From NCBI GenBank assembly GCA_913043025.1, contig CAJWLM010000007.1:1-64000 (forward strand): a DNA stretch of 64,000 bases. Reading direction: 5' to 3'. The position numbers and the translations under genes were made by a program. The first letter of the stretch is position 1; every line of letters starts with the position of its first letter. Positions 1 to 64,000 of this stretch are shown here, piece by piece. This stretch comes from an uncultured Rhodospirillaceae bacterium (GTDB lineage: Bacteria > Pseudomonadota > Alphaproteobacteria > UBA8366). The notes under the pieces are model-generated. The model searched no databases. It saw only the letters and a list, made by a program, of their open reading frames with translations, and was not told where the DNA came from.

Positions 1-744
1 ATACCAGAAGAGGGACATGGTTTGGTTGAGCGCAGCGGGGATTTTGAGGAGCGTTTGACCTTACTCACCGATGGTAGAGACGTCGCAGAAGAATTTACGC
101 TCGACCAAAACGGATTCTCATTTCATCAGTTTAAGACTGAAATGGAAGACTTTTTAGACGACACACAGGTGCGTGAAATTTATTATTCAGAGGTTCAATC
201 GTTTATAAAATCAATAACTGGAGCAATAAGAGTACACGCATTTGATCACACCGTTCGAATTGAAGATGAAAGTAAGCGCGATCTGCAATCGGTGAGGGCA
301 CCGGTAGAAGTTGCCCACAACGATTATACGGAAAAGTCTGGCCCGCAACGTCTGCGAGACTTATTCGAAAAAGAAGAAGCGGAAGATTGGTTGCAACAGC
401 GTTATGCCGTGATTAATGTCTGGAGATCTATAAATGAGCCGGTAATTACCAAGCCGCTCGCGCTCTCTGATGCCTCCACAATGCAGCCGGGTGATTTCAT
501 TGAGACTGACCTCGTTTATGCAGATCGATTGGGTGAAATTTTACAAGTAAAATATAGTGCTGAACAGCGTTGGTACTATTTTTCTGGCATGACTCGCGAC
601 GAGGCTCTTTTGATCAAATGCTTCGATTCTGCAATTGATGGCCGTGCTCGCTTCACTGCTCACACTGCATTTACTAATCCGAATGTTCAGGAAAATACCC
701 CCCCTCGTGAGAGTATTGAAGTGCGCACCTTGGTAGCGTTTTAG
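1..744 (+). CDS. CmcJ/NvfI (AsaB-like) Fe(II)/2OG oxygenase, 5' truncated
   Basis: The reading frame is open from the first base, so the gene begins before the window; a TTG at 22 is only the first internal candidate start. The protein matches the pattern of the CmcJ/NvfI family of Fe(II)/2-oxoglutarate hydroxylases and desaturases. An HxD iron motif lies in EVAHNDYTEK (bases about 316-324), followed by NVWRSI and a P-rich strand, FSGMTRDEALLIKCFDS, a distal histidine in RFTAHTAF and a closing RESIEVRTLVAF. Members modify small metabolites, but the substrate cannot be read here. It converges on the acyl-CoA synthetase gene to its right with 84 bases between the stops. The family call is fairly secure; the function is open. 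Confidence 0.75.
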   Translation: MPEEGHGLVERSGDFEERLTLLTDGRDVAEEFTLDQNGFSFHQFKTEMEDFLDDTQVREIYYSEVQSFIKSITGAIRVHAFDHTVRIEDESKRDLQSVRAPVEVAHNDYTEKSGPQRLRDLFEKEEAEDWLQQRYAVINVWRSINEPVITKPLALSDASTMQPGDFIETDLVYADRLGEILQVKYSAEQRWYYFSGMTRDEALLIKCFDSAIDGRARFTAHTAFTNPNVQENTPPRESIEVRTLVAF

Positions 745-828
745 GCTATTTGGCTCATTTTTTTGGACATGCTCAAACGGCGCCTGTCTAAATCAAAAAC
801 TTAGAATGGCGGATCTTAAAAAAGTATC

Positions 829-2979
829 TCAATTAACCGAAAAAGTAACAATTAATCCGTCAGCTATTGTGACACCATGCCCTTCTTCGTGCACGATTAC
901 CGGATTAAGATCAATCTCTGCGATAATGTCAGAAAAGTCGGAGCCGAAGTGGCTCAATTTGACCATTAATTCGGCAAGCGCGATTTTATCGGCAGCCGGC
1001 CGACGACGCACGCCGTCTAGAATAGCACTGCCTTTGAGTCGCGAAAGCGCCCTAAGCGCTTCATCTATTGAGATTGGCGTGGGCAGAATAACTCTATCGC
1101 GAAGCACTTCAACAAAAATACCCCCTAGTCCAACCAACATCATCATTCCAAAAACGTCGTCATGTTTAAGCCCCAAGATAAACTCGACTCCATCTTTCGC
1201 CATCGGTTTTACAAGAACTCCATCCAGATCTGCACTTGGGCAATGTTGCTTGGCAGATGCGAGAATTTGATTAAAAGCATCCTTAATTTCGGTCTCAGTA
1301 TCAAGATTTAGGATCACTCCACCCACATCAGACTTATGTGGGATGTTGGGTGACTGCACTTTCAATGCAACGGGCCCTGAGATTCCTTCGGCAATTGCAA
1401 TAGCATCTTCGGTGGACTTTGCTAAACCTCCACGTCCGAGGTCTATGTCGTAATGGCCTAGTATTTTCCCCGTTTCATACTCTGTTAAAACTCCATATTG
1501 ATTAGCGATTACTTTTCGTACGGCTTTCTCCCGAGCTGGGTTCGAAGTCCGGATTTCTGGAGCCGCGAGGAATGCATCCCGCAAAATCTTATAGTCCGCC
1601 ATCTCTCTGATAGTTCTTGCACAGTTCGGCATATTCGTAAAAAAGGGATAGCCTGCTTTATTAAACATCATAGTGGACTCGGGGGACGGCGATGTATAAG
1701 TGCACATCACAATTGGTTTTTTTGTCCCCCGTGCTACTCTTGCCAAATCATCGCCTTCACCTGAGAAAGAATGGGCATGCCTAGCTGAAGTGACGATGAT
1801 TATTGAATCAACTTCTGGAGACTGTGAAACCCACTCCCCTAAAACGCTGTAGCCAATTTTACGAATAGATCCCGCAGTTGCATCTACCGGATTTTGTGAG
1901 GTGGCGTAATGAGGCAAATGGGAGTCTATTCTATTACGCGTTGCATCATCGAGTAACGGAACTTCAAGGCCTATAGCTGTGCATGTCTCCGCCATCCAAC
2001 CAGCCGATCCGCCAGACCCAGAACAAATACCTACTCTTTTGCCTAGCGGCAGACGATTGCCAAAATGAGAGAACCCTGCCGCAATATCGCACATCTCTTC
2101 GCGGTCTTTGCCTTCTATAATACCGTATCGTTGGAACATCGCTTTGTAAGCATCATAAGCTCCAGTCATTGCTCCGGTGTGAGATTGGGCCGCTCGGCGG
2201 CCGGCCTCTGATTTTCCTATTTTTGTAAGTATAATTGGTTTGCCGGCGCGAAGAGCTTTCTCTGCGGTTCGTTCGAAAAGAGCTGGTGTTTTAACATCTT
2301 CGAGAAACAACAAGAAAGCATCAGTCTTCCCCTCATCGAGTAGGTAATCCACAAAATGAAAGGTCTCAAGCGCAGCTTCATTTCCTGTGGTAATCACGTA
2401 GCTGAAAGGAAGCTCCTTTGGGCGACCCTGATCATAGAGCCCAAATCCTGAGCCCCCGCTCTGAGCAATAGCAGCCACAAATCCACTTTTCCGATACTCA
2501 GGGGTCAAACTGTTGCTAGTTTCTGCGACTGCAGGGCTAAAGGTGGGACAAAGAGATTTTAATGTGTTGGCAAAACCCTCGGAGTTCGGGCCGCTTATGG
2601 CCATGTCGAATTTAATTGCTATTTCGCTTATTTTTAATTGGAGCTTTTTACCCTTACGATCTCCACCTTCAGCAAAACCTGCTGTTATAATTTGCGCCGC
2701 TTTCACACCAGAATTGCCGCAACGTTCCAATTCCTCCAAGATAAACTCTGCCGGAATAATAATAAGAGCAAGATCAATCTGTTCGGGCACTAATTCTACT
2801 GAACTGAAGGCCTTTAATCCTTGAACTTGCTGGGCACTTCTACTAATCGGATAAATTCTTCCCCTGTAAGGGTGACTTAATAAAACTTCCATAGCACGAC
2901 CGCGAATAATGGACTTATCATTTGAAGCCCCAATAACGGCTACTGTTGTTGGATTGAGTAGAGCATTTATATCGGGCAT
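829..2979 (-). CDS. ADP-forming acyl-CoA synthetase (acetate--CoA ligase family), fused alpha-beta
   Basis: A 716-residue fused NDP-forming acyl-CoA synthetase, which interconverts an acyl-CoA with the free acid while making or using ATP. The order is an N-terminal CoA-binding Rossmann domain (about 1-130, with TVAVIGASN), two succinyl-CoA-ligase-like flavodoxin domains, and a C-terminal ATP-grasp domain from about 490 (GPVALKVQSPNIPHKSDVGG). The phosphohistidine is expected at H267 in the SHTGA motif, which is intact. It is the last gene of a leftward operon, 9 bases after an acyl-CoA dehydrogenase gene, so it probably activates or deacylates the acid handled by those dehydrogenases. The substrate is not known; acetate, propionate, aryl acids and branched acids are all seen in this family. 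Confidence 0.88.
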   Translation of the reverse strand: MPDINALLNPTTVAVIGASNDKSIIRGRAMEVLLSHPYRGRIYPISRSAQQVQGLKAFSSVELVPEQIDLALIIIPAEFILEELERCGNSGVKAAQIITAGFAEGGDRKGKKLQLKISEIAIKFDMAISGPNSEGFANTLKSLCPTFSPAVAETSNSLTPEYRKSGFVAAIAQSGGSGFGLYDQGRPKELPFSYVITTGNEAALETFHFVDYLLDEGKTDAFLLFLEDVKTPALFERTAEKALRAGKPIILTKIGKSEAGRRAAQSHTGAMTGAYDAYKAMFQRYGIIEGKDREEMCDIAAGFSHFGNRLPLGKRVGICSGSGGSAGWMAETCTAIGLEVPLLDDATRNRIDSHLPHYATSQNPVDATAGSIRKIGYSVLGEWVSQSPEVDSIIIVTSARHAHSFSGEGDDLARVARGTKKPIVMCTYTSPSPESTMMFNKAGYPFFTNMPNCARTIREMADYKILRDAFLAAPEIRTSNPAREKAVRKVIANQYGVLTEYETGKILGHYDIDLGRGGLAKSTEDAIAIAEGISGPVALKVQSPNIPHKSDVGGVILNLDTETEIKDAFNQILASAKQHCPSADLDGVLVKPMAKDGVEFILGLKHDDVFGMMMLVGLGGIFVEVLRDRVILPTPISIDEALRALSRLKGSAILDGVRRRPAADKIALAELMVKLSHFGSDFSDIIAEIDLNPVIVHEEGHGVTIADGLIVTFSVN

Positions 2980-2988
2980 AGTTCTCGC

Positions 2989-4152
2989 TTAACGAAGTCC
3001 TAAACCACGAGCGATGATCCCTCGCAGCACCTCAGTTGTGCCGCCTTGTATGGTGAGTTTCGGAGCAACCTGAATACCGTAATTCAGCAATGCGTCGAAT
3101 GAGGCGCGATTGCTATTTCCTGGGGGCACGAAGGTTGCTAAGTCACGCGCTTTTGCTGGGAGCTCTTGTTCCCAAATTGTACCGAGGTCTTTTACAAGAG
3201 AACCTTGTATTGTAGGTTCTTCGCCAGCTTGCAACATACCATTAACCGAAACTGACATGCGCCTGAGTGTATGTAGTCCGGCAACCAAGCGACCTAGACC
3301 TTCGGCTGCTCGAGAGTCTGGCTGTTTCCCTAGTACCTGCGCTAATTCAAATAAAACATATGATGTTTCTAGAAACCGCTCGGGGCCGCTGCGCTCGTAA
3401 GCAAGTTCACTCGTTGCTTGCTTCCAAGCACCGTCAATCTCACCGAGAACATATTGGTCCGGGATAAAGGTATCTTCAAAAACCACCTCATTAAATTCGT
3501 GCTGACCACGGAGATTTACAACCGGGTTAATTTTGATATCGTTGAAGTTTTTCAAATCAACAAGGAAGTTTGTTAAGCCATGACGACGATTCTCTTTTGT
3601 GCACGGTGAAGTTCGAAATAATGCAATCATGTAGTCTGCCAAGTGAGCATAACTGGTCCAAATCTTACTCCCATTGATAAGCCACCCACCGTCGGTTTTG
3701 GTTGCTTTCACCCGTGCAGCAAAAAGATCTGAACCGTTTGATGGTTCGCTCATGCCGATGCAAAAGGTGCATTCCCCGGCAGCTATCCGTGGTAAAATAT
3801 CTGCTTTGATATCTTCGTCTGCTAACTTTAAAATAATAGGCCCACTCTGACGGTCCGCGGTGAAATGACCACGCACAGGAGCATTAGCAACCCGCATTTC
3901 TTCTGTGACCACGTAACGTTCGAGAAAGGTACGTTCATGGCCGCCATATTTCTTTGGCCATGACATTCCAATCCAGCCTTTAGCTCCAACCTTACGGCTG
4001 AATTCTTTATTGAAAATTCCTCCCATTGCATTTTCTCGCCGATCAAATGTGCCGGCAGCTTCCTCCTCGTGAAGGAAGTCGCGTACTTCATGGCGTAAAT
4101 CCTGACATATTTTTGGAAGTCGAATAGGGTCGAACCGTATATTCACAGTCAT
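2989..4152 (-). CDS. Acyl-CoA dehydrogenase (FAD), full-length subunit
   Basis: A 387-residue acyl-CoA dehydrogenase. It has the usual three parts: an N-terminal helical domain, a middle beta domain with the FAD/substrate signature FCIGMSEPSNGSD followed by INGSKIWTSYAHLADYM, and a C-terminal helical domain ending in LTIQGGTTEVLRGIIARGLG, the family's C-terminal FAD-contact signature. It oxidises an acyl-CoA to the 2,3-enoyl-CoA and passes electrons to ETF. It follows another acyl-CoA dehydrogenase gene after 23 bases and precedes the ADP-forming acyl-CoA synthetase by 9 bases. The pairing suggests a heteromeric enzyme of the kind known in steroid and branched-chain degradation. That is inference; the substrate is unknown. 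Confidence 0.9.
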   Translation of the reverse strand: MTVNIRFDPIRLPKICQDLRHEVRDFLHEEEAAGTFDRRENAMGGIFNKEFSRKVGAKGWIGMSWPKKYGGHERTFLERYVVTEEMRVANAPVRGHFTADRQSGPIILKLADEDIKADILPRIAAGECTFCIGMSEPSNGSDLFAARVKATKTDGGWLINGSKIWTSYAHLADYMIALFRTSPCTKENRRHGLTNFLVDLKNFNDIKINPVVNLRGQHEFNEVVFEDTFIPDQYVLGEIDGAWKQATSELAYERSGPERFLETSYVLFELAQVLGKQPDSRAAEGLGRLVAGLHTLRRMSVSVNGMLQAGEEPTIQGSLVKDLGTIWEQELPAKARDLATFVPPGNSNRASFDALLNYGIQVAPKLTIQGGTTEVLRGIIARGLGLR

Positions 4153-4175
4153 AGTATGTTCCTCTCAATCATTAT

Positions 4176-5234
4176 TTAGCGAGCGGCGATGGTGGGCCAC
4201 AATTGATCAGCCCCATTAGCCGCTACAAATTCTCCGAGGGCGACAGCCCAGACACTTTCACCACCAAAATCGTCACGCCAACTCCAAAGTCTTTGGGTGT
4301 AGCGGTGCAAAATATGTTCAGTTGTATAGCCGATAGCCCCGTGGACTTGATGCCCAATGGCTGCCCCCTTTCCTGCGGCTTCCCCAGCCCGTATTTTTGC
4401 GCTTGCGATTTCAAGAAAACCGGCATCATTAAAACCGTCCCCGCTATTTATCGTGTCCGCTGCAGAGGAAGCGGCCGAAACTGCGGCGGCAGCCTCTCCA
4501 GCTAGCTGAGCCAAATTATGCTGCACCGCTTGAAACTTTGATATGGGGCGTCCGAAGGCTTCTCTCTCTTTTGAATATTGAACGGCGATATTGAGAATAT
4601 GTTGAAGGGCTCCGCCCATTTCCGAACAACGGATTGCTGCACCCATGCGTAATAAATGATCTCGTGTGACTTTCGTTTCTGCACATTGGACCGGAGACAC
4701 TCGATTGAACTCAATTGTGTCACGAGGTTCCGAAGCATGGCTGTCATATTGTTGAAGAATGCAGTCTTCACGATTTACTAATGCTAAGAATGTCTGACCA
4801 CTTTTTTCTGCGAGAACAACCACTTGTGCAACATCGCGCCCAAATGGGATTTGATGGGCGGTGCCCGTAAGGGTATCGTTTTCATCCAGCATCACGGTGT
4901 CATGTTGGTTGACTGGAGCAATGCTTAACATGCCGTCAGGCACATTAAGGCCTGTCTCCGATAATAGCCAACCGGCCAATAATGTCTCAGCGATTGGCAC
5001 GGGAATAGCAAACTGCCCTGCAATACGAAGTATCTCAAATCCATCAGCTACATCAGCTCCCACGCCATTAAATTCCTCTGGAACCCATGCTCGAGTTAAG
5101 CCATTTTCCTCCAACGCACTCCACAGAGTTGACTTCCATTTTTCGTCGTTCGAATTGTTGATAGTTTGGGGGTCGCAAAGATCGTTAAGAATTTTTGCGG
5201 TAGTATTGATGATAATGTTATCCGATCCGTTCAT
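4176..5234 (-). CDS. Acyl-CoA dehydrogenase, divergent partner subunit
   Basis: A 352-residue acyl-CoA dehydrogenase homologue, shorter and more divergent than its neighbour. The middle-domain T/S-G-S signature is not evident. The C-terminal half is clear: REAFGRPISKFQAVQHNLAQ, then GHQVHGAIGYTTEHILHRYT, where the usual GG motif reads GAIG. Proteins of this type often pair with a full-length acyl-CoA dehydrogenase to make an alpha2beta2 enzyme with one FAD per heterodimer. It is first in the leftward operon (dehydrogenase, dehydrogenase, acyl-CoA synthetase) and is transcribed away from a GntR regulator across a 267-base intergenic region, which makes that regulator the likely controller. Confidence 0.85.
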   Translation of the reverse strand: MNGSDNIIINTTAKILNDLCDPQTINNSNDEKWKSTLWSALEENGLTRAWVPEEFNGVGADVADGFEILRIAGQFAIPVPIAETLLAGWLLSETGLNVPDGMLSIAPVNQHDTVMLDENDTLTGTAHQIPFGRDVAQVVVLAEKSGQTFLALVNREDCILQQYDSHASEPRDTIEFNRVSPVQCAETKVTRDHLLRMGAAIRCSEMGGALQHILNIAVQYSKEREAFGRPISKFQAVQHNLAQLAGEAAAAVSAASSAADTINSGDGFNDAGFLEIASAKIRAGEAAGKGAAIGHQVHGAIGYTTEHILHRYTQRLWSWRDDFGGESVWAVALGEFVAANGADQLWPTIAAR

Positions 5235-5456
5235 TGCGTTGGATTTCCCTCTTAGCTACCGCCCACGTCACAAGGACGGTGCGACTGAAGATCAAAGTTT
5301 GTATGCCTTTTTATTTAACAACTTTTTCACAAACTTACGCAAATCGATATTTTTCTGCAATGGTGTGTCTCATAGAATTTATTCCAACAGGGCGGACAGG
5401 AGGCTTATGCATCGGCGTAGGTCAAAAAAAGCTTCGGGAACAGGGATATATATAAA

Positions 5457-5468
5457 ATTGTTGACAAT
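5457..5468. promoter_or_regulatory. Candidate GntR/FCD operator in divergent promoter region
   Basis: A perfect inverted repeat, ATTGT-TG-ACAAT, lies 33 bases before the GntR regulator's ATG in the divergent region 5235-5501. FCD-type GntR regulators commonly bind short palindromes of this size in their own promoters. An A/T-rich run TATATATAAAA sits just before it. The rest of the intergenic region shows no gene or second clear copy. Confidence 0.35.
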
Positions 5469-5501
5469 AATGCACTATAAGATGAGTGTAGTCCAAATAC
5501 C

Positions 5502-6209
5502 ATGACAGTGAAATCAAAACTCAAGCTTATTAGGCCGAAGTCTTTGGCCAGCGTGGTGCAGGCAGAAATTGAATGTCGCATTGTGGATGGTGATATTGCG
5601 CCTGGGGATCGCATAAATGAAAACTCTATGGCTGCCGAGATGGGTGTCAGCCGCGGGCCAATCAGAGAAGCTTGCAGTGCATTGGTTAAAGCTAGATTGC
5701 TCGAATTCATTGTTAATCGCGGTTGTTTTGTGCGCATCGTATCAACAGAGGAAGCAAAAGATCTTTATGTCTTGCGTGCTTCATTAATGAGATTAGCGGG
5801 TCAATTGCTTGCCGCGCGCATTACCGATCAAGAAATGAAATTGCTGCGCGAAATGGTCGAGGAAATGGCAATAGCGGCTGCTGTTAAAGATTTTCAGGGG
5901 TACTATGGGATCAACCGACGTTTTCATGATTCAATTGTTCAATTCGTTGACAATAAGCGTCTCCGCGAAATATGTAACGGTCTCGATAAGGAGTTGCACC
6001 TCTATCGTACCCAGAGTATTTCCCGCAGTTTGACGGAGTCCGATCGTGAGCACCGAGAAATAATAGAAGCTCTCGCATCCCGTGACTCTGAAAAAGCTGG
6101 TGAAGCCTTGGCATCTCACATTCAAAATAGTATGGCTAGATTTTTTTCGGTGACTACCTCTGGCCGTGTGGCAACAATATCTGCAGCTGTGACAGGAGCA
6201 AAAATATGA
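5502..6209 (+). CDS. GntR-family transcriptional regulator, FCD (FadR) subfamily
   Basis: A 235-residue regulator. The N-terminal winged helix (about 10-72) includes GDRINENSMAAEMGVSRGPI and a recognition region ending NRGCFVRIVS. The C-terminal all-helical FCD ligand domain (about 85-210) keeps the histidines that usually hold a metal: NRRFHDSI, SDREHREII and LASHIQN. FCD regulators usually respond to small carboxylic acids and control adjacent catabolic genes. The stop overlaps the ATG of the next gene (ATGA), so it is co-transcribed with the flavin oxidoreductase and hydantoinase genes. It is divergent from the acyl-CoA dehydrogenase operon, so it probably governs both arms. The effector is unknown. 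Confidence 0.92.
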   Translation: MTVKSKLKLIRPKSLASVVQAEIECRIVDGDIAPGDRINENSMAAEMGVSRGPIREACSALVKARLLEFIVNRGCFVRIVSTEEAKDLYVLRASLMRLAGQLLAARITDQEMKLLREMVEEMAIAAAVKDFQGYYGINRRFHDSIVQFVDNKRLREICNGLDKELHLYRTQSISRSLTESDREHREIIEALASRDSEKAGEALASHIQNSMARFFSVTTSGRVATISAAVTGAKI

Positions 6210-7276
6210 AATTTGGTAATTTTCTTTTTCCTCAATGCCCAGACCCTAAAAGTGACGAGCGGGTTATTGACGAAACTGTAATGGAAGCAAAGCTCTGTGA
6301 CGAGTTGGGTATGGACTCAGTTTGGTTGGCGGAGCACCACTTTGATGGCAACTGCGCATATGTGGATCCAATAAGCTTCGCTGCTGCGATTGCTGCAACT
6401 ACAGAACAAATTAAAATAGGGTTTGCCGTCGCTCAGATGTCATTGCATCATCCCATACGGCTAGCTGAGCAAATTTCTATGATAGACAACCTGAGTAAAG
6501 GCCGATTAATTGTTGGTCTGGGGCGTGGCACAGCATACAATATTTATGATTATTTAGGGTTTGGGATAGATCCTGATGAAGCCTATGAGCGCTTGTTGGA
6601 GGCAGAAGAAATCATGGTCAAGGCCTGGACAACTGAAGATTTCAGTTTTAAGGGAAAATATTGGGATATTTGGTTACCCGCACTTAGACCGAGGGTTTAT
6701 TCTAAGCCTCATCCTTTTATGATACGTGCATGTTCCGGTGAAGAGGCGATGCTAGGCCAAGCCCGTGAGGGCAAGCCTTTCCTCATGAATGTACAATCGG
6801 TCGACGTTATCCAGCAGCGCATGGATCTTTACAGATCTACCATGGCAGAAGCAGGGTATGATGATGCTCGTATACAAACTTGCGTTGATCAAACGTGGAT
6901 TTGGAAAAATATCTTCGTTGCTGATACAGATGAGGAGGCCGAGCGAATTGGCCTTCCTTTATTTGAAGGACAGCGCGATCACCGTATGGCTATGAGGAAA
7001 GAGGTATATGAGGCTCGTGGGCTAACTCTTGATAAAAGCATGGAAACAGGAGCAGCACCCAAAAAGACTGCTGCCCGTAATGTTACTAAACACAGTTTAC
7101 TTTGTGGTTCGCCGTCCACGGTAGCGGAGCAAGTCGCAGAGATTGATGCTGTCGGTGTTGGGGGACTTATTCTGCAGTTCCGTTTGGGGGCGGCACCACA
7201 TGATGTTGTTGAGAATAGCATTCGATTATTCATGGATAAGGTTGCTCCCGAAATAGGACAAAAAAAGGCGGCCTAA
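6206..7276 (+). CDS. LLM-class (luciferase-like) flavin-dependent monooxygenase
   Basis: A 356-residue TIM-barrel flavin oxidoreductase of the bacterial luciferase superfamily. Signatures are MKFGNFLF at the start, SVWLAEHHF (the EHHF of luciferase-like group members), QMSLHHPIRLAEQISMIDNL, and KGRLIVGLGRG. Such enzymes use reduced FMN from a separate reductase to oxygenate small organic substrates; RutA, which opens the uracil ring, belongs to the same superfamily. It overlaps the GntR gene by four bases and lies 2 bases before hyuB, so it is part of one operon. A link to ring opening of a nitrogen heterocycle is inferred from the neighbours and is not visible in the protein. No flavin reductase gene is seen nearby. 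Confidence 0.88.
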   Translation: MKFGNFLFPQCPDPKSDERVIDETVMEAKLCDELGMDSVWLAEHHFDGNCAYVDPISFAAAIAATTEQIKIGFAVAQMSLHHPIRLAEQISMIDNLSKGRLIVGLGRGTAYNIYDYLGFGIDPDEAYERLLEAEEIMVKAWTTEDFSFKGKYWDIWLPALRPRVYSKPHPFMIRACSGEEAMLGQAREGKPFLMNVQSVDVIQQRMDLYRSTMAEAGYDDARIQTCVDQTWIWKNIFVADTDEEAERIGLPLFEGQRDHRMAMRKEVYEARGLTLDKSMETGAAPKKTAARNVTKHSLLCGSPSTVAEQVAEIDAVGVGGLILQFRLGAAPHDVVENSIRLFMDKVAPEIGQKKAA

Positions 7277-7278
7277 TT

Positions 7279-8949
7279 ATGGTTGATCTTGGTGCGAAAG
7301 GTGCCGGAGAAAGGTTCGACCCTATAACACTTGAAATATTTTGGAGTAGGCTCATCTCAATTGCAGATGAGTCTGCGGCAGCCTTACTTCGAACATCTTT
7401 TTCAACCATCGTTCGAGAATCAAATGATTTTGGCACCGTTTTGATGGATGCCAATGGCGATTCACTCAGCGAAAACACGGGTGGCATACCATCTTTTGCT
7501 GGAATTCTTCCCATAACACTTAAACATTTCCTTGCCAAATTCCCCCGGGAAACATGGAAACCCGGAGATTGTGTGATAACTAACGATCCTTGGTTGGCCA
7601 CTGGTCACTTGCCCGATATTACAATGGTGATGCCGGTGTTTTGGAATGGTCAGTTGGTTGGTTTCTCGGGTTCAATTGCTCATTCCCCTGATATTGGAGG
7701 TTCGTTATGGTCTGCAGATTGTCGCGAACTTTTCGAAGAGGGCCTTTGTATCCCACCACTTAAGTTTTTGAAGGAAGGAGAGCTTAATAAGGACGTTGAA
7801 GAGATGATTGTTTGCAACGTGCGGTTGCCCGAGCAAGTACTGGGCGATCTCAATGCACAGGTCACAGCAAACCAGGTTTGTGGGCGCCGCCTCATAGAAT
7901 TCTTCGAGGATTCCGAACTGGATGATCTTTCCCTTCTTTCGAAATCGTTGCTTACCCGAGCAGAAACGGCTATGCGAAACGCTATTGAAGAAGTGCCGGA
8001 TGGAATCTACCATTCTTCTCTTGATGCGGATGGGTTTGACGAGGACGAAACTCACATCGAGTGCGCAGTTACTGTGGAGGGCTCTAATATCGAGATTGAT
8101 TACAAAGGAACATCAAAACAAATCAATCGCGGTCTCAACACAGTTATGAATTACACACACGCATATTCTGCGTATCCAATAAAATGTGCACTTGATCCAC
8201 TCACACCTAGAAATGAAGGATCATACCGTCCAATTAATGTTGTGGCTCCCGAAGGATCGATTCTAAATCCTACCCGTCCTGCACCATGTAATGCTCGACA
8301 ACTTACCGGCCATATGTTGGCCGGAGTGATTTACGCAGCATTGGCACAAGCTGTCCCATCCAAAGTTATTGCTGACAGTGGCAGCGCGCCGAGTATGAGA
8401 GCAATATTTAGTGGTCTGAACCCGAAGGGTAATAGGTTCACACAAATTTTATTTGCTAGCGGCGGGATGGGCGCACGTCCAACAAAGGATGGAATTTCAA
8501 CAATTGCGTTTCCAACAAATGCAGGTGCTGGCAGTATTGAGGCTTTTGAAAGTGTGGCCCCCTTGATTGTTTGGCAGAAAGAGTTTCGCGCAGACTCAGG
8601 AGGTGCTGGCACGTATCGTGGTGGTTTGGGTCAAGTGTGTGAAATAGAGTCGCGTGCACTCGAGCCATTGCAGCTCTCCTTATTATCAGATCGATGGCGC
8701 CATCCAGCAACCGGCATTCTGGGAGGGCTGGAGGGGGCAAAAAGCCATATAAGTTTTAGTGATGGAACGGTACCTCATCAAAAATCACGCACTGTAATAG
8801 AGCCGGGCATAAGACTAAAAATGATATACGCTGGCGGTGGAGGCTATGGAGATCCAACGCAACGTGAACGTGGACGAGTGTGTGAAGACGTAAAAAATGG
8901 TTATGTCACTGCTGCGGCAGCTAGGAGTCTTTATGGGGAAGGCGGATGA
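7279..8949 (+). CDS. Hydantoinase B/oxoprolinase-family subunit (HyuB)
   Basis: A 556-residue HyuB-type subunit. It starts with FDPITLEIFWSRLISIADE and continues with TSFSTIVRESNDFGTVLMD, PGDCVITNDPWLATGHLPDI and GFSGSIAHSPDIGG, all standard for the family. With HyuA it forms an ATP-dependent amidohydrolase or carboxylase-like enzyme acting on hydantoins, 5-oxoproline, or, in acetone and acetophenone carboxylases, on ketones. It follows the flavin oxidoreductase by 2 bases and overlaps hyuA by four bases (ATGA), indicating translational coupling. The actual substrate, amide or ketone, cannot be told from sequence alone. Confidence 0.92.
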   Translation: MVDLGAKGAGERFDPITLEIFWSRLISIADESAAALLRTSFSTIVRESNDFGTVLMDANGDSLSENTGGIPSFAGILPITLKHFLAKFPRETWKPGDCVITNDPWLATGHLPDITMVMPVFWNGQLVGFSGSIAHSPDIGGSLWSADCRELFEEGLCIPPLKFLKEGELNKDVEEMIVCNVRLPEQVLGDLNAQVTANQVCGRRLIEFFEDSELDDLSLLSKSLLTRAETAMRNAIEEVPDGIYHSSLDADGFDEDETHIECAVTVEGSNIEIDYKGTSKQINRGLNTVMNYTHAYSAYPIKCALDPLTPRNEGSYRPINVVAPEGSILNPTRPAPCNARQLTGHMLAGVIYAALAQAVPSKVIADSGSAPSMRAIFSGLNPKGNRFTQILFASGGMGARPTKDGISTIAFPTNAGAGSIEAFESVAPLIVWQKEFRADSGGAGTYRGGLGQVCEIESRALEPLQLSLLSDRWRHPATGILGGLEGAKSHISFSDGTVPHQKSRTVIEPGIRLKMIYAGGGGYGDPTQRERGRVCEDVKNGYVTAAAARSLYGEGG

Positions 8950-11033
8950 AAAAACGCATTCGCATCGGTGTTGATGTTGGAGGTACTTTTACTGATTTCG
9001 TCCTCGTTGATGAGGAGCGCGATCAGATCTTTACGGGTAAGCAGTTGACCACGCCTTCAGATCCTAGCGCTGCAATTCTAGATGGTGTGGCCCGTCTGCT
9101 TTCAGACGCAGGACTATCTCCAACGGCCGTAGACAATATCGTGCACGGAACTACCTTAATTACAAATACGATTATTGAGCGGACCGGTGCAAAGGTGGGG
9201 TTGGTAAGTACCCTAGGGCATCGTGACACTCTCGAAATGGCCAAAGAGATCCGTTACGATCTGTACGACCTGTTTATTGAATCACCACCTTCGCTAGTGC
9301 CAAGGTTTTTACGGGAAAGTGTTGCGGAACGTATTTCGCCAGATGGAGAAATCCTGCTTGAGTTTGATGAAGGGGGATTTAAGAACTCCTTGAGAAAACT
9401 TGTGCAGGAAGAAAATATAGAGGCATTAGCTATTTGCCTCATGCACTCATATCGCAATCCAGTCCATGAGCAATTAGCAAAGAAGATTGTCAGTAAACTG
9501 TACAAAGATTTGCCCGTCACTCTTTCATCCGATGTGGCGCCGGAGATTCGCGAATTTGAGCGGACGAGTACTGCGTGTGCTAACGCATATGTACAACCGC
9601 TAATGCAAAGTTACCTAAAGAGGCTCGATAAGAGACTAAAAGCACTAGGACATGATGGCACCCTCTATATCATGCTGTCTGGGGGAGGAATTACTACAGT
9701 AAGGGATGCTGAGGCATACCCCATTCGGTTGATTGAATCAGGTCCGGCTGCAGGTGCAATGGCAGCATCTTATTATAGTACACTAACAGATACAAAAAAT
9801 CTTATATCGTATGATATGGGTGGCACCACTGCCAAAATGTGCCTCATTGATAACAACAGGCCTGACCGGAAATATGACTTTGAGGCCGGCCGAGTTCGTC
9901 GTTTTGCTAAAGGGTCGGGTTTACCACTGAAAGTGTCAGTGGTGGATATGATTGAAATTGGTGCAGGAGGGGGTAGCTTGGCATCTGTAGATCAGATGGG
10001 ATTACTGAAGGTAGGGCCACGTAGTGCCGGTTCCCAGCCTGGCCCAGTTTGTTATGGGCTGGGTGGCAAAGATCCTGCAGTGACTGATGCGGATTTATAC
10101 TTAGGCTATTTAAATCCGGATTATTTTTTGGGTGGTCAGATGACACTCAATTTAGAGAAGGTAGAAAAATCAATAGAAGAAACATTAGCAAAGCCGTTAG
10201 GACTGACTGTTTTGGAGGCGGCTGTTGGTATTCATAATGTGGTAAATGAAAATATGGCTGCCGCAACAAGAATGCACCTTGCTGAAAAAGGCCGTGATCC
10301 TCGTAAATACGATATGATCGCATTCGGTGGTGCCGGGCCTGTTCACGCTTGTCATATGGCGCGTTTGCTCAAATTGGATAATGTTATTGTGCCATTAGGT
10401 GCGGGAGTTACGTCTGCTTTAGGATTTTTAGTAGCTGCACCCGCTGTTGATTATGTTCGCAGCTACGTGGCACGATTAGAACAAATAAACTGGGAATACT
10501 TAAATCAGTTGTTCTGCGATATGGAGGATGAGGCGAGGTCACTCTTAACAGAAGCTGGCGCAGATAACGAAGATATTACGTTCGAACGTAAGGCCGACAT
10601 GCGGCATGTGGGGCAAGGTTTTGAAATTTCAGTTCCAGTTCCGGACGGTGAATTATCTGGGTCGCATGTCGACGAATTGCGGCTTAATTTTTTTGATAGT
10701 TATAGGAACCTTTTTGAGCGAACAGTCACCGATATTGCGATCGAAACCATGAGTTGGAGACTCGCGGCGACTGCGCCGATACCGAATATTACTCTCAACT
10801 TTAAGGGGCAGAAAGGGTCCGTGGATAGCAAACTAAAGGGCCAGCGGTCAGTTTTCTTCTCTGAGACGGGTTTTGCTCCTTGTGACGTTTATAATCGGTA
10901 TGCTTTTTTTGAAGGGGATACTGTAGAGGGCCCTGCGATTATTGAAGAGCGAGAGTCTACGACTGTTATGCCGCCTGGAACACGAGCTAAAGTTGATGAG
11001 AGTTTAAATTTACGGATAGAGTTAAATGCTTGA
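8946..11033 (+). CDS. Hydantoinase A/oxoprolinase-family ATPase subunit (HyuA)
   Basis: A 695-residue HyuA subunit of the acetate-kinase/Hsp70-fold ATPase family. The phosphate-binding loop is at the start (RIGVDVGGTFTDFVLVDEE). HGTTLITNTIIERTGAKVGL, SYDMGGTTAK, GPVCYGLGGKDPAVTDADL and AFGGAGPVHACHMA follow in the usual order. The N-terminal part is the HyuA_N domain and the middle the main ATPase domain; the C-terminal beta domain ends with PGTRAKVDESLNLRIE. Length is normal. It overlaps hyuB by four bases. Together the pair phosphorylates its substrate using ATP before hydrolysis or carboxylation. Confidence 0.93.
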   Translation: MKKRIRIGVDVGGTFTDFVLVDEERDQIFTGKQLTTPSDPSAAILDGVARLLSDAGLSPTAVDNIVHGTTLITNTIIERTGAKVGLVSTLGHRDTLEMAKEIRYDLYDLFIESPPSLVPRFLRESVAERISPDGEILLEFDEGGFKNSLRKLVQEENIEALAICLMHSYRNPVHEQLAKKIVSKLYKDLPVTLSSDVAPEIREFERTSTACANAYVQPLMQSYLKRLDKRLKALGHDGTLYIMLSGGGITTVRDAEAYPIRLIESGPAAGAMAASYYSTLTDTKNLISYDMGGTTAKMCLIDNNRPDRKYDFEAGRVRRFAKGSGLPLKVSVVDMIEIGAGGGSLASVDQMGLLKVGPRSAGSQPGPVCYGLGGKDPAVTDADLYLGYLNPDYFLGGQMTLNLEKVEKSIEETLAKPLGLTVLEAAVGIHNVVNENMAAATRMHLAEKGRDPRKYDMIAFGGAGPVHACHMARLLKLDNVIVPLGAGVTSALGFLVAAPAVDYVRSYVARLEQINWEYLNQLFCDMEDEARSLLTEAGADNEDITFERKADMRHVGQGFEISVPVPDGELSGSHVDELRLNFFDSYRNLFERTVTDIAIETMSWRLAATAPIPNITLNFKGQKGSVDSKLKGQRSVFFSETGFAPCDVYNRYAFFEGDTVEGPAIIEERESTTVMPPGTRAKVDESLNLRIELNA

Positions 11034-11107
11034 AGTTAAGAGCCGTTTAATTCATGAACTAGCAAAATTCAAAATGGTTGGGAGCGTTAAAAGGGCTCAA
11101 AGAAAAT

Positions 11108-11707
11108 ATGGTGGCGTACATGCAATGCCTGGATGAGGGTGCATTGAATTTACTATTCTATGGGGCCCGAACGGCCCGTAATTGGCAAAAAAAAGAGGTC
11201 GCCGATGAGGTTTTGTATAAACTGCACAGCCTTTTTGTAATGGGGCCAACCTCAAATAATGCACAACCGGCGCGAGTACTATACATTCAAAGCAAAGAAG
11301 CCAAGTCTCGCCTCTGGCCTTGTCTTTCAAAAGGAAATCTAGAAAAAAGCATGGCTGCTCCTGTCACTGCAATTATCGGATATGACCTTAAATTTTATGC
11401 CAAATTAGATGAACTATCAGGTTTGCCGGGAAGCGGTGCGCGGTTTGTGAAAAATCCATCTAAAGTAGAGCCGTTCGCATTTCGTAACTGTTCATTACAA
11501 GGAGGGTATTTCATCATAGCAGCTCGTGCCCTTGGCCTAGATGTGGGACCAATGTCAGGTTTTGATAATTTGGCGGTTGACAATGAATTTTTTGCTGGAA
11601 CAAATATAAAGTCCAATTTTCTGTGTAATATTGGATTTGGGGATTTTGCCAAAACCCAGCCTCGTCCGCGTCGAGTAAGTTTCGAGGAAATATCGGACAT
11701 CATTTGA
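11108..11707 (+). CDS. RutE/HadB-like nitroreductase-fold reductase
   Basis: A flavin-dependent nitroreductase-fold protein close in pattern to RutE (malonic semialdehyde reductase of the Rut pyrimidine pathway). The shared signatures are ALNLLFYGARTARNW, LFVMGPTSNNAQPARV, SKGNLEKSMAAPVTAIIGYD, AFRNCSLQGGYFI, RALGLDVGPMSGFDN and NIGFGD. RutE is 196 residues; from the ATG at 11108 this is 199. An upstream TTG at 11078 gives an N-terminal extension unlike the family and was not chosen; ATG 11120 is also possible. It follows hyuA by 74 bases in the same direction. A RutE-like enzyme beside a luciferase-like oxygenase recalls the Rut set, but RutB, C, D and F are absent nearby. Confidence 0.82.
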   Translation: MVAYMQCLDEGALNLLFYGARTARNWQKKEVADEVLYKLHSLFVMGPTSNNAQPARVLYIQSKEAKSRLWPCLSKGNLEKSMAAPVTAIIGYDLKFYAKLDELSGLPGSGARFVKNPSKVEPFAFRNCSLQGGYFIIAARALGLDVGPMSGFDNLAVDNEFFAGTNIKSNFLCNIGFGDFAKTQPRPRRVSFEEISDII

Positions 11708-11797
11708 GAATTGAAATTTTTGAAGGCTTGCGTTGGTGTCTGGGCTTCATTAGCGTAGAAAACCATCAAGAAAATCTGTTTTAGGGGGTATTTTAAA

Positions 11798-12655
11798 ATG
11801 CACTGGACTAAACGCCGCGAAAAATTTCGCGCCTATCTTGAGGGAGATAAATGTTATCACCCTGGTTCTGTTTACGATGCCATCTCTGCGCGTATGGCTG
11901 AAGACATAGGCTTTGAAGTTGGCATGTTTGCTGGCTCGGTAGGGTCATTATCAGTTTTAGGGTTGCCGGATGATATAGTGCTCACACTGAGCGAATTTGC
12001 CGGGCAGGCTTATCGCATCAATCGCGCAGGTCAACTGCCTCTTATAGTTGACGCAGATCACGGTTATGGGAATGCTCTTAATGTGAAGCGCACCGTGGAG
12101 GAGCTCGAAACGGCCGGAGTTGCCATGCTTACTATCGAGGATACAGAACTTCCTAAAGCATTTGGCACAGTAGGAACCACGAGACTAATTTCTGTTGAGG
12201 AGGGCGCAGGCAAAATGAGGGCGGCCTTAGAGGGAAGGCAAGATCCGTCATTGGTCGTTGCAGGACGTTCTAGTGCTGCCGGTGTAAATGGCATTGAAGA
12301 TGCTATCAAACGCACGAAGGCTTATGAAGAAGCGGGTGTTGATTGTATGTTCCTTGCTGGAATTGAGACCCGAAGCGAGGTAGAAGCCATTTCGGCGGAA
12401 GTAAGCATACCGCTTATGCTTGGCAGTACGCCAGACGAGATACGTGATTTAGACTTTTTGGGAAGTCAAAGGGTACGCTTTGCTCTTCAGGGGCATAAAC
12501 CAATCATGGCATCCATCAAGGCGACCTATGAGACACTTAAACAGCTTAGAAACGGCGTTGATCCAAAGGATTTAGATGGAGCATCGGCGGAGCTTTTAGA
12601 CAAATTCACTTGTGCAGAGAATTTCAAGCGCTTGAAAAAAGAGTATCTCGGTTAG
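11798..12655 (+). CDS. Isocitrate lyase/PEP mutase superfamily; oxaloacetate decarboxylase-like
   Basis: A 285-residue protein of the PEP mutase/isocitrate lyase superfamily. Its pattern follows Pseudomonas PA4872 (287 residues), a characterised oxaloacetate decarboxylase: CYHPGSVYDAISARMAED, DADHGYGNALNVKRTVEELE, MLTIEDTELPKAFG and LQGHKPIMASIKATYETLK occur in the same order. The DADHGYGNA loop supplies Mg and substrate contacts. The closely related carboxyPEP mutase and 2,3-dimethylmalate lyase are alternatives. It lies 90 bases after the RutE-like gene on the same strand and is probably the end of the regulator-led series. The decarboxylase assignment is inferred by similarity. Confidence 0.82.
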   Translation: MHWTKRREKFRAYLEGDKCYHPGSVYDAISARMAEDIGFEVGMFAGSVGSLSVLGLPDDIVLTLSEFAGQAYRINRAGQLPLIVDADHGYGNALNVKRTVEELETAGVAMLTIEDTELPKAFGTVGTTRLISVEEGAGKMRAALEGRQDPSLVVAGRSSAAGVNGIEDAIKRTKAYEEAGVDCMFLAGIETRSEVEAISAEVSIPLMLGSTPDEIRDLDFLGSQRVRFALQGHKPIMASIKATYETLKQLRNGVDPKDLDGASAELLDKFTCAENFKRLKKEYLG

Positions 12656-12902
12656 GGTTTTAGTATCCTTTGCGCTGCGACCGACTCTTGTTTTGAAATA
12701 GGATGGGGAGACACCTAGATGGTATTTTATGCTTTCCTTCCAAGGCTCTCATTTTGTCTTCATGCAAAGTGTTGAATTGACAGTTGCTGATGATTGATCA
12801 CCTTATACCTGCGTAGTGTGAGTGATGGTATTCTGCAGCTGAGATTGTTCGTCTATCGTGCCACACAGCTATAAGTAAACAAAACGATTTTGGAATGATC
12901 GT

Positions 12903-13529
12903 ATGGAAAATGATATTACACATGACGATAGTGACAGATCGCTCCAACTTATTTTCCCGACTGTGATTGATCGATATATGATCCCTAATGCTGATCGAGT
13001 GAATAGAGGCCTTGTTGAGGCATTGGTAGCTCTTCGCAGGGAAACCCCTAATGCCCGACTGGATGGATATTCTAGCGACGTGTACACGACATTTGGTGTC
13101 GAGGACCGCCTTTATGAACGGGCGGATTTTGCACCTATTGGCGACTGGATGCGGGAATGTTTTGCAGCTCATGCTGTTCGCATGGACTACGCTTTGTCAC
13201 CTCAAGGTGTAAGGCTAACAGAGTGCTGGGTTAACGTTTATGAAAAGGGTTTCGCGCATGAACTTCATACGCATCCAAACAACATTCTGAGCGGAGTATA
13301 TTACGTCAAGGCTCCGGTCGGTTGTTCTGAATTACGGTTTCATGCTCCGCATGCATTCTCGATGATGCAGCAGAGAAAGCGCGTTGACAGTGAATTGAAT
13401 TTGCTTTCCCACGCCGTCCAGCCTAGGGAGGGCGAGTTTATTATCTTTAACAGTGCGGTTAAGCATAATGTTCCGCCAAATGCTGTTGACGCAGAACGAA
13501 TAATTATCGCTGCTAACGCATTATTATAG
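12903..13529 (+). CDS. Putative 2OG-Fe(II) oxygenase, TIGR02466-like, copy 1
   Basis: A 208-residue protein with the pattern of the small putative 2OG-Fe(II) oxygenases (TIGR02466 type). A CWVNVYEKGFAHELHTHPNN segment carries the near histidine pair HTH, followed by LSGVYYVKAP. The distal part is GEFIIFNSAVKHNVPPN with a histidine, then an arginine in ERIIIAA for the cosubstrate. A GGA sits 8 bases before the ATG. The next gene is a diverged copy starting 6 bases downstream. The preceding 247-base gap holds no gene. Substrate unknown; such proteins act on amino acids, peptides or small metabolites. Confidence 0.7.
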   Translation: MENDITHDDSDRSLQLIFPTVIDRYMIPNADRVNRGLVEALVALRRETPNARLDGYSSDVYTTFGVEDRLYERADFAPIGDWMRECFAAHAVRMDYALSPQGVRLTECWVNVYEKGFAHELHTHPNNILSGVYYVKAPVGCSELRFHAPHAFSMMQQRKRVDSELNLLSHAVQPREGEFIIFNSAVKHNVPPNAVDAERIIIAANALL

Positions 13530-13535
13530 GGTGAA

Positions 13536-14144
13536 ATGAGGTTGCCTGCTCCGGAAACTCTGCTGCTATTTCCAACGGTTCTCCATGTTACTCGTTATCG
13601 TGAAGAGCAAGATCTTAATTTTGCGCTCAAAAACACAATCGATTCTCTTCGCCGTACAACCCTAGGCACACCACCTGTTGAATTTGGTTGCACCATGTTT
13701 TCCACTATGGTTACCGAGTCGAGCTTACATAAAAGAGATGATCTTTCGGATTTGGTGAAGTTTGTTCTAAATGAGGTTTCGAGTTTTGCAGATGTTATGG
13801 ACTATGACGCACCGAATGTTGCCATATCCAAATGCTGGCTCAATATATTAGGGCCCGGGGATTCATGTGATCTACATAACGACATTAATGGCTGTGTAAG
13901 TGGGGTTTACTTCGTCAACAGTAAGGCAACTGAGGGTGCGCGCCTGCAGATACATGCCCCATTAGGAAATGAGATGATTGTAATAAAAAAATCCAAGGTG
14001 AGTGATCTTAATGTGACGGAAATTTTCTTCGATGGCGAGCCTGGGGACCTGCTTTTATTTCCAAGCCACTTGATGCGAAGCTGGACTTTGAATAAAAGTA
14101 TTAGAGAACAACAAATGTTTTTATTCACTGCCACCATCTCGTAG
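13536..14144 (+). CDS. Putative 2OG-Fe(II) oxygenase, TIGR02466-like, copy 2 (diverged)
   Basis: A 202-residue paralogue of the preceding gene, with the same fold order: LLFPTVLHVTRY at the start, then CWLNILGPGDSCDLHNDING, CVSGVYFVN, RLQIHAP, and GDLLLFPSHLMRSWTLN near the end. Here the near motif is a classic HxD (HND), unlike copy 1. The position that should hold the distal histidine reads arginine (LMRSW), although a histidine lies three residues earlier. The active site may therefore be altered. It is 6 bases after copy 1, so the two are co-transcribed and could act as a heteromer. It is followed by a terminator-like hairpin. Confidence 0.65.
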   Translation: MRLPAPETLLLFPTVLHVTRYREEQDLNFALKNTIDSLRRTTLGTPPVEFGCTMFSTMVTESSLHKRDDLSDLVKFVLNEVSSFADVMDYDAPNVAISKCWLNILGPGDSCDLHNDINGCVSGVYFVNSKATEGARLQIHAPLGNEMIVIKKSKVSDLNVTEIFFDGEPGDLLLFPSHLMRSWTLNKSIREQQMFLFTATIS

Positions 14145-14160
14145 GTCAAAAAAGATGAAG

Positions 14161-14186
14161 GTGTTATTAAAATAGCACTTTTCTTT
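14161..14186 (+). terminator. Rho-independent terminator candidate after the oxygenase pair
   Basis: GTGTTATT pairs with AATAGCAC around an AA loop (8 bp, one G-U), directly followed by TTTTCTTT. It lies 17 bases after the stop of the second oxygenase gene and fits as that transcript's end. The stem is AT-rich, so its strength is uncertain. Confidence 0.5.
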
Positions 14187-14306
14187 AAGGTGATGAGTGT
14201 TATTCGCACCAATCGCAACTTTATTCTAGCGTGTATGCGGGGGATGAAGCCCTGGGGAAGTTTGCTGCTCACTCAAAGTAACAGTGCGGCCGGATGATTA
14301 CAGTGT

Positions 14307-15851
14307 CTAAAAGACAACCTCCACTAACGAAGGTCCATCCACGTCTATTGCATGTTCAAAAGCCTGACATAGGTCATGAGAATCCTCTACCCTTGTGGCC
14401 TCTACACCTAAACTTTTGGCAAACCCAACCCAGTCGATGACCGGCCGATTAAGGCTCAGCATATCAGTAGCAGTAGGGCCTGGTGTGCCGGCGCCAACAC
14501 CGGCAAGTTCACCGACCAGGATATTGTAAGAGCGGTTGGCAAAAATCAGAGTTGTTATATCCAGTCCTTCCCGTGCCTGGGTCCATAGGGCTTGAGGGCA
14601 GTACATGCCGCTTCCGTCGCTTTCAAGGCAAATCACCTTTCGATCAGGGCAAGCAACTGCGGCGCCAATGGCCATAGGCAAACCTAATCCAATTGAACCG
14701 CCACAATTTTGAAGCCAGTCATGCGGGTGTGCTCCGGAGGTGTAAGGGAAAAAATTTCGGCCTGTAGTGATACTTTCATCGACGACAATAGCATTTTCAG
14801 GCAGTAGTGCACCTATTGTAGCAGCAATGGTGTCAATGGTTATTGGGCCCTGTGGCTTTTGTGGCTTATCAAGACATTGTAATTCTGGTTGTACATGATT
14901 GGCATCCAGTGCATCGGCAAGTGCCTCGAGTGCTACCAAACAATCTTGCTCAGGGGACGCTAAAGTTTTTATATGGCAGCCTTTAGGGGTTAGTTGGCTA
15001 GGTAAGTGGGGATAGGCGAAGAAGCCGACAGGTTCAGAGGCTCCCACGAGCAGTACTTGCCGAAAATTGCTCAGCATTTCGAGCGCCTGGGGTACTGGAT
15101 ATGGGATGCGATCTACTGACAATCGACCAGCTCCTCGTTGTATCCTTGCATTCATGCCTTCGGCCATAACGCTTACCCCAGTCTTTGCTTTTATTTTTGC
15201 AACTGTTTGTAGCGGGGCCTCTTTCAATGCATCGGCTCCAAGCAGGATAAGTGTACTATTATCCTCACCGATGAATCTTGCAGCATTCTCTATTACGACA
15301 TCGCCTACCTGTTCTGGTGCAGAAATTTTGGGGAGTATGCCAACGACGCCATCTTCATTCCAAGCGGTGTCAGCCGGTAAAATCAAAGTGGCAACTTGCC
15401 CGGGCGGCGTGCCCGCGGCTGCAATTGCTTCAGCGCCGTATTGTCCGACGGTTCTGGATGTGGTTGCAGCCTTAACCCAAGCTGATACCGGTTTAGCCAA
15501 TCCTATAATATCAGAAGTAAGAGGTGCATTATGCTTGAGGTGATGTATTGCGTGATCGCCTACTATGTTCACAACTGAGGAACGGGCTTTTTTCGCATTA
15601 TGAAGGTTTGCAATTCCATTGGCGAGACCAGGCCCAAGATGAAGCAACGTAGCTGCTGGTTTTTCAGCCATGCGCGCATATCCGTCAGCGGCACCCGTAG
15701 CAACGCCCTCAAAGAGGCATAAAACGCATCGCATACCTTCTATTTTATCAAGCGCAGCCACGTAATGCATTTCGGAAGTGCCGGGATTGGCGAAAGACAC
15801 ATTGACACCACCGCGCAACAATGTTGAGACGAGACTCTCGGCTCCATTCAT
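14307..15851 (-). CDS. ThDP-dependent enzyme, acetolactate synthase large-subunit-like
   Basis: A thiamine-diphosphate enzyme of the IlvB/benzoylformate-decarboxylase group, 514 residues from the chosen start. The catalytic glutamate is in CLFEGVATGAADGYAR, followed by HLGPGLANG. The Mg-ThDP motif is ESDGSGMYCPQ to FANRSYNIL (GDG replaced by SDG). An upstream ATG at 15866 is possible, but the AGGG eight bases before 15851 favours MNGAESLV. Annotators often call this subgroup acetolactate synthase; no small subunit or other ilv gene is adjacent, so a 2-oxoacid decarboxylase or carboligase role is equally likely. It converges on the 2OG oxygenase pair. There is no obvious promoter in the 200 bases upstream. 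Confidence 0.82.
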   Translation of the reverse strand: MNGAESLVSTLLRGGVNVSFANPGTSEMHYVAALDKIEGMRCVLCLFEGVATGAADGYARMAEKPAATLLHLGPGLANGIANLHNAKKARSSVVNIVGDHAIHHLKHNAPLTSDIIGLAKPVSAWVKAATTSRTVGQYGAEAIAAAGTPPGQVATLILPADTAWNEDGVVGILPKISAPEQVGDVVIENAARFIGEDNSTLILLGADALKEAPLQTVAKIKAKTGVSVMAEGMNARIQRGAGRLSVDRIPYPVPQALEMLSNFRQVLLVGASEPVGFFAYPHLPSQLTPKGCHIKTLASPEQDCLVALEALADALDANHVQPELQCLDKPQKPQGPITIDTIAATIGALLPENAIVVDESITTGRNFFPYTSGAHPHDWLQNCGGSIGLGLPMAIGAAVACPDRKVICLESDGSGMYCPQALWTQAREGLDITTLIFANRSYNILVGELAGVGAGTPGPTATDMLSLNRPVIDWVGFAKSLGVEATRVEDSHDLCQAFEHAIDVDGPSLVEVVF

Positions 15852-16057
15852 TAGTATCACCCTCATTGGATTACAGGAAGCTGAGCTCAGAATACCTGCC
15901 CCAAATTGCGTTGTTTTGGCAAGACAAAACCGCTATTGGCACGAGTTCTTAAACTGCATGCCATAAGAGCAGTTGGTGCTAGAAATAACTTTCTTGCGCT
16001 GTAGAAAATGTGATCCGATATGATTTAAAGAATTACCGTTTTGGGAAAACACCGCCA

Positions 16058-16193
16058 TCATTTCTTAACCTTTTTACAGCGATGAGAGCAGTTTTCTAAC
16101 ATTTTCTCAACAGTACCGCCACTTTTTTCGCCACGAAAACAGTTTTCTGCACGACATGCATCGCCTTTGCGGCAGACAACTTTTTTTGTGCAC
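16058..16193 (-). pseudogene. DUF2256 zinc-ribbon-like protein, single-base frameshift
   Basis: From a GTG at 16193 the frame reads VHKKSCLPQRRC, MSCRKLFSWRKKW, which is the DUF2256 signature (HKK, LP, CxxC, F-WRKKW). It then hits a stop after RYC. Skipping one base near 16118 restores the family's tail: nine residues after KKW comes NCSHRCKKVKK and a stop, giving the second CxxxC pair at exactly the expected spacing (44 residues in total). This is either a true frameshift mutation or a sequencing error beside an A6 run. DUF2256 genes are often neighbours of photolyase/cryptochrome genes, and a photolyase lies 3.2 kb away here. Confidence 0.75.
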
Positions 16194-16311
16194 TTTTATC
16201 TTAATCCCACACAATGTGCCCGTGGAGCGAATTTCCGATCATTTTTATCTGATGCGCTACGGTCGAGTAAGGAGGCTGCTCCACTATCCACATGAGCAAG
16301 GAGTGTTCTGA

Positions 16312-16482
16312 TCAGTATCGGGGATGTTCAACGATAAGAAGATCGGCAACTACGCTCTCAAGAGCGATAACTGCATCATTAATTTCGCCGCCGACTTTGT
16401 CATTCCTCGACACGTGCCTTAAATGGTCGGCAATTATTTGGAGAGAAGCAGCTGAGGTTGTTATAACTCTGTTTTTAGGCAT
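16312..16482 (-). CDS. Small protein of 56 residues, unknown function
   Basis: ATG at 16482 is preceded by a Shine-Dalgarno GAGGA with 8-base spacing. The product starts MPKNRVITTSAASLQIIADH and ends LLIVEHPRY. It reads as one or two amphipathic helices, with a mixed charge pattern and no cysteine, no membrane segment and no signal peptide. It lies 58 bases after another small gene on the same strand. I do not recognise a family. A forward-strand frame covering 16292-16672 has poor composition and is its shadow. Ribosome-site quality and normal amino-acid composition are the evidence that this is a gene. Confidence 0.6.
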   Translation of the reverse strand: MPKNRVITTSAASLQIIADHLRHVSRNDKVGGEINDAVIALESVVADLLIVEHPRY

Positions 16483-16540
16483 TTGGTTAATCCTCTTTTT
16501 CTACGTGTTAAAAACAATCTGGTTCACTTTTGAGAACAGT

Positions 16541-16699
16541 TTACGGATGATGGTGCTCTATAAAACGCTCTATTTTCTGCATGACCCACCGATGTCTTTT
16601 CTCTGCTTCATGATCACCACGTTTTTGAGCCATTCCTGCTTCCCAATTAACGGAAGAGTAAAACCCTATTAATTCATCCTCAGACATTTTACGCCCCAT
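16541..16699 (-). CDS. Small protein of 52 residues, unknown function
   Basis: ATG at 16699 has a strong Shine-Dalgarno GGAGG 8 bases upstream. The product begins MGRKMSEDELIGFYSSVNWE and ends FIEHHHP. It is charged and helical, rich in E, K, R and H, with AEKRHRWVMQKIERFIEHH near the end, and is likely cytosolic. It is first of two small genes in tandem on the minus strand that point at the frameshifted DUF2256 gene. No family is recognised. The histidine-rich end could bind metal, but that is a guess. Confidence 0.6.
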   Translation of the reverse strand: MGRKMSEDELIGFYSSVNWEAGMAQKRGDHEAEKRHRWVMQKIERFIEHHHP

Positions 16700-17307
16700 C
16701 TATCGTGCCTCCAAAAATTGCTAGCTACGGCTTGTACAACCAGCAATACAATTGCCATGTCATCGTTATGTTTTCTAAATGGCCGACAGTTGAACCACTG
16801 CTGAGCACTTAGACGTTATCAGGCTTGTGAAACTAAATCCGAGCACAAAAAACAATTAAGTAATCAACGACCCGCTATAGTATTGCCAAGCCACTATCAA
16901 CTATTACTGTAACGTCCCATATAAGCATTCAGATCACTCACCCCAATTAGCTTGGGTAATTTTATCGCAAAAAGGTGATACCAAAGAGATGCATTTTTGT
17001 ACAAAGGTACGAATGTAACGTATGCGTGTTGCTTGGGCGGATGGGGCCGACTGAGTTGATATTGAGTCCATCGAAACGCAAATGCACAGTCTCTTTGACA
17101 CTGGGAGAACGTGATGAATAACAATCTACCAATTCATCATTTGTGCAATAGATTCATTGCACCTTCAAATTATTGCAAATGATTTTTGTGAATATGACCA
17201 TATGATGAGGTAAAAGTTCAAAAAGGTTAGTTTGAGGTTTGGGTGTTTAGACGATTATCTGCTACACCCCTGAGAGCTTATTAGATAATTATGAGCACAT
17301 CGAAAAA
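16700..17307. other. Intergenic region, no confident gene
   Basis: About 600 bases without a supported gene. A minus-strand frame (16897-17124) with only a TTG start and no ribosome site was not accepted. The stretch contains the overlapping inverted repeats at 17137-17182, described separately. The A/T-rich sequence before 17308 may hold the promoter of the next rightward genes, but no clear -35/-10 pair was seen. Confidence 0.5.
17137..17182. repeat. Overlapping inverted repeats, possible alternative hairpins
   Basis: TCATTTG-TG-CAATA (17137-17150) can pair with TATTGCAAATGA (17171-17182), 12 bp with a two-base bulge, and the right arm runs into TTTTTG. Alternatively GTGCAAT (17143-17149) pairs perfectly with ATTGCAC (17156-17162). 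The two structures exclude each other. It lies 126 bases before the gene at 17308 and could be a terminator, attenuator or protein-binding site. Confidence 0.4.
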
Positions 17308-17661
17308 ATGTCGCGACTTAATCAGATCCATGCTTTGAATAGGCGGCTTTTGCGCGCGCGATTTATACCAGAGACATTACTTGCCGTCATGGGAGAGGAT
17401 GACTGGTCTAGCGCCCCCATCTCCAATTCAGCAAAACTTAGAAGCCAAAACGGCACCTCTATTTACATCGATGTTCCAATTAGTTGGCTAGAATTACTTA
17501 TAAAAATTGATGATCAACTCATTCGAGCCGGCACCAAGTTCAAGACTGATATTATTTCAATCTCAATAAATAAGAATATTATACAATATGAAATCGGAGC
17601 AATTTCGCCGCGGCATATGGATATAACGCCACCTCATCTGGCGGTGAATGATACTACGTAA
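17308..17661 (+). CDS. Hypothetical protein, 117 residues
   Basis: I do not recognise this protein. It begins MSRLNQIHALNRRLLRARFI, has a central IDVPISWLELLIKIDDQLIR helix and a beta-rich tail. There is no signal peptide, membrane segment or cysteine, and the composition looks like a soluble folded protein. The ribosome site is weak (A-rich). It is followed after 21 bases by the DUF3429 gene in the same direction, so it may be the first gene of the rightward stress/photolyase cluster. Confidence 0.5.
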   Translation: MSRLNQIHALNRRLLRARFIPETLLAVMGEDDWSSAPISNSAKLRSQNGTSIYIDVPISWLELLIKIDDQLIRAGTKFKTDIISISINKNIIQYEIGAISPRHMDITPPHLAVNDTT

Positions 17662-17682
17662 GGTGAACCATGGGCCGTGGTA

Positions 17683-18147
17683 ATGGTTGAAAAGAAATCA
17701 CAGGTAACTGCTGGTAAATTAATATATGTGCTCGGCATCGCTGGGCTGGTGCCATTCTGTTTGTTAGGACTTTTCCCAAATTTTTTAAAACCGTTATTTG
17801 AACCTTTATCGGGCTTAGTAGTTTACGGAGCTCTGATTCTGTCGTTCCTTGGTGGCGCCGTTTGGGGGTTATCGCTTAACTCAGTCGACACATTCCCACG
17901 AAAATACATTTTTCTTATCGTTGCAGTATTGCCGTCTCTTTTCGGTTGGGTATGTGTGTTTTTACCCACAAGATATGGGATTTTTGCTTTGATTTGTTTT
18001 TTCGCGGTGATGCTAGCAATCGACTACGGCCTTTATCGCGCGGGTCAAATTGAGAGCTGGTATATGAAATTCCGCTTGTACCTGACGATTTCTGTTATTT
18101 TCATTCTTGCAACCGCTATTTTTGTTTGGTCTGATCTATATCTATGA
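17683..18147 (+). CDS. DUF3429 membrane protein
   Basis: A 154-residue inner-membrane protein with about five predicted membrane helices: LIYVLGIAGLVPFCLLGLF, VVYGALILSFLGGAVWGLSL, IFLIVAVLPSLFGWVCVFL, IFALICFFAVMLAIDYGLY and YLTISVIFILATAIFVW. The spacing and the SFLGGAVWG motif match DUF3429, whose function is not known. A GTG at 17677 in the same frame is an alternative start. DUF3429 genes often lie near photolyase, lipocalin and DCC-family genes, as here, which suggests a role in the same light or oxidative-stress response (inference). Confidence 0.78.
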   Translation: MVEKKSQVTAGKLIYVLGIAGLVPFCLLGLFPNFLKPLFEPLSGLVVYGALILSFLGGAVWGLSLNSVDTFPRKYIFLIVAVLPSLFGWVCVFLPTRYGIFALICFFAVMLAIDYGLYRAGQIESWYMKFRLYLTISVIFILATAIFVWSDLYL

Positions 18148-18184
18148 CCAAATTTTTTCATAACAATTGCGAGCCGGTAGTTTT

Positions 18185-18763
18185 ATGAATAATGATGCAC
18201 TATCGAAATCACTGCGTTACCTTTTTAGTTTTTTGCTGGTGACTCTTTTGGGAGGATGTAATCAGATCCCTGACGGTTTAGAGGCCGTCACATCCTTTGA
18301 CGTTCAGCGCTACAAAGGTCGATGGTTCGAAATTATGCGCCTTGACAACAGTTTTGAGCGCGGTCTCAGTCACGTGACAGCAACGTATGATTTGCGTGAC
18401 GATGGGACAGTAAGTGTTTTAAACCGTGGTTTTAATGGTGCTAATTGTGAGTGGGAGGAAGCCAAGGGAGTCGCCGTTTTTCAGCAAAGAAAAACCGTTG
18501 GTAGTCTTTCGGTATCTTTCTTTTGGCCTTTTAGTGGTGGCTATCACGTTATTGGTCTTGATCGTAAAAACTACCACTTTGCCCTTGTTTCTGGGCCATC
18601 CCGAGAGTATCTGTGGATCCTTTCTAGGGAACCAGTTTTGGCAGCGGACGTAAGACAGAAGCTTATTGAGGAAGCTCGGAAACTCGGGTTCCCTGTCAGT
18701 GAGTTGGTCATGGTGAAACATGGTGACCGACATTGTAGAAGCCTCTCAGGGCCCCGGTCTTAA
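18185..18763 (+). CDS. blc: Outer-membrane lipocalin (Blc-like)
   Basis: A 192-residue bacterial lipocalin. An N-terminal lipoprotein signal with lipobox LLGGC (residues about 18-22) points to export and lipidation. The lipocalin GxW signature is in YKGRWFEIMRLDNSFERG, followed by VTATYDLRDDGTVSVLNRGF and a late GPSREYLWILSREP, as in Blc. The ATG at 18185 is preferred over an upstream TTG because it starts the signal peptide directly. Blc binds lipids such as lysophospholipids at the outer membrane and is stress-induced in enterics. It sits 37 bases after the DUF3429 gene and before the DCC gene in the same direction. Confidence 0.88.
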   Translation: MNNDALSKSLRYLFSFLLVTLLGGCNQIPDGLEAVTSFDVQRYKGRWFEIMRLDNSFERGLSHVTATYDLRDDGTVSVLNRGFNGANCEWEEAKGVAVFQQRKTVGSLSVSFFWPFSGGYHVIGLDRKNYHFALVSGPSREYLWILSREPVLAADVRQKLIEEARKLGFPVSELVMVKHGDRHCRSLSGPRS

Positions 18764-18881
18764 TATCTTCGATGAGTAGGTTTTCGGTCACAGTCCTTCA
18801 CGCACAGCTTGATCTACGCGGTAGATCATGACGTATCACTCATATATTGTCGATTTTGATCACTAATAGCTGGGGGAGAAA

Positions 18882-19301
18882 ATGTTAAAAACTGAGGCCG
18901 GTAAGGACCCAGCGGTTACCCTTTTTTACGACGGTGGATGTCCGATGTGTGATGCTGAGATACGGTATTATAAAAAAATAGATATAATGCAGCGTATGAA
19001 CTTCATTGACATTACTGATCAATCTGCTGTCCTGCCACCCGATTTGGATATGAAAACCGCCTTGTCCCGTTTTCACGTTCTCACTCGTGACGGAAAGCTA
19101 CTATCCGGTGTGCTAGCCTTCTCGGAAGTTTGGAAACAGATTCCGCGGTGGCGGTGGGCCGGTTACGTTGCTTCTCAGCCCGTCATCCGAGACATTTTTG
19201 AAGTGGGGTATAAGATCTTTTTAAAATGTTTTCGGCCACTCATGGCTCATTTAATTAAGGGTCTTTGCAAAGGTGTCAAATCCACAAGCACATCGTTTTG
19301 A
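18882..19301 (+). CDS. DCC-family thiol-disulfide oxidoreductase (DUF393)
   Basis: A 139-residue DUF393/DCC-family protein. The defining D-x3-C-x2-C motif is in LFYDGGCPMCDAEIRYYKK, resembling a thioredoxin-like redox site. Downstream features are the FHVLTRDGKLLSGVLAFSEVW segment and a closing LIKGLCKG. A GGGGG stretch lies before the ATG. Biochemical roles in bacteria are poorly known. It lies between the lipocalin and photolyase genes on the same strand, an arrangement common in marine proteobacteria. Confidence 0.85.
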   Translation: MLKTEAGKDPAVTLFYDGGCPMCDAEIRYYKKIDIMQRMNFIDITDQSAVLPPDLDMKTALSRFHVLTRDGKLLSGVLAFSEVWKQIPRWRWAGYVASQPVIRDIFEVGYKIFLKCFRPLMAHLIKGLCKGVKSTSTSF

Positions 19302-19378
19302 AATTGATTGTTTAATTTCCAGCAGGTACTTGTGTAAAAACAAAAATTTTCTCGAATTAGGAAAGGTTTACTCCGAAA

Positions 19379-20821
19379 ATGACCACCATACTTTGGTTCC
19401 GTCAGGATCTGAGACTGACCGACAATTCAGCTCTCGACGCCGCCATTTCTCGAGGAGGTCCAATCGTACCACTTTTCATCTTCGACCACGCAGAGGAACA
19501 TGAATGGTCGCTAGGAGGGGCCTCGCGTTGGTGGCTTCATCATTCTCTTAAAAGGCTCTCTGACGAGATAAAAGAACGCGGTAATGAACTCATTATAAAG
19601 TCAGGGGATGCAAGGTCTGTAATGGGTGAGGTCCTAAGAGAAACAGGGGCAACCTCCATCTTTTGGAACCGGTGCTACGAACCTCGGAGTATTATAAGGG
19701 ATACAAAGCTTAAACAAGCGCTTGTTAATGAAGGCATCGATGTTTGCAGCTTCAACTCGAGCTTATTACGTGAACCTTGGGAGGTCGCAACACAAAAGGG
19801 TGATCCATACAAAGTGTTTACACCTTTTTGGAGGGCATCACGAGCACTTGGCGAGCCTGCGCGCCCTTCCAGTGCGCCAGATTCTATTCCCGCTTCCGAT
19901 TGGGCTATAAAAAAGTGCAATTTAAATACATTAAAGTTGTTGCCAGACGATATTGACTGGGCTCACGGATTGCGTGAACGTTGGAACCCGGGCGAGAAAG
20001 GCGCCCTGATCCGTTTGAATGAATTTAGGGAGGCAAACGCTCATGGTTATGCGGATATGCGCAACATACCCTCATTAGCGGGAACCTCACGACTATCTCC
20101 GCATTTACATTTTGGCGAATTAGGCCCCCGACAGGTTTGGCACGCCATTACCTCCAATGCGCACATAGAAACTGATGGCATCATGTCAAAAGGTGTTGAA
20201 ACTTTCCTCTCAGAAATTGGTTGGCGGGAATTTTCATATCATCTGCTTTACTATTTCCCAGAGCTGCCTTCCGCACCACTCCGAAAAGAGTTTGAGAGGT
20301 TTCCCTGGGCTGACAGTTTGTCCTCTAAAGCAGCATGGGAATGCGGGAAGACGGGATACCCAATAGTAGATGCTGGTATGCGGGAGCTCTGGAGTACAGG
20401 GTGGATGCATAATCGTGTTCGGATGATCGTTGCATCTTTTCTGGTCAAAGATTTATTAATTGATTGGCGATGCGGTGCAAGATGGTTTTGGGATACCCTT
20501 GTTGATGCTGATCTTGCTAGCAATTCAGCAAGTTGGCAATGGGTGGCTGGCTGTGGTGCTGATGCGGCACCTTACTTTCGAATTTTTAATCCTACTACGC
20601 AGGCGAAGAGATTCGACCCCGATGGTAGTTACGTTCGGCAATGGATACCCGAGATATCGGGCCTTCCAAACAAGTTGATACACACCCCTTGGCTTGCCAA
20701 ACCTATTGAATTGTCTGATGCAGGTATTTCTATGGGCAGTAGCTACCCAAATCCCATTGTGGATCATTCAGAAGCAAGAAACCATGCTTTGGATTCTTAT
20801 AAATTCCTCAAAAGTACGTGA
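19379..20821 (+). CDS. phrB: Deoxyribodipyrimidine photolyase
   Basis: A 480-residue class I-type DNA photolyase, which repairs UV-induced cyclobutane pyrimidine dimers with blue light. The N-terminal antenna Rossmann domain starts TTILWFRQDLRLTDNSALDA. The FAD domain has FLSEIGWREFSYHLLYYFP, TGYPIVDAGMRELWSTGWMH, NRVRMIVASFLVKDLLIDW and the tryptophan-bearing ASWQWVAGCGADAAPYFRIF, ending FDPDGSYVRQWIPE. These residues surround the U-shaped FAD and the dimer pocket, and none looks missing. Length is normal (about 470-490). It is the last gene of the rightward DUF3429-lipocalin-DCC series. Confidence 0.95.
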   Translation: MTTILWFRQDLRLTDNSALDAAISRGGPIVPLFIFDHAEEHEWSLGGASRWWLHHSLKRLSDEIKERGNELIIKSGDARSVMGEVLRETGATSIFWNRCYEPRSIIRDTKLKQALVNEGIDVCSFNSSLLREPWEVATQKGDPYKVFTPFWRASRALGEPARPSSAPDSIPASDWAIKKCNLNTLKLLPDDIDWAHGLRERWNPGEKGALIRLNEFREANAHGYADMRNIPSLAGTSRLSPHLHFGELGPRQVWHAITSNAHIETDGIMSKGVETFLSEIGWREFSYHLLYYFPELPSAPLRKEFERFPWADSLSSKAAWECGKTGYPIVDAGMRELWSTGWMHNRVRMIVASFLVKDLLIDWRCGARWFWDTLVDADLASNSASWQWVAGCGADAAPYFRIFNPTTQAKRFDPDGSYVRQWIPEISGLPNKLIHTPWLAKPIELSDAGISMGSSYPNPIVDHSEARNHALDSYKFLKST

Positions 20822-21009
20822 GATAGCTAAAAATCAGGTGCTATTTTAAAAAACGAACTTCGTTCTTTGTGAAAAACCAGCTTACATGATGACAGAGGAT
20901 AATATAGTCATAAAGATGTCGATGTGATTCCTGGCGGTGAGTTGGAACTCTCTTTTTTGAATTCATTACCTTAAACCAAAAGGTGAGAGATGAATGAGGA
21001 GTTTGTCTA

Positions 21010-21138
21010 ATGTTTTTTTGGCCTCGCTTTTGCCTACTGGCCTTATCTTTTGTTGTACTTGGTGGTGTCTATTCGCATGCAACTTTCTTAGACCTTGAGA
21101 GTCAAAATTCGGTATGCTTAAAAGTATTAAAAAAATAA
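21010..21138 (+). CDS. Small membrane or secreted peptide, 42 residues
   Basis: ATG at 21010 is preceded by GAGGAG with 8-base spacing, a strong ribosome site. The product opens MFFWPRFCLLALSFVVLGGV, a hydrophobic signal-like or membrane segment, then a short tail YSHATFLDLESQNSVCLKVLKK. It has one cysteine in the signal part and one in the tail. No family is recognised. It sits alone in the 446-base space between the photolyase and response-regulator genes; the rest of that space shows only weak A/T-rich hairpins (one near 20824-20850). Confidence 0.45.
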   Translation: MFFWPRFCLLALSFVVLGGVYSHATFLDLESQNSVCLKVLKK

Positions 21139-21276
21139 GCTTTGAGGATCAAATATGCATATAACTAATCACTCAGTGTCCTTAAAAGGAGAAATGAGTT
21201 GATCTTCATGTTTTGAAGGTGCCTTGGCTTTAAATAAAGTATTGGTGTGTAGCATGGAAATTATATTGTGACGTCT

Positions 21277-22488
21277 ATGGAAAAGGTTTTGCTGGTTGAT
21301 GATGAGGAAAAATTATTGGCCGGACTAAGCCGCCAACTCCGTGAAAAATTTGACATCCTAACTGCTAGTAGCGGTGACGCGGCGGTGGGGATGTTGAAGA
21401 AGGAAAGAAATATCGCGGTCATAGTGTGTGACATGCGTATGCCAGGAATGAACGGCATTCAGGTGCTAAAAGAGTTTAGCAAAAAGTCACCGGCAACTTC
21501 GCGTATAATACTTACTGGATTTGCTTCACAAGAATGTGCAGTTGACTCAATTAATCAAGGACACGTATTTAAGTTCATCAATAAGCCGTGCACAATGGAA
21601 GTGTTGGCCGGTAGCATTCAAGAGGGTCTCGAACACCATCGGCTTTTAATTAAGGAAAAAAATCTGCTTGAGCGGGCGTTAGCAGGTTCTATTAAATTAC
21701 TGGCTGATGTGGTGTCACTCAAGGATCAATCTGCGGCAGAAAGTTCGCGAAGGTTAAGCGTTTGGGCAAATTTACTGTTACCGCACATACCTGAGGCAAC
21801 GAAAGGCGAACTCGATTTTTCTATAATGCTTGCACCTCTAGGGCGCATGTTTGTGCCGGCAGAGGTCTTGGTGCGCCAATCCAAGGGCGAATCGCTGTCA
21901 GAAAAAGATTTAGCAATTTTAACTAAAGCACCTGAAATAGGCAGTAATTTGCTTGCCAATATTCCGCGAATGGAAACAATAAGTAGGTCTATCTTATATC
22001 AAGATAAGAACTTTGATGGCACAGGTTTTCCGGATGACAGGACCTTTGGGGAAAATATTCCAGTCATTGCTAGATTACTACATTTACTGAATGCTCTTCT
22101 GGATACGATTGGTGATGATGATCTTACAAATGAACACTTCGACCAATTATCACAGCAAGACGGTAAATTTGATTTAGAACTTCTAGAATTAGCGCGGAAG
22201 CACTTATTTGATGGAGGGGAAACCTCTTCCGAAGAGAAAGAGATACAAGTCGAGGTTGAAGAGGTTCCAGAGCCTCAAGAAGAGGAGGACACTGGCCCTG
22301 AGACAGAAATTGTCAGGACTGCTACGCTGCGAGAAGGGAAGCAGCTTGCGACAGATCTTCTTAATACAGAAGGATCACTTGTACTTGCAGAGGGTACTAT
22401 CCTTACTCAGGAGCAGGTCGAGAAAATCCGTTTGATGTACGATCAAGAGAAGCTGCCCCTGCGCGTTGAAATAATTGTCCCCAGTTAG
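21277..22488 (+). CDS. Response regulator with degenerate HD-GYP output domain
   Basis: About 403 residues from the ATG at 21277 (a GTG at 21268 is an alternative start). The receiver domain (about 1-120) is intact: KVLLVDDEEKLL, phosphoacceptor in VIVCDMRMPGMNG, ILTGFAS and FKFINKP. A helical linker leads to an HD-GYP-like domain of RpfG type in which the catalytic motifs have decayed. The HD pair that should follow a small-residue helix reads APLGRMFVP, and the GYP region reads YQDKNFDGTGFPDD. A cyclic-di-GMP phosphodiesterase role is therefore unlikely. The tail (EGKQLATDLLNTEGSLVLAE) matches the C-terminal extension of such regulators. An acidic linker is present. No histidine kinase is adjacent. 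Confidence 0.82.
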   Translation: MEKVLLVDDEEKLLAGLSRQLREKFDILTASSGDAAVGMLKKERNIAVIVCDMRMPGMNGIQVLKEFSKKSPATSRIILTGFASQECAVDSINQGHVFKFINKPCTMEVLAGSIQEGLEHHRLLIKEKNLLERALAGSIKLLADVVSLKDQSAAESSRRLSVWANLLLPHIPEATKGELDFSIMLAPLGRMFVPAEVLVRQSKGESLSEKDLAILTKAPEIGSNLLANIPRMETISRSILYQDKNFDGTGFPDDRTFGENIPVIARLLHLLNALLDTIGDDDLTNEHFDQLSQQDGKFDLELLELARKHLFDGGETSSEEKEIQVEVEEVPEPQEEEDTGPETEIVRTATLREGKQLATDLLNTEGSLVLAEGTILTQEQVEKIRLMYDQEKLPLRVEIIVPS

Positions 22489-22588
22489 GTAAGTTAAAGA
22501 CTTTCTAACTTTAAATAAGTCATGTTTTTCTTATTTCTGGTTTTTCGGAATTTATTTTAGTCGTTGCGGCGGCATGCCATATCAGTCG

Positions 22589-23353
22589 TTAGACGATCGG
22601 TATCACCGTAGTATCAAAGGATGACTGCAATCCTTTTCTTATGTCTTTAACAATATCAAGAAACTCACTGTGTTCTCTTCGCAGTTTGCGTGAAATCGAA
22701 ATATTATATTCTTCTATAATCTGAGCTGGTTGTCCGCCTATCAACAGCACACGATCACTTAGGTAAACGGCTTCTTCGATGTCATGTGTTACAAAAAGAA
22801 TAGACTTTTTTGTCTCTGACCAAATTCGTAATAATTCTTTTTGCAGTGTTGTGCGGGTTATAGCATCAAGAGCTCCAAAAGGCTCATCCATCAAAAGAAT
22901 ATCGGGATCAACTGCCAGTGCACGCGCAATACCAATCCGTTGGCGTTGACCACCGGAAAGTTGATATGGCCAACGGCCACGTGCTTCAGTTAGTCCGACT
23001 AGGTTCAATGCAGAGTTGATGCGCCTATGTATAAGATCTTTTCCTAAGTCCAGGCCTTCGAGGCCAAGAGCAACATTCTCATATACTGTTCTCCATGGCA
23101 TTAAATTGGCAGCCTGGAAAACCATGGCAAATGGGCGCCGTGTTTTCTCTTGGGGAGAATTTATCCTGATACATCCATGACTGGTAGGGATGAGATCAGC
23201 AACGGCTCGTAAAATAGTTGATTTCCCCGAGCCCGAACTGCCAACTAGAGATACAAATTCACCTTTTTTTACCGTTAAATTTAATCCAGAAAAAACCGGT
23301 TCTGCGTCATTGTAATTGACTGCTAGATCATCAACTTCGATTATCTTTGCCAA
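22589..23353 (-). CDS. ABC transporter ATP-binding protein, SsuB/TauB type
   Basis: A 254-residue ATPase of the nitrate/sulfonate/taurine importer family. It has Walker A in LVGSSGSGKST, Q-loop MVFQAANLMPW, signature LSGGQRQRIGIARAL, Walker B DILLMDEPFGALD and H-loop FVTHDIEEAVYLSDR. It works on the cytosolic face with the adjacent permease and binding protein. Its ATG lies inside the permease gene (13-base overlap), so the two are translated together. It is the last gene of the leftward operon. Confidence 0.93.
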   Translation of the reverse strand: MAKIIEVDDLAVNYNDAEPVFSGLNLTVKKGEFVSLVGSSGSGKSTILRAVADLIPTSHGCIRINSPQEKTRRPFAMVFQAANLMPWRTVYENVALGLEGLDLGKDLIHRRINSALNLVGLTEARGRWPYQLSGGQRQRIGIARALAVDPDILLMDEPFGALDAITRTTLQKELLRIWSETKKSILFVTHDIEEAVYLSDRVLLIGGQPAQIIEEYNISISRKLRREHSEFLDIVKDIRKGLQSSFDTTVIPIV

Positions 23354-24108
23354 TTAAGCACCTGTTTTTGAACTTTTATGAAGGCAAAGTCACTCAGTCC
23401 GTAAAGTGCTGCTATGGAAAACATGTAAAGTATCACAACTTCCGAAGCTAGCAAGCCAGATGCTTCGATCATGCGTTGACCAATGCCAGCAATTCCGAAA
23501 AGCTCTGCTGCAACCACCGTCATCCAGCCTTGACCGAGGCCAGCACGAAGCCCGCTAAAAATGCCTGGTGCTGCTGCAGGCAATATTACTGTCCGTAGAA
23601 TTGCTGAGGTAGACCTATGGCCAAAGGCTCTAGCGACTTCTACTAAATCCTTGTCCACTGTTTGGACTGCTGACATTGCGGTAAAGTAATTTATCCAGAA
23701 AATACCTATCGAAATTATGAAGGCAGCTGCTGTCTGAGAGATACCGAACCAAATAATAGCAAACGGTATCCACGCAAGTGGTGGTATCGGACGAAAAACC
23801 CGAGCTAGCCAAGCTTGACTGGCTGCAACACGGGGACACATTGCGACAATTATCCCTAAGCAGACCCCTAATAATGATCCCACGAAGAATCCAACCGTAT
23901 AATGGCGCAGGCTCGCCCAGATCATGGTTTGCCATATACCCAGCGATATCTCTGACGCCAGAGTTTGCGGGAGAGTTGAAGGTGGAGGAAGCAGATGAGT
24001 TTCGATCCAGCCACTCTGTGCAATAGCTTCCCACAAGAGAAGGAAAGCAATCAGGCCGAGTGCCGAATAGGTATAAGAAGTTGCAGGTTTCATATCGGTT
24101 GTGGCCAA
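23341..24108 (-). CDS. ABC transporter permease, SsuC/TauC type
   Basis: A 255-residue inner-membrane permease with about six membrane helices. The EAA loop that contacts the ATPase is seen in VEVARAFGHRSTSAILRTVI then LPAAAPGIFSGLRAGLGQG. The N-terminal ALGLIAFLLLWEAIAQSGWI is the first helix. The gene is six bases from the binding-protein gene and overlaps the ATPase gene. The family imports sulfonates, taurine, nitrate, bicarbonate or pyrimidine-like compounds, and the residues visible do not decide among them. Confidence 0.92.
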   Translation of the reverse strand: MATTDMKPATSYTYSALGLIAFLLLWEAIAQSGWIETHLLPPPSTLPQTLASEISLGIWQTMIWASLRHYTVGFFVGSLLGVCLGIIVAMCPRVAASQAWLARVFRPIPPLAWIPFAIIWFGISQTAAAFIISIGIFWINYFTAMSAVQTVDKDLVEVARAFGHRSTSAILRTVILPAAAPGIFSGLRAGLGQGWMTVVAAELFGIAGIGQRMIEASGLLASEVVILYMFSIAALYGLSDFAFIKVQKQVLNWQR

Positions 24109-24114
24109 ATCAAT

Positions 24115-25134
24115 TTATTTTTTTAAATTTTTCTCTGCAGCCTCATAGATTGTGTTGTCAAAAAGCCCACGTGTTGACACTTTGGAATTTATTTTTCTTG
24201 TTTTTTGAAAATCGGCCATATACTCGGTGTCTTTAATTATTTGTCGAGGATCAGACCGAAAATTTGACGCTGGAGATGTAAGTGCCTTTAATATGGTATC
24301 TTCTTTAAGCAATCCCTTCCCGATAAAACTTTTCACAAGTGGTGCTGCTTTTTCCGGATTACTTGTAAGCAAATCGGTTGCTTTTATATGAAGTTCTACG
24401 AACTTTACGAGGGCGTCTCGGTGTGTGTTTATTACTCTCTCGCGTGCTGCAATCGTTGATCCCGGTTGGCCAGGCATCATGTCCTTCGCTCCGGCAATCA
24501 CCTTAGCGTCATTGAGCTTTTCTTGAACGATAGTAAGGATTGGCTCAAGGATGCCGGCTGCATCAACAGAACGTGAAAGCAACGCTTGTTGCACCCTGGC
24601 AGCACCCATACCAACAAGCTCCACCTCATCAATATCAAGACCAAGGCTGTTCATTAGCCAGTGTCGTGTGACTGTATCTGGAACAGAGCCCTTTGGGAAA
24701 CTAGCTATTCTGACCTTCTTGCCCTTCTCATCCCGCCATTTTGTTAGGGCTTTTTTTACTCCGTATTTGTTTACATATTTTATGAAATCACCTTGTCCAA
24801 CTGCTGCAATTTGATTGATTATACCTGCCGCAATAACTTTAATCTTTATGCCCTTACCGCGAGTAACCATAGCGGGGCCCACGCCAAAGCACATCACATC
24901 CATTTTGCCGGACGCTATTGCCTGCACAATCGCGGGACCATTAGAAAATCGGGTGAATTTGAGGTTAAGGCCCGCTTTTTTGGTCCATCCCAAGCCTTCC
25001 ATAACAAAAATTTGACTACACGGCACAATAGGCATGTAGGCCATTTCCAGTGTAACCGGTTTTGCGGTGGCGGACGTTTGTATTGCGACGAAAGAGAGAA
25101 CAATTACGGTTATTTTTCTCCAATTGAGTAACAT
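24115..25134 (-). CDS. ABC transporter periplasmic substrate-binding protein (NMT1/SsuA-like)
   Basis: A 339-residue binding protein with a cleavable signal peptide (about 1-24, ending SATAKP). The mature part begins VTLEMAYMPIVPCSQIFVME and has SGKMDVMCFGVGPAMV, WLMNSLGLDIDEVELVGMG and a RSVDAAGILEPILT segment typical of the NMT1/SsuA clan. A strong ribosome site (GGAGG, 7-base spacing) precedes the ATG. Related proteins carry sulfonates, nitrate, thiamine precursors or riboflavin, and I cannot assign one. It is first in its operon, with a structured leader about 50-90 bases upstream (25187-25225). Confidence 0.9.
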   Translation of the reverse strand: MLLNWRKITVIVLSFVAIQTSATAKPVTLEMAYMPIVPCSQIFVMEGLGWTKKAGLNLKFTRFSNGPAIVQAIASGKMDVMCFGVGPAMVTRGKGIKIKVIAAGIINQIAAVGQGDFIKYVNKYGVKKALTKWRDEKGKKVRIASFPKGSVPDTVTRHWLMNSLGLDIDEVELVGMGAARVQQALLSRSVDAAGILEPILTIVQEKLNDAKVIAGAKDMMPGQPGSTIAARERVINTHRDALVKFVELHIKATDLLTSNPEKAAPLVKSFIGKGLLKEDTILKALTSPASNFRSDPRQIIKDTEYMADFQKTRKINSKVSTRGLFDNTIYEAAEKNLKK

Positions 25135-25186
25135 AGGATTTCCTCCAGGTCTTGGAAAAGACTTATTATTAAGCTTGTGGCCTACA

Positions 25187-25225
25187 GCATAGATCGTGTG
25201 ATACCCGTCGCAACGGTTTCTACGC
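25187..25225 (-). promoter_or_regulatory. Structured 5' leader candidate upstream of ABC operon
   Basis: In the transcript of the minus strand, GCGUAGA (25225-25219) pairs with UCUAUGC (25193-25187), 7 bp, enclosing a nested CCGU-UGCG-ACGG hairpin (25216-25205). It lies about 50 bases before the binding-protein ATG. The nested form resembles the shape of small regulatory RNAs, but I could not match it to a named riboswitch (TPP, guanidine-I, SAM). The remainder of 25226-25603 is A/T-rich with two small palindromes (GCTGTTACAGC at 25417 and ACCGCGGT at 25513) and no gene. Confidence 0.35.
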
Positions 25226-25603
25226 CCTAGACAAGAGTTAGGACTTTATTACGTTGATACAACTATAAGGTGTCGATGCAGAATTCAACACATTTTTACA
25301 GTTATTATAATAATAAATACAAAATAATAGTGTACAATTATATCAAGCCGGTCAAAGCCAAGATTAAATCCGCAAGGAAAAGGGGGTTATAAAATAGAAG
25401 TGAATATAATTTAATTGCTGTTACAGCTGTTCTAGCCGAAGGGGCGTGCAAGCAAGCCACAAAATTTATCGTGCGAAATTTTTACGAATTTTGGGTAAAT
25501 CTCCATGTGGTGACCGCGGTAGATAACAATTGCTATGTTTGTGTAATTATATAAGTTTGTTCTTGCTTTATGTTGTCATTGAGAAATACACGCACCTAAG
25601 ACA

Positions 25604-26473
25604 TTGGATACTACTCAAGATAAAAAAACTCTCAGGCCAAGGCGTAGTTTTATTTTCGCGCCGGGCTTACATCCGGAGATGTATCTTAAGGCGATAACAC
25701 TGGGCGCTGACATCGTCTGTATTGAACTTGAAGATGGAATCGCTCCCAAGGATAAAAGTCTAGCACGCGAACGCGCTATTGCATTATTTGCAGAACCACA
25801 TGCCGTTCATGGTGTTGAGAGTATTGTGCGCATAAACTGCGTGCGTGAAGCACACGGGCATGCTGATATATCAGCAGTGCTTGCAACCGATACGCCACCG
25901 CCAGCTCTTATGTTGCCAAAAGTCCAAACACCGGATGAAATTTCATGGTTGGACAATCTTTTGACTGAACGTGGCCACAATACTCGGTTGCATGTTATTA
26001 TTGAGACAAATGCCGGGCTTGAAGCCGCTCATGATATTGCCCTAGCGAGTTCTCGCATTGACGCCTTATTCTTCGGAGGTGTCGATATGGCGGCAGAACT
26101 GCGTTGTATAAATGCATGGGAGCCTCTGTTGTATGCGCGTTCACGCGTAGTCCATGCCGCAGCCAGTGCAGGCATCGACGTAATCGACGTACCATATCTT
26201 GACCTAAATGATCTTGACGGGATGAAGCAAGAGGCTCGCTTGGCACGCGATCTTGGATTTAGTGGTAAGGGATGTATCCACCCTAAGCAAATTCCAATTT
26301 TAAACGAGGTATTTACACCTGACAAAAAGCAAATCGATTATGCGCAACGGGTTGTTGACGCTTTTGACAAAGCAAATACAGGGTTAGTCGTTCTAGATGG
26401 TAAATTGATCGAAAAGCCGGTCCTCAGAGAAATGAAGCGAATTCTAGAGATCCAGGCACGTGCTTCAAAGTAA
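25604..26473 (+). CDS. HpcH/HpaI aldolase/citrate lyase family (CitE-like) CoA-ester lyase
   Basis: A 289-residue CitE-like protein of the malyl-CoA/citramalyl-CoA lyase and thioesterase group. It has RRSFIFAPGLHPEMYLKA, CIELEDGIAPKDKSLARERA, the RINC arginine strand, LMLPKVQT, VIIETNAGLEAAHDIA, ALFFGGVDMAAELRC and GKGCIHPKQIPILNE. The E of ELEDG and D of GGVDMAAE are expected Mg ligands. The frame has no ATG; a TTG at 25604 is the first start after an upstream stop at 25580, so TTG is used or the start is lost. It is divergent from the ABC transporter operon across a long A/T-rich region. The exact substrate is undetermined. Confidence 0.88.
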   Translation: MDTTQDKKTLRPRRSFIFAPGLHPEMYLKAITLGADIVCIELEDGIAPKDKSLARERAIALFAEPHAVHGVESIVRINCVREAHGHADISAVLATDTPPPALMLPKVQTPDEISWLDNLLTERGHNTRLHVIIETNAGLEAAHDIALASSRIDALFFGGVDMAAELRCINAWEPLLYARSRVVHAAASAGIDVIDVPYLDLNDLDGMKQEARLARDLGFSGKGCIHPKQIPILNEVFTPDKKQIDYAQRVVDAFDKANTGLVVLDGKLIEKPVLREMKRILEIQARASK

Positions 26474-26599
26474 ACACGAGAAAATTCAGAAAAAAATCTT
26501 TTTGGACAAGTTTTAAACGTCGACCATATTAAGTTTAAAGAATTATGGTATTTCAGCCATGGAGAAGACATGCCATGTCATTCATTGATTCGGTGATGG

Positions 26600-27586
26600 T
26601 TACATTTTTACGATTAACAAGATTACTATGACAGCGATGGCTAAAATAATTGTTTCGACACACACTAAAGCGATTGCGTGACCCCCCACCCCTCTCAACG
26701 ACTTCAAAGCTGTTTTCATTCCAATGGCAGCGATGGCTGTTACCAAACACCATCTTGACACATCCAATAATATAATTTTCACCTCATTGGGAAACCAATC
26801 GCTACTGCCCAGGCAAATGAGTATGACAAAACCGATTACAAATAAGGGAAAAGGAAGCTGCCGGTTTTTACCTCCACTGATGTCTTTTCGGAATATCAGT
26901 AACGTCAATAGAACAATAGGAACCAGCATTGTAACGCGGAGTAATTTGACAAATGCAGCCGTGTCCCCCGTTTCCTCTGATATGCTGTATCCTGCGCCAA
27001 TAACTTGTGCAACATCATGGATTGTAGCGCCGATAAAAATACCGGATGACACATCATCTAATTCCAATAGATTCGCAAATATTGGATACACAATCATTGC
27101 GAAGGTGCTGAGTGTGGTAACCGAGATAACGGTGAAAAGTGTATTACGCTCCGAATTTTTATTCTTTGGTAACACAGAGGATATTGCGAGCGCCGCGGAT
27201 GCACCGCATATAGCAACAGCTCCGCCAGTGAGAAATCCGAAACGCCACCCGCGGCCCATACTACGGGCAAGTATTGGTCCAGACGCCAGCGTAATAAACA
27301 CGCTGGCCCCCACTATGCCGACGGTTAGGAGACCGGCTTGACGAATTTGTTCGATTGAGATTCCAAGGCCAAGAAGCGCTACCCCAAATTTCAGGACCAG
27401 ACTGGATGCGAGTTCAATGCCGGCAACGCATGGCCCTTCCTCGGAGAGGAAATGGAAGCCCATTCCTAAGAGGAGAGCAAAAAGCATCGCTGGTCCTCCA
27501 TAATGATCAGACAGAAACTGTGCTGCTATAGCTACGGTGATGGCAGCTAGCAGGCCAGGGCATAATGATTTAATGCGGGCATTCAA
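26600..27586 (-). CDS. YeiH/UPF0324-family membrane transporter (putative sulfate exporter family)
   Basis: A 328-residue polytopic inner-membrane protein with about ten membrane helices. The family marks are PAMLFALLLGMGFHFLSE, VLKFGVALLGLGISIEQI, GGAVAICGASAALAISSVLP, GATIHDVAQVIGAGYSISE and the closing AIGMKTALKSLRG. YeiH proteins are annotated as putative sulfate exporters without firm proof. It is convergent with the CitE-like gene with 126 bases between them and no gene there. Proximity to a sulfonate-type ABC transporter is suggestive but not strong. Confidence 0.9.
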   Translation of the reverse strand: MNARIKSLCPGLLAAITVAIAAQFLSDHYGGPAMLFALLLGMGFHFLSEEGPCVAGIELASSLVLKFGVALLGLGISIEQIRQAGLLTVGIVGASVFITLASGPILARSMGRGWRFGFLTGGAVAICGASAALAISSVLPKNKNSERNTLFTVISVTTLSTFAMIVYPIFANLLELDDVSSGIFIGATIHDVAQVIGAGYSISEETGDTAAFVKLLRVTMLVPIVLLTLLIFRKDISGGKNRQLPFPLFVIGFVILICLGSSDWFPNEVKIILLDVSRWCLVTAIAAIGMKTALKSLRGVGGHAIALVCVETIILAIAVIVILLIVKM

Positions 27587-27857
27587 TTCAATCGTATCTC
27601 TTTGTTGTTGCGAAAGACATTACGTTGCGAATTCCTTTTTCATCAATCCTAATAATCCGCAAATAAAAGCATATTGAGGTGCTGGTAAACGGTTTAACAA
27701 AATAATACCAGTTTATAGCACAGACTCTCCGACCATCAGGCGCGACTTATTTGCATGCATTCCGCCTGCTATTCTGACTGCAAATTTTCTCCGATTGGGC
27801 TGCAGGATGATGACTTCCTCCATACAGGTTACGAAAACCGGAGGTGGCCAAAAGTAA

Positions 27858-27945
27858 TGGCGGAGGGAGGGGGATTCGAACCCCCGACACGTTTCCGTGA
27901 ACACGATTTCCAGTCGTGCGCCTTAAGCCACTCGGCCATCCCTCC
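27858..27945 (-). tRNA. tRNA-Ser (anticodon GGA)
   Basis: An 88-base gene including CCA. The acceptor arm GGAGGGA pairs with TCCCTCC; the anticodon loop CTGGAAA between CACGA and TCGTG gives GGA. A long variable arm (TTCACGGAAACGTG) and a GGTTCGAATCC T arm mark a class II serine tRNA. It reads UCC/UCU. A TTGACA lies about 55 bases upstream of the 5' end, but no good -10 was found. Confidence 0.97.
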
Positions 27946-28065
27946 ACTAAAGGAAATGAAAACCTAAACGAGCCTTCCGTTTCAGGCAAGCTTAGCTGTC
28001 AAAGAACTCGCAAGGGGTGGTGATTTGTGTTAAGCCGAATTTACACACTACCTGATATTTGAACT

Positions 28066-28395
28066 ATGAATGGCGGTCTTTTGGTCAGATTAATAGGACA
28101 GATTTGTATTCTTGTAGGCTTATTATTTGCAATTTTAGGTATTGGTTTATGGGGAGTTGGTGCGGATGTAACTATACCCGCGGGAAAGATGTGGTTCAAA
28201 ATTGATAGTGCTTCTCTTTCGTTATTGCAGTCCTTTGTTCAACGATATATCAACCCGGAGCTCTGGAATGTTTTGGTGGTTTCCCTGTTGTTACGACCGG
28301 TATGGGAGGCTTTCTCGATAATTGTCGTATTTTTGGCATTAGTAGGTGGTGCCCTTGTTTCTCTCGGCCGTCGGAGACGGTCTACCTTAAGATGA
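28066..28395 (+). CDS. Hypothetical membrane protein, 109 residues
   Basis: Two likely membrane helices: ICILVGLLFAILGIGLWGVG near the start and VVSLLLRPVWEAFSIIVVFL with LALVGGALVSLG near the end, followed by a basic tail RRRRSTLR. Between them is a periplasmic-type loop FKIDSASLSLLQSFVQRYIN. I do not recognise a family. It overlaps the convergent gluQ stop by nine bases. The composition is that of a real small membrane protein. Confidence 0.6.
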   Translation: MNGGLLVRLIGQICILVGLLFAILGIGLWGVGADVTIPAGKMWFKIDSASLSLLQSFVQRYINPELWNVLVVSLLLRPVWEAFSIIVVFLALVGGALVSLGRRRRSTLR

Positions 28396-29256
28396 TGTGA
28401 AACCAATTTTCTTTCTTACACCCTCTGGAGTAATACCCTGATCTCGCAGAGACTTTAAAGTTTGACTTCTGTGCCGCTTTGCTAGCCTCTTTCCGTCCTC
28501 CCCTTTGATAATTCGGTGATGTTCATAGATTGTTTCGGGCAAGCCTATTAGCTTCTGGAGAAGGCGTTGTATATGAGATGCAGGCAAAAGGTCTTCGCCG
28601 CGTGTGACTATTGTAACTCCCTGTTCGGCATCATCGATAGTAACAGCTAGATGGTAGCTTGTAGTAACTTCTTTGCGGCCAAGAATAACATCTCCACTAA
28701 TATTGGGATTAACGGGTATCATCCCTCGAGCGAGATCAAAAATTTCTAACGGGCCGGCTTGTGACCCGGCCCGTTGAGCGTCTAGACGCAGGGAATATGG
28801 CCTTCCAGCAGCAATATTTATTTCTCGTTGGCTTCTCTCAAGGTTTCGACAAGTGCCGGGATAATGGGAGCCGTCAGGCCCGTGGGGAGCATTTACAGCA
28901 CTTTCTAATTCGATTTGTATTTCCCGTCGCGAACAGAAACACGGGTACACCAAGTCCGCTTCCGTGAGTTTTTCCAAAACTTCCTGATAAATCTGGAACC
29001 TTTCTGATTGTTTCAAAAGGGGACCGCTCCATGAAAGTCCGAGCCATTTGAGGTCTTCACATATTGCTCTTACAAATTCGGGTCTACATCGACTCTGGTC
29101 AATATCTTCGATCCGCAGCACAAAATTTCCTTTAGTCTTTCGCGCAATATTTTCTGCAAACATAGCGCTGTATGCATGGCCGAGGTGCAGGTAACCAGTT
29201 GGACTCGGAGCAAAGCGTGTTGTGGCGGGTGATAAAGAATCAATTTTTTTAATCAT
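28387..29256 (-). CDS. gluQ: Glutamyl-Q tRNA(Asp) synthetase
   Basis: A 289-residue paralogue of glutamyl-tRNA synthetase without the anticodon-binding domain, which attaches glutamate to queuosine in tRNA-Asp. The class I signature is TTRFAPSPTGYLHLGHAYSA (HLGH), and the KMSKS equivalent is GKRLAKRH near 253. Zinc-type cysteines are in YPCFCSRREI and GTCR. LRIEDIDQSRC and ARGMIPVNPNISGDVIL fit the family. Length compares with about 308 in E. coli. It is convergent with the small membrane-protein gene and divergent from the glycosylase. Confidence 0.93.
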   Translation of the reverse strand: MIKKIDSLSPATTRFAPSPTGYLHLGHAYSAMFAENIARKTKGNFVLRIEDIDQSRCRPEFVRAICEDLKWLGLSWSGPLLKQSERFQIYQEVLEKLTEADLVYPCFCSRREIQIELESAVNAPHGPDGSHYPGTCRNLERSQREINIAAGRPYSLRLDAQRAGSQAGPLEIFDLARGMIPVNPNISGDVILGRKEVTTSYHLAVTIDDAEQGVTIVTRGEDLLPASHIQRLLQKLIGLPETIYEHHRIIKGEDGKRLAKRHRSQTLKSLRDQGITPEGVRKKIGFTSS

Positions 29257-29297
29257 GGGTATGGCGATATTCCTCTCGATTAGTTACATCACTAAAG

Positions 29298-29906
29298 ATG
29301 ACCCCTGAAATAATCAAACATGGTTTGGACGAGCTTGCTACACGAGATCCTGATGTGGATAATGTTATCAGACAGATTGGTTATCCACCTCCTCGAGAGA
29401 GGCCACCCGGGTTCGCCACGCTTGTAAACATCATTGCTGGCCAACAAGTCTCAAGTTCAGCAGCCACCGCCATACGAGATCGTTTAGATTCTGTTGTCAA
29501 CCCGATGATACCGGAAAAACTTCTTGCGATAAATAACGAGGCCTTGCGTGCTACGGGCTTGAGCGGACGCAAGATTGAGTATGCCAAAGGTCTTGCAGAA
29601 CAGATTTGCAACGGACAACTCGACTTGGATTGTTTGGCTGAGAAAAGTGATTCGGATGTGGTGAAGATTTTAACTTCAGTACGGGGGCTTGGTCGTTGGA
29701 GTGCGGAAATTTATTTGTTATTTTCACTCAAAAGGACAGACGTTTGGCCAGCCGAAGACCTCGCTATCTCTGAATCACTACGTGAGTTGAAATCCCTCAA
29801 TTTGCGCCCGAATAGGGAGCAGTCTGAGTCTATTGTTGAACATTGGAGGCCTTGGAGGGGCGTTGCGGCTTTATTGCTTTGGTACTACTACAGCCAGAAA
29901 GATTAA
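29298..29906 (+). CDS. DNA-3-methyladenine glycosylase II (AlkA/HhH-GPD type)
   Basis: A 202-residue HhH-GPD DNA glycosylase that removes alkylated bases. The conserved order is FATLVNIIAGQQVSSSAATA, a helix-hairpin-helix in ALRATGLSGRKIEYAKGLAE, and SVRGLGRWSAEIYLLFSLKR followed by VWPAEDLAISESLREL, whose aspartate is the catalytic acid. It is the short form lacking the AlkA N-terminal domain. The stop is 9 bases before the esterase start, so the two genes are probably co-transcribed. Confidence 0.88.
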   Translation: MTPEIIKHGLDELATRDPDVDNVIRQIGYPPPRERPPGFATLVNIIAGQQVSSSAATAIRDRLDSVVNPMIPEKLLAINNEALRATGLSGRKIEYAKGLAEQICNGQLDLDCLAEKSDSDVVKILTSVRGLGRWSAEIYLLFSLKRTDVWPAEDLAISESLRELKSLNLRPNREQSESIVEHWRPWRGVAALLLWYYYSQKD

Positions 29907-29915
29907 GGAGTTGAT

Positions 29916-30584
29916 ATGAGTTTGACTGAAATTGTAAAAATGGATGGGCCACGGGTTGGTCCTTTGTCAGGTAAAAAAGCGCGGCAATTGATTATTTTGC
30001 TCCATGGTGTTGGCGCTGACGGCCAAGACCTTATAGGGTTGACTCCTTCGCTTTCGCAAGCCTTTCCAGATGCTTCTTTTATTTCGCCGAATGCCCCCTA
30101 CGACTGCGATATGGCAACAAACGGATATCAATGGTTTAGCCTTCAAGACCGATCACCTGAGGCTATTCTATCAGAGGTGAAGGTGACTGCTCCTATTCTA
30201 AACGCTTTTATAGACGAGGAAATAGTGCGGTGTGGAGTGACTGCTAAACAAACCGCGCTTCTGGGATTTAGCCAGGGCACTATGATGAGTCTGTATGTTG
30301 CTCCTCGCAGAGAACAAGCCTTGGCAGGCGTAGTTGGTTTTTCCGGGCGGTTGATTGCACCAGATTTGTTGAAAAAGGAGATCAAGTCTCGCCCACCCAT
30401 TTTGTTGGTACACGGTGACGCTGATCAAGTGGTTCCGGTTGAGTCTGTTTTTCATGCCAAAGAAGGACTTATTAGTTCTGGCATTGATGCCAAGGCTGTA
30501 TCTCGGCCGGGCTTAGGGCATGGGATTGATACAGAGGGTATTAACCATGCAGTTACCTTTTTAACCAGCTGCTTTGATTTTTAA
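29916..30584 (+). CDS. Carboxylesterase/phospholipase family serine hydrolase
   Basis: A 222-residue alpha/beta hydrolase like bacterial carboxylesterases (YpfH/EstB type). The oxyanion segment is LLHGVGADGQDLIGL, the nucleophile elbow LGFSQGTMMSLY (GFSQG), the acid in VHGDADQVVP and the histidine in GLGHGID. A good ribosome site (AAGGAG, 5 bases) precedes the ATG. The native ester is unknown. It follows the glycosylase gene by 9 bases. Confidence 0.88.
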   Translation: MSLTEIVKMDGPRVGPLSGKKARQLIILLHGVGADGQDLIGLTPSLSQAFPDASFISPNAPYDCDMATNGYQWFSLQDRSPEAILSEVKVTAPILNAFIDEEIVRCGVTAKQTALLGFSQGTMMSLYVAPRREQALAGVVGFSGRLIAPDLLKKEIKSRPPILLVHGDADQVVPVESVFHAKEGLISSGIDAKAVSRPGLGHGIDTEGINHAVTFLTSCFDF

Positions 30585-30723
30585 TTGGACCTCAGTCTAC
30601 CTGTAATACGCATGCGAATTCCAGACTATCTGAACTCGTGTGTCCTTGTAGATAAATGTGGTTTATTGTAGTGGGTAACTAGTTTAGGCATTCGGTGAAA
30701 ATGGTTAACAAGGGAAAGCAGAG

Positions 30724-31287
30724 ATGCCGGCGTTACCTCAGTACTGTCCAGCGCTTGTCTTAAATGCAGATTATCGTCCGCTGAGTTACTTTCCACTATC
30801 GCTGTGGTCCTGGCAAGAAACGGTCAAAGCAGTGGTTACAGATCGAGTAAACGTGGTTTCTGAATATGAAACGACCGTATGTTCACCATCATTTAAGCTA
30901 TGCTTGCCGAGTGTTATTTCCTTAAAAGAGTATGTGCCCCAAATGCGCAAGGTGGCCTTTACACGCTTTAATGTCTTTTTGCGTGATCGTTTTACTTGTC
31001 AATATTGTGAAGAAGAGTTTTCCGCCCAGGAATTAACTTTTGACCACGTAATTCCAAAATCACGGGGTGGAAAATCAAAGTGGGAAAATATTGTCGCTGC
31101 TTGCAGCCCTTGCAATCTACGGAAAGGAGGAAGGACAATCGAGGAGTCCACCATGTGTCCATACCGCAAACCGTGTGAACCCAACATGTGGCAGTTACAA
31201 GAGAACGGGCGAGCATTCCCACCAAATCTTTTACACGATAGTTGGGGTGACTTTCTTTACTGGGACAGTGAGCTGGAAGAAGTTTAG
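30724..31287 (+). CDS. HNH endonuclease family protein
   Basis: A 187-residue HNH protein. An N-terminal part (PALVLNADYRPLSYFPLSLW) is typical of the alphaproteobacterial HNH family. The nuclease domain has zinc cysteines in CQYCEEEF and CSPCN, and the catalytic core in FDHVIPKSRGGKSKWENIVA. There is no sign of association with a phage, intein or restriction system. The gene sits between an esterase and coq7 (convergent, 10 bases between stops). Confidence 0.9.
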   Translation: MPALPQYCPALVLNADYRPLSYFPLSLWSWQETVKAVVTDRVNVVSEYETTVCSPSFKLCLPSVISLKEYVPQMRKVAFTRFNVFLRDRFTCQYCEEEFSAQELTFDHVIPKSRGGKSKWENIVAACSPCNLRKGGRTIEESTMCPYRKPCEPNMWQLQENGRAFPPNLLHDSWGDFLYWDSELEEV

Positions 31288-31297
31288 ACCCTGAAGT

Positions 31298-31867
31298 TTA
31301 GAACCTTTCGGAAAGCCATATTGCCAGTCGAGAGGCCGATCTGACTGAACTAGTTAGAAGTGGGTAGGCGGGTGCCCCCTCTGCATCGTGATCGAGTGCT
31401 GTATCACGATGTTCAAGCTCTTCAATACGAAATTCTTCGATGGTATCTATAAGATCTGTGTCCTCTGCACCTAACCGTTTTGCTTGGTCGGCGTAATGTT
31501 CATCAATTACCTCCTCTACACCAACGGTACAAGCCATGGCTGCTCGTTCGCCAAATATTGCACTGCAATATCCTAAAAGATAACCTGCCACATGCCAAAA
31601 CGGTATAAGAATTGAAGGTCTGACTCGGCGGTTTGGGAGTATCTCTTCAAAGCGTTCTCGATGACGGACTTCTTGATCCCCCATGTGACGAATAATGTCT
31701 GCTTTAGGACCGTTTTTAAGAACAGCCAATTGACCAGCATAGATGCGCACCGCGCCATACTCACCAGCATGATCAACCCTAATCATGCGTGCGCGATCCG
31801 AGCTGGGTTCCGGATCGCCAGGAAGGTACAAAGGCTGATTGGTCGGGTTGTTATTCTTACTAATCAA
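31298..31867 (-). CDS. coq7: Demethoxyubiquinone hydroxylase (Coq7/UbiF-type)
   Basis: A 189-residue di-iron monooxygenase of ubiquinone synthesis, adding the C6 hydroxyl. Its four-helix iron-binding motifs are present: RVDHAGEYGAVRIYAGQ, MGDQEVRHRERFEE, VGVEEVIDEHY and RIEELEHRDTALDH, supplying the ExxH pairs and bridging glutamates. Length is normal. The start overlaps the dsbB stop by four bases (31864-31867), so the two are coupled and in the same leftward operon as the DedA and TPR genes. Confidence 0.94.
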   Translation of the reverse strand: MISKNNNPTNQPLYLPGDPEPSSDRARMIRVDHAGEYGAVRIYAGQLAVLKNGPKADIIRHMGDQEVRHRERFEEILPNRRVRPSILIPFWHVAGYLLGYCSAIFGERAAMACTVGVEEVIDEHYADQAKRLGAEDTDLIDTIEEFRIEELEHRDTALDHDAEGAPAYPLLTSSVRSASRLAIWLSERF

Positions 31868-32352
31868 TTTAATTTTCTTACTCCTGCTATCAATACAGCG
31901 ACGCCAAACCCTACAGATAGTACTAAATTATAAAATGCTAAGCTAAACCCAAAAAGTGACCAGGGCACTTTGTCGCAACGTGTTATCAAACTTACATTTT
32001 TATTTGCGTGCAGATCAGAGAGAGTGTCCGGTAGCGCAAAATTGTTAGTGCAGGTGCTCGGCCCTCTCCACCAGTCGAATTCGATCCCGACGTGATATAA
32101 CGCTATTGCTCCACTGACTATAATCGAGAGGCCCGCTAGACTTACTAATCGCGATATCCAAAGATATGACAAGTTCGGAACATGCGTAATAATAGAAAGC
32201 AAAAATGCCATCCACCAAGGCCACCGTTGATAAATACAAAGGTTACAAGGTTCAAAGCCAACAAAATATTCAAGGCTATATACGCTGCCCAAGACAACGA
32301 GACAGGCGATCAGTATAACCGTACAAATAAAATTTTGTTTTTCGATTAGAAT
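31864..32352 (-). CDS. dsbB: Disulfide bond formation protein B (DsbB), likely ATT start
   Basis: An inner-membrane quinone reductase that reoxidises DsbA. The cysteine pairs are CNLC in GFEPCNLCIYQRWPWW and a second pair in GPSTCTNNF and ITRCDKVP. Taking the first common start, TTG at 32292, would cut the first membrane helix. The frame instead continues up through NFICTVILIACLVVLG, giving a complete helix. The likely start is ATT at 32352, with GGGAG 9 bases before it, overlapping the DedA stop (32346-32348). CTG at 32358 is the only other option. From ATT the protein has 162 residues, normal for DsbB. ATT starts are rare, so this is a proposal. Confidence 0.85.
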   Translation of the reverse strand: MLIEKQNFICTVILIACLVVLGSVYSLEYFVGFEPCNLCIYQRWPWWMAFLLSIITHVPNLSYLWISRLVSLAGLSIIVSGAIALYHVGIEFDWWRGPSTCTNNFALPDTLSDLHANKNVSLITRCDKVPWSLFGFSLAFYNLVLSVGFGVAVLIAGVRKLN

Positions 32353-32963
32353 GGACAGGTGCTCCCGTTACTGGCTCCAAAAAGTAGTTTAAAAAATATG
32401 AATCCACCCAAAAGAAGAGCAACGAATATTGCTGTTAGCAAGGTGAGTTTGGATTCTATAAAAGCGCGTATTTGTGAACCAAACTTCCATAACAGTCCCG
32501 CAATTATTAAAAATCGAGCACCTCTGCTAATAAAAGAAACGATAGCAAAGGTTATAACGTCGTGCTGTGCTAACCCACTCGCTACTGTTATCACTTTGTA
32601 GGGGATCGGACTGAACCCTCCAACTCCAACAACCCATCCTCCGTATATCTGATAGCAGTCATGGAATACATTATACTTGCTCCCGTAGTTGGGGAATATT
32701 TGTATCAATGGCTCGACGATGCTTCCATAAGCAAAATATCCTATCCCATAGCCAATTAAGCCTCCAAAAACAGAGGCCACAGTTGCAACAGTAACAATTT
32801 TCCATGCTTGAGCGCGTGCAGCCAACACCATTGGGATAATAAGCACGTCGGGTGGAATAGGGAAAAATATACTCTCAATTAGGGCTATACCTGCAAGCCA
32901 CCAGATCGCATGTGGATGTGCAGCAAGTTGCATTGTACGATCATAGAGGTAGCGCAGCATCAT
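32346..32963 (-). CDS. DedA/YqaA-family membrane protein
   Basis: A 205-residue SNARE-associated/DedA-type membrane protein, YqaA branch. It has WWLAGIALIESIFFPIPPDV, GLIGYGIGYFAYGSIVEPL, GGFSPIPYKVITVASG and FISRGARFLIIAGLL with about five helices. The conserved arginine and proline pattern points to an undecaprenyl-phosphate or lipid translocase role, as for other DedA proteins. It precedes dsbB with an overlap and follows the TPR gene by 7 bases, in a leftward operon TPR-DedA-dsbB-coq7. Confidence 0.88.
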   Translation of the reverse strand: MMLRYLYDRTMQLAAHPHAIWWLAGIALIESIFFPIPPDVLIIPMVLAARAQAWKIVTVATVASVFGGLIGYGIGYFAYGSIVEPLIQIFPNYGSKYNVFHDCYQIYGGWVVGVGGFSPIPYKVITVASGLAQHDVITFAIVSFISRGARFLIIAGLLWKFGSQIRAFIESKLTLLTAIFVALLLGGFIFFKLLFGASNGSTCPF

Positions 32964-32970
32964 TCATTTC

Positions 32971-34740
32971 CTAATTCAAGTCAGATTTTATGGACGTAAT
33001 AACTGAATTCCAATTTCCAGGTGATATTTGCCTATATAGCCGAGCACTCGGATACCAAGGCGAGTCACTACGTCTTGTCAACCATCTCCAATCTGGCGAG
33101 TAAGGCAACATTATCCAGACGGGGCTGCCAAGCGCCCCGGCAAGGTGAGCAACCGCAGTATCAACACTCACAACAAGGTCTAATTGGCTTATTATAGCGG
33201 CCGTGTCTGCGAATGAGTGAACCTTATTGGGAAGATCCATCATCCCCGCAATTTGCTGATGCACCGGTTCCTTTTGTAATGAAACCCATTCTATATTTTC
33301 TAACTCGAAAAGTGGTGCCAGCTCATCAATCGGGCAGGAACGATTGAGGTCGTTATCGTGATTCGGATTACCATACCATGCAATTCCAATTCTTTTTGAC
33401 CCGCTTTTTTTATTGGGTACAAGAAACTCAGGTTCAGGAGGAACTGAAAGATAAGAATTAGGGGCAGACAGATTTTCAAATCTTTCTTTTCTTTTGTAGG
33501 GAATGCTCATCAGTTGTGCGTGACAATCACATTTGGGCAGTGGATCGGATGGTCCAAGGACTGCAATGTTTTGACCTAATGTTAAAAAAAGCTTCTGTAA
33601 GCTGGTGTGCACGTGCAATGCTACATGTGCTCCCTCTGATTCGAGAATAGACGCATATCTGGCGAATTGGATAGCATCGCCGGCGCCTTGTTCCCCTAAT
33701 AATAATATGCTTTTTCCGGCAAGCGGCTCACCCCCCCACTCGGGAGACTGCGGGGATAAATGTGGGGGCTGCCTTTTGCGTCGCCACTCGTACTCCACCC
33801 AACCTTGTTCATATTCGCCAGCTAACAGCAACGTCATAGCGAGGTTCCAATGAAGCTCAGGATTGTCCGGTTCTAATTCAACAGCCCTCTGATGTGCTTC
33901 CCAAGCTTCGACTAATTTGTTTTGAGCTTGGTACGCATTACCAAGGTTACTCCACGCTTTCGCGTAATCTGGGGCCTCATTCAGGGCGAGAGTAAAATTT
34001 TTAATTGCCTCATCTGCTCTGTTTAGTTTTGTGAGTGAGACACCTAAATCGGTTAAGATAAGAGGATCGCCGGGCATAATATCAGCTGCTTTTGATAGCA
34101 TCACCAATGATTGTTCAAAATTTTTATCCTCTTGGTGTGCAACGCCTAGGTTTGTTAATGCCCCTACATGGAGTGGATCGACTGATAGAATAGTCTCATA
34201 GCACTTTATAGCGCATGTTCTTTTTTCAAGGTGGTGCAGTGCAACACCAATATTAAGTTGGACGTTGAGGTTCGTTGACTGATTAGTGGTTTTCTTCTTT
34301 ATAGCTGAACGATAATGCTCGATGGATTCAGCCCAAAAACCGAGTGCAAAGCAGGCGTCCCCCAGCGCCGTAACAACAACGAAATCGTCCTTGCCAAGGG
34401 CAGTGAGCCTTGGCACTGCTTCTCTAAGGCATTTCACTGCCTTGTCCACATCTCCCGCGTCCCCGCATGCGATCCCCAATTCTGCGAGAAAGTCTGCTCG
34501 GAGTGGGTCGATTGCGACAGCTTTTTCTAGTTTTGCTATTGCGTGACCTAATTGTCCAGATTGCTTAAGTGCCACTCCTAGTAGCCAATAGATTTGTGCA
34601 TTATTAGGCAAGACGGCAATAGCCTGTTCGTATAGTGGCACTGCTGCAGCTGGACTGCCATTTTTGTGGAGATCAAGCGCGGCGTGCAACAAATCGGCCA
34701 CATCGGAGTCTGTATTTTTTATTTCTAATTCATTAGTCAT
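32971..34740 (-). CDS. TPR-repeat protein fused to a glycosyltransferase-like (GT9/GT41) domain
   Basis: A 589-residue protein. Residues about 10-310 hold roughly eight to nine TPR units (for example AQIYWLLGVALKQSGQLGHA and PDYAKAWSNLGNAYQAQNKL). Residues about 330-589 form a glycosyltransferase-like domain: GKSILLLGEQGAGDAIQFAR, KRIGIAWYGNPNHDNDLNRS and LDLVVSVDTAVAHLAGALG, the last being the nucleotide-sugar-site motif of the heptosyltransferase-like group. The protein may glycosylate proteins or an oligosaccharide; the acceptor is unknown. There is no signal peptide, so it is cytosolic. It begins the leftward operon with DedA, dsbB and coq7. Confidence 0.85.
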   Translation of the reverse strand: MTNELEIKNTDSDVADLLHAALDLHKNGSPAAAVPLYEQAIAVLPNNAQIYWLLGVALKQSGQLGHAIAKLEKAVAIDPLRADFLAELGIACGDAGDVDKAVKCLREAVPRLTALGKDDFVVVTALGDACFALGFWAESIEHYRSAIKKKTTNQSTNLNVQLNIGVALHHLEKRTCAIKCYETILSVDPLHVGALTNLGVAHQEDKNFEQSLVMLSKAADIMPGDPLILTDLGVSLTKLNRADEAIKNFTLALNEAPDYAKAWSNLGNAYQAQNKLVEAWEAHQRAVELEPDNPELHWNLAMTLLLAGEYEQGWVEYEWRRKRQPPHLSPQSPEWGGEPLAGKSILLLGEQGAGDAIQFARYASILESEGAHVALHVHTSLQKLFLTLGQNIAVLGPSDPLPKCDCHAQLMSIPYKRKERFENLSAPNSYLSVPPEPEFLVPNKKSGSKRIGIAWYGNPNHDNDLNRSCPIDELAPLFELENIEWVSLQKEPVHQQIAGMMDLPNKVHSFADTAAIISQLDLVVSVDTAVAHLAGALGSPVWIMLPYSPDWRWLTRRSDSPWYPSARLYRQISPGNWNSVITSIKSDLN

Positions 34741-34791
34741 AATTTCAACAGGTTAAAGGCTTTTTTTGAAATGTGCTTCTGCTAAGTTGTA

Positions 34792-34819
34792 TTGACCCAA
34801 AAATATGCACAAGTATTAT
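34792..34819 (+). promoter_or_regulatory. Promoter of tRNA-Leu
   Basis: TTGACC (34792-34797) and TATTAT (34814-34819) are separated by 16 bases, about 20 bases before the tRNA-Leu gene. Both are close to the sigma-70 consensus. Confidence 0.55.
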
Positions 34820-34839
34820 ATAAATAAACAGTGAACAGG

Positions 34840-34926
34840 GCCCCTGTGGCGGAATTGGTAGACGCGCTGGATTCAAAATCCAGTTCTGGCAACAGAGTGA
34901 GAGTTCGAGTCTCTCTGGGGGCACCA
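34840..34926 (+). tRNA. tRNA-Leu (anticodon CAA)
   Basis: An 87-base class II tRNA with encoded CCA. GCCCCTG pairs with TGGGGGC in the acceptor stem. The anticodon loop TTCAAAA between CTGGA and TCCAG gives CAA. The D arm has GGCGGAATTGGTAGACGC, and the T arm has GAGTTCGAGTC. It reads UUG. It has its own promoter and terminator-like hairpin. Confidence 0.97.
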
Positions 34927-34967
34927 TTCTTGGTTCAACTAAAGGAGGTATACCGGTGATTTCCCTC

Positions 34968-34989
34968 CGAACGATCGTTTGTTTTTTTT
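34968..34989 (+). terminator. Rho-independent terminator after tRNA-Leu
   Basis: CGAAC-GATC-GTTTG (one G-U pair) runs directly into eight T residues, 42 bases after the tRNA. An outer GGAGG/CCTCC pairing (34944-34968) could add to the structure. Confidence 0.55.
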
Positions 34990-35128
34990 AAAACGAAACG
35001 TATAGTTAATTGTTCGTTTGCCATTATTGTTTATCAAGTAAACTAGATTTTGGCGATATTACTTTGAATCTATCTGCTACCCGTGATTGAAATATTATCC
35101 AATATTGTTCTAGGGAGGGATGATATAC

Positions 35129-36793
35129 ATGAAAGCCTCTGATCTTTTTGTGCAATGTCTTGAGGCGGAGGGTGTAAAGCGTATCTTTGGCGTACCGGGC
35201 GAGGAAAACGCCGATATGATGATCTCACTGTTGGACAGTAATATTGATTTTGTACTCTGTCGTCACGAACAGGCGGCTGCTTTCATGGCAGATGCTTATG
35301 GGCGGTTGACTGGTAGGGCTGGCGTGTGTCTTGCTACTCTGGGTCCGGGAGCCACTAACTTGGTTACAGGTCTGGCTGATGCAAATATGGACCGGGCACC
35401 CGTAATTGCCATAATCGGTCAAGGTTCAACTATGCGACTGCATAAAGAAAGCCATCAAATAATGGATTCGATACGTATGGTTGAGCCAATCAGCAAGTGG
35501 ACACAAACTATTGTTGCGGGAAGTAATATTACAGAATGTGTCCGAAAAGCATTTAAAATTGCTGAGACTGAGAAGCCAGGGCTTTGCGTGCTAGAGCTAC
35601 CTGAGGACGTAGCTAAGGAAGACGTTGATGGTATGCCGATGGTGCCCATAAAGGTACGTCGTCCCGGCGCAGATTATAAAGCAATAGCGTCGGCAGTTGA
35701 ACTAATACTAAATGCTAAAAAACCGATTATTCTAGCAGGCAATGGAGCTATTCGGAAACGTGCTGCGGCTCAACTTAAACGTCTTGCTCAAAATACAGGC
35801 ATTGGCGTTGTAAACACATTTATGGGTAAGGGCGCGATCCCTATGGATGATGAACACTGTCTTTTCACCATGGGATTAGGTTCTGGCGATTACAATAACT
35901 TGGCATTTGACGACTCAGATTTAATTATTTCTTGTGGGTATGATCTTGTTGAATATGCTCCGTCGGCATGGAACCGCACAAATAAAATGTCGAAGCGTAT
36001 TGTCCACATTGATTTTTTGCCAGCTGAAATTGATAGGGATTATGTTCCAACTATAGAGGTTATTGCTGATCTTGCCGATGCACTCTGGCAGATTAACGAA
36101 ATGCTTGAAAAGCAATATAAGGCCAAGCTGCCACTTTTTGATATTAAAAGCCGTGCGAGTCTGCGTAAAAATATGGCTGATGATTTCATTGCTGAAAAAG
36201 ATGATGCATCTTTCCCGATGAAACCACAGCGCATAATCTACGACGTACGAAGATTTATGGGTGACACCGACATTCTGCTATCGGATGTTGGGGCTCACAA
36301 GATGTGGATTGCACGGTATTACCAATGTAAGGAACCTAACACTTGCCTCATTTCAAACGGGTTTTGCACCATGGGATTTGCAATGCCCGGCTCAATTGGT
36401 GCGAAGTTGGCATTCCCAGATCGAAAGGTTCTATCGATTTCCGGCGATGCTGGCTTTGCCATGAATATTCAGGAATTAGAAACCGCGGTCCGGCTAAAAC
36501 TTAATATTGTAGCCATGGTTTGGATTGATGGGGAATACGGCCTGATAAAATGGAAACAGCAGGTAGGATTTAACGGTAGGCACAGTGATCTAAAATTCGG
36601 CAATCCCGATTTTAAAAAATTGGCTGAAGCTTATGGTATGTGGGGCACTGAGATTGAGAAACCGGAAGAACTTTGGCCTGCGCTGAAGGCTGCATTTAAT
36701 CAAAATGGCCCTGCATTGGTTGCTGTGCCTGTAGATTATAGTGAAAATATGAAGTTAACCGAGCGACTTGGAAACGTATCTGTAAAGATGTAG
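35129..36793 (+). CDS. Acetolactate synthase large subunit, AlsS-like ThDP enzyme
   Basis: A 554-residue ThDP enzyme resembling catabolic acetolactate synthase. The catalytic glutamate is in VLCRHEQAAAFMADAYGR, followed by LATLGPGATNLVTGLADAN. The cofactor motif is ISGDAGFAMNIQELETAVRL and MVWIDGEYGLIKWKQQ. The ATG at 35129 is preferred over 35120 because GGAGG sits 9 bases before it. No regulatory small subunit is adjacent, which suits the AlsS type, but the reaction (acetolactate or another 2-oxoacid coupling) is inferred. It has a long upstream region after tRNA-Leu and is convergent with the HMG-CoA-lyase-like gene. Confidence 0.87.
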   Translation: MKASDLFVQCLEAEGVKRIFGVPGEENADMMISLLDSNIDFVLCRHEQAAAFMADAYGRLTGRAGVCLATLGPGATNLVTGLADANMDRAPVIAIIGQGSTMRLHKESHQIMDSIRMVEPISKWTQTIVAGSNITECVRKAFKIAETEKPGLCVLELPEDVAKEDVDGMPMVPIKVRRPGADYKAIASAVELILNAKKPIILAGNGAIRKRAAAQLKRLAQNTGIGVVNTFMGKGAIPMDDEHCLFTMGLGSGDYNNLAFDDSDLIISCGYDLVEYAPSAWNRTNKMSKRIVHIDFLPAEIDRDYVPTIEVIADLADALWQINEMLEKQYKAKLPLFDIKSRASLRKNMADDFIAEKDDASFPMKPQRIIYDVRRFMGDTDILLSDVGAHKMWIARYYQCKEPNTCLISNGFCTMGFAMPGSIGAKLAFPDRKVLSISGDAGFAMNIQELETAVRLKLNIVAMVWIDGEYGLIKWKQQVGFNGRHSDLKFGNPDFKKLAEAYGMWGTEIEKPEELWPALKAAFNQNGPALVAVPVDYSENMKLTERLGNVSVKM

Positions 36794-36978
36794 TGCAGTT
36801 ACCTATTGTGATTATTTCTAGTCTATGATCGTAAAATTAATGGCTGCACATACTAACGCCTAGCTCGCATCAGCAACTATCGTGCTGTTGGCAACCTTTT
36901 ACAATCTGTAGCATGTGTTCTTGCTTTTACCTGGCCTAAAAACCGTAGACAACAATGATAAGTATTAGCAGCATCGCC

Positions 36979-37944
36979 CTAAGGCGTTACATCAAGCCGT
37001 TGCCTGATTGCTTCTAATGATCCACCCTTGGATACACAAGCTGGTGTGTCATGGCCGACAACTTTGGTCGCTACATTCGAGGCTCTGATCAACGCATCAA
37101 GATCGAGACCGGTTTCAATACCCATTTCACTGCACATAAATGCTAGGTCCTCAGTAGAAACATTACCAGCTGCACCTTGATGCTTCGCAAATGGACATCC
37201 GCCCAAACCAGCAATAGACGAGTCAAATCTGTCAACACCCATCTCCAAGCCAGCATAAGCATTTGCGATTCCCATTCCTCGGGTATTGTGAAGGTGCAAT
37301 CTAATAGGCATGTCGGGGTACTTATCTTTTACCGCTCCCACGCCGCGCTTGATACTTAGCGGTGTGGCCCACGCCATTGAATCTGCTAAACTAAAAGATT
37401 CAATGTTCAGCTCAAACTCTTCCGCTAAAGAAAGCGTGCTGTCCACTGCTTGCACCAGATTTTCAGCAGAAACATCTCCTTCAAAATTACAGCCAAATGC
37501 AGCGTTGATGCCAGCCCGAGTAACAGGAATATTTTTTTCCAAACAGAATTTGATAAGCTCACGAGTTTTTTCTTGGTGTTGTTTAAAGTCTCGGTTCAAG
37601 TTGCTGATTAAGAAATGCTCAGAAGCATACAGGGTGATTTTCAGGTCCACGCTCAAGTGCTGGAATGCCATCGCTTGTTTGAGGCCGCGTTCATTAAACC
37701 AAAGAGCCGAATATTCAATTTTCGGGTTCACTATAATTCCGTCAGCTACCGCAGCGGCATCAGCCATGCCTGGAACTCGCTTTGGATTTACAAATGAGCA
37801 GATCTGGATATGCTTAAGCCCAGTATTTGAAAGTGAGTTTATAAGGCGGATTTTTTCATCTGTTGGTATTGGACCCTTTTCTATTTGAAAACCTTCCCGA
37901 GGGCCCTCTTCTGAGATGTGCACGAATTTTGGATAATCACTCAT
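36979..37944 (-). CDS. HMG-CoA lyase-like protein (HMGL family), atypical active site
   Basis: A 321-residue member of the HMGL/DRE-TIM family, which splits 3-hydroxy-3-methylglutaryl-CoA to acetoacetate and acetyl-CoA in leucine catabolism. The loop cysteine lies in GLGGCPFAKHQGAAGNVSTE and the metal histidines in RLHLHNTRG. The first motif reads EEGPREGFQIE where classic enzymes have GPRDGLQ; the metal-ligand aspartate is replaced by glutamate at residue 17. This may define a subfamily with another CoA substrate. No other leucine-degradation genes are adjacent. The 235 bases between it and the Fe-ADH gene on its right show no gene. Confidence 0.82.
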   Translation of the reverse strand: MSDYPKFVHISEEGPREGFQIEKGPIPTDEKIRLINSLSNTGLKHIQICSFVNPKRVPGMADAAAVADGIIVNPKIEYSALWFNERGLKQAMAFQHLSVDLKITLYASEHFLISNLNRDFKQHQEKTRELIKFCLEKNIPVTRAGINAAFGCNFEGDVSAENLVQAVDSTLSLAEEFELNIESFSLADSMAWATPLSIKRGVGAVKDKYPDMPIRLHLHNTRGMGIANAYAGLEMGVDRFDSSIAGLGGCPFAKHQGAAGNVSTEDLAFMCSEMGIETGLDLDALIRASNVATKVVGHDTPACVSKGGSLEAIRQRLDVTP

Positions 37945-38179
37945 TTTTCACTCCATGGTAAAATGATACCTCACAAGATTTCTCTTTTTTCTGAGAAAAA
38001 AACTTCGCAAACACCACCATCGCCTCAACAGTATATGGTAAAACTAGCGGAAGCGGGAGATCAAAATATTTAGAGAGCTGTATAGGCATACTTGATATTG
38101 GACATTTCAATGTGTGAATTTGTCGTAGGTTTCAGATAATACGGAAATGCCGGTGGAGAGTAACTTGGGAGTTAGAGGC

Positions 38180-39265
38180 ATGACTGAATTCTATAATCCG
38201 GTTAAAGCAGTTTTTGGACCTGGTAGCTTTGATAAGTTACAACAACTTATTGCAAATCGCATTTATGCAATCGTAACGTATGATGAGGCATTTTCAATGC
38301 AACTCGTTCGCCGGCTAGAGGATGCTGGTAGAGGAGCTGAAATCATTATTAACAACGTTAAAGCTAATCCCGACTTTCCAGAGGTTAAAGCTGCGTGTGA
38401 GGCACTGAAGAAGCTCCCAAAATTCCCTGAAGTTTTTGTAGGCCTTGGTGGGGGGTCTGCCATAGATACTGCTAAAGCACTTGCAGTATCGGGGGGTGAT
38501 TGGGAGTTGCTCAAAGAACACTTAATCACCGGGGGTGGGCGCGCTGATGAACTCAAAAAACCCAGCATCATAGCAGTGCCAACCAATGCAGGTACGGGTT
38601 CGGAGGTGTCGCTTGGTGCTGTGATCTGGGACCGAGCAAACGGAGGCAAATGGGGTGTGCGCTCTAATCATGGCTTTCCGGATTATGCTGTAGTAGACCC
38701 AGAACTAACGCTCTCTCTCCCCAGAGATCAGACAATCTCGACCGGTCTTGATGCGCTGAGTCATGCTCTGGAAAGTATATGGCAAACCAAGCGAAATTTC
38801 ATAACTCAGCCAATTGCAGAACAAGCAGCGCGCAATGTGATACGTTATCTTCCACTATTAGTCGATGATCTTACGAACTTAGAACTGCGGACAACGATGT
38901 CTGCAGCTGCAATGAAAGCAGGCATTGCTCTCTCACAGACGCGCACATCGATTGCACACCAATTGTCCTATGATTTGTCTTTAAACTATGGGGTTCCGCA
39001 TGGCATAGCATGCGGGTTTTCTTTGCCAATGGTAATGAGTTGGTCAATAGGGTTTGATCGCAATTGCGATGAAAGTTTGAAAACAATATTCGGCGATAAC
39101 CTTGGCTCTGGCGTTCGTGACTTTGAAAAATTCTTTGATAGACTAGGCGTGTCTCGCAACCCAACTACATATGGTCCATCAAAGAATGAGTGGGAAAAGA
39201 TGGTCATGGATGCTGCATCTGGCACAAAAGGCAAAAATTTTCTCGGTAAACCCAAACTCTCATAG
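38180..39265 (+). CDS. Iron-containing (group III) alcohol dehydrogenase
   Basis: A 361-residue Fe-dependent alcohol dehydrogenase from the ATG at 38180. That start is preferred over 38147 because GGGAG lies 8 bases ahead and MTEFYNPVKAVFGPG is the standard beginning. The NAD region has VGLGGGSAIDTAKALA and AVPTNAGTGSEVS. Metal ligands are expected in DYAVVDPELTLSLP (D), TGLDALSHALES (H) and YGVPHGIACGFSLP (H). Some relatives reduce phosphonoacetaldehyde or lactaldehyde; the substrate here is unknown. Confidence 0.9.
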   Translation: MTEFYNPVKAVFGPGSFDKLQQLIANRIYAIVTYDEAFSMQLVRRLEDAGRGAEIIINNVKANPDFPEVKAACEALKKLPKFPEVFVGLGGGSAIDTAKALAVSGGDWELLKEHLITGGGRADELKKPSIIAVPTNAGTGSEVSLGAVIWDRANGGKWGVRSNHGFPDYAVVDPELTLSLPRDQTISTGLDALSHALESIWQTKRNFITQPIAEQAARNVIRYLPLLVDDLTNLELRTTMSAAAMKAGIALSQTRTSIAHQLSYDLSLNYGVPHGIACGFSLPMVMSWSIGFDRNCDESLKTIFGDNLGSGVRDFEKFFDRLGVSRNPTTYGPSKNEWEKMVMDAASGTKGKNFLGKPKLS

Positions 39266-39663
39266 TTTTGTACTAGCACCAAACCTGCTTCTTGACCTCT
39301 CCTTATTTTCAACGCTTAAATGCTGAAAATGGATAAAAATTGCTGTAACACTTAAGGCTGTTATTCTGGTAGCGTACGTTCATCTGTTGCGTCAGCGCAC
39401 GCCACCCTTCATTGTTTGACGGGGGGTATCGTGGGAGAAACAGAGGGCCTGTCAATCATGTATTGCTGAAAAAAAAATCGAAAAAGTATAATTCTCATTT
39501 CCAGTAGTGCAAAAACACATTTAAATACTGGGCCAATTAGATACTCATTAATATTTTTCCCTAGTCTTGCGAATGGCTGTGCAAGAAAAGGCCGGAGTAG
39601 AGGAATAATAAAAATCATGACCATCGCCGCTTTGTATGCGTTGGTTACATATTGGAGAGCAGT
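39266..39663. other. Intergenic region, 398 bases, no confident gene
   Basis: A loose hairpin (ATTTTCA...TGAAAAT near 39305-39330) may mark the Fe-ADH transcript end. A minus-strand hydrophobic frame (39409-39624, 71 codons, beginning MVMIFIIPLLRPF) has no ribosome site and is only a weak gene candidate. Nothing else was seen. Confidence 0.4.
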
Positions 39664-40251
39664 ATGGCTAAGTCAGTTTTGTTAATAGGAGATATGATAA
39701 ATGATCTTGTTCACGAAGATGGTCCTAGCCCATACTTGAAGGAAGTGAGGCGGCGCAAGATTATTGAAAATAACGCCATGGTAATAGATAAGGCGCGTGA
39801 GGCTGGTATCCTGATTGGCTTTATTCGGGTTGGTTTTTCTCCTGATTATCGTGAGGTTTCAGCAAGGTCTCCATTGTTTACTGGAGCTATGAAGGCTGGG
39901 CGATTTAAGCTCGGTACATGGGGAACTGAAGTGCACCCCGATCTGTCACTGAAAGAAGGTGACTTTGACATTATTAAACACCGCGTCAGCCCATTTTATG
40001 GAACGCGCATGAATCCGTTGCTTCGAGCGCAAGGCGTTGAGAATATCTATATAACTGGTATTTCGACGTCCGGGGTTGTTCTCTCGACGGCTAAAGAAGG
40101 GCATGATCGAGATTTTGTAATAACAATTATAGAGGATTGCTGTTGTGCTGGTTCAGAAGATGATCATCAGGCGGTGCTGCATATATGTGAGAGGTTTGCT
40201 TCGATAACTAAGAGCGAAGAAGTGGATTTCAAATATCATTTGATTGATTAG
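39664..40251 (+). CDS. Isochorismatase-fold hydrolase lacking the nucleophile cysteine
   Basis: A 195-residue isochorismatase-like protein. It begins MAKSVLLIGDMINDLV, whose D10 matches the catalytic aspartate, and has a lysine in DIIKHRVSPFYGTR. The third residue of the triad is missing: ITGISTSGVVLSTAKEGHD has valine where the family has cysteine (usually TxxCV). Proteins with GISTSGVVLST form a distinct subgroup and may bind rather than hydrolyse, or use a different chemistry. GGAG 6 bases before the ATG fixes the start at 39664. Confidence 0.82.
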   Translation: MAKSVLLIGDMINDLVHEDGPSPYLKEVRRRKIIENNAMVIDKAREAGILIGFIRVGFSPDYREVSARSPLFTGAMKAGRFKLGTWGTEVHPDLSLKEGDFDIIKHRVSPFYGTRMNPLLRAQGVENIYITGISTSGVVLSTAKEGHDRDFVITIIEDCCCAGSEDDHQAVLHICERFASITKSEEVDFKYHLID

Positions 40252-40369
40252 AGCTGCGCCGGCTTTCAGTGATAGCCAAAGTTAATGTGCTATGGTTTTA
40301 AACAACATAAGTTGAGTACAGCTCATTAGCTATTAGGGGATTAAAGAAGCCGCGAGACGGGGTTGGGAT

Positions 40370-40501
40370 ATGAATTACCATGAACAAGCGTACCTTGTGC
40401 AAGATATGCCTAATCAGGTGTTGCATAGTGAAGTCTCAAAACGGAGAATTGATACCTTTCGCGGAAAACGTCTGTCATCATGGAAAGGTTGCTTGGAATG
40501 A
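40370..40501 (+). CDS. Small upstream ORF, 43 residues, overlapping the CoA-transferase start
   Basis: ATG at 40370 opens MNYHEQAYLVQDMPNQVLHS and ends SSWKGCLE at a TGA (40499-40501) that overlaps the likely CoA-transferase ATG (40498-40500) in an ATGA. Such an overlap often couples translation, so this may be a leader peptide. A purine-rich GGGGTTGGGAT lies just before the ATG. It is not similar to any family I know, so its reality depends on the overlap and on conservation. Confidence 0.35.
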   Translation: MNYHEQAYLVQDMPNQVLHSEVSKRRIDTFRGKRLSSWKGCLE

Positions 40502-41718
40502 ATGAGAAAAAAGCACTCCCACCGCTTGATGGCATTCGGGTTGTTGATATGACCCAAGTGATCGCTGGGCCATTTTGTTCTACGATGTTAGCTGATATGG
40601 GGGCTGAACTAGTTAAAATCGAGCGCGCCCACATGGGTGATGATACACGTCACATGGGTCCTTACAAAGGTAGGGAAGCAGAGGATCAAGACTATTTTTT
40701 TGCAAACAATAGATCACGCAAGAGTATTGCACTTGATTTAAAAGAGCGACGTCATCAGAAAATTGCCCAAGCACTTGTGGGGAAGGCCAATGTGTTCGTC
40801 GAAAACTATGCTCCAGGGAAAGTTGAAGCTCTCGGGCTCGGCTGGAAGAAACTCAAAGCTGTTAATCCCCGCTTAGTGTACTGCTCGATTTCGGGCTTTG
40901 GACAGACCGGACCAAATCGTAACAGGCCCGCCCTTGACCCAATTATCCAAGCTGCTTCTGGATTAATGAGTGTTACAGGTGAACCCTCTGGAGAACCAAT
41001 GCAAATTGGTGCGCCAGTGGCGGATGCTATTGCTGGAATGAACGCTGCGTATGCGATAGTAAACGCAATTCGTGTAGCAGAAAGAGATGGCGAGGGACAG
41101 TATATCGATATAAGCATGCAGGATGCTATGATAGCAGCTCTTGGCCCGCGCATGGGACAAACGTTGAACGCAAATGAGCAACCCCCTAGAGTGGGGAATG
41201 CAAACCCCCTTCGCGCACCTTCCGATATATACAGAGCTAGTGATGGTCAATATGTCAGCATAATCTGCCACAATGATGGGTTTTGGTCAGGAATTTGTCG
41301 TGCGCTTGGTAAGCCGGAATGGGGACTGGACGAAAGCCTACGCACTATTGCTCAGCGAACAGGACGGCGGGATGAAGTGAATGAGATGGTTCGGGAGGTA
41401 ATTAAGACACGTACAGCTGATGAGTGGATTACATTATTGGATGCAGAGCGTGTGCCCGTCTCCAAAGTTCTAGATTATGGTGGGGCTCATGCAGATAGCC
41501 AGGTAGTTCACAGGGGGCTTATAAGAAATTTTCACCACCCAAAATCCGGACGGATACGCATTATTGGGCCCCCATGGATTACGACTATGGAAGAGACAGA
41601 ATTCTTTCCTCCACCACTCTTGGGCCAGCATACGGCAGAGGTGCTAGTAGACTGGCTTGGTTGGGAGAGAGACGAGGCAGAACATTTTGCAAAGGATGTT
41701 GGTGCGGAGGGAGTATGA
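40498..41718 (+). CDS. CaiB/BaiF-family class III CoA-transferase
   Basis: A 406-residue family III CoA transferase, which moves CoA between carboxylic acids. It begins LPPLDGIRVVDMTQVIAGPF, then STMLADMGAELVKIERA and SRKSIALDLK. The catalytic aspartate is the D of PVADAIAG. The SISGFGQTGP motif is standard. The ATG at 40498, overlapping a small upstream ORF's stop, is preferred over 40480, since the extra six residues are not family-like. It faces the leuCD operon tail to tail. The partner acid is unknown; formate, citramalate, mesaconate, carnitine or oxalate are family examples. Confidence 0.88.
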   Translation: MNEKKALPPLDGIRVVDMTQVIAGPFCSTMLADMGAELVKIERAHMGDDTRHMGPYKGREAEDQDYFFANNRSRKSIALDLKERRHQKIAQALVGKANVFVENYAPGKVEALGLGWKKLKAVNPRLVYCSISGFGQTGPNRNRPALDPIIQAASGLMSVTGEPSGEPMQIGAPVADAIAGMNAAYAIVNAIRVAERDGEGQYIDISMQDAMIAALGPRMGQTLNANEQPPRVGNANPLRAPSDIYRASDGQYVSIICHNDGFWSGICRALGKPEWGLDESLRTIAQRTGRRDEVNEMVREVIKTRTADEWITLLDAERVPVSKVLDYGGAHADSQVVHRGLIRNFHHPKSGRIRIIGPPWITTMEETEFFPPPLLGQHTAEVLVDWLGWERDEAEHFAKDVGAEGV

Positions 41719-41856
41719 ACTGCTTTTTGTGATATGAAAAATCAGTATACACGGGTACGTATACAGAAACTAACATTGCCATTAGCCCCTTGTGATTGTC
41801 TAACCAAAATATGCCCTATCAGACGACACTCGCTGTATCCCCTTCCACAACACAAG

Positions 41857-42486
41857 CTAACTTGGCTTTTGCACCGTCATAAATGGCTTTGACTTATGAT
41901 GGTTTGCTTCAAAATCCTTAATGGCATCCATGTACTGCTTTGTAAGAGAGATGTCGTCCAAACCTTGTATAAGACAGCGCCTTTTTAGTGGGTGCATGTT
42001 GAATTCATATTCAGTTCCATCAGGCGCTATAACCTTCAATTCCTCGAGGTCCACAGTTATTTTGGCGCCAATATTTTCGAGAAGCATCGAGCGAAGCTCA
42101 TGGCATGCCTCTTGGCTAAGTTGTACGGGGCACAACCCGTTCTTAGTCATATTATTATAGTGAATATCACCAAAACTAGCTGCGATAACAGATTTGATGC
42201 CGAATGATGCCATTGCGTAAACTGCGCTCTCACGACTTGACCCAATCCCCCAGTTTTGATCGGCAACTATAATTTCAGCTTTTTTATAGGGCTCTCGATT
42301 GAATATAAAATCGGTATTCCGTGGTTTGCCATCTTGAGTGAATCGTTGGTCATGAAACATTACCTTTTTCAAATATGGATCCCCGATAGGAAGCTTATTG
42401 AACCGAGTAGGGCAAAGTTGATTAGTGTCCACGTTGATTTCATCAAATGGACATGCGATCGCGGTTAATTTTGTGAATGACTTCAT
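41857..42486 (-). CDS. leuD: 3-isopropylmalate dehydratase small subunit-like
   Basis: A 209-residue swivel-domain subunit of the aconitase family, which pairs with LeuC. The key loop normally reading GCGSSRE is GIGSSRESAVYAM here, followed by SVIAASFGDIHYNNMTKNGL and CPVQLS. TRFNKLPIGDPYLKKVMF is at the start. It follows the large subunit by 10 bases. The reaction may be 3-isopropylmalate isomerisation or a related hydro-lyase such as (citra)malate or dimethylmalate dehydratase; the pair lies outside any leucine operon, so the annotation is tentative. Confidence 0.85.
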   Translation of the reverse strand: MKSFTKLTAIACPFDEINVDTNQLCPTRFNKLPIGDPYLKKVMFHDQRFTQDGKPRNTDFIFNREPYKKAEIIVADQNWGIGSSRESAVYAMASFGIKSVIAASFGDIHYNNMTKNGLCPVQLSQEACHELRSMLLENIGAKITVDLEELKVIAPDGTEYEFNMHPLKRRCLIQGLDDISLTKQYMDAIKDFEANHHKSKPFMTVQKPS

Positions 42487-42496
42487 TTTTATTTAT

Positions 42497-43897
42497 TTAC
42501 TCCAAGGTACGAACATCGGTGAGCTTACCGGTGATTGCAGCGGCCGCGGCCATGGCGGGACTTGCGAGATGTGTTTTGCCGTTCGGCCCCTGGCGTCCCT
42601 TGAAATTGCGGTTTGATGTTGAGACGCAGCGTTGTCCATCATTCAATAAGTCACCGTTTAATGCGGTGCAAAGCGAACACCCGGGTTCGCGCCAATCGAA
42701 ACCGGAATCAGTAAAAATCTGATCCAAACCTTCTGCTTCTGCTTGACGCTTGATGGACTTTGATCCCGGGACCACCCACGCCTCAACCTTCGCAGTACCT
42801 TTTGCTGCTACTTCTGCTGCGGCGCGTATGTCTTCAATACGTGAATTGGTACACGATCCTATGAAAACACGTTCGATTTCTATTTCTTCCATCCCCATGC
42901 CCGGTTGAAGGTCCATATAATCAAGTGCTCCTTGAATTTCGCGACGCTGGTCTTCATTCTCAGCATCTTCCGGAAACGGAATAGTCCCGGTGATCGGCAA
43001 GGTCATCTCCGGGTTTGTCCCCCAAGTAACCATTGGATCTAATTCCTCAACTTCAAGTGTTTTTTCATTTGCGAATACGGCGTCCTCGTCGCTGGGCAGG
43101 GAACTCCAATATTCGACAGCATCTTTCCATAGTTTCCCTCTCGGTACGTAAGGACGACCTTCCATATACTCATACGTTGTTTCATCTGGAGCGATCATGC
43201 CCATACGCCCAGCTGCTTCAATTGTCATATTGCAAACTGTCATTCGTTGTTCCATGCTCATTCTCTCAATGCAGGAACCAGCAAACTCGATTGCCTTACC
43301 TACACCGATTCCAACTCCAAATTTTGCAATGACTCCCAATATTATGTCTTTGGCATGGACTCCAAATGGCAGAGTTCCATCAATATTTATTCTTAAGGGC
43401 GAGGGCCGCTGTTGCCACAGGCATTGAGTGGCCATGATATGCCCTGCCTCCGAGGCTCCAACTCCAAAAGAGATGCTACCAAACGCACCATGTGTCGATG
43501 TGTGAGAGTCTGCTCCGCACAGAAAAATACCGGGTTGCGAAATACCCTGTTCCGGGGGAACTACGTGCAAAATTCCTTGATCGGGGTCATGAAATCCGAA
43601 ATAGCGTACACCGACTTCAGATGTGTTTTTCTCCATAAGTTCAAGCATTCCCCGAATTTTGTTATCTCTTACCCCCGGGATGCCGCCCTCCGTTGTCTCC
43701 GTTGGCATGTAGTGATCGGCAAAGCCGAATACCTGTTCTGCTCTGTATGGGGGCATCTCGATGTTACGTAACATTGTAAAAGAATGTCGCGATCCCTCAT
43801 GGACCAATAGACGATCAACGTATACAAGTGTTTCGCCTTCCTCCTCAGCCACTACATGGCTATCCCAAATTTTATCGAATAGTGTTTTGCCTGGCAT
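42497..43897 (-). CDS. leuC: 3-isopropylmalate dehydratase large subunit-like
   Basis: A 466-residue 4Fe-4S hydro-lyase large subunit. The cluster cysteines lie in FIGSCTNSRIEDIRAAAEV and PGCSLCTALNGDLL, with STSNRNFKGRQGPNGKTHLA closing the family signature. CGADSHTSTHGAFGSISFGV and GKAIEFAGSCIERM are also present. The usual CxMC reads CSLC. The gene starts a two-gene leftward operon with the small subunit, opposite BipA. No leuA or leuB is near, so this may serve a degradative pathway. Confidence 0.88.
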   Translation of the reverse strand: MPGKTLFDKIWDSHVVAEEEGETLVYVDRLLVHEGSRHSFTMLRNIEMPPYRAEQVFGFADHYMPTETTEGGIPGVRDNKIRGMLELMEKNTSEVGVRYFGFHDPDQGILHVVPPEQGISQPGIFLCGADSHTSTHGAFGSISFGVGASEAGHIMATQCLWQQRPSPLRINIDGTLPFGVHAKDIILGVIAKFGVGIGVGKAIEFAGSCIERMSMEQRMTVCNMTIEAAGRMGMIAPDETTYEYMEGRPYVPRGKLWKDAVEYWSSLPSDEDAVFANEKTLEVEELDPMVTWGTNPEMTLPITGTIPFPEDAENEDQRREIQGALDYMDLQPGMGMEEIEIERVFIGSCTNSRIEDIRAAAEVAAKGTAKVEAWVVPGSKSIKRQAEAEGLDQIFTDSGFDWREPGCSLCTALNGDLLNDGQRCVSTSNRNFKGRQGPNGKTHLASPAMAAAAAITGKLTDVRTLE

Positions 43898-44032
43898 GAT
43901 TTTACTTTGGCTCCTTGCTTGCCGTGTTTATCGCCCAGCTTGGTAAGGAGGGCAAGTTTCAACATTATTTTTAGTTGAATTATTCGAAAGCTTCGCTTGC
44001 GATTAGTGCGTTGCATCGGTATATCCCCCAGT

Positions 44033-45841
44033 ATGGATCTCCGTAATATCGCTATAATCGCACATGTTGACCACGGGAAGACGACATTAGTGGACTGTTT
44101 GCTGCAGCAAGCAGGCGCTTTCCGTGAAAACCAAAAAATTGCGGAGAGAGCTCTAGATTCTAACGACCTGGAGCGGGAGCGCGGCATAACTATTTTAGCA
44201 AAATGTACTTCAGTAGAACGCGATGGCATCCGCATTAATATCGTCGATACACCCGGGCATGCAGATTTTGGCGGTGAAGTAGAGCGGATACTGTCTATGG
44301 TTGATGGTGTGGTAGTGCTCGTAGATGCGGCTGAGGGTCCAATGCCGCAAACCAAATTTGTGCTTTCAAAGGCACTTTCATTAGGCCTCAGGCCGATTGT
44401 CTTTATCAACAAAGTTGACCGACCTGAACAAGAGGCCGATAGGGTTCATAATGAGATATTTGACCTTTTTGCAGCTTTAGATGCAGATGAAAGTCAACTT
44501 GATTTTCCTGTGCTTTTCGGATCGTCAAAAGAAGGTTGGTGTGCGTACGATATTGAAGGACAGCGGGAGAATATGTCGCCATTATTTGACATGGTGCGTG
44601 AACATGTTAGCCCGCCAGAGATTCAAAATGATGGTGATTTTCGCATGTTAGCTACTACGCTTGAGGTCGACCCTTATCTTGGCAGGCTCCTTACAGGTCG
44701 GATCGTTGCCGGGCGGTTAAAACCAAATGCGACCCTAAAGGCATTGGGACGTGATGCTAGTGTTATAGAAGAGGCTCGCGTCACAAAAGTACTCGCCTTT
44801 CGGGGGCTCGAGAGAGTTGGCGTCGAGGAGGCCGAACCCGGCGACATAGTTGCCATTGCAGGTTTCGAGAGTGCTACAGTTGCAGATACAATCTGTGATA
44901 CTAACTACGGTGTGCCAATTCCTTCCCAACCCATCGACCCTCCGACGCTTGCAATGACGTTTTCAATAAATGACTCTCCGCTCGCAGGACAAGACGGTGA
45001 CAAGGTTACCTCTAGGATGATATGGAGCCGCTTGAAACGTGAGGCAGAGGGGAATGTTGCGATCCGTATCTCGGAAACCGACAGCCAAAATGCTTTCGAG
45101 GTTGCAGGGCGTGGGGAGTTACAATTAGCTGTTTTAATCGAAACAATGCGCCGTGAAGGGTATGAGCTCTCAATTAGCCGTCCAAGAGTTTTATTTAAAG
45201 AGGACGAAGCAGGTAGTCGTATTGAGCCCGTTGAGGAGGTGATGATCGACCTTGACCAAGAATTCTCGGGCGTTGTTGTTGAAAAAATGAATAAACGCAA
45301 GGGAACATTGCAGGACATGCGCCCCTCGGGAGCTGGAAAACAGCGGCTTACCTTTATAGCTCCCTCACGGGGGCTAATCGGATATCATGGTGAATTTCTT
45401 ACTGATACTCGAGGCACTGGTATTATGAACCGATTGTTCAATGGCTACGAACCCTTCAAGGGAGAGATTGAGACGCGTCGAACTGGTGTAATGATTTCGA
45501 CAGAGACTGGCAAATCAGTCCCGTATGCACTTTGGAATCTTGAGGAACGTGGTGCTTTATTTATAGGCGCTGGAATGCCGGTATACCAGGGAATGATAAT
45601 CGGCGAACATGCGCGTGGCCTTGATCTCGAAGTCAATCCAACCAAAACAAAGCAACTGACAAATATTCGCGCCTCTGGGAAAGATGATGCGGTAACACTA
45701 ACAACTGCAACCACCATGAGTTTAGAACAGTCTCTAGCATATATAGCCGATGATGAACTGGTTGAGGTGACACCAAGTGCTATTCGAATAAGAAAGAGAT
45801 ATCTTGATCCGCATGAGCGCAAGCGCGAGGCCCGAAAATAA
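44033..45841 (+). CDS. typA: Translational GTPase BipA/TypA
   Basis: A 602-residue ribosome-binding GTPase needed for stress and cold adaptation. The G motifs are NIAIIAHVDHGKTTL (G1), RERGITILAK (G2), VDTPGHADFGGEV (G3) and NKVDRP (G4). EF-G-like beta domains and the C-terminal BipA domain follow, including APSRGLIGYHGEFLTDTRGT. The ATG at 44033 gives the family's start (MDLRNIAI); a longer frame from 43997 adds unrelated residues. Length is normal. It is divergent from leuC by 135 bases and upstream of a DUF547 gene by 20 bases. Confidence 0.96.
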   Translation: MDLRNIAIIAHVDHGKTTLVDCLLQQAGAFRENQKIAERALDSNDLERERGITILAKCTSVERDGIRINIVDTPGHADFGGEVERILSMVDGVVVLVDAAEGPMPQTKFVLSKALSLGLRPIVFINKVDRPEQEADRVHNEIFDLFAALDADESQLDFPVLFGSSKEGWCAYDIEGQRENMSPLFDMVREHVSPPEIQNDGDFRMLATTLEVDPYLGRLLTGRIVAGRLKPNATLKALGRDASVIEEARVTKVLAFRGLERVGVEEAEPGDIVAIAGFESATVADTICDTNYGVPIPSQPIDPPTLAMTFSINDSPLAGQDGDKVTSRMIWSRLKREAEGNVAIRISETDSQNAFEVAGRGELQLAVLIETMRREGYELSISRPRVLFKEDEAGSRIEPVEEVMIDLDQEFSGVVVEKMNKRKGTLQDMRPSGAGKQRLTFIAPSRGLIGYHGEFLTDTRGTGIMNRLFNGYEPFKGEIETRRTGVMISTETGKSVPYALWNLEERGALFIGAGMPVYQGMIIGEHARGLDLEVNPTKTKQLTNIRASGKDDAVTLTTATTMSLEQSLAYIADDELVEVTPSAIRIRKRYLDPHERKREARK

Positions 45842-45861
45842 CTTAAGTTGTAGGCTTTGAT

Positions 45862-46689
45862 ATGGCCCGGCACATTATTCTTTTTTTATGTTGGGGTGTC
45901 ATTTTTTCCACATCGATAAGCGAAGCGGCGCCTAAAAAACAGCTGTGGGAGCGGTGGTTAGAATACTCTCCAGAATCGCAAACTATCATCGATCATCAGT
46001 CTTGGAACACTTTCTTGAGTCGGAATGTTTTGGTTGGCCGTGATGGAATAAACCGCATCGATTATGCTAATGTGCCCGACGCAGACCGCAAAAATCTGAA
46101 ATACTATATAGAATACCTGGGAGCGGTTACCATCAGCCGATACAGAAGATCCGAACAGCTTGCTTATTGGCTCAATCTTTATAATGCGCTAACCGTTAGG
46201 CTGGTGATAAAAAATTATCCTATTCAAACGATTAAAGAAGTTGACATCTCGCCGGGTTTTTTTGCTGATGGGCCATGGGGTAAAAAACTATTTAAGGTGG
46301 AGGATGTACCTATAAGCTTAAATGATATAGAGCACAGAATACTGAGGCCCATATGGCAGGATCCACGAATTCATTATTTAATTAATTGTGCCTCCATTGG
46401 TTGCCCAAATTTGCAGCCGATAGCATTAACGGGACGTAATGTCTCGGCCATCCTCGAAGCGGCGGCAAGGGAATTCATAAATCATCCTCGCGCAGTATCC
46501 TATGATGAAGGTCGCCTAATACTCTCAAAGCTATACCAGTGGTACGCGGAAGACTTCGGAGAGGATGATGAAAGTATAATTTTTCACATTACACAATTCG
46601 CAAACCCGCGACTTAAAGAACGTCTGAAGCAACTGAAAAGCATTGCAGATTTTGACTACGACTGGAGCCTAAATAAGGGGCAACTCTAG
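45862..46689 (+). CDS. DUF547 exported protein
   Basis: A 275-residue protein with a signal peptide (about 1-22, ending SISEAAPKK). The DUF547 core is clear: LAYWLNLYNALTVRLVIKNY, DISPGFFADGPWGKK, SLNDIEHRILRP, and the YLINCASIGCPNLQPIAL cysteine motif. Function is unknown; structures of relatives resemble cysteine-protease folds. It lies 20 bases after typA in the same direction and overlaps the convergent SDR gene by four bases at the stop. Confidence 0.88.
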   Translation: MARHIILFLCWGVIFSTSISEAAPKKQLWERWLEYSPESQTIIDHQSWNTFLSRNVLVGRDGINRIDYANVPDADRKNLKYYIEYLGAVTISRYRRSEQLAYWLNLYNALTVRLVIKNYPIQTIKEVDISPGFFADGPWGKKLFKVEDVPISLNDIEHRILRPIWQDPRIHYLINCASIGCPNLQPIALTGRNVSAILEAAAREFINHPRAVSYDEGRLILSKLYQWYAEDFGEDDESIIFHITQFANPRLKERLKQLKSIADFDYDWSLNKGQL

Positions 46690-47483
46690 CGTTGCCGTCT
46701 GAAAAATTGGCCGATGCCTCGCGCAAAAAGCCGGCGGGGTAGGGTTGTCGGAGCGAGAGCAAGACGAATAATACTATTACTAATTAAAACCTTTCGTTTT
46801 CCAAGTGAGCCCAATGCTTTCTTAACGACTGCGTTCGGCTCCTCCATTGACATCGGCATTGACCCAAAAAAACCAGCGCGTTCGAAAAATTGTGTGCGGG
46901 TTGCTCCCGGACATAGAACTAGGATGTCAATTGGCTCCTTCCTCATTTCCTCCGCTATAGCTTCTCCCCAATGGCGCTCAAAGGCTTTGGTGGCGGCGTA
47001 TGTAGATAGATAAGGAATAGGCATTACGGAAGCGGTGCTAGAAACGACAATCATACCTGCCCGGCCATGATTTTTTTGCGCACAGGAGATCATCCTTGGA
47101 AGTAACGCGTGGCTAAGTTCCAAGACGGCTGTGATATTGACATCTAACATTTCGCGTTCTCGTTCCAGTGGTGTCTCAATGAAAGCACCGTACGATCCGA
47201 GACCGGCGTTATTAATAAGGAGGTCTATGGGCGATGTTTTTATCTTTGATATTAGTTTTGACCGGCCACTGGCCGTGGCAAGATCAGCCGTTATGATTTG
47301 CACAGTACGGCACTTATTTGAGAGCTGCCGAGATAGTTCAGCAAGTTTTTGCTTATCACGTCCTGTTAAAATCAAGTTGGTGGATGTTGGCAACAGTCTC
47401 GCAAAACTCTCCCCAATTCCGCTGGTGGCGCCAGTTATGAGGGCACAGGAGTATTGAATATTTGACCGAGCATCGTTCAACAT
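46686..47483 (-). CDS. Short-chain dehydrogenase/reductase
   Basis: A 265-residue SDR. The nucleotide-binding TGATSGIGESFARLLP is near the start. NNAGLGSYGAF carries the NAG motif. The catalytic SSTASVMPIPYLSTYAATKA contains serine, YxxxK and context of the classical type. ADLA after the second strand suggests cofactor-discriminating residues but does not decide NADP or NAD. The substrate is unknown. Confidence 0.88.
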   Translation of the reverse strand: MLNDARSNIQYSCALITGATSGIGESFARLLPTSTNLILTGRDKQKLAELSRQLSNKCRTVQIITADLATASGRSKLISKIKTSPIDLLINNAGLGSYGAFIETPLEREREMLDVNITAVLELSHALLPRMISCAQKNHGRAGMIVVSSTASVMPIPYLSTYAATKAFERHWGEAIAEEMRKEPIDILVLCPGATRTQFFERAGFFGSMPMSMEEPNAVVKKALGSLGKRKVLISNSIIRLALAPTTLPRRLFARGIGQFFRRQR

Positions 47484-47670
47484 TATGCCTATTTACTCCC
47501 CAAAAGTTTCCTATTCGATATCAAAAGTATTGAACTGAGAAATGTTTTTCGGTGAACATTGCTTCTTCTGATGGGTTAAAATGTAATGTCTTTTTCCCAG
47601 TAATCGACATTATTCAATTTTATTGGTAACAGATCTATACACTCCCGAAACTGCTTTGGGTATTAGAACT

Positions 47671-48639
47671 ATGAATGACCTTTTAAGCCTATCTGACATC
47701 AAGACAGCACAATCCAGGTTGCCAGAGATTATTCGAACAACACCGATTGTTCCTATCTCCCTTGATGCGAAAGAAATAGGTAATGAAACACTCTTTCTTA
47801 AATGCGAAAATATGCAGGTAACTGGGGCATATAAAGTTCGTGCTGCCTTCACTGCAATGCAAACGTTGAGTGAGGCCGATAGGGCTGGTGGCATTGTTGT
47901 GGCATCATCTGGAAATTTTGCTCAAGCCTTTGCCTATGCTGGTCGGTTAATGGAAACTCCTGTCGCAGTGGTGATGCTAGAGTCCACAAGTTCATATAAA
48001 ATCGCACAAACTGAAGGCCATGGCGGGGAGGTAATTTTGTGCGGTACCGATGCTATGAATCGCCAACCAACAGTAGAGCGTGTAGCTCTGGAGCGCCAAA
48101 TGAAACCTATCGACACATGGGAATATCCACCGTTGATGGCTGGTCATGCATCGATAGGCCTGGAAATTCTACAGCAATGTCCAGATGTGAAGCAGGTATT
48201 AGTGCCGGTCTCTAGCGGTGGAGTAGCGGGAGGTGTTGCGACAGCCATCAAATTACAACGTCCAGATGTGCGAGTGGTGGGGGTTCAGCCAGAACAGGCA
48301 AATGCCGCTTTTTTATCTGTAAAGGAGGGTAAGCCGGTCGAGATTAATAATTGGGATACAATTGCTGATGGATTGTCAGCAAGGAGACCGGGCGATTTTC
48401 CTTTCAGACATCTGCAAGCATACTTGGATGATATTGTCCTGGTGAGTGAGCGGGAAATAGCAAGCGCTTTCCGTACCATTCTTTTCCGTGCGAAGCAGGT
48501 AGGGGAGCCGGCAGGTGTGGTTGCGGCAGCCGGATTTCTATCTGGGAAGGTAGATACAAAAGTTGCGACTGTAGCTGTTTTGACAGGCGGCAATGTTGGG
48601 GAAGACGTTGTTCAGGATATGCTTAAGATGGCTGCGTAA
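47671..48639 (+). CDS. PLP-dependent threonine/serine dehydratase
   Basis: A 322-residue fold-type II PLP enzyme, threonine/serine dehydratase-like, lacking the C-terminal regulatory ACT-like domain. The PLP lysine is K55 in CENMQVTGAYKVRAAF. The phosphate loop is SSGNFAQAFAYA, and the glycine-rich loop is VPVSSGGVAGGVATAIK. The start is ATG at 47671, where the conserved LSDIKTAQSRLPEII follows; an upstream TTG adds 16 unrelated residues. It may be catabolic, making 2-oxobutyrate or pyruvate, or a threo-3-hydroxyaspartate or other dehydratase. Confidence 0.88.
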   Translation: MNDLLSLSDIKTAQSRLPEIIRTTPIVPISLDAKEIGNETLFLKCENMQVTGAYKVRAAFTAMQTLSEADRAGGIVVASSGNFAQAFAYAGRLMETPVAVVMLESTSSYKIAQTEGHGGEVILCGTDAMNRQPTVERVALERQMKPIDTWEYPPLMAGHASIGLEILQQCPDVKQVLVPVSSGGVAGGVATAIKLQRPDVRVVGVQPEQANAAFLSVKEGKPVEINNWDTIADGLSARRPGDFPFRHLQAYLDDIVLVSEREIASAFRTILFRAKQVGEPAGVVAAAGFLSGKVDTKVATVAVLTGGNVGEDVVQDMLKMAA

Positions 48640-48974
48640 CGTTCTTGTCCTGTAGATATTTCGTTTGAGCTCCGAAAGATACAGCCCACACTTACGGTTG
48701 ACGCACTAAGCTGGGGCCAGCGGATAATCAAAATAATTTTATTTTAAAGTTTTAAAGGGTACTTCAACGTTATGGTAATGTCATGAGAGGTGAATTTCGT
48801 ATAAAGTAATGAGCTAGTATCGTTCGCATTGATCTTGAGAATATAACTCTTGGAGGTAGGCTTTAGGTCCAAAAGTGCGAGGGAAAAAATTTTGGTCCCA
48901 CATATGCACAAGAAATGACAATACTCCTGTGCAAACCCGGTCGCGAAACGTAAATTTCGAAAGAGTCAGTCAAA
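48640..48974. other. Intergenic region, 335 bases, one long inverted repeat
   Basis: No gene was seen. GGTCCAAAA (48866-48874) and TTTTGGTCC (48890-48898) form an inverted repeat with one mismatch, about 76 bases before the sterol-desaturase-like ATG. It could be an operator or a hairpin in the leader of that gene. Confidence 0.4.
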
Positions 48975-49922
48975 ATGGCAATTGCAAATGATGTAACTCA
49001 TACCAACACACGACGGGTTCGTAATGTCATTCGGTACACAACATGGCCTATGCTAGTGATTGCTTGTGTATGGATGATTTATTTGGGAATCTTAAAAGAT
49101 CAGCCGATAATTTATTTTAACATCACCTATTTTTGTCTCGCGCTAATTATTTGCGTGTTAGAGCGAATAATGCCCCATGAGGAGTGCTGGCTGAAGAGCG
49201 ATGGTCAAATCGTTGCAGATCTTGGTCATACAGTTCTGAGCAAAATACCGGCCCAAATCTGGGCAGGTTTGATGATAATCGGTATTTTGGAGGTTGCTGG
49301 CAATGATGGAGGAGTTCTTTGGCCAAATACCTGGCATCCAGCGATTCAAGTTATTTTTGGTCTTTTGGTAGCTGAATTTGGACTTTATTGGGCTCACCGA
49401 TTTGCTCATCAATGGCCGTTCCTTTGGCGATTCCACGCAGTTCATCACAGTGTTGTGCGGCTCTGGTTTGTGAATACCGGACGATTTCATGTCTTGGATG
49501 CCATGGTTAGTATTTCACTTGGTCAGGCGATGCTGTTAATGGCCGGAGCACCCGAGTTTGTGATGTTGTGGACAGCAATGTTAACTCCTTTCATTGGCTT
49601 TCTTACGCATTGTAACATCGATATGCGGTTTGGGCCTTTGAGTTATATCTTCAACACTCCTGAACTTCACCGGTGGCATCATTCGAGATCGAAAGAGGAA
49701 GGAAATACTAATTATGGAGAAAATTTTATGCTTTGGGATCAACTTTTTGGAACTTTCTATAACCCACCCCGCCGTCCATCACCAAATATCGGAATCGGAG
49801 ATTATATGCCGCAGAGTTTTTGGGGTCAGCTAAAATGTCCTTTTGTCTGGGAACGACAGCAGGCAGAGACAAATAGTAATGAGGTATCTTCAATGAATAA
49901 TCTTGCAGCAAAAAAGCCTTAA
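48975..49922 (+). CDS. Sterol desaturase/fatty acid hydroxylase-family protein
   Basis: A 315-residue membrane di-iron hydroxylase. The histidine clusters are HRFAHQ (HxxxH), HAVHHSV (HxxHH) and ELHRWHHSR (HxxHH), preceded by membrane helices such as TWPMLVIACVWMIYLGIL. FLTHCNIDMRFG and FNTPELHR are family features. Such proteins hydroxylate or desaturate lipids, carotenoids or hopanoids. The substrate here is not evident, since no lipid-biosynthesis neighbour is present. It is followed 25 bases later by the GT4 gene in the same direction. Confidence 0.9.
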   Translation: MAIANDVTHTNTRRVRNVIRYTTWPMLVIACVWMIYLGILKDQPIIYFNITYFCLALIICVLERIMPHEECWLKSDGQIVADLGHTVLSKIPAQIWAGLMIIGILEVAGNDGGVLWPNTWHPAIQVIFGLLVAEFGLYWAHRFAHQWPFLWRFHAVHHSVVRLWFVNTGRFHVLDAMVSISLGQAMLLMAGAPEFVMLWTAMLTPFIGFLTHCNIDMRFGPLSYIFNTPELHRWHHSRSKEEGNTNYGENFMLWDQLFGTFYNPPRRPSPNIGIGDYMPQSFWGQLKCPFVWERQQAETNSNEVSSMNNLAAKKP

Positions 49923-49947
49923 ATATCTCAAAAAGTTATAGTTTCAA

Positions 49948-51597
49948 ATGACCACAGCTCTTCATTTTACGCATGCGATTCGGCACGACAGTCAAGTGAC
50001 TGGCATTCAGGTAGCGGTTGACGGCATAGTTGACGCTTTTTTGAGATATGCCGCCCAAGATAAAATGTGGTGTGTAGCTCCGAAAGAGGAGTTATTTCAA
50101 TTTTTTGTGGAGAAAGCAATTCGGGCCGGTCGATCAGCAGATTCTTGCATTTATTTAACGGAGACGCAGACTGAAAAATTTTCAGAGATTAGCTGTTTAT
50201 TAAAGCCAGAGCCGGCGATTGCGCAGATGGCATGGAATCGGCGACGAGGTAGCCAGCGAGCTTATAGTTTGTGTGGAGTGAGTCATACAATGTCCACCTC
50301 CAACGTAATGAAAGCGGTAGGTGATTGTATCACTCATCCTCTGCAGAGTTGGGATGCAATAATTTGTCCCTCAATGGCTATCCGGAACTCTATTCATTCC
50401 CTTTGGGATGGCTGGCGGGAATATCTCGGGGAGCGATTTGAGACCACAATCTATTGCCCAATTCAGACACCTGTAATTCCACTTGGTATTGACTGCCAAA
50501 AATTTACTAAAAACCGTGATCCAATTCTAAGGGTCAAGCAAAGAGAAATTTTGGGTGTTAGCAAAGACGAAGTGGTGGTTTTATTTTTAGGTAGGCTGAG
50601 TTATTTCGCGAAGGCACACCCGTTACCACTTTTCTTGGCTGCAGAGCAGGCTGCTAAAGAAACTGGTAAGCGAATACACTTAGTCTTCTATGGATACTTT
50701 CAGAGTGAAAAGTTTGAAACAGAATTTCGCGATGCAGCCTTAAGTCTCTGTGAAAAGGCGATGGTATCATTTGTGCTAAATTCGGAGTCTAAATTTACAG
50801 AGGGTGTGTGGGCTGCGGCGGATATCTTTGTATCTCCTTCAGATAATATCCAGGAGAGTTTTGGGCTTACACCGATTGAGGCAATGGCATCGGGTTTGCC
50901 CGTAATAATTAGTGATTGGGATGGTTATCGAGAGGCGATTTCGCATGGGGTCGAGGGTTTTCTGCTCCCAACACTTTTGCCGGCACCCAGCATTGGAATA
51001 GATCAAGCGCACCGGTATCTTTCAGAGGAGGATAATTATGGGGAGTATCTAGCAGGTGTCTCCCAATCAACGGCTGTTGATGTACGTGCATTAATTTCCG
51101 CATTGGTAACATTGATCGAAAATAAAGATTTGCGGCAGAGTATGGGTAAGGCAGGTATTTTGCGAGCTGAGGCTATATATGATTGGAAGCAAGTGATTCC
51201 TCAATACGATGCATTGTTCAAAGAGCTTGCTGAGCGACGCAAGATTGATCCCGAAAGTGCAGAGCGAAAGGTTGGAAGTCCTGCCTTCCCCTTAAAGCCG
51301 GACCCTTTCCAAATGTTTAAGGGCTTTTCGTCTGCAACACTTTCGTGGGACGACCAATTGGAGGTCTCAAACGGGTCGCCGAATGATCTAACTCGACTTT
51401 TAAAACATAGAATGAACTATTTTGCTCCTAACCTTTTAGTATCGCCTCAGGGTTTACCCACTGTTCTGCACACTATTACGAAAAACCCGGGCATTACGTT
51501 GGCAGAATTGTATAGAAAGCTTGATAACTCAACAAAGTCAGAAGTTATGCGTACTGCTGCCTGGTTGATTAAGCTAGGTGTTTTAAAACGAATATAA
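49948..51597 (+). CDS. Glycosyltransferase family 4 with an unusual C-terminal tail
   Basis: A 549-residue GT-B glycosyltransferase. The catalytic half has LFLGRLSYFAKAHPLPLFLA, the EX7E motif in ESFGLTPIEAMASGLPVIIS and GYREAISHGVEGFLL. The N-terminal half holds the acceptor domain. Unlike ordinary GT4 enzymes of about 380-420 residues, it continues past residue 440. The last 50 residues (TITKNPGITLAELYRKLDN, then SEVMRTAAWLIKLGVLKRI) look like a winged helix-turn-helix. The sugar and acceptor are unknown. It converges on infA with their stops adjacent. Confidence 0.85.
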   Translation: MTTALHFTHAIRHDSQVTGIQVAVDGIVDAFLRYAAQDKMWCVAPKEELFQFFVEKAIRAGRSADSCIYLTETQTEKFSEISCLLKPEPAIAQMAWNRRRGSQRAYSLCGVSHTMSTSNVMKAVGDCITHPLQSWDAIICPSMAIRNSIHSLWDGWREYLGERFETTIYCPIQTPVIPLGIDCQKFTKNRDPILRVKQREILGVSKDEVVVLFLGRLSYFAKAHPLPLFLAAEQAAKETGKRIHLVFYGYFQSEKFETEFRDAALSLCEKAMVSFVLNSESKFTEGVWAAADIFVSPSDNIQESFGLTPIEAMASGLPVIISDWDGYREAISHGVEGFLLPTLLPAPSIGIDQAHRYLSEEDNYGEYLAGVSQSTAVDVRALISALVTLIENKDLRQSMGKAGILRAEAIYDWKQVIPQYDALFKELAERRKIDPESAERKVGSPAFPLKPDPFQMFKGFSSATLSWDDQLEVSNGSPNDLTRLLKHRMNYFAPNLLVSPQGLPTVLHTITKNPGITLAELYRKLDNSTKSEVMRTAAWLIKLGVLKRI

Positions 51598-51816
51598 TTA
51601 TTTGAACCGGTATGTAATTCGCCCTTTGGTGAGGTCATACGGGGTCATTTCAACGGTCACGCTGTCACCGGCGAGAACACGTATGCGATTTTTACGCATT
51701 TTCCCTGAAGTATGTGCGAGCACTTCATGGTCATTTTCTAGCGTCACCCGAAACATAGCATTAGGTAGCACTTCAGTGACTGTGCCTGAAAATTCAATTG
51801 GTTCCTCCTTGGCCAC
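51598..51816 (-). CDS. infA: Translation initiation factor IF-1
   Basis: A 72-residue S1-like OB-fold factor that binds the 30S A site. [40 protein letters not shown] and [20 protein letters not shown] match the family. Start choice: an ATG at 51822 adds MY before V, but the GTG at 51816 yields the standard MAKEE start and has AAGGA 6 bases upstream, so GTG is used. Length is exactly the usual 72. Confidence 0.95.
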
Positions 51817-51899
51817 GTACATTCCTTTCAGCCGTATGAATTATTCCTAATCATTAGGCAAGGCAGAGAAAAAAACAAGGTTTACTTTTCTCTCGGCAA

Positions 51900-52391
51900 T
51901 TATTCTAACGTTTCCAGCGGCAGCGCTGTTCTATATTTTACTTGCTTGAGGGCGAAACTAGAATTTATCGATGCAACGCCATTAATTCTAGTTAAATGGT
52001 CAATCATGAATCTTTCGTAGGCAACAAGATCAGCTACAACTACTCGAAGTAGATAATCAGAATCGCCTGTCATAAGATAACACTCCATAACCTCAGACCT
52101 TGACAGTACAGCATGTTCAAAAGTTTCGAGTGCAGATTCAATTTGGCGTTCTAGGCTTACTCGTACAAATACACTCACCGGAAGGCCAACTATTGCAGGG
52201 TCAAGCAATGTAACTCGGCGCTTGATGACCCCTCCTTTTTCGAGCCTTTTTACCCTACGCCAACAGGGGGAGGGAGAAATTCCAATGCGGTTAGCGAGTT
52301 CTGCATTGGATATTTGGGCATCCTCCTGCAAAACATTGAGAATCCGGCAATCAATAATATCAAAATGGAACGAAATTGTATTTTTCACCAA
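51900..52391 (-). CDS. Lrp/AsnC-family regulator, MdeR-like
   Basis: A 163-residue regulator. The HTH is IDCRILNVLQEDAQISNAEL then ANRIGISPSPCWRRVKRLEK, and the C-terminal RAM effector domain includes ECYLMTGDSDYLLRVVVADL. Lrp-type proteins bind amino acids or 2-oxoacids. Divergent from the transketolase-like gene across 112 bases, it probably controls that gene. The arrangement resembles mdeR-mdeB of Pseudomonas putida, where the regulator senses methionine catabolism. The intergenic space is A/T-rich and may carry its binding sites. Confidence 0.92.
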   Translation of the reverse strand: MVKNTISFHFDIIDCRILNVLQEDAQISNAELANRIGISPSPCWRRVKRLEKGGVIKRRVTLLDPAIVGLPVSVFVRVSLERQIESALETFEHAVLSRSEVMECYLMTGDSDYLLRVVVADLVAYERFMIDHLTRINGVASINSSFALKQVKYRTALPLETLE

Positions 52392-52503
52392 TTCAGAGGA
52401 TAAATATTCCCCAATAACACTATATTATTAGAATAAAAGCAATATAATTTCTCTGTATCTGGAATAATATTGGACGTTTATATGTCACTTTTGGGAAAGT
52501 TTA

Positions 52504-54876
52504 ATGGCAGAACAACACCGGTTCTTAGAAGAGGGTATACGTGAAATCCCCTTGCAGGAGCGGTTATCAGCTCTTGGTGAAATTGAAAAAAAGGTGCTTT
52601 GGCTATCGTCATGGATGATACATAACGCAAATTATGTTCGACCGGGATGCGATGGCTTAAAAGTAGGAGGGCATCAATCTTCGTGCGCCTCAGCGGTAAC
52701 TCTTCTTACCGCACTCTTCATGGAAACATTGAGGCCGGCTGATAGAATCGCAATAAAACCGCATGCGAGCCCGGTCTTTCATGCTTTGATGTACCTTTTC
52801 GGGAAACAGAGTATTTCTAATCTGCAAAATTTCCGCGCGATGGGTGGGGCTCAGGCTTATCCTTCCCGCACTAAAGATACCGATGATGTCGATATTTCAA
52901 CGGGGTCAGTGGGGCTCGGGGTTGGTTTTACGCTATGCGCTGCCTTAGTCCAGGATTACGTTAAGTATCAAAAGCGCATGGGCGATGGCATTGAGCCAGG
53001 ACGATTTGTTGCTCTGATGGGCGATGCGGAGCTCGATGAAGGCAATGTATTCGAAGCTTTACTTGAGGGTTGGAAGCACAAGGTTCAAAATCTCTGGTGG
53101 ATAATAGATTACAACCGCCAGAGCCTTGATGGAGTTGTTAATGATCTCTTGTTCCAGAAAATTCAGAGTTTTTTCGGAACGGTAGATTGGAACGTAGTGA
53201 CATTGAAATACGGCAAAAAATTGGAGGAGGCCCGTAAAGGTCCTGCTGGCGAAGCATTACTGCAATGGATTGACGATTGTCCTAATGACCTTTATTCGGC
53301 ACTTACCTACAAGGCTGGCGCTGCGTGGCGCAAACATCTTGAAAAAGGACTTCGTGGCACGTCGGGTTTGAAGGAGTTACTTGATAATCACGATGATGAC
53401 TCCCTACATAGTTTGATGACAAATCTAGCAGGCCACGACATGGAGTCCGTGCTTGAGGCGTTTAATGAGGCATCTCCAGAGCATCCGACTTGCTTTGTAG
53501 CTTACACGATTAAGGGTCATCGTCTGCCTTTTGCTGGGCACAAAGATAATCACGCTGGCCTTATGAACGCAGAGCAAATGGCGGTTTTTAAAACCGAAAT
53601 GAGTATTAAAGATGGTGAGGAATGGTCATTTGATTCTGGCTTAAACATCAGAGGTGAAAGACTGAAGCAATTGCTCGGTTCTGCTTCTTTTAATAATGAC
53701 TCGAATCGTCGGCATGTCGCAGCCCGGGTGGAGGTGCCAAAATACTTTGACATTCGTACGAACACACAAAGTTCAACTCAACAGGGATTCGGCCAACTAA
53801 TGAATCAGCTTGGTCGCACTGAGAGCGAATTGGCTGCTGCCATCGTCACAACTTCACCTGACGTGACAGTGTCAACAAATCTCGGTGGGTGGGTAAATCA
53901 GCGCGGACTTTTTGACCGGCAAGGCAAGAAAGATGTGTTTAAGGAACAAGATGTGGCATCACTCCAGAAATGGACAAAGTCTCACTCAGGCCAACATATC
54001 GAACTTGGGATCGCAGAAAATAATCTATTCTTGATGCTTGCCGCTATGGGGCTCTCAGAACCGCTTTTTGGGGCAAGGGTATTGCCTGTGGGAACCCTTT
54101 ATGACCCTTTTATTAACCGTGGTCTCGATTCGTTACTTTACGCCTGTTATCAGGACGCTCGTTTCATGGTGGTGTCAACGCCGTCAGGAATCACTTTGGC
54201 GCCCGAGGGCGGAGCACATCAATCTATCAACACTCCTTTGATTGGCATGGGCGTCGATCGCCTTTCTTATTTTGAACCAGCTTTTGTGGATGAATTAGGA
54301 ATTATAATGGCTTGGGGGTTTAGGCATATGCAGGCACCAGTAAGTGAGGATGGGGGCTCGGTATATTTGCGGCTTTCAACGCGTCCAGTGAAACAACCTG
54401 AAAGAAAGGTAACGCAAGAACTGATAGATGGTGTAACGGCTGGGGCCTACTGGGTCGAGGCACCATCTCCAGGTGCTGACTTAATAATCGCATTTTGTGG
54501 GGCACTTGCGCCAGAGGCGATTTCTGCTCACTCAGCTGTAATTGAAGACGCTCCGGGCGCGGGATTGCTTGCAGTAACCTCGCCTGACCTGCTTCATCAA
54601 AACTGGATTAAAGCAAAACGGAGTCCGTGTGGAATTTCACACATAGAGAAGATTTTAAGACCTTGTGCTTATGATGCTGATATTTTGACCGTTCTTGATG
54701 GTCATCCGGCAACACTTTCATGGCTTGGTGCCGTGGGGTCATATCGATGCACTGCACTGGGTGTGGAAAAATACGGCCAATCGGGTACCATCAGCGAACT
54801 TTACCGAGAACATATGATAGACAGAGATTCAATATTAGAAGCTGCCGCAACTATTTTTTTACGTCGATTAAACTAA
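52504..54876 (+). CDS. Homodimeric E1 2-oxoacid dehydrogenase/transketolase-family protein (MdeB-like)
   Basis: A 790-residue ThDP enzyme built like the homodimeric pyruvate dehydrogenase E1 and transketolase. HASPVFHALMYLFGKQS, STGSVGLGVGFTLCAALVQD, and the cofactor motif VALMGDAELDEGNVFEALLE to IDYNRQSLDG are in the first half. The second half has IELGIAENNLFLMLAAMGLS (the transketolase glutamate) and SGITLAPEGGAHQS. MdeB of Pseudomonas (alpha-ketobutyrate dehydrogenase E1) is the closest known type by layout and by the adjacent Lrp regulator. It lacks a lipoyl E2 neighbour, so it may share the E2/E3 of another complex. Substrate inferred. Confidence 0.85.
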   Translation: MAEQHRFLEEGIREIPLQERLSALGEIEKKVLWLSSWMIHNANYVRPGCDGLKVGGHQSSCASAVTLLTALFMETLRPADRIAIKPHASPVFHALMYLFGKQSISNLQNFRAMGGAQAYPSRTKDTDDVDISTGSVGLGVGFTLCAALVQDYVKYQKRMGDGIEPGRFVALMGDAELDEGNVFEALLEGWKHKVQNLWWIIDYNRQSLDGVVNDLLFQKIQSFFGTVDWNVVTLKYGKKLEEARKGPAGEALLQWIDDCPNDLYSALTYKAGAAWRKHLEKGLRGTSGLKELLDNHDDDSLHSLMTNLAGHDMESVLEAFNEASPEHPTCFVAYTIKGHRLPFAGHKDNHAGLMNAEQMAVFKTEMSIKDGEEWSFDSGLNIRGERLKQLLGSASFNNDSNRRHVAARVEVPKYFDIRTNTQSSTQQGFGQLMNQLGRTESELAAAIVTTSPDVTVSTNLGGWVNQRGLFDRQGKKDVFKEQDVASLQKWTKSHSGQHIELGIAENNLFLMLAAMGLSEPLFGARVLPVGTLYDPFINRGLDSLLYACYQDARFMVVSTPSGITLAPEGGAHQSINTPLIGMGVDRLSYFEPAFVDELGIIMAWGFRHMQAPVSEDGGSVYLRLSTRPVKQPERKVTQELIDGVTAGAYWVEAPSPGADLIIAFCGALAPEAISAHSAVIEDAPGAGLLAVTSPDLLHQNWIKAKRSPCGISHIEKILRPCAYDADILTVLDGHPATLSWLGAVGSYRCTALGVEKYGQSGTISELYREHMIDRDSILEAAATIFLRRLN

Positions 54877-56213
54877 CTACCGGCGACTGTCATTCCATCT
54901 ATACGGAGTGTTGGGCAATTCGTACCATAACGAAATACGAGATCGTTAGCGGGTGTTAAATTAAGAAACATGTCTTTTAAATTACCTGCCACTGTCATTT
55001 CGCTCACAGGGTATGTGATTTGACCATTTTCAATCCAGAAGCCTGATGCGCCGCGACTATAATCACCAGTTACTCCATTGATGCCAAACCCCATCATGTC
55101 AGTAACGTAGAAACCTTGGTTTATTTCTTTGAGCAAATCTTTTGGTGTTTTGGTTCCTGGTGTCATGTGCAGATTCGTTGTTGCTGGGCTAGGGGGGGAA
55201 GATGTGCCGCGAGATGCACGGCCATTGCTGCAGACACCAAGTTGCCGAGCTGATCGTAGATCAAGGACCCATTGAGTTAGCACACCATCTTTTACAAATT
55301 CAATCGGCCCATTTTCTAAGCCCTCCGCATCAAAGGGCTTGGATGCGAGACCGCGTTTGCGGTGTGGATCGTCAATAATGGAGATATTTTCAGGGAGAAT
55401 TTTTTCTCCTAAATCATTTTTTAAAAAACTTGTCCCCCTAGCAATTGCGCTTCCATTAATAGCGCCTGCCAGATGCCTAATAATCGAATTTGCGATTCTT
55501 GGTTCATATACCACGGGTACTTTAGCACTTTCGGGTTTACGGGGGTTGAGCCGCCGCACGGTTCTCTCACCAGCGCGACGACCTACTTCTTCAGGGTCGT
55601 CTAAATCGGCTTTAAATACAGCAGATGTATAATCGTAATCCCGTTCCATTGCAGTGCCCTCCCCTCCGAGCACGCAGGCGCTGATGCTAAAGGATGAGCC
55701 TCGGTAGTTGCCTGCAAATCCATTCGTAGCTGCTAAAATAACTTCACTCTGCATCCATCCAGCTTCCGCACCCTCAGAATTGGTTATCCCATCCACTTCT
55801 AATGCAGCGCCTTCAGCAGATCGAGCCCACTCAATAAGCATGTTTGTGTCAGGTTTCGACTCATCGAATATTTCAAGCTCTGACGGTTCCTTTTTTTGCA
55901 ACTGGCTGGGGTCAGCAAGGCCGCAGTATTCATCCTGAGGCACAGCTTTGGCCATGGCTACTGCTCGCTCGGCTAAATCATTGAGTGCGCTGGGTGTTTG
56001 ATCTGAAGAAGAGACTACTGACTGTTTTTTGTCCTTAAAAACACGAAGTCCTATATCTGCATTTTCCGCACGTTCTATATTTTCAGTTTTCCCAAATCGT
56101 TGCGAATGACTCAAAGATTCCTGGTGCACATAAACCACTTCCGCCGCGTCGGCGCCGAATTCGGTGGCTTTTTTTAGTAAATCCTGCAACTTGTCGAAAG
56201 TTTCTTCGCACAC
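54873..56213 (-). CDS. pmbA: PmbA/TldE metalloprotease-complex subunit
   Basis: A 446-residue subunit of the TldD/TldE (PmbA) protease, which acts on microcin precursors and small peptides; E. coli PmbA has 450. The subunit lacks the zinc HExxxH found in TldD. It has VVYVHQESLSHSQRFGKTEN, ADIGLRVFKDKKQSVVSSSD, and late GFGINGVTGDYSRGASGFWI. A GTG at 56213 with AGGAGA just upstream is preferred to ATG 56267, since the extra 18 residues are not family-like. Its partner TldD lies 7 kb away at the right edge. It converges on the E1 gene with a four-base stop overlap. Confidence 0.93.
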   Translation of the reverse strand: MCEETFDKLQDLLKKATEFGADAAEVVYVHQESLSHSQRFGKTENIERAENADIGLRVFKDKKQSVVSSSDQTPSALNDLAERAVAMAKAVPQDEYCGLADPSQLQKKEPSELEIFDESKPDTNMLIEWARSAEGAALEVDGITNSEGAEAGWMQSEVILAATNGFAGNYRGSSFSISACVLGGEGTAMERDYDYTSAVFKADLDDPEEVGRRAGERTVRRLNPRKPESAKVPVVYEPRIANSIIRHLAGAINGSAIARGTSFLKNDLGEKILPENISIIDDPHRKRGLASKPFDAEGLENGPIEFVKDGVLTQWVLDLRSARQLGVCSNGRASRGTSSPPSPATTNLHMTPGTKTPKDLLKEINQGFYVTDMMGFGINGVTGDYSRGASGFWIENGQITYPVSEMTVAGNLKDMFLNLTPANDLVFRYGTNCPTLRIDGMTVAGS

Positions 56214-56223
56214 GAATTTTCTC

Positions 56224-56523
56224 CTACCAGCTAGTACGAATGCATGACACAACACTAAATGTTGCAACTAAAATTAAAATACCGCTGCACAAGATTACCT
56301 GACGTCGACCTCTGTTCCAGTCGTCAGTAGTTATTGCCTTGGATTCCGTCTCTCGTGTCTCTAACGTTTCATCTCCGCCGGCCAGTCGACGGGTCATTTT
56401 CTTATGGGTAGTGATAAAAGTCTTGTCAGCTGAACGTGCACGGCGTCGGATGTAAAATACAAACCAGAAAGCAAAAATTCCGAAAAGAGCAGGAATAAGT
56501 ATCTCACTTGAATTGACATTCAT
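56224..56523 (-). CDS. Hypothetical membrane protein, 99 residues
   Basis: Two membrane helices: [20 protein letters not shown] near the start and [20 protein letters not shown] near the end, with a charged cytosolic stretch between ([20 protein letters not shown]). I do not recognise a family. ATG at 56523 overlaps the ubiD stop (ATGA) and it runs into pmbA with 10 bases between, so it is part of a ubiD-orf-pmbA operon. A TTG six bases upstream is less likely as the start. Confidence 0.65.
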
Positions 56524-58034
56524 TTCCAAATAGCCCTTCCCTTTCCTGGCAAGCCAAGTTCATCCCACAGTTGATCAATTTTTTCGATAACATTGTCACT
56601 CATCCGAATAGTTCTGCCCCAGTCACGCTTAGTCTCTGGTGGCCACTTATCGGTCGCATCCAAGCCAATCTTTGAACCTAAGCCCGGAATGGGACTCGCA
56701 AAATCTAGATAATCTATCGGCGTATCCTCTAGAACCGTTATGTCACGAGCTGGGTCCATTCGTGTCGAGATAGCCCATATAACATCATCCCAACTTCTAG
56801 CGTCTATCGTGTCATCAATTATTACTACCCACTTTGTGTAAGTGAATTGACGTAGATAAGACCAGACTGCCATCATGACACGCTTTGCATGCCCGGGGTA
56901 GGCTTTCTTGATTGAGACAACAGCTAGACGATAAGAGCAGGCCTCTGGAGGCAGCCAAAAATCAACGATTTCAGGAAATTGTTGCTGAAATAAGGGTATA
57001 AAAACTTCATTCAAAGCTTCGCCTAGTATACTTGGTTCATCTGGTGGTCGCCCCGTAAAAGTGGAGTGATAAATTGGACTCATCCGCTGTGTGATTGCCG
57101 ATACGGTGAAAACTGGGAATGGCTCCTGTGCATTGTAATAGCCCGTATGATCCCCATACGGTCCTTCCGGCATCTTATTGCTGAGATCCACATGGCCTTC
57201 CAGCACAATCTCTGCTTCGGCGGGAACTTTAAGTGGGACTGTTTTGCAGTCCACTAAGCTGATACTTTTTCCTTTTAGAAGACCTGCAAATTGATATTCT
57301 GATAGGGTATCTGGCACGGGTGTAACTGCCGCTAGTAATGTTGCCGGGTCGGCGCCGATCACCGCTGCAACTGGTATTGGATTGCTTTTTTGCTCATTCC
57401 AACGAGCGGCCTGTTGCGCACCGCCGCGATGAGATAGCCATCGCATGAGAGTGGTGTTACGGCTTTTTACCTGCATTCGATAAATGCCGAGATTGTAGCT
57501 GTCTGACCTATTTCCAACTGGGTCAGGGCCTTGGGTAACAACTAATGGAAAGGTTATGAGAGGCGCAGGCTCATTGGGCCAACAAGTCTGAATAGGATAT
57601 CTTGTTAGATCAATTTCCTCTCTCTCAAACACTACTTCTTGACAAGGCGCCGTCCTAACTTTCTTTGGCCTCATAGCTATTATTGATTTAAGGAGTGGAA
57701 GTTTTTGCAAAGCGTCGCCGATCCCTGCAGGTGGCTCCGGCTGTCGAAGAAAGGCCAGCATCTTACCCACTTCTCGCAACTCTGCGGGTGATCTCCCCAT
57801 CCCCAGCGCTACTCGCTCCACTGTCCCAAAGAGATTTACCAACACTGGCACATCGAATTTTTTGCCATCCCCCCTAAGAGGATTTTCGAAAAGTACTGCT
57901 GGACCTTTTTCGGCTAATAAACGGGTTTGAATTTCGGTCATCTCTAATTCCGTTGAAACTGGTGTTTCAACACGCTTTAGGAGACCGCGCTGCTCCAAAT
58001 CAATCATAAAATCTCTAAGAGAATTGTAAGTCAT
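56520..58034 (-). CDS. ubiD: UbiD-family prFMN-dependent decarboxylase
   Basis: A 504-residue UbiD-family decarboxylase, needed for the 4-hydroxy-3-polyprenylbenzoate step of ubiquinone synthesis. Signatures include [69 protein letters not shown] (the conserved EGP-GDHTGYY) and [20 protein letters not shown]. The prenylated-FMN site is formed by residues in these stretches. ubiX was not seen in the window. It heads a leftward operon. Confidence 0.93.
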
Positions 58035-58114
58035 GCTAATAAACTAGTGCAAAAATTACTTAGAAGCGAAATTTGTTTTTTAACGATATTATGCCAAGTA
58101 CTGGAGACCACTTC

Positions 58115-58870
58115 ATGGCAAATGGTGTGACTGAATTGAACAGCATTTTGAAACGAGCACGAGATTACCCCTATTGGGCCCCCAAGAGCTCCTACACATG
58201 GGACTCGAGCGCTGAAGTGAACAATGTAAAATCATTTGACTCAAATTTGGTTGAAAATTGCTGGCCGGTCTTGGCGGTCGGGTCAAATCGCTCTCCCGAA
58301 CAACTGTCGCGCAAGTTTAAAGACATCAATGTAGGACCAATAGCAGTGCAATATGGAAGAATTGCTGATTTCGATGTTGTATATGCGGCCCACATAAGTG
58401 CATACGGTGCTGTGCCAGCAATGCTTCAGCGTGCACCCGGCGTGCAAGCTAAGATAGCGGTAACGTGGTTGAGTGATGAACAACTAGAGATAATGCATCG
58501 TACTGAAGGTAATTATCATTTTGGCGAAATCGAGCATGTGCAGCTCATGCTCGAACATGGCGAACCAATTGAGTCGGCTTATTTGTATGTTGGCAAGCAT
58601 GGTAGTTTGAACCTAAGCAATCAGGCTATTGGGGTACGGGATATCGCTGTTTTGAACAGGCCTTACATAAGCGCTAATTCCGCTGAAATCTTGGAAACTT
58701 TAAGAGAGCGTCTTGGGGCCTCTGAGGACCCCGACAACTTCATTTTACGTTTGGTGAATGATGACCACTATCGTAACACCATTATCTCCATTTTAGCATC
58801 TAAGGCTCAGCCTTTCGATTACCCCGTAAATATAATCGAAAAAGATCTTTGCGGATCTCGAGAGTGTTAG
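58115..58870 (+). CDS. Gamma-glutamylcyclotransferase-fold-like protein of unknown function
   Basis: A 251-residue protein starting MANGVTELNSILKRARDYPY, with GGAG 8 bases before the ATG at 58115. Its WPVLAVGSNRSPEQLSRKF resembles the YGSN-like substrate loop of gamma-glutamylcyclotransferase-fold proteins. IADFDVVYAAHISAYGAVPA, VTWLSDEQLEIMHRTEGNYH and AYLYVGKHGSLNLSNQAIG look conserved. I know similar unnamed proteins in proteobacteria but not their function. It is divergent from ubiD. No signal peptide or membrane helix is present. Confidence 0.65.
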   Translation: MANGVTELNSILKRARDYPYWAPKSSYTWDSSAEVNNVKSFDSNLVENCWPVLAVGSNRSPEQLSRKFKDINVGPIAVQYGRIADFDVVYAAHISAYGAVPAMLQRAPGVQAKIAVTWLSDEQLEIMHRTEGNYHFGEIEHVQLMLEHGEPIESAYLYVGKHGSLNLSNQAIGVRDIAVLNRPYISANSAEILETLRERLGASEDPDNFILRLVNDDHYRNTIISILASKAQPFDYPVNIIEKDLCGSREC

Positions 58871-58899
58871 TTTTTCTAACCAGCTACTGCCCTTAGTCG

Positions 58900-59541
58900 T
58901 CATACAACTCGCCACACTTGCGCATTTCGTAGATCCGTATCTTCCAGTCGAGACACGGTTTCCTTACTGTATCTTATGACACTCTCTAAGCCATTCTTTG
59001 GAAGGTAAATACGCCGAGGACCTCCAATAAAAACTTTTGACCCGCTACTTACAAGTGACTTAAGCCAAGTTGTTATCATGAGAGCCGTATTTTTTTCGTA
59101 GCATACATCTGCTGCGAATACTGTCGTCCAATTCTTGTCAATCCCGATGAAATTCTCCCGTGTTATTTCTATATTTACGTTATTTTTCTCTGCATTAATT
59201 GCTATTGCTGCTTCCGCATATTCATCGATATCACTGGCAATAACGTGTGTAGCGCCAGATTTAGCTGCCGCGATCGCAACGATTCCGCTTCCTGAACCAA
59301 AATCAAGAACAGTCTGTCCGTAAACGATTTCCGGATTATCGAAAATATATCTTGCTAACGCTTGTCCTCCAGCCCAAGCGAAAGCCCAGAATGGTTCGGG
59401 TATTCCCAATTTTGAAAAATGTTCGGGTGTTTGCAACCAAACGGGGCATGTTTCATTTGCGAGATTAAGTTGAAGTTCAGGAACTAATGAAGGAGTTATT
59501 GTTGCAGTATTTTCGCGAACGAAGGCTTTTTGGGATGTCAT
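58900..59541 (-). CDS. Protein lysine methyltransferase, ETFBKMT/METTL20-like
   Basis: A 213-residue SAM-dependent methyltransferase. Motif I is VLDFGSGSGIVAIAAAKSGA, with DID in IASDIDEYAE. IPEPFWAFAWAGGQALARYI precedes it and DVCYEKNTALMITTWLKSL follows; this order is typical of the METTL20 family, whose human member and an Agrobacterium homologue methylate electron-transfer flavoprotein beta. The ATG at 59541 is inside the last codons of ubiA, so the two genes are probably coupled. A target of ETF fits the acyl-CoA dehydrogenases in this window, though this is inference. Confidence 0.82.
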   Translation of the reverse strand: MTSQKAFVRENTATITPSLVPELQLNLANETCPVWLQTPEHFSKLGIPEPFWAFAWAGGQALARYIFDNPEIVYGQTVLDFGSGSGIVAIAAAKSGATHVIASDIDEYAEAAIAINAEKNNVNIEITRENFIGIDKNWTTVFAADVCYEKNTALMITTWLKSLVSSGSKVFIGGPRRIYLPKNGLESVIRYSKETVSRLEDTDLRNAQVWRVV

Positions 59542-59554
59542 GACGTGGGGCCTT

Positions 59555-60475
59555 TCAGGGAAGCTGCCCAATAACTAGAGCGGCCAATATCCAACAGCCT
59601 ATCTGTGTATTAGCCCTAAAGTGCAAAAGACAACTCTTGGGGTCGTCGAGATTAACACTGTACACCTGTATCGTTAACAAACCAGCGGGAACTGCGAGTA
59701 ACAAAAAATAAGTTGGGCCGAGATCGGCGAGTAGCCCGGTTAACACGAAACAGGTCATTGCTAAAATATAAAATCCACTGATCCAAGCCTTACTCGTTGA
59801 GCCGAATTTAAGTGCAGTGGACATTACTCCGATCAGAGCGTCGTCCTCTTTATCTTGGTGTGCATATATTGTATCGTATCCTAGCGTCCAGAAAAATGCA
59901 GCCGCATAAAGGACGAAGGTTGCGGGCATAAGTGTGCCAGTTATTGCTGCAAATCCAACTAGGACCCCCCAGTTGAAAGTTATCCCTAGGAAAGCTTGTG
60001 GCCAAAAGGTGATACGCTTCATCGCAGGATAAATAGCGACGAGGATCAGCGATGAGGTTGCAAGAATCCTAGTGAATTCATTAAGTGTGACCAGGATTGA
60101 TGCGGAAACTAATAATAGCAAACCCATAAAAATAATCGCTCGGGCCACGCTAATGGCACCACTTGCGAGAGGTCGCGAAGCAGTGCGGGACACTTTGGAG
60201 TCAATATGTCGATCCAAAATATCATTCCATGTGCAGCCAGCGGAGCGCATCAGGGTTGCGCCTATTAGAAAAATTAGTGCTAAAACAGCTGCGTCCCAAG
60301 ACGGAAAAATATTCATTAAATTACAGGCCAAACCCATGCCCCACCAGCAGGGTATTGCAAGAAGCCAGATGCCAATGGGGCGATCAACGCGAGCTAACCG
60401 TAAATAAGGCTGGACGGGACTCGGAAGTTTTTGATCTATCCAGTCACCTTTTGCAATGTCACTATTCTGTTTCAT
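59555..60475 (-). CDS. ubiA: 4-hydroxybenzoate polyprenyltransferase
   Basis: A 306-residue inner-membrane prenyltransferase which attaches the isoprenoid tail to 4-hydroxybenzoate. LARVDRPIGIWLLAIPCWWG starts the fold. The first aspartate motif is CTWNDILDRHIDSKVSR with RPLASGAIS, and the second is YDTIYAHQDKEDDALIGV. About eight membrane helices follow the normal pattern. It is upstream of the METTL20-like gene, with an overlapping start, and divergent from rsmE (203 bases with no gene). Confidence 0.94.
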   Translation of the reverse strand: MKQNSDIAKGDWIDQKLPSPVQPYLRLARVDRPIGIWLLAIPCWWGMGLACNLMNIFPSWDAAVLALIFLIGATLMRSAGCTWNDILDRHIDSKVSRTASRPLASGAISVARAIIFMGLLLLVSASILVTLNEFTRILATSSLILVAIYPAMKRITFWPQAFLGITFNWGVLVGFAAITGTLMPATFVLYAAAFFWTLGYDTIYAHQDKEDDALIGVMSTALKFGSTSKAWISGFYILAMTCFVLTGLLADLGPTYFLLLAVPAGLLTIQVYSVNLDDPKSCLLHFRANTQIGCWILAALVIGQLP

Positions 60476-60678
60476 ATCTCTCCTAATCTGCGATGGTTGG
60501 TGCCGGAAGGCAACAAAGTCTCCTCAAAATTTTTGAAGGTCCGGCAACGTGGGCTGAGTTCAAGATTATTATGAGACTGTTTTTGTACTTAAACGCTGAT
60601 AAGATTTTGTACGTTTCAAAGTATTCAAATAAAGACTGTCACTAATTAATTATAAATCCTGCAAATAAGGTAAGTTAT

Positions 60679-61446
60679 ATGACAAAGTCCCCGCCACGTT
60701 TGTTCGTCAATTGTTCATTGACACCTGACTCCCTTATCAGCCTTCAAAACTCCCAGATTCATTATCTGAAAAATGTACTTCGTCTTCAGCCCGGAGCATT
60801 GGTGTCTCTTTTCAACGGGCGCGACGGCGAATGGAGTGGTTCACTCGCAATGGATCTCAATCTCATTTCTGTAAAAGTTGAAAAATTACAGCGCCCACAG
60901 CCCGATTCCTCGGGGCCAGGGCTTTTATTCGCACCGATCAAAAAAGGTCCTATGGAGGTGTTATCACAGAAGGCTACAGAACTTGGTGTGTCTATCCTTT
61001 TACCCACAATAACCGACTTCACCGATGTAACAAGATCAAACTATGATCGCGTCAGAGCAATTGCTGTTGAGGCTGCAGAGCAGTGCGACCGTTTAAATGT
61101 CCCATTAATCGAACCTCCCAAAAAGCTTATTGAGCGGTTGCAGGTTTGGCCTGAGAACACCAAGCTGCTGTTTGCGGCCGAGTCAGGTTTAGCCAAACCA
61201 ATTGATGCGGCCCTCAGAGATGTAAAGGACAAAAATATATTGATGGATTGGGTATTAGCAGTCGGTCCTGCCGGGGGGTTTAGCCCGGCAGAGCATGAAA
61301 TGCTGCGCGGTTTATCCTACGCTATTCCCGTGGGGCTTGGCCCAAGGCTATTAAAGGCTGAGACTGCTGCCATTGCAGCATTGAGTTGTTGGCAGTCGAT
61401 TTTGGGAGATTGGGAGAACCGGCCCATTGACAGAAATGGGGAATAG
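60679..61446 (+). CDS. rsmE: 16S rRNA (uracil-1498-N3)-methyltransferase
   Basis: A 255-residue SPOUT methyltransferase. An N-terminal PUA-like part (INCSLTPD-type start, VLRLQPGALVSLFNGRDGEW) is followed by the SPOUT domain: LLFAPIKKGPMEVLSQKATE, AAEQCDRLNVP, VGPAGGFSPAEHEML and VGLGPRLLKAETAAIAALSC, which form the knot and SAM site. Length is normal. It is followed 47 bases later by gshA in the same direction, the usual alphaproteobacterial order. Confidence 0.93.
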   Translation: MTKSPPRLFVNCSLTPDSLISLQNSQIHYLKNVLRLQPGALVSLFNGRDGEWSGSLAMDLNLISVKVEKLQRPQPDSSGPGLLFAPIKKGPMEVLSQKATELGVSILLPTITDFTDVTRSNYDRVRAIAVEAAEQCDRLNVPLIEPPKKLIERLQVWPENTKLLFAAESGLAKPIDAALRDVKDKNILMDWVLAVGPAGGFSPAEHEMLRGLSYAIPVGLGPRLLKAETAAIAALSCWQSILGDWENRPIDRNGE

Positions 61447-61493
61447 GTTAGGAACTCAATAATATAAGTTTTCTTGCGAGAAATATATTCGTC

Positions 61494-62858
61494 ATGTCTC
61501 ATAAAGTGCCCGCCGTCGAACCTGTTACCGATAAGGATACGTTGATCAAGTATCTTGAGAAAGGTGTTAAGCCGCGTGAAAATTGGCGAATCGGTACTGA
61601 GCACGAGAAATTTGTTTACCGTTTGTCGGATTACGCGCCGCTTGCTTATAATGGTAGCCCTGGAATACGCCAAATCCTTGAGAAGTTACAGCGTTATGGT
61701 TGGGCGCCAGTGACGGAGAAGGGTAATATTATCGCTTTAAAAAAAGCTGATGGGTCTTCTGTGACCCTAGAGCCCGGCGGTCAATTTGAACTTTCTGGTG
61801 CTCCAGTAGCCAGCATCCACCAGACATGTAATGAGGTGCAGTCTCATCTCACCGAAGTTAAGGCAGTTTGTGAAGAGATTGGCGCAGGTATGTCTGGCAT
61901 TGGATTTGTGCCGAAATGGCGTCGCGACGAAATACCGTGGATGCCAAAGGGCCGTTACAAAGTTATGCGAGACTACATGTTAAAAACCGGCTCGCTCGGC
62001 CATGATATGATGCTTCGAACTTCGACTGTGCAAGTTAATTTAGACTTCTCCTCTGAGGCCGATATGGTGCAAAAAATGCGCATCGCGGTTGCTCTCCAAC
62101 CCGTTGCAACGGCGCTTTTTGCTAACTCTCCTTTTACTGAGGGACGTCCTAATGGGTTTTTGAGCTACCGGAGTCACACCTGGACCGATACTGACCCCGA
62201 CCGTTCAGGCATGCTGCCCTTTATCTTCGATGATGGTTTTGGGTTTGAGCGCTGGGTGGATTATGTGCTCGATGTGCCAATGTATTTTGTCTATCGCGAG
62301 GGTTTGTATCAGGATGTAGCAGGCTGTTCTTTTAGAGATTTTATGGCTGGTAAGCTGAAAGGATTTGAAGGGGTTTATCCTAGCTTACGCGACTGGGAAG
62401 ATCACATGACCACACCATTCCCAGAAGTCCGCCTCAAGCACTTTATTGAGATGCGTGGTGCTGATGGGGGGCCGTGGAGCCGTCTTTGTGCACTGCCGGC
62501 TCTTTGGGTAGGATTGCTTTACGATTCTGAAGCTCAAAATGAGGCGTGGGACCTTATCAAAGATTGGAAAACTAGCGAGATGCAGTGTATTCGTGCGGCC
62601 GTTCCGAGGTATGCGCTTAAGACCCAGTTCCGTGGGCGACCGCTGCAAGATATCGCTAAATCCATGGTGGAAATTGCCGGAGATGGACTAAGAAGACGCA
62701 GGGTTGCAAGCGGTTCTAAAAGTGACGAATGCAGCTACATAGAGACATTGCAAGAGATTGCCGAAAGTGGAATAAGCCCGGCGGAAACGTTACTTGAAAG
62801 ATTTGAGAAGGATTGGGGTGGTGATATAGACAGGGTTTATATGGCAACTACATATTAG
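61494..62858 (+). CDS. gshA: Glutamate--cysteine ligase (plant/alphaproteobacterial type)
   Basis: A 454-residue plant-like glutamate-cysteine ligase, the first step of glutathione synthesis. WRIGTEHEKFVYRLSDYAPL gives the metal and ATP contacts, LEPGGQFELSGAPVASIHQT the substrate region, MLRTSTVQVNLDFSSEADMV and LFANSPFTEGRPNGFLSYRS the core. Length matches the family. It sits after rsmE and is convergent with tldD. No glutathione synthetase gene is in the window. Confidence 0.95.
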   Translation: MSHKVPAVEPVTDKDTLIKYLEKGVKPRENWRIGTEHEKFVYRLSDYAPLAYNGSPGIRQILEKLQRYGWAPVTEKGNIIALKKADGSSVTLEPGGQFELSGAPVASIHQTCNEVQSHLTEVKAVCEEIGAGMSGIGFVPKWRRDEIPWMPKGRYKVMRDYMLKTGSLGHDMMLRTSTVQVNLDFSSEADMVQKMRIAVALQPVATALFANSPFTEGRPNGFLSYRSHTWTDTDPDRSGMLPFIFDDGFGFERWVDYVLDVPMYFVYREGLYQDVAGCSFRDFMAGKLKGFEGVYPSLRDWEDHMTTPFPEVRLKHFIEMRGADGGPWSRLCALPALWVGLLYDSEAQNEAWDLIKDWKTSEMQCIRAAVPRYALKTQFRGRPLQDIAKSMVEIAGDGLRRRRVASGSKSDECSYIETLQEIAESGISPAETLLERFEKDWGGDIDRVYMATTY

Positions 62859-62954
62859 TTTTTTCCAGATAACAAAGCCTGTGTTTTCACTTGTGTAGCT
62901 GGGAGAAGTGTCCACTACCTACATTCTTGTCGTTGAATTGGATGTTTGCATTCA

Positions 62955-64000
62955 TCAGGCCGCGGTCCCACCAACCGTCAATCCGTTCAGGCGAAGCGTT
63001 GGTTGCCCGACACCAACTGGAACACTCTGACCATTCTTACCACAACTTCCTATGCCGGGGTCCAATTGCATATCATTTCCTATCATAGCAATTCGTGTGA
63101 GCACGTCTGGACCATTCCCAATTAACGTAGCGCCTTTAGCTGGAGGGCCTAATTTCCCGTTTTCGATCAAATAAGCCTCGGTGCAACTAAATACAAATTT
63201 ACCGCTTGTAATATCAACTTGTCCTCCACCGAAGTTAACTGCGTAAAGACCTTTCTCAACCGACTCTAGAATTTCGCTTGGATCTTTATCGCCATTTTTC
63301 ATGTAGGTGTTGGTCATTCGGGGCATTGGCAGGTGTGCATAGGACTGACGGCGGCCATTCCCCGTGGTCTGCATCCCCATTAATCGGGCATTCATCCGAT
63401 CCTGTATATAACCAGTAAGAATTCCATCCTCAATTAAGACGGTTTCATCTGGTGCGGTACCTTCGTCATCAACTGTAATGGACCCACGCCGATTAGCTAT
63501 TGTTCCATCATCCACAACTACCACACCTGGGCTCGCCACTCGTTCTCCAAGAAGACCCGAAAATGCAGAGGTTTTTTTCCTATTAAAATCCCCCTCTAAC
63601 CCATGACCAATAGCTTCGTGTAACAAAATGCCGGGCCATCCGGGTCCTAATACCACCACCATTTCGCCTGCGGGGGTGGGCACGGAGTCGAGATTGACTA
63701 ACGCTTGCCTCAACGCTTCATTGGCTTGATTTTGCCACGCATCGGGATCAACAAAGCTCGAATAGCTAGCGCGTCCGCCAGTGCCCTGCGAACCGTTTTC
63801 CATGCGACCACCATCAGCAACTGTGACTGAAATGTTAAGTTGAACTAATGGCCGAATGTCTGCAGTGTGGGAACCATTAGGTCTGATAATGCGTATTGCT
63901 TGCCATTCTCCGGAGATGGAAGCCATTACTTGTACTATTCGGTCGTCGAGATTGCGCAAATACCCATCAATGTCCGATAGAAGTGCAACTTTAGAATCGA
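62955..64000 (-). CDS. tldD: TldD metalloprotease, N-terminus beyond the window
   Basis: The C-terminal about 348 residues of TldD, the zinc-bearing half of the TldD/PmbA protease. The metal motif HExxxH is in [74 protein letters not shown] and [20 protein letters not shown] are family marks. The frame stays open to the window end ([19 protein letters not shown]), so the start lies outside; an apparent TTG start at 63959 is internal. It converges on gshA. Confidence 0.94.

Follow-up and report, generated by a model that had tools for sequence, protein, structure and literature searches.

Two small genes under purifying selection behind a candidate ECF11-type promoter element in an uncultured Rhodospirillaceae bacterium

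Introduction

The described system closest to the locus studied here is the RpoE/sigmaE-ChrR (ECF11) photo-oxidative stress regulon, for which a review describes numerous "extended" members whose function is unknown (PMC6852236). Published promoter sites include TGATCC-N16-CGTA, given as the ECF11 RpoE/ChrR-type site (PMC5507510), TGATCC-N15-GCGTA, given as an RpoE site (PMC5036791), and TGATCC combined with CGTATT or CGTAAT (PMC4336711). Small products have also been described in this setting. Pos19 is a translated peptide whose function is given as unknown and which the source records from Rhodobacter sphaeroides strains alone, the regulator being its RNA (PMC5036791). The DUF1127 proteins RSP_0557 and RSP_6037, of about 70 amino acids, are described in connection with alphaproteobacterial photo-oxidative stress, and RSP_0557 is assigned to RpoH regulons (PMC10673084). 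Here, we describe two small genes that probably belong to a regulon of the ECF11 type.

Results

Layout of the two small genes

The window, a stretch of 64,000 nt, lies on contig 7 of the draft genome G000 (3.08 Mb) of an uncultured Rhodospirillaceae bacterium. The initial annotation had pointed to tandem minus-strand ORFs of 52 and 56 residues, each with a GGAGG or GAGGA ribosome site at ideal spacing, next to a DUF2256 remnant and a photolyase. The coordinates and reading frames were verified, both ribosome sites were located 8 nt from the ATG, and the two neighbours were recovered as a PF10013 match and a photolyase gene. The features of the locus are as follows.

16058-16190, minus strand: broken DUF2256 gene, 3' of the 56-aa gene; PF10013 over the cut-off
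16312-16482, minus strand: 56-aa small protein gene; predicted two-helix hairpin; putative homologues in genome G014
16491-16495, minus strand: GAGGA, ribosome site of the 56-aa gene, 8 nt 5' of the ATG
16541-16699, minus strand: 52-aa small protein gene; predicted two-helix hairpin; confined to the genus in the searches made
16708-16712, minus strand: GGAGG, ribosome site of the 52-aa gene, 8 nt 5' of the ATG
16799-16900, minus strand: membrane microprotein remnant; tblastn E = 0.004, in-frame stop
16911-16936, minus strand: ECF11-type (RpoE/ChrR) candidate promoter element TGATCT-N16-CGTT, 211 nt before the ATG of the 52-aa gene
18810-18835, plus strand: second ECF11-type element; the DCC1-like gene preceding the photolyase gene starts 46 nt further on
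19379-20821: photolyase gene, in the neighbourhood of the two small genes

The 52-codon and 56-codon ORFs were separated by 58 nt. For comparisons within the genus, we used the window genome and the two other same-genus genomes examined, G001 and G002. The motif GGAGGCA upstream of the 52-aa start had the same letters in all three, and the ribosome site of the 56-aa gene varied in its letters in G001 and G002 while keeping its purine-rich character.

Coding constraint within the genus

The pair was kept in the syntenic genomes G001 and G002, where both ORFs were intact and located at the same place, with start and stop codons aligned. Each small gene was present in a single copy per genome and fixed at one place in 3 of 3 same-genus genomes. 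The 52-aa protein was identical in all three genomes, and the 15, 20, and 11 substitutions observed per pair were all synonymous (dN = 0). The 56-aa ORF had 25/6, 26.2/11.8, and 12/5 synonymous/nonsynonymous changes per pair and dN/dS values of 0.034, 0.06, and 0.10 for the three pairs, and its protein was 91% and 84% identical to its two relatives. When mutants were simulated with an equal number of changes, none of 20,000 was as conserved as observed in any of the four window comparisons, and about half of them gained a stop codon. DNA identity dropped beyond the borders of the two ORFs. The synonymous divergence between the window and G001 was 0.9 and 1.4 for the small ORFs, values that derive from few sites, versus 0.33 for an acetolactate-synthase-like neighbour.

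The substitutions were located in the third positions of both minus-strand frames, which bears on whether the ORFs are spurious, or whether a plus-strand ORF of 126 aa that is open in the window is instead the real gene. The latter contained 3 and 2 stops in G001 and G002, respectively, and with the changes at minus-strand third positions we regard such a reading as barely credible. Judged from the pattern of substitutions, both ORFs are genuine small-protein genes under purifying selection, since this selection is accompanied by conserved start and stop codons and a conserved gene order. The proposal in the initial annotation of two unrecognised small genes, in a stretch that is commonly left empty, is thereby borne out by selection, start and stop codons, and gene order alike, and neither product matched a curated family. 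The opposite picture that it had sketched, of ORFs lacking homologues and changing at neutral levels, does not describe the locus: relatives exist and change is strongly constrained.

Other small ORFs nearby, at 16156-16311 (plus strand), 16897-17124 (minus strand), and 16962-17132 (minus strand), contained stops in relatives, showed no coding constraint, and were rejected. It was also noted that a 117-aa protein encoded at 17308-17661, with no Pfam or NCBIfam match, was well conserved in the genus with a dN/dS of about 0.1 to 0.2; it was not found in the sister-genus stretches.

Database searches and homologues

The 52-aa and 56-aa proteins had no significant match in Pfam, NCBIfam, PHROGs, PADLOC, or the PDB sequences. 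Pfam gave nothing at E ≤ 1 for either protein, the only NCBIfam match was a glycine-tRNA ligase for the 56-aa protein (E = 0.079), the best PHROGs match to the small proteins had E = 0.24, and PADLOC gave no match. The PDB sequence search returned nothing for the 56-aa profile and E ≥ 0.2 at best for the 52-aa protein. No description of the two proteins was found among the titles and passages listed in literature searches, and a prior report may exist. Each protein was predicted by AlphaFold2 to form a two-helix hairpin, with a mean pLDDT of 85 (single sequence) for the 52-aa protein. For the 56-aa protein, the best model had a mean pLDDT of 79 and the remaining four had 62 to 67. Comparison with PDB folds gave none at E ≤ 0.001, and all matches were generic helical hairpins with E > 0.1.

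Two small genes in tandem are also what a toxin-antitoxin or phage-defence pair would look like. However, neither protein fell into a PADLOC family, the one PHROG was found at E = 0.24, and the genes are single-copy and fixed at the same place in 3 of 3 genomes, with a dN of 0 for the 52-aa protein, all of which makes such a pair very improbable.

The 52-aa protein was matched in 3 of 59 genomes, at a convincing level in 3 of 43 genomes of the order, and in its own genome alone among the 385 genomes of the class searched; no convincing match was obtained beyond the genus in the genomes searched. A scan of genome contigs recovered one locus, on the G001 contig (Rhodospirillaceae MAG, PBCW01000044.1), which encoded an identical protein. 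Several candidates were not accepted: a match in G028 (L015) was out of frame within a luciferase-like monooxygenase ORF, matches on Shinella and Rhizobium plasmids had E values of 4 and 5, and a match in G227 was located in a 419-aa frame.

A weak match to the 56-aa protein came from G014, which belongs to the same order as the window genome but to another family, with E = 0.027 and 0.015 in the 59-genome and 43-genome searches, respectively. The match was a 59-aa ORF that could be aligned to the 56-aa protein along most of its length, and the 59-aa protein itself had a paralogue of 61 to 66 aa in G014 (E = 1.5e-7). The 56-aa and 59-aa proteins aligned with a score of 66 against 22.3 ± 4.3 for shuffled sequences, and 0 of 5,000 shuffles reached 66, the match so tested being one picked as the best of 59 and 43 genomes. 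The two G014 proteins aligned with a score of 106 (0 of 5,000 shuffles as high), and the direct similarity between the 56-aa and 61-aa proteins was weak, with 121 of 5,000 shuffles scoring as high, or 62 of 5,000 for the G002 version.

The first profile gave the G014 homologue 18.8 bits versus 19.3 bits for a 488-aa frame in G210. Because the G210 frame scored as high, the homology was not decided by sequence alone; the G210 match was rejected for its location in this long frame, although it scored no lower than the G014 protein. We accepted the G014 homologue because of its length, its reciprocal match with the G014 profile (20.3 bits), and its promoter context, described below. A five-sequence profile gave 5 matches in 4 of the 385 genomes (G000, G001, G002, and G014), all of them members of the profile. 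The remaining matches of this profile, of which the best (E = 0.005) had three internal stops, were rejected as a group for frame length or stops, and a tblastn match of the G014 protein in L070 and L104 was rejected for falling inside a short-chain dehydrogenase. A broad distribution of the family was thus not observed, its convincing members being found in 4 of 385 genomes, and the G014 homologue was present in 1 of the 11 genomes of its family. The 56-aa protein and the 59-aa and 61-aa proteins of G014 appear to form one family, divergent in sequence and of like size.

Operon neighbours and their decay

The gene order in G002 was the element, a membrane-type microprotein of 90 aa, the 52-aa gene, the 56-aa gene, and DUF2256. 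The microprotein gene, present as a remnant in the window, was split between frames in G001. In the DUF2256 gene of the window, PF10013 matched the first 26 of 40 positions and the remainder was in another frame, whereas the G002 gene contained an in-frame stop and the G001 gene was open over 43 residues and diverged, scoring 24.9 versus a cut-off of 25. The microprotein and DUF2256 genes were each broken in 2 of 3 genomes, and of the four operon members the 52-aa and 56-aa genes alone were intact in all three. The breakage of DUF2256 represents the loss of a usual photolyase neighbour in the genus.

In the sister genera, represented by G005 and G009, the microprotein (61% identical) was encoded behind the element, divergently from a glutathione peroxidase gene with an element of its own. 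A tblastn search of the stretches taken from these two genomes gave no 52-aa or 56-aa gene. The microprotein loci were L043 7428-7697, L098 4563-4856, L099 2733-3026, and L101 5397-5765 (minus strand). A microprotein with a conserved NPL..LP..RFQLM..L..MW segment and no Pfam match was thereby seen to follow ECF11-type elements in several genera of this family, and a 70-aa ORF with a similar hydrophobic segment, at L098 196-265 (minus strand), was also located behind an ECF11-type element.

The candidate promoter element

The element TGATCT-N16-CGTT agrees with the published TGATCC-N16-CGTA at 8 of 10 positions and departs from it at 2. All 10 motif columns were identical in the three genomes, compared with 309 of 590 background columns. 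The second element in the window was likewise identical in 10 of 10 motif columns in three genomes. With 2 strict elements in the window against a mean of 0.51, and 8 of 100 shuffles containing at least 2, the count itself is within chance. We consider the photolyase neighbourhood meaningful because both gene groups carry an ECF11-type element.

The G014 homologues have the same context. The 59-aa gene started 32 nt behind an ECF11-type element and the 61-aa gene 30 nt behind another (or 15 nt, should translation begin at an earlier in-frame ATG). The two G014 promoter regions are L097 3068-3125 and L096 6266-6321. For either gene, a site within 100 nt upstream has a chance of about 3 to 4 in 10,000. 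This coincidence, an element ahead of both homologues, appears to us decisive for the promoter context.

In the window, the element is separated from the 52-aa gene by a poorly conserved leader of 211 nt, compared with about 30 nt in G014. Such a leader would suit a transcript that acts mainly as a regulatory RNA and carries small ORFs, for which Pos19 of Rhodobacter sphaeroides provides the precedent, described as a 219-nt RpoE-dependent RNA with a translated 150-nt ORF (PMC5036791). But the constraint was found at the codon level, synonymous change being saturated, whereas leader conservation was poor and no Rfam match was obtained in 14000-21000, so that a mainly RNA-based role seems quite improbable.

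The distance of 211 nt could also mean that the element serves neither small gene. The element adjoins the microprotein gene in G002, G005, and G009, and the flanking operon genes are in decay; the 52-aa and 56-aa genes could then be real genes of the genus with an unrelated role and another promoter, the element being a chance occurrence or a relict of the decayed microprotein gene. However, the 10 motif columns were unchanged in the window even though the microprotein gene was lost, a sigma-70 scan detected nothing in the interval from the element to the 52-aa gene, and the two homologues of the 56-aa protein elsewhere are also encoded directly behind an element. We therefore hold this explanation to be unlikely. 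No minus-strand terminator was predicted in 15850-17400.

The sigma-ChrR pair and its neighbourhood

The window genome encodes an ECF sigma factor and a ChrR-family anti-sigma factor (L102 1206-2530). The ChrR protein scored 183.1 bits against TIGR02451 (cut-off 124.5), and the sigma factor contained Pfam regions 2 and 4. Genes for an FAD-oxidoreductase, DUF1365, cyclopropane synthase, DUF3833, and DUF6134 were located near the pair. An ECF11-type element was found 8 nt before the sigma gene and another 29 nt before the FAD-oxidoreductase gene, and elements preceded the sigma, FAD-oxidoreductase, and PNPOx-like genes in G000 and G002 alike. In total, L102 contained 3 elements versus 0.13 expected, a number reached in 0 of 200 shuffles. 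The PNPOx-like gene, which is divergent from DUF6134, follows an element in this genus (L102 9552-9577 and L104 9845-9870) and also in G005 and G009.

The homologues in G014 have related neighbours. The 59-aa gene runs into a DUF6134 gene, the GTG of which overlaps the 59-aa stop codon, and the 61-aa gene is located about 2.6 kb beyond a sigma-ChrR pair. As a control, we inspected 30 DUF6134 loci, one from each of 30 genomes out of the 40 with a match. A strict element was present in 15 of the 30 and, as read from positions, was upstream of DUF6134 in 11, one of which was the G014 locus. The second DUF6134 copy of the genus (L103 and L105) had no element in front; the elements at L103 7707 and L105 3989 were not placed before DUF6134 and may be due to chance. 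The 59-aa ORF was not found upstream of the nearest DUF6134 relatives, and is therefore weaker as an operon partner of DUF6134.

Discussion

We propose, with a probability of roughly three in four, that the 52-aa and 56-aa genes constitute one minus-strand operon transcribed from the ECF11-type promoter and form part of the RpoE/sigmaE-ChrR photo-oxidative stress regulon. The two genes would then probably belong to the defence against damage by light and oxygen. Singlet oxygen or peroxide would free the sigma factor from ChrR, a behaviour for which we rely on published accounts of ChrR under these stresses (PMC6852236, PMC10673084), and the freed sigma factor would switch on the operon so that both helical-hairpin proteins are made together. 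We infer this co-expression under stress from the promoter element combined with the known behaviour of ChrR.

Since no PDB fold resembles the hairpins at E ≤ 0.001, their mode of action is a guess. Most likely, the proteins might self-associate into small helical bundles and, as non-enzymatic stress effectors or adaptors, might act on another product of the regulon. Because the G014 homologues are encoded next to DUF6134 and near a sigma-ChrR pair, such a partner could first be sought in the membrane-lipid damage branch or in the sigma switch itself. A bolder and distinctly doubtful version holds that the 56-aa family is a third component of the sigmaE-ChrR switch, a hairpin microprotein made early from an ECF11 promoter and feeding back directly on sigma/ChrR or on lipid-linked release, with the fully conserved 52-aa protein as its partner. 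If it were such a third component, the Pos19 peptide of Rhodobacter could be a functional counterpart.

The ECF11 regulon is already known; what is new here are the two small proteins as candidate members, and the putative regulatory link, the G014 homologues, and the broken flanking genes extend the initial annotation. Both small proteins have been kept by selection as their operon neighbours broke, the 52-aa protein being absolutely conserved. They offer a concrete and testable entry point to the extended regulon, and small genes behind ECF11 elements merit a systematic search.

Among described small products, the Pos19 peptide likewise has about 50 residues and comes from a transcript with an RpoE promoter ahead of it, a likeness by description that any small gene of the regulon would fit; unlike the genes described here, Pos19 has its RNA as the regulator, and the source reports it from R. 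sphaeroides only (PMC5036791). RSP_0557 and RSP_6037 are small proteins linked to photo-oxidative stress; neither window protein matches DUF1127 (Pfam, E ≤ 1). Closer at hand, the adjoining membrane microprotein is a small gene at the same operon position and behind the same element, but it differs in sequence and has a hydrophobic segment, and its gene is broken in G001 and a remnant in the window.

The overall resemblance is to the sigmaE-ChrR (ECF11) regulon of Alpha- and Gammaproteobacteria. Both small proteins differ in falling outside every curated family scanned. The promoter element, the sigma-ChrR pair in the genome, and the core-type neighbours (photolyase, FAD-oxidoreductase, DUF1365, cyclopropane synthase, DUF3833, and DUF6134), together with glutathione peroxidase in the sister genera, are shared with that regulon.
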